From an uncultured Anaeroplasma sp. (lineage in GTDB: Bacteria > Bacillota_I > Bacilli_A > Acholeplasmatales > Anaeroplasmataceae), in assembly GCA_934216145.1 (NCBI GenBank), contig CAKQBG010000077.1, positions 1-5,911 of the forward strand: 5,911 nucleotides of DNA, read 5' to 3'. Positions 1-5,911 of this stretch are shown piece after piece; position 1 is the stretch's first letter, and every line of letters begins with the position of its first letter. The position numbers and the translations under genes are program-made. Under the pieces are notes generated by a model. It worked only from the letters and a program-made list of their open reading frames with translations. It was not told the DNA's origin and did not search any database.

Positions 1-4
1 CCTC

Positions 5-44
5 AAAAAAAGGGAATGTGGATAACTTTTTAACCAACATCCCC
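5..44 (-). terminator. Leftward intrinsic terminator with no gene feeding it
   Basis: Read on the - strand, GGGGATGT (44-37) pairs with ACATTCCC (19-12), eight pairs including one G-U. After a bulged base the stem continues as GG/CC, and a run of seven T follows (11-5). The + strand reading has no T-run after the hairpin, so it acts leftward. No ORF on the - strand lies between it and rpmB. It is therefore either an attenuator in the leader of a leftward gene beyond the window, or the end of a small RNA. In B. subtilis the leftward neighbour here would be yloU (asp23) and fakA, so a leader is plausible but unproven. Confidence 0.65.
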
Positions 45-116
45 AAACCAGCGGCCTATTTACGAGTGAACTGTAACATTTTTTTAATCAAATTTATTCT
101 TTTTTTTAAAAAAAAC
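45..116. other. Intergenic stretch upstream of rpmB
   Basis: No ORF was found. Bases 45-80 are clearly richer in G+C than the other gaps (for example CCAGCGGCC at 48-56), which would suit a structured leftward RNA ending at the terminator at 44-5. No convincing leftward promoter is visible. Bases 100-115 are eight T followed by eight A, a tract just upstream of the rpmB -35 box that could act as an UP element. Confidence 0.4.
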
Positions 117-145
117 TTGAATATTAATATAAATTAGAGTATACT
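117..145 (+). promoter_or_regulatory. rpmB promoter (sigma-A type)
   Basis: A -35 box TTGAAT (117-122) and a -10 box TATACT (140-145) are separated by exactly 17 bases. Each box has one or two mismatches to consensus. The T8A8 tract at 100-115 lies immediately upstream. The predicted transcription start is near 152, which gives a leader of about 32 bases ending in a strong ribosome binding site. Confidence 0.8.
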
Positions 146-183
146 GATAAGGCTGAATTAAATTCACACAAGGAGGTTAAAAC

Positions 184-372
184 ATGGCAAAGTGTTACAT
201 TACTGGTAAGACAACTATTACTGGTAACAAGAGATCTCACGCTTTAAATGCTACTCGTCGTACTTGGAAGGCTAACCTTCAAACAGTACATATTAAAGAT
301 GAAAACGGAAACGTTAAGAAGGTTAAAGTTTCTGCTAGAGCTTTAAAGAAGGGAAATATTGAAAGAGCATAA
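184..372 (+). CDS. rpmB: 50S ribosomal protein L28
   Basis: This is ribosomal protein bL28, a component of the large ribosomal subunit. The 62-residue length is normal for the family. The N-terminal block MAKCYITGK, the [16 protein letters not shown] region (about residues 18-33) and the [11 protein letters not shown] block (about 47-57) are characteristic. The start is fixed by a near-perfect Shine-Dalgarno, AAGGAGGT (170-177), six bases before ATG. The gene has its own promoter and terminator, so it is a one-gene unit. It faces the -strand cluster, as rpmB does in B. subtilis next to spoVM. Only one Cys is present (residue 4), so the four-ligand zinc site of some L28 proteins is absent. Confidence 0.97.
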
Positions 373-395
373 TTGCTCAAATTAAATGCGCATCT

Positions 396-417
396 AACTG
401 GCTAAGCCAGTTTTTTT
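396..417 (+). terminator. rpmB intrinsic terminator
   Basis: The stem AACTGGC (396-402) and GCCAGTT (406-412) closes a three-base loop TAA and runs into seven T (411-417). It sits 24 bases after the rpmB stop. Confidence 0.9.
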
Positions 418-431
418 GCTTTTTATAGGAC

Positions 432-470
432 AAAAAAACCTCACTAGGATCACCTAATGAGGTTATTTTT
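432..470 (-). terminator. Bidirectional terminator between the reductase gene and rpmB
   Basis: The arms AACCTCA (437-443) and TGAGGTT (458-464) pair, then after one C/A mismatch TAGG (445-448) pairs with CCTA (453-456) around the loop ATCA. On the - strand the hairpin is followed by seven T (438-432), ending the aldo/keto reductase transcript eight bases after its stop codon. On the + strand a weaker T-run (466-470) follows, so it can back up the rpmB terminator. It prevents the converging transcripts from running into each other. Confidence 0.88.
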
Positions 471-472
471 AT

Positions 473-1306
473 TTAACTTCGTAAAGGCTTATCTAAAGAC
501 TCATTATGAATCTTATCAAGAATTTTTATATCTTCACTTGATATTCTAAAATCAACATCAAGATTTTCTTCTATTCTTTCCTTATGAATACTTTTAGGAA
601 GTGGTACTGTGTTCTTTTCAATACAATATCTAATACAAAGCTTAGGAATACTAACATTATATTTTCTAGCGATATTATTTAAATCAGGATTATCTAAAAG
701 CTTACCAGTAGCTAAAGGCGAATATGCTTCAATAACTATTTCATGTTTTTGACAATATTCAGTTAATTGACTTTGAGTATTTCCAATAAAATATCTAATT
801 TGATTAACCATTGGGGGTACATTAGTATATTTTGTAATTGCTTCTATATCTTTAATATGGAAATTAGATACACCTATACTCTTAATTAAGCCCTCATTAT
901 AAAGCTCAACAATTGCCTTCCATACCTCACAATTACCGCTAGTACAATCAGCTCCAACATTACTCCATGGCCATGGTGCGTGAATTAAATATAAATCAAT
1001 ATAATCGACATCAAGATTCTTTAAAGACTCAAAGAAATGCTTTCTAGCTCCATCATAGCTTTTAACATCTGCAGGACATTTAGTAGTTAAAAAAATTTCA
1101 TGTCTTGGTACCTTAGAATCCTTTATAGCTTTACCTACAGCCTTTTCATTACCATAAACATAAGCAGTATCAATATGCCTATATCCACATTCTAAAGCAT
1201 ATAATACTGATTTATAGGCATCGTTACTTTCACTTTGCCATGTACCAAATCCAATAATAGGCATCTTTACTCCATTATATAATTTAATAAAATCATTCTT
1301 TACCAT
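473..1306 (-). CDS. Aldo/keto reductase, AKR5-like (YvgN/YtbE type)
   Basis: A predicted cytosolic NADPH-dependent reductase of aldehydes or ketones with the TIM-barrel fold. Numbered from the chosen start, the tetrad is Asp46 and Tyr51 (in HIDTAYVYGNEKAVG), Lys76 (LTTKCP) and His109 (LIHAPWPW). The family signature GVSNF is at 145-149, NQ at 168-169 and EAYSPLATG at 193-201. The cofactor-phosphate motif PKSIHKERIEENL is at 237-249. I chose ATG at 1306 (277 residues, normal length) because AGGTGA lies five bases upstream. An in-frame GTG at 1315 would overlap that site. The usual NQIE-x-HP is here NQIRYFIG. The true substrate cannot be told. It lies between spoVM and rpmB, where B. subtilis has no such gene. 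Confidence 0.92.
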   Translation of the reverse strand: MVKNDFIKLYNGVKMPIIGFGTWQSESNDAYKSVLYALECGYRHIDTAYVYGNEKAVGKAIKDSKVPRHEIFLTTKCPADVKSYDGARKHFFESLKNLDVDYIDLYLIHAPWPWSNVGADCTSGNCEVWKAIVELYNEGLIKSIGVSNFHIKDIEAITKYTNVPPMVNQIRYFIGNTQSQLTEYCQKHEIVIEAYSPLATGKLLDNPDLNNIARKYNVSIPKLCIRYCIEKNTVPLPKSIHKERIEENLDVDFRISSEDIKILDKIHNESLDKPLRS

Positions 1307-1323
1307 TTCAATCACCTAATCAC

Positions 1324-1332
1324 AATATAGCA
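1324..1332 (-). promoter_or_regulatory. Possible extended -10 promoter of the reductase gene
   Basis: TGCTATATT on the - strand (1332-1324) matches an extended -10 element, TGn plus five of six -10 bases. The -35 region falls in the T-run of the preceding terminator and has no good match. The predicted start near 1317 would give a leader of only about 11 bases, beginning at the ribosome binding site. Confidence 0.4.
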
Positions 1333-1342
1333 TTTTTCAATC

Positions 1343-1369
1343 AAAAAAAAAGAGGATTTAACCTCTTTT
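1343..1369 (-). terminator. Terminator of the rlmN-PASTA-rsgA-rpe-spoVM cluster
   Basis: On the - strand AAAAGAGG (1369-1362) pairs with CCTCTTTT (1355-1348) around a six-base loop, within an eight-T run (1350-1343). The loop contains the stop codon TAA (1360-1358) of the small SpoVM-like ORF, so its last four codons form the first arm of the hairpin. It separates the cluster from the reductase gene. Confidence 0.85.
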
Positions 1370-1438
1370 CTTAAAAAACATATTCCAAAGTGAAGAAACC
1401 TTCCTTGGTAAAAATATTATGATGAGATGGCATTTCAA
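1358..1438 (-). CDS. spoVM: Probable SpoVM-like small spore morphogenetic protein
   Basis: A 26-codon ORF, TTG start at 1438 and TAA at 1360-1358. GGTGA (1448-1444) lies five bases before the TTG, the same spacing style as neighbouring genes. The product begins MKCHLIIIFLPRKV and ends FFKKRG. B. subtilis SpoVM is also 26 residues, begins MK, has a Leu-Pro-Lys step before an amphipathic membrane helix, and ends basic. Here the step is Leu10-Pro11-Arg12, two residues later. SpoVM senses the convex forespore membrane and recruits SpoIVA for spore coat assembly. The gene sits 33 bases after rpe and faces rpmB, the expected spoVM place apart from missing thiN. An in-frame ATG at 1450 would give 30 residues but lacks a good ribosome binding site. 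The call rests on synteny, length, ribosome binding site and a short motif. Confidence 0.58.
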   Translation of the reverse strand: MKCHLIIIFLPRKVSSLWNMFFKKRG

Positions 1439-1443
1439 ATTAA

Positions 1444-1448
1444 TCACC
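1444..1448 (-). promoter_or_regulatory. Ribosome binding site that decides the spoVM start
   Basis: GGTGA on the - strand, continuing as GGTGAT, lies five bases before TTG at 1438. It is complementary to the GATCACC part of the 16S rRNA tail. The same GGTGA core serves rlmN, the PASTA gene and the reductase gene, which supports TTG over the upstream ATG. Confidence 0.55.
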
Positions 1449-1471
1449 ATTCTATCATATGTATTTAAATA

Positions 1472-2110
1472 TTAAATATTCTTAAGTTTATTTAAAGCAT
1501 CCTGTGGATTACTATTATTACAAATAAATGAACCACTAACAGCTAAATCAACATATGGTGCGATTAATGGAGCAGTTTTATCATTAATACCACCATCAAT
1601 ATTAATTAAATAGCTATAACCATTCTTTTCCTTTAATTCCTTTAATTCTTTACACTTATCAATCGAATTAGGCATAAAGCTTTGACCACCAAAGCCTGGT
1701 TCAACACTCATTACTAATACCATATCTACTAAAGGTAAATATTCTAAAATGTCTGAAACCTGAGTTTTAGGCTTAATAGAAATACCAGCTTTAACTCCAT
1801 AAAAATGAATTAAATCAATAGTCTTTTTAACATCACAATCAGCCTCAACATGGAAGGTAATATAATCACTTCCTGCTTTAGCAAATTGTTCAATATAATT
1901 TTGAGGCTTCATTATCATTAAATGAGTATCAATAGTAGTATTTATTTTTTTAGCTAAAGCTCCTATAAATGAATATCCAAAGGAAATATTTGGCACAAAT
2001 ACTCCATCCATAACATCCATATGAATATAATCTAAATCAGAAATAATATCCTTTAATGAATTTTCAACATTATAATAATCAACAGTTAAAATAGATAATG
2101 ATACCTTCAT
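1472..2110 (-). CDS. rpe: Ribulose-phosphate 3-epimerase
   Basis: A cytosolic enzyme of the pentose phosphate pathway that interconverts D-ribulose 5-phosphate and D-xylulose 5-phosphate. At 212 residues it is a normal-length TIM barrel. The metal and catalytic residues are in place: His30 and Asp32 in IHMDVMDGVFVPN (29-41), His63 in DTHLMI, and Asp172 in NIDGGI. The phosphate-binding segments VEPGFGGQSF (136-145) and VSGSFI (191-196) are also present. The usual N-terminal APSIL reads SLSIL here. Its ATG overlaps the rsgA stop by four bases (ATGA, 2110-2107), so the two are translationally coupled. AAGGAG inside the end of rsgA supplies the ribosome binding site. Confidence 0.96.
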   Translation of the reverse strand: MKVSLSILTVDYYNVENSLKDIISDLDYIHMDVMDGVFVPNISFGYSFIGALAKKINTTIDTHLMIMKPQNYIEQFAKAGSDYITFHVEADCDVKKTIDLIHFYGVKAGISIKPKTQVSDILEYLPLVDMVLVMSVEPGFGGQSFMPNSIDKCKELKELKEKNGYSYLINIDGGINDKTAPLIAPYVDLAVSGSFICNNSNPQDALNKLKNI

Positions 2111-3024
2111 TTTCTTTCTCCTTTTAATTCAAGCATTCTTAAATAACTTTCATATCTTGATTTTAATATTTCACCATTATTAACAGCTTCAATAACTCCA
2201 CAGCCTTTAGTATTTTTAGTATGCTTACAATCCTTAAATTTACAAAAATACTCCTTAAATTCAATAAATAAGCTATCAAGCTCATCAGTAGAAACACCAA
2301 GTAAATCTAATTTAGAAAATCCTGGAGTATCACCTATATATCCATTTTCTAAAAATGGATATAAATTAATCTCTCTTGTAGTATGCTTACCTCTACCTAG
2401 CGCATATGAAATCTCATTAGTTTTTAAAGAGAATTCAGGATATATAGAATTAATTAAAGTCGATTTACCAGCACCAGTTTGACCTGATAATACTGTAACC
2501 TTACCAATTAATGCATTCTTTACATTCTCTATTCCTTCACCAGTTAGACTATTAACATATAAAACCCTATAGCCTAGATTAACATAATAATTCATAGAAT
2601 TTTTAAGACTTATAAATTCATCAGAAGCTAATTTATCTATTTTAGAAATAACAATAAGTGGTTCTATTTTTTGTTTTAAAATATTAACTAAAAATAAATC
2701 TAATAAATAATATGAGAAATCAGGCTCCTTAGCCGCAAAAACTAATAATATTTGATCTACATTAGCTATATCTGGCCTAATCATTTCATTCTTTCTAGGT
2801 AAATAATGATCAATCATATCATTATCAACTACAACAACATCTCCAACCTTTGGAGAATTCTTTATAGTAGTCATACTAGCCTTTTTACTTAATGATTTAT
2901 CATTAACTACTTCCTTTTTCTCACTTCGAAGCTTACCTCTAGCTCTAACTGAAATAATACTACCATCAGCTAGTTCAACTTTATAAACTCCACCATTTAG
3001 ATTAATTATTCTTCCCTCTTGCAT
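2107..3024 (-). CDS. rsgA: Ribosome small subunit-dependent GTPase A
   Basis: RsgA (YloQ) is a circularly permuted GTPase that checks late maturation of the 30S subunit. Its motifs run in permuted order: G4 SKID (127-130, usually NKxD), G5 NSLTGEG (158-164), G1 GQTGAGKST (181-189), a G2 region GRGKHTTR (210-217) and G3 DTPGF (232-236). An N-terminal OB fold spans about 1-85 and includes VRARGKLR and the linker RKNEMIRPDIANVDQ. The C-terminal zinc site uses Cys261, Cys266, His268 and Cys275. Residues about 34-58 form a Lys/Ser-rich loop that looks longer than in typical RsgA. ATG at 3024 follows a modest AGAGGT site. It is coupled to rpe by a four-base overlap and probably has its own promoter. 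Confidence 0.96.
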   Translation of the reverse strand: MQEGRIINLNGGVYKVELADGSIISVRARGKLRSEKKEVVNDKSLSKKASMTTIKNSPKVGDVVVVDNDMIDHYLPRKNEMIRPDIANVDQILLVFAAKEPDFSYYLLDLFLVNILKQKIEPLIVISKIDKLASDEFISLKNSMNYYVNLGYRVLYVNSLTGEGIENVKNALIGKVTVLSGQTGAGKSTLINSIYPEFSLKTNEISYALGRGKHTTREINLYPFLENGYIGDTPGFSKLDLLGVSTDELDSLFIEFKEYFCKFKDCKHTKNTKGCGVIEAVNNGEILKSRYESYLRMLELKGERK

Positions 3025-3055
3025 GTATACCTCTAATAAATAAATTTCCTTGTTG

Positions 3056-3064
3056 ATTATAACA
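3056..3064 (-). promoter_or_regulatory. Internal extended -10 promoter for rsgA-rpe
   Basis: TGTTATAAT on the - strand (3064-3056) is a perfect extended -10 element in the 62-base gap before rsgA. No good -35 hexamer lies 16-18 bases upstream, which extended -10 promoters tolerate. The predicted start near 3049 would leave a leader of about 25 bases. Confidence 0.5.
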
Positions 3065-3086
3065 TAATTTATATAATTTGAATAGT

Positions 3087-3770
3087 TTAATATAGATAAT
3101 TTTTAGATACATAAATTTCAATTTTTGAGGTATTATCAGCATATACTAAGCTACCTGGTTCAATTTCTTGGTATATTACTAAATCATTCTCAAAAATAGA
3201 TTCAAAATATATAATAGTATATTCAAGCTTAAGACCATTTAATCTTTTTATGGCTAAATTAATATCCATTCCAATTAAATTAGGCATCTCTACATAATTA
3301 TATTCCTTAGCTAAAACCAAATAAATAATATCATTACTATTAATTTCCTCATTAGCCTTATCCTGAGATAAAATAGTATTTTTAGGCTTAATACTTTCTA
3401 TATATTCTATCCTAACCTCAATATTTAGATCCTTATAATAATCAATTACATTATCATCATATATTTCATTAATAAAGCATTTATATTTATCGTTATCTAT
3501 ACTAGGTCTAAATAATACTACCTCTTCTCCCTGATATATAGTCATACCCTCACTTGGAATAGTATAATAATATAAAGAAGAGCTATCCTCAATTTTGACA
3601 TTTAACCCTAATTTATTAAGTTCCTCCAGTATTTCATTTTCATTTTTCGATTCAATGTTAGGAATTACAACAATATTTCTTTTTATTATATTTGGATAAA
3701 AAAGCATCATAAATAATACGAAAATAAAAAAAATAATATTAGTAACCCATAGAAGCTTTAAAAACTTCAT
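3087..3770 (-). CDS. Membrane-anchored PASTA-repeat protein without kinase domain
   Basis: A 227-residue protein with a five-residue N-terminus, one hydrophobic helix (about 6-25) and an outside region of three PASTA-like units: about 33-89 (start VVIPNI), 97-154 (degenerate) and 158-222 (start VEMPNLIG, the clearest). PASTA units bind muropeptides or lipid II in PrkC-type kinases and in penicillin-binding proteins. The gene lies between rlmN and rsgA, the usual place of prpC and prkC. It matches the membrane and outer half of PrkC with the whole kinase gone, and only 47 bases separate it from rlmN, leaving no room for a remnant. ATG at 3770 follows GGTGA. It probably binds cell wall or assists a partner; it cannot phosphorylate by itself. 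An unrelated PASTA anchor is the alternative. Confidence 0.82.
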   Translation of the reverse strand: MKFLKLLWVTNIIFFIFVLFMMLFYPNIIKRNIVVIPNIESKNENEILEELNKLGLNVKIEDSSSLYYYTIPSEGMTIYQGEEVVLFRPSIDNDKYKCFINEIYDDNVIDYYKDLNIEVRIEYIESIKPKNTILSQDKANEEINSNDIIYLVLAKEYNYVEMPNLIGMDINLAIKRLNGLKLEYTIIYFESIFENDLVIYQEIEPGSLVYADNTSKIEIYVSKNYLY

Positions 3771-3817
3771 ATTATCACCAATATTATTTTTTCAAAATAT
3801 ATATAATTATATACCTA

Positions 3818-4846
3818 TTAATTGTTATTCATATGCTTACTACGTAATTGTCCACAAGCTGCATCAATATCTCCACCTTGTTCCTTACGTAATTGAACAT
3901 TAATTCTTCTTTTCTTTAAAACATCAAAGAAAGCAACCATTGAATCCTTACTAGATCTTTTAAACGGCTTTTCTTTCACTTCATTATAAGGAATTAAATT
4001 AACATATACATTTAATCCATGAAGTAGGTCAGCAAGTTCATTAGCACATTCCTTAGTATCATTTAAATCCTTAATTAAAATATATTCTATTGTTACTCTT
4101 CTATTTGTCTTTTCAATATAATACTTAATAGCTTCAATTAATTCCTCAATAGGATATGCCCTATTAATAGGCATAATTTGGTTTCTAATATCATTGTTAG
4201 GAGCATGTAAAGATATCGCAAGATTAACCTGCAAATCAAAATCAGAATATTCTCTAATCTTCTCAACTAAACCACATGTCGAAACAGTTATGTGTCTAGC
4301 ACCTATTTCTAAGCCTAGAGGATAATTTAATATTTTAATGAATTTTATTACATTATCATAATTATCAAAAGGTTCTCCAATTCCCATTACAACAACATGA
4401 CTAACTCTAACATCTGCTAGCTTTGAAACAGTTAATACCTGTAATACTATTTCAGATGCTTCTAAATTTCTAAGCTTCTTCTTCATTCCAGAAGCACAAA
4501 ACATACATCCCATATTACAGCCAACCTCAGTTGTAACACAAACACTATATCCATAATCATGATTCATTAATACTGTTTCAATTAAATTACCATCACTTAA
4601 TCTAAATAAAAATTTTTGTGTTCCATCAAATGATTTTTGAGATGTAACAAGCTCAAGTTTATCTAATGTAAAATCCTTCTTTAATTCTTCAATAAATGAT
4701 TTTTTAACATTAGTCATTTCATCAAATGATTCAATTTTATGTCTATAAAGCCACTCAATAATTTGAGAAGCTCTAAAAGGCTTTTCTCCCTTTGATACTA
4801 AATATTCTTTTAGCATTTCCTCTGTATATCCATAGATACTTTCCAC
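3818..4846 (-). CDS. rlmN: 23S rRNA (adenine-C2) methyltransferase, radical SAM
   Basis: RlmN adds a methyl group to C2 of A2503 in 23S rRNA and, as known in E. coli, A37 of some tRNAs. At 342 residues it is of normal length. An N-terminal accessory domain (EKPFRASQIIEWLY, about 21-34) precedes the radical SAM barrel. The 4Fe-4S ligands Cys110, Cys114 and Cys117 are in CNMGCMFC. The SAM motif MGIGEP is at 154-159. Cys331 in CGQL is the resolving cysteine that carries the methyl intermediate, equivalent to E. coli Cys355. The start is GTG at 4846, supported by AAGGTGA (4859-4853) and by the family's usual N-terminus. It has its own promoter and heads the cluster through to rpe. Confidence 0.96.
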   Translation of the reverse strand: MESIYGYTEEMLKEYLVSKGEKPFRASQIIEWLYRHKIESFDEMTNVKKSFIEELKKDFTLDKLELVTSQKSFDGTQKFLFRLSDGNLIETVLMNHDYGYSVCVTTEVGCNMGCMFCASGMKKKLRNLEASEIVLQVLTVSKLADVRVSHVVVMGIGEPFDNYDNVIKFIKILNYPLGLEIGARHITVSTCGLVEKIREYSDFDLQVNLAISLHAPNNDIRNQIMPINRAYPIEELIEAIKYYIEKTNRRVTIEYILIKDLNDTKECANELADLLHGLNVYVNLIPYNEVKEKPFKRSSKDSMVAFFDVLKKRRINVQLRKEQGGDIDAACGQLRSKHMNNN

Positions 4847-4864
4847 TTTATATCACCTTGAATA

Positions 4865-4893
4865 ATTATAAGAAATATTTAATGAATATGCAA
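4865..4893 (-). promoter_or_regulatory. rlmN promoter (sigma-A type)
   Basis: On the - strand TTGCAT (4893-4888) and a perfect TATAAT (4870-4865) are 17 bases apart, in the gap between degV and rlmN. The predicted start near 4858 falls in the ribosome binding site, giving a leader of only about 12-14 bases. No terminator is visible after degV, so read-through from degV is also possible. Confidence 0.78.
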
Positions 4894-4896
4894 GAG

Positions 4897-5736
4897 TTAT
4901 TTATTCTTTGCATAAAAGGCAATTCCGATTGCGTTAGGCCCAACATGAGTACCAATTGTAGGTCCAATCATAGAAATAGGTAAAAAATCACTATATTCCG
5001 AATATAAATCCTTACTATTATTAATATAATTTTCTAGCATAAAGTTTGATACACCACTATAACCTAAAGAAAATGGCATATTAAAATCAATTCCACCTGA
5101 TTTGTTAACTAGCTCTCTTAATAGATTATTTCCATTTTTAGATCCTCTAGCTTTACCTATTAAATCTATTTTCCCATCTATTACTGCTATAACAGGCTTG
5201 ATAGTTAGTAGCTTTCCAGCTATAGCTACAGTCTTAGAGATTCTACCACCCTTTTGTAGATATTCTAAAGTATCTAATAAAGCTATAACCTTTATATTCT
5301 TTCTTTTTTCTTCGAGCTCTCTAATAATATATTCTATATCTTTATTACTATCTCTTAGCTTTATAGCATATTCTACTAATATTCTTTCTCCCATTGCGAC
5401 ATTTAAAGAATCAATTAAATGAATATTAGTTCTATCCTCTTTCGCAAGCATAGCCTGATTAAAGCTATTAGATAGCTTACTAGATAAGCCTATATAAATA
5501 ATATCTTCATCCTTATATTTATCAAAATATTCAGAAAAACGATAAGCAGTTACCATACTTGTTTTAGGAATATCATCATAATCTATTAATTTATTATAAA
5601 ATTCCTCTTTAGTTATATCTATTCCATCCATATATGATTTTCCATTAAATTCGACTAATAGTGGAATAACATCAATATTAAATTTAGCTGCTTCCTCTTT
5701 AGTTATATCACTTGCTGAATCTGTAATAATTCTCAT
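4897..5736 (-). CDS. DegV family fatty-acid-binding protein (FakB-like)
   Basis: DegV proteins bind one fatty acid. FakB members present it to the kinase FakA, which makes acyl phosphate for membrane lipid synthesis. The 279-residue length is normal. Family blocks in order are IITDSASDI (3-11), KTSMVTAYRF (58-67, where TSQPS is common), GLSSKLSNSF (83-92), LIDSLNVAMG (107-116), LEYLQKGGRISK (157-168), IKPVIAVIDGKI (179-190) and IGPTIGTHVGP (257-267). His264 is the conserved histidine near the fatty-acid carboxylate in FakB proteins. ATG at 5736 follows AAGGAG (5747-5742). No fakA is in view; in B. subtilis it (yloV) lies just beyond rpmB. Its strong promoter is flanked by paired palindromes, so transcription is probably controlled. 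A role other than FakB remains possible. Confidence 0.9.
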   Translation of the reverse strand: MRIITDSASDITKEEAAKFNIDVIPLLVEFNGKSYMDGIDITKEEFYNKLIDYDDIPKTSMVTAYRFSEYFDKYKDEDIIYIGLSSKLSNSFNQAMLAKEDRTNIHLIDSLNVAMGERILVEYAIKLRDSNKDIEYIIRELEEKRKNIKVIALLDTLEYLQKGGRISKTVAIAGKLLTIKPVIAVIDGKIDLIGKARGSKNGNNLLRELVNKSGGIDFNMPFSLGYSGVSNFMLENYINNSKDLYSEYSDFLPISMIGPTIGTHVGPNAIGIAFYAKNK

Positions 5737-5751
5737 ATTTTCTCCTTTTTA

Positions 5752-5766
5752 TATCACTTTGTGATA
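5752..5766. promoter_or_regulatory. Operator 1: palindrome over the degV transcription start
   Basis: TATCAC-TTT-GTGATA is a perfect inverted repeat with six-base arms. It begins six bases downstream of the -10 box and covers about -1 to +14 of the degV transcript, a typical site for a repressor dimer. The regulator is not identified. Confidence 0.65.
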
Positions 5767-5771
5767 AAATG

Positions 5772-5799
5772 ATTATAGCATTAAATTACTTAATGTCAA
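5772..5799 (-). promoter_or_regulatory. degV promoter, near-consensus
   Basis: On the - strand a perfect TTGACA (5799-5794), a 16-base spacer ending in TGC, and a perfect TATAAT (5777-5772) make an extended -10 sigma-A promoter. It is the strongest promoter in the window. The predicted start is near 5765. A promoter this good flanked by palindromes suggests that it is normally held in check. Confidence 0.88.
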
Positions 5800-5804
5800 G
5801 AATA

Positions 5805-5823
5805 AATATCACTTTATGATATT
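5805..5823. promoter_or_regulatory. Operator 2: palindrome upstream of the degV -35 box
   Basis: AATATCA-CTTTA-TGATATT has perfect seven-base arms. Its core TATCACTTTATGATA differs from operator 1 at a single base. The centres of the two sites are 55 bases apart, about five helical turns, and they bracket the promoter. Confidence 0.6.
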
Positions 5824-5911
5824 AAAATAAAGGACGTGAGTTGTAAAATGAAAGTGGAATTATAAAACAAAGGGTTAAGGGGAATGTGTCCTCTTACCTG
5901 CGGAGCATATT
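5824..5911 (+). other. Right-edge intergenic stretch with a stable hairpin
   Basis: No ORF with a start codon and ribosome binding site was found. On the + strand AAGGGGA (5877-5883) pairs with TCCTCTT (5889-5895) around the loop ATGTG, and the stem extends outward by GGT/ACC with one bulged T. The single G-U pair becomes a C-A mismatch in the - strand reading, so the + strand fold is the better one. It may be part of a leader or a structured RNA that runs off the window. I do not recognise the family. Confidence 0.35.

Follow-up and report, generated by a model that had tools for sequence, protein, structure and literature searches.

In the window, i.e., the whole stretch of 5,911 nucleotides of Anaeroplasma DNA analysed here, the minus-strand frame 1438-1358 is in all probability a divergent spoVM gene, encoding a small membrane peptide that would anchor SpoIVA. 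The gene is probably transcribed from a sigma-E promoter, and the lineage likely is an endospore former or was one until recently. Members of Anaeroplasma have been described as wall-less and non-sporing and are filed among the Mollicutes. A SpoVM together with a SigE-like motif common to spoIVA would mark sporulation, by gene position and by regulation, in a family called non-sporing. In 2024, Field and colleagues described sporulation genes, including spo0A, for the majority of Anaeroplasmataceae genomes and peptidoglycan genes such as mur for 40-60% of them; the parts of the main text consulted hold no mention of SpoVM, SpoIVA, or SpoVE (PMC10868615). SpoVM is described as a very short developmental protein that is seldom recognised in annotation (PMC3533761), and a limited literature search found no earlier report of it in Anaeroplasmataceae, nor of a motif common to spoIVA.

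The features of the window are as follows, L001 being the locus of the nearest relative:
184..372, plus strand: rpmB (ribosomal protein L28; PF00830, E 2.7e-19), convergent
473..1315, minus strand: aldo/keto reductase gene (PF00248, E 1.1e-58), separating spoVM from rpmB in the window and in L001
1345..1372, minus strand: intrinsic-terminator-like hairpin, seen by folding, its loop containing the stop codon
1358..1438, minus strand: spoVM-like coding sequence of 26 residues, TTG at 1438-1436 and TAA at 1360-1358
1444..1448, minus strand: GGTGA ribosome-binding site, 5 bases 5' of the TTG
1454..1461, minus strand: sigma-E-like -10 element CATATGAT, from a motif comparison of 20 loci
1472..2110, minus strand: rpe (ribulose-phosphate 3-epimerase; PF00834, E 7.9e-60), the conserved upstream neighbour of spoVM
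1475..1481, minus strand: sigma-E-like -35 element GAATATT, within the last codons of rpe
2107..3024, minus strand: rsgA (PF03193, E 3.2e-54), a conserved neighbour

The minus strand carries, in this order, genes for DegV, rlmN, a PASTA-domain protein, rsgA, rpe, the small frame, and the aldo/keto reductase, and rpmB lies on the plus strand. Judged by Rpe, the nearest relatives are L001, from the MAG of an uncultured Anaeroplasma (genome G001; 88% identity), and A. bactoclasticum (L002; 73%), the further ones being other Anaeroplasma or Acholeplasmatales MAGs. The PASTA protein encoded upstream of rsgA (minus strand 3087-3770 in the window, 1525-2208 in L001), at what we take to be the place of prkC in B. 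subtilis, has three PASTA stretches and no kinase match; it evolves fast, with 53% identity between window and L001 and a dN/dS of 0.38. The original prediction had placed the small frame facing rpmB. This is wrong for the window, where the two do not face each other directly because the aldo/keto reductase gene (473-1315) intervenes. In L003 and L006 the reductase gene is missing between spoVM and rpmB and the spoVM frame does directly face rpmB; five further loci (in G007, G027, G029, G030, and G160) hold rpmB and spoVM together.

Counting the start as Met, the frame encodes 26 residues, (L)KCHLIIIFLPRKVSSLWNMFFKKRG. The predicted TTG-started frame of 26 codons with a GGTGA site is real, with the TTG at 1438 and GGTGA 5 bases upstream; the ORF listing gives it four residues longer, from an upstream ATG (1450) overlapping the GGTGA. 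The stop codon was also correctly placed in the loop of a terminator: hairpin 1372-1345 has a folding energy of -11.6 kcal/mol (z -2.86; equalled by 2/200 shuffles) with the TAA inside the loop, and its 5' arm codes the basic tail KKRG. A simple sigma-70 and terminator scan of the window listed no terminator, the hairpin being seen by folding, and found fewer sigma-70 promoter-like sites than in shuffles. The likenesses to SpoVM named at the outset, namely the exact length, the MK start, the Leu-Pro-basic step, and the basic tail, can all be read in the peptide, in which the Leu-Pro step is followed by a short helix and the tail. An insertion of two residues near the N-terminus moves its proline from the usual position 9 to position 11, and Lys-Val stands at the place of the usual Phe-Leu. 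The two-residue insertion is common to the window and L001, and G006, G007, and G027 have a single inserted residue. Amphipathicity is weak, with a helix moment after the proline of 0.36, reached by 37.6% of the peptide's own shuffles, compared with 0.51 and 7.5% for B. subtilis SpoVM; that of the G006 SpoVM is weak too (53% of shuffles reach its value). Such natural variants with a moved proline offer material on how a tiny peptide reads curvature.

Curated models do not recognise the window peptide. The proposed search of its 26 residues against PF08183 found nothing, and no other Pfam or NCBIfam model, the SpoVM models included, matched at E <= 10; the L001 peptide was likewise without a match, and a typed B. 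subtilis SpoVM control passed both Pfam and NCBIfam. Among nine relatives' peptides scanned, that of G055 passes PF08183 (29.1 bits, cut-off 20.6) and NF033436 (38.3, cut-off 31), that of G027 passes NF033436 only (32.1, cut-off 31), six match NF033436 under its cut-off, and L001 is the one without a match. We also used a profile of 12 peptides, 11 from Anaeroplasmataceae and one from B. subtilis, with window and L001 left out. Against it, the L001 peptide ranked first among 335 frames (E 2.7e-6) and the window frame second among 196 (E 0.022); the interval between rpe and the reductase gene reached 8.3 bits, as did 8/2000 dinucleotide shuffles. It is position, frame conservation, and the intermediate L001, and not the score of the peptide itself, that place the window peptide among the putative SpoVM orthologs.

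With the alignment of the same 12 peptides (A3), a SpoVM ortholog was found in 19/55 genomes of the family at E <= 1.3e-3. Eleven of these genomes gave a row to A3, and their scores are high by construction because their own peptides form the rows; eight did not. Scores from outside the profile were 1.2e-3 for G001, 3e-6 for G029, 9e-6 for G044, and 8e-8 for G051, and the peptide of G042, G043, G045, and G048 is identical to the G046 row. As G042, G043, G045, G046, G048, and G049 are close relatives, the counts are not counts of independent events. An alignment with rows for window and L001 (A1), in which G001 scored E 1.3e-11, was circular and was discarded; in A1, genomes lacking a row of their own had weaker scores, from 1.1e-6 (G027) to 0.29 (G051), after which genomes were gathered by place and core and the peptides of eleven entered A3.

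All 19 orthologs lie after rpe on the same strand. Alignment of the interval in relatives, as had been suggested, bore out the peptide, which follows rpe directly in 18 genomes, with gaps of 18-44 bases; in G055, 626 bases separate rpe and spoVM and hold a thiN-like thiamine-pyrophosphokinase gene. L003 carries MKLFVIELPRFLSKLLNLFLKKSSSSK and L006 MKKIVIIKLPKFLVFLLNGFNRKR, both with an ATG start. By eye, no such peptide was seen in the DNA after the Rpe match in L002, L004, and L005, and the best A3 matches in G002, G004, and G005 had E 0.1 or worse. A search across the order (160 genomes) gave one more clear match, the G160 peptide (E 2.4e-6), which follows rpe, adjoins rpmB, comes from outside the family, and is absent from the profile. 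The next-best A3 match, in G016 (E 0.008), was rejected; its locus lacks rpe, rsgA, rpmB, and the aldo/keto reductase gene, and the peptide has no Leu-Pro. With regard to start codons, ATG is used in only 3/20 spoVM loci, and ten genomes (L112, L115-L119, L129, L152, L153, and L155) show ATT or ATC at the SD-spaced start; nine of these loci, all except L155, have an in-frame GTG inside the SD as an alternative.

L001 holds, at the same place, MRSHFIIIILPNLLSKILNRMFKKRD, with a TTG start as in the window. The two frames differ at 27/78 bases without a single indel and are open in both; an open frame survived in 18% of 20,000 neutral simulations, a similarity as high as that observed arose in 0.4%, and the two coincided in 0.2%. 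The reading frame is therefore conserved in a relative, with amino-acid similarity beyond neutral simulation, the point on which the original prediction could have failed. Nevertheless, only 12/25 residues of the peptide are identical compared with 88% for Rpe, and the constraint on the window frame is therefore weak or relaxed. Of the other genes compared, rpe (0.14), rsgA (0.17), and the aldo/keto reductase gene (0.27) have a lower dN/dS between window and L001 than the frame (0.32), and the PASTA gene (0.38) has a higher one. From the -10 element through GGTGATTA, 1/21 bases differ.

Upstream of spoVM, an ATATT-like element is followed after 13-14 bases by CATANNNT and then by GGTG. GGTG was present 5' of the start in 20/20 spoVM loci, the -10 form CATANNNT stood 13-16 bases before it in 18/20, and the whole motif was found in 16/20 (shuffle mean 0.36, max 3); this last score is post hoc because the motif, which also drew on a sigma-E consensus, was written after viewing those very regions. 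The regions upstream of spoIVA served as the test set, and there the unchanged motif occurred in 14/16 genomes (shuffle mean 0.58, max 4). The controls gave 0/50 before rpmB (shuffle mean 1.17) and 0/19 before rpe, where zero matches were to be expected with a shuffle mean of 0.18. The window reads GAATATT-13-CATATGAT, with a spacer of 13 bases, not 14, as in L001; by itself, the motif in the window is not significant, 5.8 matches being expected by shuffling. In B. subtilis, spoVM and spoIVA are described as being under SigE control (PMC517825), and we infer that the motif common to both genes here is a promoter read by SigE.

Among the 55 family genomes, SpoIVA was found in 16, Spo0A in 21, a strong SigF/G-type sigma factor in 20, SpoVAC/AE in 18, a SEDS protein in 20, and a penicillin-binding transpeptidase (PF00905) in 21 (G001, G003, G006, G007, G013, G027-G030, G042-G052, and G055, no others). 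All SpoIVA, SigF/G, SpoVA, and SEDS matches fall within these 21 transpeptidase genomes, as do 19 of the Spo0A matches; wall and spore genes seem to be kept or lost together in the 55 Anaeroplasmataceae genomes. The other two Spo0A matches, in G032 and G041, are Spo0A-type regulators in genomes with no other sporulation gene searched. The transpeptidase genome set includes 20 with SEDS, and 19 have a single full-length SEDS; on contigs C25 and C43 of G001, several partial SEDS matches, possibly duplicated or broken copies, accompany one full-length gene. A. bactoclasticum (G002) has none of these genes, beyond a sigma match at housekeeping level.

SpoVM was present in 19/21 genomes with sporulation and peptidoglycan genes and in 0/34 others (Fisher p 7e-13), the set of 21 comprising the 20 genomes with a strong SigF/G-type match and G006, which has SpoIVA and Spo0A. 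With the sigma factor alone as criterion the figures are 18/20 versus 1/35; the curated cut-off of the SigF model was passed by 0/20 of the sigma matches. The two genomes without SpoVM are G013, with none after rpe by eye, and G047, with an rpmB locus without rpe. A SpoIVA match accompanies SpoVM in 15/19 genomes; in G003, G027, G043, and G044, its lack may reflect either loss or incomplete assembly.

In G001, the closest relative found, spo0A, sigE, sigG, sigK, spoIVA, and spoVA are all present. NCBIfam matches were obtained for SigG (351-363 bits), SigE (282-300), SigK (248-260), Spo0A (313), SpoIIAA, SpoIIAB, SpoVAC, SpoVAD, and SpoVAE, with a weak SpoIIGA match upstream of sigE; SigK (by a subfamily model), SpoIIAB, and Spo0A passed the curated cut-offs, and SigG, SigE, SpoIIAA, SpoIIGA, and the SpoVA proteins stayed under them. 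SpoIVA matched with E 4.6e-82 in an open frame. Of the genes that a spore former was predicted to show, spoIVA, sigE, sigG, and spo0A were thus found in this relative, together with sigK, and sigF was not. As G001 carries the main sporulation regulators, the window lineage is likely an endospore former now or was one recently.

SpoVM of B. subtilis is described as an amphipathic peptide of mother-cell origin with a preference for convex membrane; it depends on Pro9 and recruits SpoIVA (PMC12004969). By homology, the window spoVM would be transcribed in the mother cell from its likely sigma-E promoter, and the peptide, which is presumably made, is predicted to localise to the convex forespore membrane and to sense its curvature through the flexible stretch before the proline. 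There it would recruit SpoIVA, the basal layer of the spore coat, and anchor it. Arguments against full function are the two additional residues, the altered core, the low helical moment, and the fast divergence.

The main rival reading starts from such points: the frame could be a decaying remnant, orthologous to spoVM by descent, with selection gone as the lineage loses sporulation. Fast divergence from L001 (12/25 identical residues), unmatched curated models, and weak amphipathicity would suit it, as would the many family members, A. bactoclasticum among them, without the sporulation genes searched. However, a remnant does not readily account for a frame that is open and indel-free in both window and L001 with a similarity above neutral simulation, nor for a single difference in 21 bases from the -10 element to GGTGATTA, and the genome of L001 retains the regulators and an open SpoIVA. 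We regard decay as unlikely, if the most serious of the alternatives.

Two other readings carry much less weight. That a different, vegetative small membrane peptide has taken over the spoVM site is very improbable given that the frame aligns with L001, whose peptide matches the SpoVM profile, that its sigma-E-like motif is common to spoIVA, and that the genomes in which orthologs were found all carry sporulation genes; in its favour are the residues after the proline, which are unlike SpoVM, and the strongly hydrophobic IIIFL stretch. Least probable of all, to the point of being negligible, is a chance frame over the terminator and the end of rpe, for orthologs follow rpe in 19/55 genomes and only 8/2000 shuffles of the interval score as well, even though the frame is short, starts with TTG, overlaps the terminator, and has a low raw score.

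SpoIIIAE (PF09546) was matched in 0/55 genomes, while the B. subtilis control was matched, and sigF was absent between spoIIAB and spoVAC in 7/7 spoIIA operons looked at (L174, L182, L183, L181, L140, L141, and L142/L180, in G001, G003, G027, G028, G029, G030, and G055). The operon order is spoIIAA-spoIIAB-spoVAC-spoVAD, with a gap of 52 bases in G001 where sigF is absent, and the 20 genomes with a strong SigF/G-type sigma have one each, that of G001 being nearest to SigG. SpoIIIA is reported for all spore formers then examined, and sigF is included in a table of stage II genes (PMC3533761). Without SpoIIIAE, and without sigF in the spoIIA operon, the lineage would have to sporulate by a reduced route. 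A tentative proposal, which we hold to be possible but rather doubtful, is that the uncultured Anaeroplasma kin are living endospore formers with wall and spore genes together and a stripped programme, in which the window SpoVM is a rewired curvature sensor. SpoIIAB would then hold the single SigG-type forespore factor, spoVM and spoIVA would be fired together by SigE, and the window SpoVM, with a proline two residues further along, would fit its own SpoIVA. Genomes without sigF in the operon and without SpoIIIAE would make a minimal sporulation programme a testable question; a limited literature search found no earlier report of the pairing of spore genes and transpeptidase (21/55) or of sigF missing from the spoIIA operon.

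Compared with B. subtilis SpoVM (PF08183, NF033436/NF011327), the window peptide shares the length of 26 residues, the MK start, the Leu-Pro step with a basic residue, and the basic tail, and its gene likewise follows rpe on one strand, has a sigma-E-like promoter motif, and, in the window's nearest relative, is accompanied by SpoIVA. It differs in having Pro11 instead of Pro9, with two residues inserted before Leu-Pro, Lys-Val for Phe-Leu, a shorter stretch after the proline, a TTG start, a tail coded within the terminator, and no match to curated models. SpoVM of Clostridioides difficile is described as a small peptide binding SpoIVA, like the predicted role of the window peptide, and as largely dispensable (PMC5607322); therefore, the presence of spoVM alone is no proof of its essentiality in the window lineage. 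The other Anaeroplasmataceae SpoVM (G003, G006, G007, G027, G055, and others) resemble that of the window in their place after rpe, ribosome-binding site, promoter-like motif, and Leu-Pro core, and many have a core nearer to B. subtilis, such as IKLPKFL in G006, G007, G027, and G055. Window and G001 form a divergent pair marked by the two-residue insertion and the aldo/keto reductase gene before rpmB. Unlike the window, G055 retains a thiN-like gene between rpe and spoVM, and its order rpe-thiN-spoVM matches what we take to be the B. subtilis order, rpe-thiN-spoVM-rpmB.
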